A stretch of 9,537 nt of DNA from Candidatus Mcinerneyibacteriota bacterium (GTDB lineage Bacteria > AUK180 > JAQVHJ01), in NCBI GenBank assembly GCA_030630935.1, contig DAOVMD010000085.1:1-9537 (forward strand). The letters are read 5' to 3'. The notes beneath the pieces were generated by a model. That model had not been told where the DNA came from. It did no database searches and saw only the letters and a list, made by a program, of their open reading frames with translations. The position numbers were made by a program, and so were the translations under genes. Position 1 is the stretch's first letter, and the number at the start of each line of letters is the position of its first letter. This document shows, one piece after another, positions 1 to 9,537 of the stretch.

Positions 1-148
1 AATAGTATTATTTATCCTGCCATTTCGATTTGAGAAAATAGAAAATAGTTTAATAAATTACTTCAGACAATAGAGAGATAGCTTCCATGTTCTTTATGAT
101 AAATTCTTTTTTCTTATTGTTTTCATAACATCCCTAAACGGCAATTCG

Positions 149-164
149 ATTAACTCTGTTAACC
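149..164. repeat. GTTAAC-type palindrome, copy A
   Basis: ATTAAC, spacer TCT, GTTAACC. This is a near-perfect inverted repeat of the same design as the copies at 506-530 and 777-796. Its right flank TAACCTCAC (160-168) is complemented by GTGAGGTTA at 218-226, so a second, longer-range inverted pair overlaps this site. Confidence 0.5.
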
Positions 165-237
165 TCACAGAAACTTGAGATCTGATAACTGAGAACAGAA
201 AAATGAAAGCAGAAAAAGTGAGGTTATCTTCTTTTTC

Positions 238-343
238 AGTAAGAGTATGAGTATGTGTAAGAGACGTTTGAGATAAAATACTCCCCGATTAGGGGAGCAC
301 CCATGAACCCCTATTTCGGGTTCAGGGCTAAAGAACTCTTACT
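238..343. other. Nested stem-loop block, candidate structured RNA or repeat
   Basis: Outer arms AGTAAGAGT (238-246) and ACTCTTACT (335-343) are perfect complements. They enclose two hairpins. One is CTCCCC (281-286) with GGGGAG (292-297) around a GATTA loop. The other is TGAACCC (304-310) with GGGTTCA (318-324) around a 7-nt loop. The second can be extended by pairs between 296-302 and 325-329, which would compete with the first. No U-tract follows, so these are not ordinary terminators. I do not recognise a known RNA family. A non-transcribed palindromic repeat is an equally good explanation. Confidence 0.35.
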
Positions 344-354
344 TCTTACTCGAA

Positions 355-380
355 CTGAAGTTTCCAAGAGGAAACTTTGG
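355..380. other. Strong hairpin, AAGA loop
   Basis: AAGTTTCC (358-365) pairs perfectly with GGAAACTT (370-377) around an AAGA loop. On the + strand the stem extends to 11 pairs (355-380) if two G-U pairs are allowed. No T-run follows. The hairpin lies 12 bases after the nested block at 238-343 and may belong to the same element. Confidence 0.45.
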
Positions 381-505
381 AGGGACGGGGGTTGCATTTT
401 GTTGCATTTATATGCCTAAATGTCGTTATATTGGGAAAGTTGTTTTGGTTTTTATTATTTTCAAACATTTCAGGCAGGATAATTAAGTTCATTTGGTCAG
501 GGCGT

Positions 506-530
506 GTATGGTTAACTCCGTTAACCATAC
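506..530. repeat. Perfect 11-bp inverted repeat, GTTAAC-type copy B
   Basis: GTATGGTTAAC at 506-516 is perfectly complemented by GTTAACCATAC at 520-530, with only TCC between. It could be a hairpin or a dimeric protein-binding site. It is the best of three related palindromes in the window. GAGAACAGA follows at 532-540, as it also does downstream of copy A. Confidence 0.65.
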
Positions 531-776
531 CGAGAACAGAGAACCGAGAACTGACCCAGAACCACGCACTTCGTTAGGGTATCTGGACGCGGAAACAGTT
601 GTTTTATAGAGCAAACAATTGATGTAAACCATCCCTTACAAGTCTCGTAAAAGTCCCTGTCTATTTTTTTGGGGTTTTGTTTTCTTTTATTTTTACCAGC
701 TTTTTTGGAGATGAACCTACTAATATTGTTGTGGTTCGCTTTCTGATTATGTCGAAGAATTATGTCAATTTGATTC

Positions 777-796
777 GGGTTAACGCCGTTAAACCC
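777..796. repeat. GTTAAC-type palindrome, copy C
   Basis: GGGTTAAC (777-784), spacer GCC, GTTAAACCC (788-796). The arms are complementary apart from one extra A on the right. It shares the GTTAAC-NCY-GTTAA core with copies A and B. It lies 60 bases upstream of the permease -35 box, so an operator role is possible but unproven. Confidence 0.5.
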
Positions 797-855
797 TACT
801 ATTTTATTTAAAAATTCTTTCTGTTTTTTATATTGTTCCTTTCATAAAATAAACC

Positions 856-884
856 TTGATTTTTTCCATAGATTTTACTATAAT
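856..884 (+). promoter_or_regulatory. Sigma70-type promoter of the permease gene
   Basis: TTGATT (856-861), a 17-bp spacer, then a perfect TATAAT (879-884). Transcription would start near 891 and leave a leader of about 28 nt before the ATG at 919. AAAGG at 904-908 serves as a reasonable SD. Confidence 0.7.
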
Positions 885-918
885 AAGAGAAATGTAATTT
901 TAAAAAGGCAGAAATGAT

Positions 919-1956
919 ATGTTTTCTCCTATGCTTTCTATTTATTTGATCCCATTTTTTGTGGCGATGTTCCTTGCAATCAATATGGGGGGTAGTGGAA
1001 CTGCTGCATCTTTCTCAGCGGCTTATGGAGCAAACCTTTTAAGAAAGGACTTGATTCCTGGGTTATTCGGGATATTTGTATTTCTTGGTGCAATTTTTGC
1101 CGGGAAGAAAGTTGTTTTAACGATGAGCGGAGGAATTCTTCCATCGAGTACGATTACATTTACTCTTACAATTATCATTCTTCTTTCTGTTTCAATATCC
1201 TTATTTATTGCGAATTTACTTAGGGTACCTCAATCTACAAGTCAAGCAGCAGTTTTTGCTCTTGTAGGTCCTGCAATATATTTTAATCTTCTTCAGACCA
1301 AGAAACTACTTTTTGAGATTGTTCCTTCCTGGTTTTTATTACCGATCCTTGCATTCTTTATCACATTATTAATAGGGAAGTTTATTTATAAACCGATAAA
1401 ACAACGCGAGTTATTTAATTTTGAAAAGTTATCGGTTCATCCAACCTTGAAGATTATTGTAATTGGGGCGTCATTTTACGGAGCGTTTGCAGTAGGAGCA
1501 AATAATGTTGCCAATGCTGCTGGTCCAATTGCCGCTATGATAATGAATGAACTTCAAATTGCACCTGGTGGTGATGATTTTGTCTTAATAATGATAGTTA
1601 CCACACTAATTATTGCACCCTGTTTTGCGATAGGCAGTTCCATATTTGGTCGGCGTGTAATAGAGACACCGGGAAGGGAGATAATAGGTTTTGGTCCCCT
1701 GGGTGCAACTTACATTTCATTAATAACTGCAACACTCCTATTACTGGCGTCTATTACACGCGGTATTCCAACCTGCGGTGTTCAAATAAATGTGATGGCT
1801 ATCATGGGTTTAGGTGTTGCAAAGGTGGGTTGGAAAGAGATTTCAAAAAGAACATCTGTTCGAAAATTAATAACTGTTTGGTTTATCTCACCCTTAATAG
1901 CTTTAGGTCTTTCATATTTCTTAACCCTTGCAGCTGACAAACTGGATATTCTTTAG
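919..1956 (+). CDS. PiT-superfamily inorganic anion permease, CysP-like (sulfate or phosphate)
   Basis: This is a 345-residue polytopic inner-membrane permease of the PiT family, which imports phosphate or sulfate using an ion gradient. The duplicated PiT signature appears twice: a divergent copy at residues 22-37 (NMGGSGTAAS..., ending AAYG) and a clearer copy at 193-203 (GANNVANAAGP). The Asp usual in the GAND signature of phosphate carriers is absent from both copies, being Asn196 in the second. The first copy resembles, from memory, the GASGAAAS-type motif of Bacillus CysP, a PiT-type sulfate permease. I therefore lean towards sulfate, but phosphate is possible. A PQSTS segment lies at 104-108. 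The ATG at 919 has AAAGG 10 nt upstream; the ATG at 914 is out of frame. The gene appears monocistronic, with its own promoter and over 500 bp of non-coding sequence after it. Confidence 0.85.
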   Translation: MFSPMLSIYLIPFFVAMFLAINMGGSGTAASFSAAYGANLLRKDLIPGLFGIFVFLGAIFAGKKVVLTMSGGILPSSTITFTLTIIILLSVSISLFIANLLRVPQSTSQAAVFALVGPAIYFNLLQTKKLLFEIVPSWFLLPILAFFITLLIGKFIYKPIKQRELFNFEKLSVHPTLKIIVIGASFYGAFAVGANNVANAAGPIAAMIMNELQIAPGGDDFVLIMIVTTLIIAPCFAIGSSIFGRRVIETPGREIIGFGPLGATYISLITATLLLLASITRGIPTCGVQINVMAIMGLGVAKVGWKEISKRTSVRKLITVWFISPLIALGLSYFLTLAADKLDIL

Positions 1957-2020
1957 AAAACAGTTTCGCTTCGCTTCACAAGGAAAATAAATAATGTTTT
2001 TGCTTTAGAGATTGTAATGC

Positions 2021-2065
2021 ATTTGTTTAGAACAGATGGTGCTTAAAGGATCTATTGAATGCAAA
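2021..2065. repeat. 45-bp imperfect direct repeat, copy 1
   Basis: It aligns with 2303-2347 over the whole length, sharing blocks such as TTGTTTA, CTTAA, GGAT and TTGAATG. Identity is about two thirds by eye, with compensating 1-nt gaps. Both copies are followed within 12 bases by CACCA. Confidence 0.45.
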
Positions 2066-2302
2066 AATATATTTCACCATGAAGAACATGAAGGAAAAAG
2101 AAAAAACAAAGACAAAAATAAACTTAACTCGCTTTGCTCAAACTTTTTATTTGACAGGGAACTTAAGAGAACTTAATAGAACTAAAAAAAGCAAAAGAAA
2201 AAAATATTTCTTCAGCAGGTCGACGAACAGAGAGAGGCGATCCCGATTTTCACATCGGGAGATTTTGAACGAGACTTATAAGTAACTTACTAATATCATT
2301 AT

Positions 2303-2347
2303 AATTGTTTAAAGCGACTGATACTTAAGGATTCGGTTGAATGTAAA
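2303..2347. repeat. 45-bp imperfect direct repeat, copy 2
   Basis: Partner of 2021-2065, displaced by 282 bp. The pair brackets the A-rich 'atgaagaacatgaagg' tract and the TCCCGAT/ATCGGGA hairpin, as flanking repeats of a decayed inserted element might. Confidence 0.45.
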
Positions 2348-2443
2348 TCTCACCACCCCGAAAAAAACGGGGTAAACTCCGGATGCAGAGAAAAAAAGAA
2401 AGAATTTTTAACAGAAATTACATGATTCCGAGGAGAAAAATGC

Positions 2444-2472
2444 TTGCAAATTTTAACGATATATGTTATGCT
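2444..2472 (+). promoter_or_regulatory. Sigma70-type promoter of the TM2-like protein gene
   Basis: TTGCAA (2444-2449), a 17-bp spacer and TATGCT (2467-2472). A TG at 2464-2465 sits where an extended -10 expects it. Start of transcription would be near 2479. That leaves almost no leader for the ATG at 2481 and a 34-nt leader for the ATG at 2514. Confidence 0.5.
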
Positions 2473-2513
2473 AATTATAAATGAAACTTGATAAAATCAA
2501 GCGGTATGATGTA

Positions 2514-3131
2514 ATGAAATTAAGAAGGAATATTATTAGAGGATTCACCTTAATTATTATTAACCTTGCTTTGTTAATCATTTCCAATTTAGCATATTGT
2601 TATGAATCCGGAAGTATTTTTTTTGAAAGCGAGATGGGAATTGCTAATAGTTTACGGCTAACTCTGTATGAAAAATATGATATTAATAACTATAAATATT
2701 CTTTAAGGTTAAACATTTTAAACTCAAATAAAAAATGCCCATTTGAATATTTTGAAACAAATTATGATTTTACAATTCATAATAATAAAATCTTTAAAAT
2801 AACTAAATATCGATCTCCATATATATCTTGTATTCTTTCTTACTTGTGCCCTGGTTTAGGTCAGTATTATAATGGAGAGATATTGAAAGGAGTTCTTCAA
2901 CAAACAATCATGATATTAATTATTTTTACTGCTATTAGTAATAATCATTCTGATGAAGGGGGGTATCTTTTAGCAGAATTATTTTTTGGCACTTGGTTAT
3001 GGTCAATTATTGATGCGGGTATTTCTGCAAATAGAATTAACAAACAAGCCGAATTAATTAATAGAGCAGCTTATTATAATACTAATGAAAAATGGAAAGG
3101 TAAATATCCAATATTTGTATTACGGTTTTAA
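2514..3131 (+). CDS. Exported/membrane protein with a C-terminal TM2-like domain, function unknown
   Basis: This protein is 205 residues from the ATG at 2514, or 216 from the in-frame ATG at 2481. I prefer 2514: it gives a classic signal peptide (MKLRRNIIRG, then a hydrophobic stretch to about ISNLAYC), and the predicted transcription start near 2479 would leave the upstream ATG almost leaderless. Neither start has a good SD. A polar extracytoplasmic stretch of about 70 residues with no recognisable fold follows. Next come two hydrophobic segments: the first is entered by PGLGQYYNGE and a following LKG, and the second is a WLWSIIDAG helix. The pattern PGLGQ-Y-NG...KG followed by a W..iiD helix is typical of TM2/DUF5683-like proteins, small membrane proteins of poorly defined role. 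The gene stands alone, with repeat-bearing gaps on both sides. Function is not assigned. Confidence 0.7.
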   Translation: MKLRRNIIRGFTLIIINLALLIISNLAYCYESGSIFFESEMGIANSLRLTLYEKYDINNYKYSLRLNILNSNKKCPFEYFETNYDFTIHNNKIFKITKYRSPYISCILSYLCPGLGQYYNGEILKGVLQQTIMILIIFTAISNNHSDEGGYLLAELFFGTWLWSIIDAGISANRINKQAELINRAAYYNTNEKWKGKYPIFVLRF

Positions 3132-3438
3132 GAATAAATTTTTTTTTAAAAGATAGATTGCCGCAGTCGTTTCACTCCTTCGCAATGACAATTCAGACGT
3201 TCTTAGAAAGGGAGCTTGCCCTGCAAGCAGGGTTTAAAAATGGGTGCTTTGCACCCCAGATTGCCATAGCACTAATAAATTAGTCTCCGACGCATCGCTT
3301 ACGCTTGCTAGATCTCGCTTTGCTCGATGCACAATGACAAATAAAAAGTTATCGGATAGCCTTTGTCAAAAACTTAGGAAAGATCTCGCAATGACAAAAT
3401 GTAGTTAGCTGATAATCTCATCATTTTAATTATTTTTC
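3132..3438. repeat. Mosaic of dispersed repeat fragments ('CATTGCGA...GCAATCT' family)
   Basis: No gene. Three pieces read, on the minus strand, as TTGTCATTGCGA... ending in GCAATCT or AGATCT. They are 3155-3191 (nearly complete), 3310-3341 (with CATTGTG for CATTGCG) and 3381-3398 (short). An extra AGATTGCC fragment lies at 3258-3265. This resembles a repeat seen between genes in many unrelated bacterial genomes; that is recollection, not a search result. Small hairpins intervene: GCTTGC/GCAAGC (3214-3219 with 3223-3228) and GGGTGC/GCACCC (3242-3247 with 3251-3256). GCATCG (3292-3297) pairs with CGATGC (3325-3330). A T9 run just after the preceding gene (3139-3147) lacks a G+C stem and is not a convincing terminator. 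Confidence 0.6.
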
Positions 3439-3467
3439 TTGAAAAAAATAGTTTATTGTGATATAAT
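3439..3467 (+). promoter_or_regulatory. Strong extended -10 promoter of the P-II operon
   Basis: TTGAAA (3439-3444), a 17-bp spacer, then TGA followed by a perfect TATAAT (3462-3467). This is an extended -10 with consensus -10 and near-consensus -35, the best promoter in the window. Transcription from about 3474 leaves a leader of about 14 nt before the ATG at 3488. It overlaps the TTG codon at 3467, which rules out that codon as the translation start. Confidence 0.8.
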
Positions 3468-3487
3468 TGGTAAAATGGAGTAAAGCA

Positions 3488-3877
3488 ATGACTGGAAAGT
3501 ATAAAGATCGAAAGTCGAAAGACTCGAAACAAAAAAAGATGATTATGCTTATCTGTATTTTTCGTCCTGATAAGCTTGACTTGTTTAAGCAGCTGGCAAA
3601 GAAGTTGAATATTCCAGGTGCGACTTTAACGAAAGTCCTCGGTTTCGGAAGACAGAAAGGTCATATTGAATTATTCAGAGGAGACGAATACGAAATTGAA
3701 TTTATAGAAAAGATTCGAGCTGAGATTGTAGTTTTTGAAGAGGATGTAAATGCTTTATTAGAACAGATAAGAAAACATTTAAGAACCGGTCGAATTGGAG
3801 ACGGGAAAGTATTCCTTTTCCCAATAACTGATGCAGTACGGATTCGTACTGGTGAACAGGGTTCATCAGCCATTTAA
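3488..3877 (+). CDS. P-II family signal-transduction protein (GlnB/GlnK type) with N-terminal extension
   Basis: P-II proteins are trimeric cytoplasmic sensors of ATP/ADP and 2-oxoglutarate that bind and regulate transporters, enzymes and transcription factors. This one has 129 residues. The start at 3488 is supported by GGAG at 3477-3480, 7 nt upstream, and by the promoter at 3439-3467. Residues 18-129 match the usual 112-residue core in length. The T-loop start GFGRQKGH lies at 52-59 and ELFRGDEY at 61-68. Tyr68 corresponds to the uridylylated Tyr51 of E. coli GlnB; the usual Tyr46 is Phe63. Lys75 matches Lys58. The B-loop TGRIGDGK is at 100-107 and the C-terminal VRIRTGE motif at 117-123, so ligand-binding residues look intact. 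Residues 1-17 are an unusual Lys/Ser-rich tail, encoded partly by a CGAAAG-type repeat. No amtB, glnA or glnD is visible nearby; the partner may be the GAF protein 14 bp downstream. Confidence 0.93.
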   Translation: MTGKYKDRKSKDSKQKKMIMLICIFRPDKLDLFKQLAKKLNIPGATLTKVLGFGRQKGHIELFRGDEYEIEFIEKIRAEIVVFEEDVNALLEQIRKHLRTGRIGDGKVFLFPITDAVRIRTGEQGSSAI

Positions 3878-3891
3878 AGTATAAGGGAAAT

Positions 3892-4962
3892 ATGCGCGAT
3901 TTTTTCAAGAAATTATTTAACCCAGACATTGACGAATTGAATTATACACAAAGATATAATGAAATGAGTTTAATTCTCAAAGAGATTGGGTCGGCTATGG
4001 CATCGTCAATCACGGATCTTGATGAGACCCTAAAGCTTATGGCGAATGCATTGTTAACGCTTTTGAAGGCACAGAATGTAGTGATCATTCTTTTTGATGA
4101 GGATCATAATGAGTGGGTTCCACATACAGTTGTGGGACTTGATTTTGATTCTTTCATGAGTATTTTTAAGAAATATGGAGAGAAGCTTACTTCGTTGTTT
4201 TTAGTTGATCATCCTGTAAACCTTTGTGAATTTTCGGAGCGGGATAATTTACCGAAAGATTTATTTAAGATTATAAATCGGGATAACACCTTAATTTCAC
4301 CATTGAAATTGGATAACTTATTAGTTGGTTCAATAATTGTTTCCCGTAAGACCCCGATGGAATTTTGTCATCATGATGAAGAGCTTTTAGAGATGCTTTC
4401 ATATTATGCAGCTATTACGATAGAGAATGCAATTATCCATAAGCGTGAGAAGCAGAAGACTTTAAAGCTTCAGGCGTTACGAGAGATAGATCGGATTTTA
4501 AATTCTTCCTTAAACCTTCAAGAGGTTTTAGATACTATTGTTCAGAAAGCGACTGAACTTCTACGAGCAAGTACAGGAGCAGTACTTTTAATAAATAATG
4601 AGAAGCAGGAACTTGAGATTATGTCATCGATTGGGCTGAGTAAAGAGTTTATGCATAATACCAAGTTAAAAATAGGAGAGGGTTTAACTGGCTGGGTTGC
4701 AAAGACAGGAATGCCATTATTAGTTGATGATGTTTCAAAGGATAAGAGATATTTTAAGGCGATTGAAAGTGTCAAGTCAGAGTTGGCAGTACCTTTGAAG
4801 CTTGATAATAAATTAATTGGAGTTGTCAATGTAGATAGTGACAAACCAAATACATTTACAAAAGACGACATGGAGTTATTAGCGGACTTTGCTGAGAATG
4901 CAGCCATAGCTATTAAGAATGCCCGATTATTTGGAGAGCATGACCATAAGGATTCTGAATGA
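3892..4962 (+). CDS. Tandem GAF-domain protein without output domain
   Basis: A cytoplasmic sensor-like protein of 356 residues. After an N-terminal helical region (about 1-42) comes GAF domain 1 (about 43-172), which is divergent but contains the typical core strand around SPLKLDNLLVGSIIVSRK. A charged helical linker (about 173-207) follows, then GAF domain 2 (about 208-345). GAF2 has the classic GEGLTGWVAKTGMPLLVDDV segment starting near residue 262, and SELAVPLKLDNKLIGVVNVD near 296. GAF domains bind small ligands such as cyclic nucleotides, haem, flavin or bilins; nothing here tells which. No kinase, GGDEF, HTH or phosphatase domain follows, so signalling must go through a partner. The start has AAGGGA a few bases upstream and lies 14 bp after the P-II stop. 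The stop overlaps the next start (ATGA), which indicates translational coupling. Confidence 0.85.
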   Translation: MRDFFKKLFNPDIDELNYTQRYNEMSLILKEIGSAMASSITDLDETLKLMANALLTLLKAQNVVIILFDEDHNEWVPHTVVGLDFDSFMSIFKKYGEKLTSLFLVDHPVNLCEFSERDNLPKDLFKIINRDNTLISPLKLDNLLVGSIIVSRKTPMEFCHHDEELLEMLSYYAAITIENAIIHKREKQKTLKLQALREIDRILNSSLNLQEVLDTIVQKATELLRASTGAVLLINNEKQELEIMSSIGLSKEFMHNTKLKIGEGLTGWVAKTGMPLLVDDVSKDKRYFKAIESVKSELAVPLKLDNKLIGVVNVDSDKPNTFTKDDMELLADFAENAAIAIKNARLFGEHDHKDSE

Positions 4963-5537
4963 AGAAGTTAAGGGTATTGTTAATAATTTGGGTAATTGGT
5001 TTAATATTTTTCTATAATTGTAAGACTTCTGATGAAAAAAAAGAAGTTCACAATCAGGAACTGGTCGGGATAACAAAGATAACAGAGGATTTTGATTGGA
5101 TTAAGAATCATTATTCTAATGCTGAATTTATATCTTCAGGTAAGTATAAAGACTTAAATGTATTTAATATTTTTGATGGTTCGAAGAAAGAAATCGGGAT
5201 TTTAATTTTTACTGCCCAGAACAAATTGTCCGGTGAAGGTTATAGCGGTGAGATTGACCTGGGGATTATTTTTGATTCTGATTATAAAATAATTGGAGTT
5301 GAGGTTATTGACCATACAGAGACCAGGTCTTATTTAGAGAATGTTAAAGATTCGGGTTACCTGAAACTTTTTAAAGATGTTTCCTTGAAGGAAGAGTTAG
5401 AATTCGACATGAACATTGAAGCTGTTACAGGTGCAACGATTACTTCAAAAGGAATCTTTATCGGTGTAAAAAATCTTCAAAACAAATTACAGCTTTCCGT
5501 ATCACAGCCCCCAGCATCTAACATAAAAAAAAAATAG
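4959..5537 (+). CDS. FMN-binding domain protein (NosR/RnfG-type FMN_bind), likely N-terminal half of a frameshifted protein
   Basis: A 192-residue membrane-anchored extracytoplasmic protein. Residues 5-20 form a hydrophobic segment ending at Cys21 (FYNC). This is a poor lipobox, so a transmembrane anchor is as likely as a lipoprotein. The FMN_bind domain spans about 70-180. It has HTETRSY (119-125), reminiscent of the H-x-E-T stretch in RnfG/NqrC, and EAVTGATITS (154-163), which fits the flavinylation motif (D/E)xx(S/T)GA(T/S). Thr160 is the expected site of covalent FMN attachment by ApbE. The tail turns into a Pro/Ser linker (SQPPASN) and ends IKKK-stop on ten A residues at 5525-5534. A -1 shift there continues directly into the Fe-S membrane domain. 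The start overlaps the GAF stop by 4 bases. Confidence 0.85.
   Translation: MKKLRVLLIIWVIGLIFFYNCKTSDEKKEVHNQELVGITKITEDFDWIKNHYSNAEFISSGKYKDLNVFNIFDGSKKEIGILIFTAQNKLSGEGYSGEIDLGIIFDSDYKIIGVEVIDHTETRSYLENVKDSGYLKLFKDVSLKEELEFDMNIEAVTGATITSKGIFIGVKNLQNKLQLSVSQPPASNIKKK
5525..5534 (+). other. A10 slippery tract at the FMN / Fe-S domain junction
   Basis: Ten consecutive A residues follow ACAT. In frame 0 they read ATA-AAA-AAA-AAA-TAG and terminate. Re-reading one base gives ...AAA-ATA-GAT and joins the long downstream frame. One added or two deleted A residues would fuse the two genes. Runs of nine or more A are classic substrates for transcriptional slippage and also for replication or sequencing indels, so the cause cannot be decided from this copy. 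Confidence 0.75.
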
Positions 5538-6145
5538 ATTTCACGGAATCAATTGTTTTAACCATTGTTTTCCTTGCTGCTTTGGGAGTACATTTCTTTA
5601 AGAAGGTTTGGTTGAGATATTTATTCTTAACCGGTGTAGTAATATTTTTCGGGTATATATGGACTGTTGAATTTTCGTTTTTACATTTGGGAATTATTTT
5701 GGGCGGTAAGTTTGCCGGAGTATCAATCTTTACATTGGTCTTTCTTGGACTTGTATTATTAACAGTGATATTTTTTGATCGATTTTACTGCTTTCATCTC
5801 TGTCCCTTCGGTGCATTAACAGAACTTCTACATGTAATAAGGACCCGGTTAATAAAATTAAAGAATATTAAACTTTCAAATAAATTCTTACCTGAGGTTC
5901 GGTATGTATTTACTGCTTCAGTAATTACTTATGCTGTGTTTACAAATAATTTTAACCTGGAGTTCGAACCGCACTTCTTTATATTTTTAAAGAATTTCAA
6001 TATCTTTTTAATCATATTTTCAGGATTGATTATTTTTGCTTCTTTATTTGTAAAAAGAATCTGGTGCAGATATTTCTGTCCCTGCGGATTATTTTTTGAT
6101 TTAATAATTAAAATGAAATATTCAGTAAAAAAATATTTTAAATAG
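5534..6145 (+). CDS. Polytopic membrane protein with two CxxxCP Fe-S motifs (NosR/NapH/RdhC-type), expressed only through a -1 shift or alternative start
   Basis: This frame encodes 203 residues from the A10 tract. About five hydrophobic segments are visible: ESIVLTIVFLAALGVHFF, RYLFLTGVVIFFGYIW, FAGVSIFTLVFLGLVLL, VRYVFTASVITYAVF and FNIFLIIFSGLIIFASLF. Two cluster-binding motifs follow segments 3 and 5: CFHLCP (codons 5789-5806) and CRYFCPC (codons 6065-6085). Such domains pass electrons at or across the cytoplasmic membrane, often from or to a flavinylated FMN domain. The only near-cognate start in the frame is TTG at 5582. It has no SD and would cut the first helix in half; the only ATG is near the C-terminus. 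Joined to the FMN domain the product is about 395 residues with the order of NosR and of the shorter RdhC/PceC proteins. It ends 1 bp before addB. Confidence 0.75.
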   Translation: MDFTESIVLTIVFLAALGVHFFKKVWLRYLFLTGVVIFFGYIWTVEFSFLHLGIILGGKFAGVSIFTLVFLGLVLLTVIFFDRFYCFHLCPFGALTELLHVIRTRLIKLKNIKLSNKFLPEVRYVFTASVITYAVFTNNFNLEFEPHFFIFLKNFNIFLIIFSGLIIFASLFVKRIWCRYFCPCGLFFDLIIKMKYSVKKYFK

Positions 6146-6146
6146 G

Positions 6147-9100
6147 ATGATGAAAATACATTTATTCACCGGCAGTACATATTTAGATATTCTTAATACA
6201 GAGATAATTAACGGATTAAAAAATCCTGTCTCGCCTTTTGATGTTGTCGTAATTCTTCCGTCTGTTTTAAAGTGCAGGGAGAGAAGAAGTAACCTTTTTA
6301 ACCAAGCTAATAAAAACGGTTATTTAGGTCAGGTATTCTATACATTTCATTCTTTTATAAGTCAATTTGCAGGCGAGTTCGGTTTCCTTTCTGATGACCT
6401 TGGCAAGGTCGCTCTCAGGGAAATTGTAAATAGTTCAGATTTAAAATATTTTAAAGCGGTGAAGGATTTCAATGGATTTATCTCTTCCTTACAGCGCTTG
6501 ATATTTGAGTTGGGTCATAGTGGTGTGAACCCGGATGAGTTTGAGGAAATAGTAATGAAGAGTTTTGGAACAATTTCTGATAAGCATTCAGAAATTCTGG
6601 TTTTACTAAAAGGATATGAAAAATTAAAGAAGAGTTCCGGCTTTTTTGACCGGATAGATATTTTTAATAAAGGTCTTGCGAATTTTAAGGATAAAAAAAT
6701 AAAGATTAAGAAATTTATAATGGGAGATATTTATGATATCTCACCTAATGAAAAATTGTTATTTGAAGAGTTGGTTCACAGGGCAGATGAGACTTTTATC
6801 GGAGTATTCAAACCCGAGAGATTAACCAGGACCACAAAACCTGTAATGAAATTTATTGATTATATGAAAACCTTTAATCCTATGATAAAAGATTATTCCG
6901 AAACTTCTACGAAAGCACTTTTTACTTTTTGCGAATATTTTTCAAAAGGATATTCAAGTGAAGCACCTGAGTTAAATTTAAGGGATGAGATTTATTTTAT
7001 TGAATCGTCTGGAGTTTATAACGAGATTAAACGTGTTTTTTCAATGATAAAAGAGGAACTAACTAATGGTAAGCCGATTGATGATATTGTAATCTTTTGG
7101 CGTTCATCCGATCAACTTGAAAAGGTAATAGAAAATATCTCAAATGAGTTTGGGATTCCAATTTCATTTATGAATGTTACACGGAAGGGTTCACAGTTCT
7201 TAAAATTTATTACTGAACTATTCAACCTTTTCCGAGGTGATGAGATTGAAGGATCAAAGCTATTTGAGTTATTACGGTATTCATATAGTTTTTTAAATAA
7301 GGAAAAACTTGATATTCTTGAAATTAAGATGAAGACGATGAATTATCTATTTAATGCAAAAATGATTTTAAAATTAATAGAAAAAGAAAGTGATGCAGAT
7401 TATAATGAAATTAAAGATTATATTTTAAAGATTAAAGACTATCAAGGTGAATTTCGTAAGGTAACAAATATTCAATTAAGCTTAGATTTATTTATTTCCT
7501 TCTTAGAAGATTTCGGGTTATTGACAATTGAAAATAATTTCATATATAAAATTGAAATTAAAAATTATTATTCTATTGCAAATCTTATTACTGCCCTTGA
7601 GACCTTTAGCGAATTATCCGGGAAGTATTTCTCCGGAACATATAAGCCCGGTGAATTATTCCAGATGCTTTTAAGTATTATAAATTCTGTTAAAGTTGAC
7701 GAAATTCCTGATGAACGATCCGGTCGGATTCGAATATTTGATTTTGCAGCAGGCCGGTATGTTAAATCTAAATCTGTATATATCATTCATCTTCAGGAAT
7801 CAGTTATTCCTTCTACAGGCTCGGCTGATCCATTCTTTAAAATTATAGAGAGGAAGAAGATAAACTCCATCAAGACCGGCGCATTTTACGATCGGTCCGA
7901 GAAATTTTCCAAGGAGCGGTATCTTTTTTATTTATTATTATGTTCAGCACAGAACCGTTTAGTTCTCAGTTCCTGTAAATATAATGAGGATGGGACACTA
8001 TTAAGTCAGTCTCCATTTTTTTATGAAGTAAAAAAGATCCTTCCCGAAGATTATGTTGAGAAACATAGTATAGTGATTACTCCTGATATGGTGATCCCTG
8101 AGTTTGGCGAGATATTTTCAAGAAATGATTTAACGAAGAGGGTTATATATGATCTTACAAGTAAATCAAATGAGGTATTTACATATATAGATTTGCTTGC
8201 CGGTAGGGATAAAGACGAGTTGTATAGGTTATTTAGTTTGCAGGCATTTAAATTTAATTCACGCCTCTCCGGAAAATCTCTTTTAGATTTTAATAAGTTT
8301 AAGTTTAAGATGAGTCAATCAAAATTATCTAAATATATGAAGTGTCCATTTCAATTTTTTATTACTTACATAATGCAGATTGAAAAGATTGAACTTGGGG
8401 CAACTCCATTAACCAGGGGGAATTTTGTTCATAAGCTTTTAGAAGTTTTTTATTTACAACTTCAAAGCTTAGGATACCGATTTGTGAGTGACCTGGAGTT
8501 TGAGAAAGCTTGGAAGATTTTGGAGAATTTATTTGATAATTTAGAAGTAAAATTTGCACCGGGTTACCCGGAATATTTTGAGTACTTTGAAAGAGAAAAA
8601 ACTAAGAAATCTCTTCTAAAATATCTTGAATATGAATATGATTTTGAAAAGACTTATCCGAAGTTTATCCCCTGGAAATTTGAATTGAATATCAAAAACT
8701 TTGAGATTGAAACAGGAGAAGTTAAGATGCCATTTCGAGGTATGATTGACAGATTGGATAAAAGCGGGGATTATTTTATTGTTTCAGATTATAAATATAC
8801 TAAGACTCAGACCGGTACGGTTCTTTATAACAGTATTAAGAATGGTGAGAATTTTCAGATTCCTCTTTATTTATATTACATCAAGAATAAATATGGTAAG
8901 GACCCGATTGGCGGTGAGTTGATAGGTGTTTTGACTAATAAACGCAGTACGGCATATTTAAATAATATCAATGATATTTTAGATAGACCTATTAAACAAA
9001 AACAGGTAATAGATTATAAGTTGGTAATTGATTTTTATATTAATAAGGCTGCAGGATTATACAATATGATTAATAATGGTGATTTTGAAATTGCCCCGAT

Positions 9101-9227
9101 CAATGAAAAATTGGGTTGTGACCACTGTAATTTCGAGGATATTTGCAGAGTTAACAGATTTAGAATTGAAGAGGTTACCAATATTAGAGCTGCAGATTTA
9201 AAGGATAAAGATGAACCAAAAGAATAA
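6147..9227 (+). CDS. addB: AddB-like PD-(D/E)XK nuclease/inactivated helicase subunit with 4Fe-4S staple
   Basis: This is a 1026-residue cytoplasmic protein, slightly shorter than Bacillus AddB. With AddA it forms the helicase-nuclease that resects double-strand breaks for RecA. The C-terminal nuclease is clear: His762 (VHKLLEVFY), Asp868 (GMIDRLD), Asp881-x-Lys883 (SDYKY) and Gln904 (NFQIPLY) follow the RecB-family order. Cys733 (KCPFQFF) with Cys991-x2-Cys994-x5-Cys1000 has the spacing of the AddB iron-sulfur staple. The N-terminus (LFTGSTYLD) lacks a Walker A GKT/S, so this subunit should not hydrolyse ATP there, as in RexB-type relatives. The start is ATGATG at 6147/6150, 1 bp after the previous stop and without a well-spaced SD, which suggests coupled re-initiation. 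A weak TTGATT-N17-TATTCA at 6096-6124 might also drive it. It overlaps addA by 17 bp. Confidence 0.88.
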   Translation: MMKIHLFTGSTYLDILNTEIINGLKNPVSPFDVVVILPSVLKCRERRSNLFNQANKNGYLGQVFYTFHSFISQFAGEFGFLSDDLGKVALREIVNSSDLKYFKAVKDFNGFISSLQRLIFELGHSGVNPDEFEEIVMKSFGTISDKHSEILVLLKGYEKLKKSSGFFDRIDIFNKGLANFKDKKIKIKKFIMGDIYDISPNEKLLFEELVHRADETFIGVFKPERLTRTTKPVMKFIDYMKTFNPMIKDYSETSTKALFTFCEYFSKGYSSEAPELNLRDEIYFIESSGVYNEIKRVFSMIKEELTNGKPIDDIVIFWRSSDQLEKVIENISNEFGIPISFMNVTRKGSQFLKFITELFNLFRGDEIEGSKLFELLRYSYSFLNKEKLDILEIKMKTMNYLFNAKMILKLIEKESDADYNEIKDYILKIKDYQGEFRKVTNIQLSLDLFISFLEDFGLLTIENNFIYKIEIKNYYSIANLITALETFSELSGKYFSGTYKPGELFQMLLSIINSVKVDEIPDERSGRIRIFDFAAGRYVKSKSVYIIHLQESVIPSTGSADPFFKIIERKKINSIKTGAFYDRSEKFSKERYLFYLLLCSAQNRLVLSSCKYNEDGTLLSQSPFFYEVKKILPEDYVEKHSIVITPDMVIPEFGEIFSRNDLTKRVIYDLTSKSNEVFTYIDLLAGRDKDELYRLFSLQAFKFNSRLSGKSLLDFNKFKFKMSQSKLSKYMKCPFQFFITYIMQIEKIELGATPLTRGNFVHKLLEVFYLQLQSLGYRFVSDLEFEKAWKILENLFDNLEVKFAPGYPEYFEYFEREKTKKSLLKYLEYEYDFEKTYPKFIPWKFELNIKNFEIETGEVKMPFRGMIDRLDKSGDYFIVSDYKYTKTQTGTVLYNSIKNGENFQIPLYLYYIKNKYGKDPIGGELIGVLTNKRSTAYLNNINDILDRPIKQKQVIDYKLVIDFYINKAAGLYNMINNGDFEIAPINEKLGCDHCNFEDICRVNRFRIEEVTNIRAADLKDKDEPKE

Positions 9228-9537
9228 TCGAGATAAATCTATTCAGAGTTCCAAAAAGAAAATTCTTGTATCAGCTGGTGCCGGTACAGGCAAGACTACT
9301 GTTCTTGTTGAGAGATATCTTAGGATTCTAATCTCCGGGGATGTTAATCTGGAGGAGATCTTAGCAATTACATTTACCGAGAAAGCTGCACAGGAGATGA
9401 AGGAAAGGATATTCCTGAGACTTCTGGAAAAGGAACGCTTTGATTTAATTGAGAAATTTAACAATGCAAGAATTCATACTATTCATGGTTTTTGTTCAGG
9501 GATCCTAAAAGATTATTCTTTTGAAGCTGAGATAGAC
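9211..9537 (+). CDS. addA: AddA/UvrD-family ATP-dependent helicase subunit, 5' part (truncated by window end)
   Basis: The N-terminal 109 residues of a superfamily 1 helicase; the frame stays open to the last base. Visible are Walker A GAGTGKTT (23-30, Lys28 and Thr29 for ATP binding) and motif Ia ILAITFTEKAAQEM, where FT-x-KAA-x-EM is diagnostic of UvrD/RecB/AddA. A segment IHTIHGFCSGIL, the usual THSF/TIHGFC element of AddA/RecB proteins, is also present. AddA supplies the motor and a second nuclease of the AddAB resection complex. The ATG at 9211 has AAGGA at 9201-9205 and overlaps the addB end by 17 bases, so the pair is translationally coupled. A stand-alone UvrD/PcrA is less likely because of the AddB neighbour and the GFC element. 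The rest of the gene lies outside the window. Confidence 0.9.
   Translation, partial: MNQKNNRDKSIQSSKKKILVSAGAGTGKTTVLVERYLRILISGDVNLEEILAITFTEKAAQEMKERIFLRLLEKERFDLIEKFNNARIHTIHGFCSGILKDYSFEAEID

Follow-up and report, generated by a model that had tools for sequence, protein, structure and literature searches.

Putative programmed recoding at a conserved poly-A tract between the flavin and membrane domains of an RdhC/NapH-like protein in Candidatus Mcinerneyibacteriota

RdhC/PceC proteins, the membrane C subunits of reductive dehalogenases, carry an FMN domain that follows the first hydrophobic segment and precedes the membrane module, contain two CX3CP motifs and lack a C-terminal [4Fe-4S] ferredoxin domain (PMC5928378). 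NapH-like flavinylated systems combine a Fer4_5/NapH-like membrane domain with an FMN_bind domain, fused in one chain in 1926 clusters and encoded by two genes in 539 (PMC8238504), and NosR/NirI proteins join FMN_bind to a membrane module with CxxxCP motifs. Programmed slippage in bacteria has been described for tssM (PMC4256274), for dnaX of Thermus and two-ORF dnaX genes (PMC3711429) and for IS elements (PMC1088944), in which a frame-changing tract of A9-A11 yields a short and a long product of one gene. In Citrobacter rodentium, tssM undergoes slippage at A11 with a frequency of 20-25% and both products are needed (PMC4256274). Two-ORF dnaX genes with 10 As have been reported (PMC3711429), and at a run length of A9 a large share of bacterial genomes show evident selection against slippage (PMC1088944). 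The gene described here shares with all these redox systems the combination of FMN_bind and membrane domains, and with RdhC/PceC the arrangement of its domains and motifs; unlike RdhC/PceC, it is broken by a -1 frame change at an A9-A10 tract. It also differs from tssM, dnaX and the IS elements, since it belongs to another protein family, is conserved across two families of a small phylum and is known from sequence alone.

The window, that is, the whole stretch of 9,537 nucleotides that was analysed (contig DAOVMD010000085.1 of assembly GCA_030630935.1), contains the following features of the split gene:

4959-5537, + strand: 0-frame ORF encoding a signal/anchor segment and FMN_bind, 192 aa, ending KKK-TAG (PF04205, 1.5e-13)
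5019-5021, + strand: candidate lipoprotein cysteine (Cys21) that closes the hydrophobic signal segment, FFYNC
5427-5447, + strand: TGATITS flavinylation motif (motif match), with FMN predicted on the Thr of GAT, residue 160
5525-5534, + strand: A10 tract, including the in-phase heptamer A_AAA_AAA (5528-5534), immediately 5' of TAG
5534-6145, + strand: -1 frame continuation of 203 aa without its own start codon (Fer4_5, 1e-18; homology to fused relatives)
5789-5806, + strand: first CxxxCP, residues 278-283 of the joined protein
6065-6082, + strand: second CxxxCP, residues 370-375 of the joined protein

The FMN frame runs across the tract as AAC ATA AAA AAA AAA TAG (5523-5537), and the membrane frame is open from just past TAA CAT, 5' of the A10, to the stop at 6145. 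The sequence thus bears out the -1 split at this tract, with an FMN ORF ending on TAG, that had been proposed in a first-pass annotation of the window. Joining both halves in the -1 frame, which is equivalent to A11, gives a protein of 395 aa in which Pfam recognises FMN_bind on the first half and Fer4_5 on the second, in agreement with the product of about 395 residues claimed earlier. A run of A8 gives 394 aa, and no other run length between 7 and 12 produced a long protein. Five hydrophobic segments were counted by eye in the membrane half, which ends 20 residues past the second CxxxCP. Fer4_5 is the only Pfam match of this half, and the C-terminal [4Fe-4S] ferredoxin clusters of NosR are absent; the NosR model matches residues 201-379 weakly (28 bits for a cut-off of 1000). 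The absence of these clusters makes the joined protein RdhC/NapH-like in architecture, so that of the NosR/RdhC likeness first proposed the RdhC part stands and the NosR part does not. Solved structures match the FMN domain alone (RnfG, NqrC). Around the flavinylation motif, the G-A-T-x-T-S columns are invariant in the alignment, and TGATITS is presumed, from what is known of NqrC, RnfG and PceC, to be the site of FMN attachment. A search of the window against Rfam gave no match.

Of the phylum's seven species in the genome set, six have a relative. A scan of contigs for close relatives with the joined protein as query found none, and an alignment scan found 12 loci, among them contigs of the genomes here called G001 to G004. 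The window's genome (G000) is an 80%-complete draft, and the comparison was made among draft genomes. G001 is the only genome of the same family that was compared and belongs to a different genus; G004 belongs to the window's class and another family, which it shares with G002 and G003, two genomes of one other genus. In G001 (contig JAQVHJ010000321, 3x coverage), the gene is flanked by a GAF gene and by an ORF in the position of AddB, as in the window, the AddB assignment being based on synteny and on the appearance of the translation. Its junction reads GAA CCG GAA AAA AAA AAG TAA, with an A10 at the same place and the membrane half in the -1 frame. In G004 (contig CALMGJ010000020, local GC 48%), the junction GTA AAA AAA AAG TCC CGT TGA holds an A9 and the membrane half is again in -1 (KKKVPLTESAAL). 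The comparison of the tract in related genomes that had been suggested at the outset therefore returned the same -1 relation in both, with tracts of A10, A10 and A9 in the window, G001 and G004. The linker around the tract can hardly be aligned, yet KKK and the A run are retained. Window and G001 proteins are 44% identical in the first half and 51% in the second. The G004 FMN domain (L075, within 2665-3342) also has its SGAT-like motif partly duplicated, with SVSGATRNK preceding TVTGATYTS.

The remaining genomes of the phylum present other arrangements. G002 and G003 encode the protein in a single open frame without the tract, in G006 the membrane half lies at the edge of a contig, where the junction is not readable, and no homologue was found in G005. 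Single-chain homologues also exist in Delongbacteria, Odoribacter, Desulfuromusa and others; the homologues from other phyla that were examined and have both domains are single frames, and no A run was seen where the junction DNA was printed. The fused homologues in G002, G003 and other phyla show that a single joined chain is the usual state of this protein. Because G004 belongs to the same family as the fused G002 and G003, the split was either present in the ancestor of the class, with loss in one genus, or gained on two occasions.

Any single draft metagenome assembly could give such a picture through a one-base homopolymer error, or the gene could be decaying. Both explanations, raised as alternatives in the first-pass annotation, are very improbable given that the tract and the -1 relation recur in three independently assembled species. 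The pattern of codon differences between the window and G001 points in the same direction: the values for positions 1, 2 and 3 are 0.42, 0.28 and 0.65 in the upstream half and 0.38, 0.21 and 0.60 in the downstream half, which indicates that both halves are translated and constrained, the second at least as much as the first. From whole-genome A9 counts, the probability of an A9 lying no more than about 6 nt from a given sense position was estimated at approximately 2-5e-4 per genome, a rough figure that ignores a possible favouring of lysine codons before a helix. As a control, 42 distinct tracts of at least nine As were inspected in G004, drawn from 50 of its 62 A9 positions; seven lie in long frames and all seven are read through, which also argues against error, and the split flavoprotein gene was the sole credible interruption among the 42. 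Two other candidates for a split at A9 in this genome were discarded, one because a long open frame occupies the opposite strand and the other because it lies at a gene boundary. Nearly all of the 38 distinct tracts of at least ten As in G000 fall outside long frames, and the genes interrupted were the split flavoprotein and two copies of a transposase-like gene. One copy is broken at an A10 (G000:C282, around 1514-1523, L126) with its downstream frame in +1, and the second, at a contig end, is broken at another A10 (G000:C103, around 11478, L088). Slippage-dependent expression is common in insertion sequences, and these interruptions may reflect either such expression or decay.

The two halves might instead be separate genes, the membrane half being made by ribosomes that reinitiate where the FMN ORF ends. 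A separate gene for the FMN protein is found in 539 of 2465 NapH-like flavinylation clusters (PMC8238504), and G004 has a TTG that shares bases with the TGA ending its FMN frame. At the junction of the window and of G001, however, there is no ATG, GTG or TTG but only ATA, ATT or GTA codons. The sole ATG, GTG or TTG near the front of the window's membrane half is the TTG at 5582, inside its first hydrophobic segment, just as the initial description of a downstream frame without a usable start had maintained, and in G001 the first one lies about 48 residues into the membrane half. A second gene with a real start, which had been named as an observation that would count against a split protein, is thus conceivable in G004 and has no candidate start in the other two. 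Reinitiation would also leave the conserved A tract without a role, and it is judged improbable.

The interpretation that best accounts for these observations, with a probability of about 0.78, is that one gene gives rise to two proteins by programmed recoding at the conserved A9-A10 tract between its two domains. Standard decoding would end at the tract or at most two codons beyond it and would yield a short exported FMN_bind protein, probably tethered to the membrane through a lipid anchor of its own. In some events, most likely through transcriptional slippage that adds one A to the mRNA, the FMN domain would be joined to the downstream helices, giving a flavin/Fe-S membrane electron carrier of about 395 residues with RdhC/PceC-like architecture. 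The recoding itself, its assignment to transcription and not to translation, and the role of the short form are inferences. That three species share the tract and the -1 relation argues strongly for the slippage reading advanced in the first-pass annotation, with the slippage step standing as its conjectural part. Several points count against it: the split is present in three species only, two genomes of the same class have a fused gene without the tract, the window's genome is 80% complete, the G001 contig has 3x coverage, G004 has the TTG, and no ApbE was found in G000.

The long form could also arise if the ribosome slipped by -1 on the in-phase A_AAA_AAR heptamer, which is found in all three split genes with a stop immediately after it or two codons on: A_AAA_AAA then TAG in the window, A_AAA_AAG then TAA in G001, and A_AAA_AAG in G004, where TGA comes two codons later. 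This heptamer makes both transcriptional slippage and ribosomal frameshifting possible, and A_AAA_AAA and A_AAA_AAG are listed among ribosomal slip sites (PMC3711429). Folding of the 100 nt 3' of the tract revealed a stable structure in G001 alone (z -3.07), which is what ribosomal frameshifting would call for, whereas the fold was weak in the window (z -1.6) and at chance level in G004 (z -0.5); a downstream hairpin or fold shared by the three split genes was sought and not found. Inspection of the region near the tract showed no Shine-Dalgarno-like element. The lack of a common fold and of such an element favours transcriptional slippage, and a tract of 9-10 As exceeds what the heptamer would need and attains the A9 length under selection against slippage noted above (PMC1088944). 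From these sequence features, transcriptional slippage is provisionally ranked first and ribosomal frameshifting, which is somewhat unlikely, second.

An A10 is also prone to slippage during replication, and the same tract would be required if the gene were a phase-variable switch that toggles the full-length protein on and off between cells. Such a switch, which had been suggested earlier, finds little support in the three assemblies. Under it, some species should show an in-frame tract or one of the other out-of-frame class; instead, all three fall in one out-of-frame class and none is in frame, an outcome with a chance of 1 in 9 if lengths were random, which weakens the case for it. Tract length has remained 9-10 despite divergence of the proteins to 44-51% identity or less, and the product is an electron carrier in a predicted P-II/AddAB operon, not a surface antigen. 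Phase variation is accordingly quite improbable.

Under the preferred reading of programmed recoding, the short product is of interest in itself. Its signal segment ends in a Cys in all three split genes (FFYNC in the window, IFYNC in G001 and LVSC in G004), which suggests a lipid anchor, with a canonical lipobox in G004 and not in G000 or G001. The short FMN-domain product is therefore probably lipid-anchored, and not the soluble FMN half envisaged before. In the three species it would carry the TGAT/SGAT flavinylation motif. ApbE (PF02424) is present in six other genomes of the phylum and was not found in the 80%-complete G000, which has two FMN_bind proteins; its gene probably lies in the missing 20% of that genome. 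At roughly even odds, the lineage uses conserved poly-A slippage to fix the proportions of a lipid-anchored FMN carrier and a full transmembrane flavin/Fe-S carrier encoded by one and the same gene. Unlike in known NapH-like systems, a single locus here appears capable of producing the FMN domain on its own as well as fused to the membrane half.

When a metagenome assembly shows a gene split at a homopolymer, the split is usually put down to error or to a pseudogene. That this split is kept across genera and families suggests that automatic annotation may hide a redox protein that is functional in its full length. None of the open papers searched reported recoding in this flavoprotein family, and PMC3711429 makes no mention of FMN. 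If programmed recoding is true, programmed poly-A recoding among cellular genes would extend to an electron-transfer family; the locus would represent such recoding inside a membrane redox module, and a natural link between the one-chain and two-gene NapH-like forms. The ratio of free to membrane-tethered flavin domain set by slippage would offer a testable case.

The neighbourhood of the gene consists of the following features:

3439-3467, + strand: promoter-like site TTGAAA-17-TATAAT with TG before the -10, 11 of 12 matches, the best site in 3300-6300 by consensus match only
3488-3877, + strand: P-II-like regulator gene (PF00543, 3.5e-22), a neighbour conserved in G001
3892-4962, + strand: GAF-domain protein gene (GAF, 2.2e-31), whose stop overlaps the next start (ATGA)
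6147-9227, + strand: AddB-like helicase-nuclease gene (profile match), followed by AddA from 9211

The GAF protein of the window and that of G001 are 76% identical in amino acids, and the gene order is the same. These neighbours, together with one strong promoter-like site, suggest an operon rather than a dedicated respiratory cluster, and the site at 3439-3467 is the likely start of a predicted P-II/GAF/split flavoprotein/AddB/AddA operon. Unlike RdhC/PceC, the gene has no adjoining dehalogenase gene. Neither the reductive dehalogenase PF13486 nor NosZ (nos_propeller) gave a match in five genomes, in searches that had no positive control and are not proof of absence. Beside the P-II gene of G001, at a contig end, L033 (G001:C431, around 3419-3615) contains short tandem repeats that translate as FTVYRLPFTVYRSPFTV. 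In the window, a PHO4-family phosphate/sulfate permease gene (919-1956) stands alone, 5' of a gene-poor stretch at around 1960-2480.
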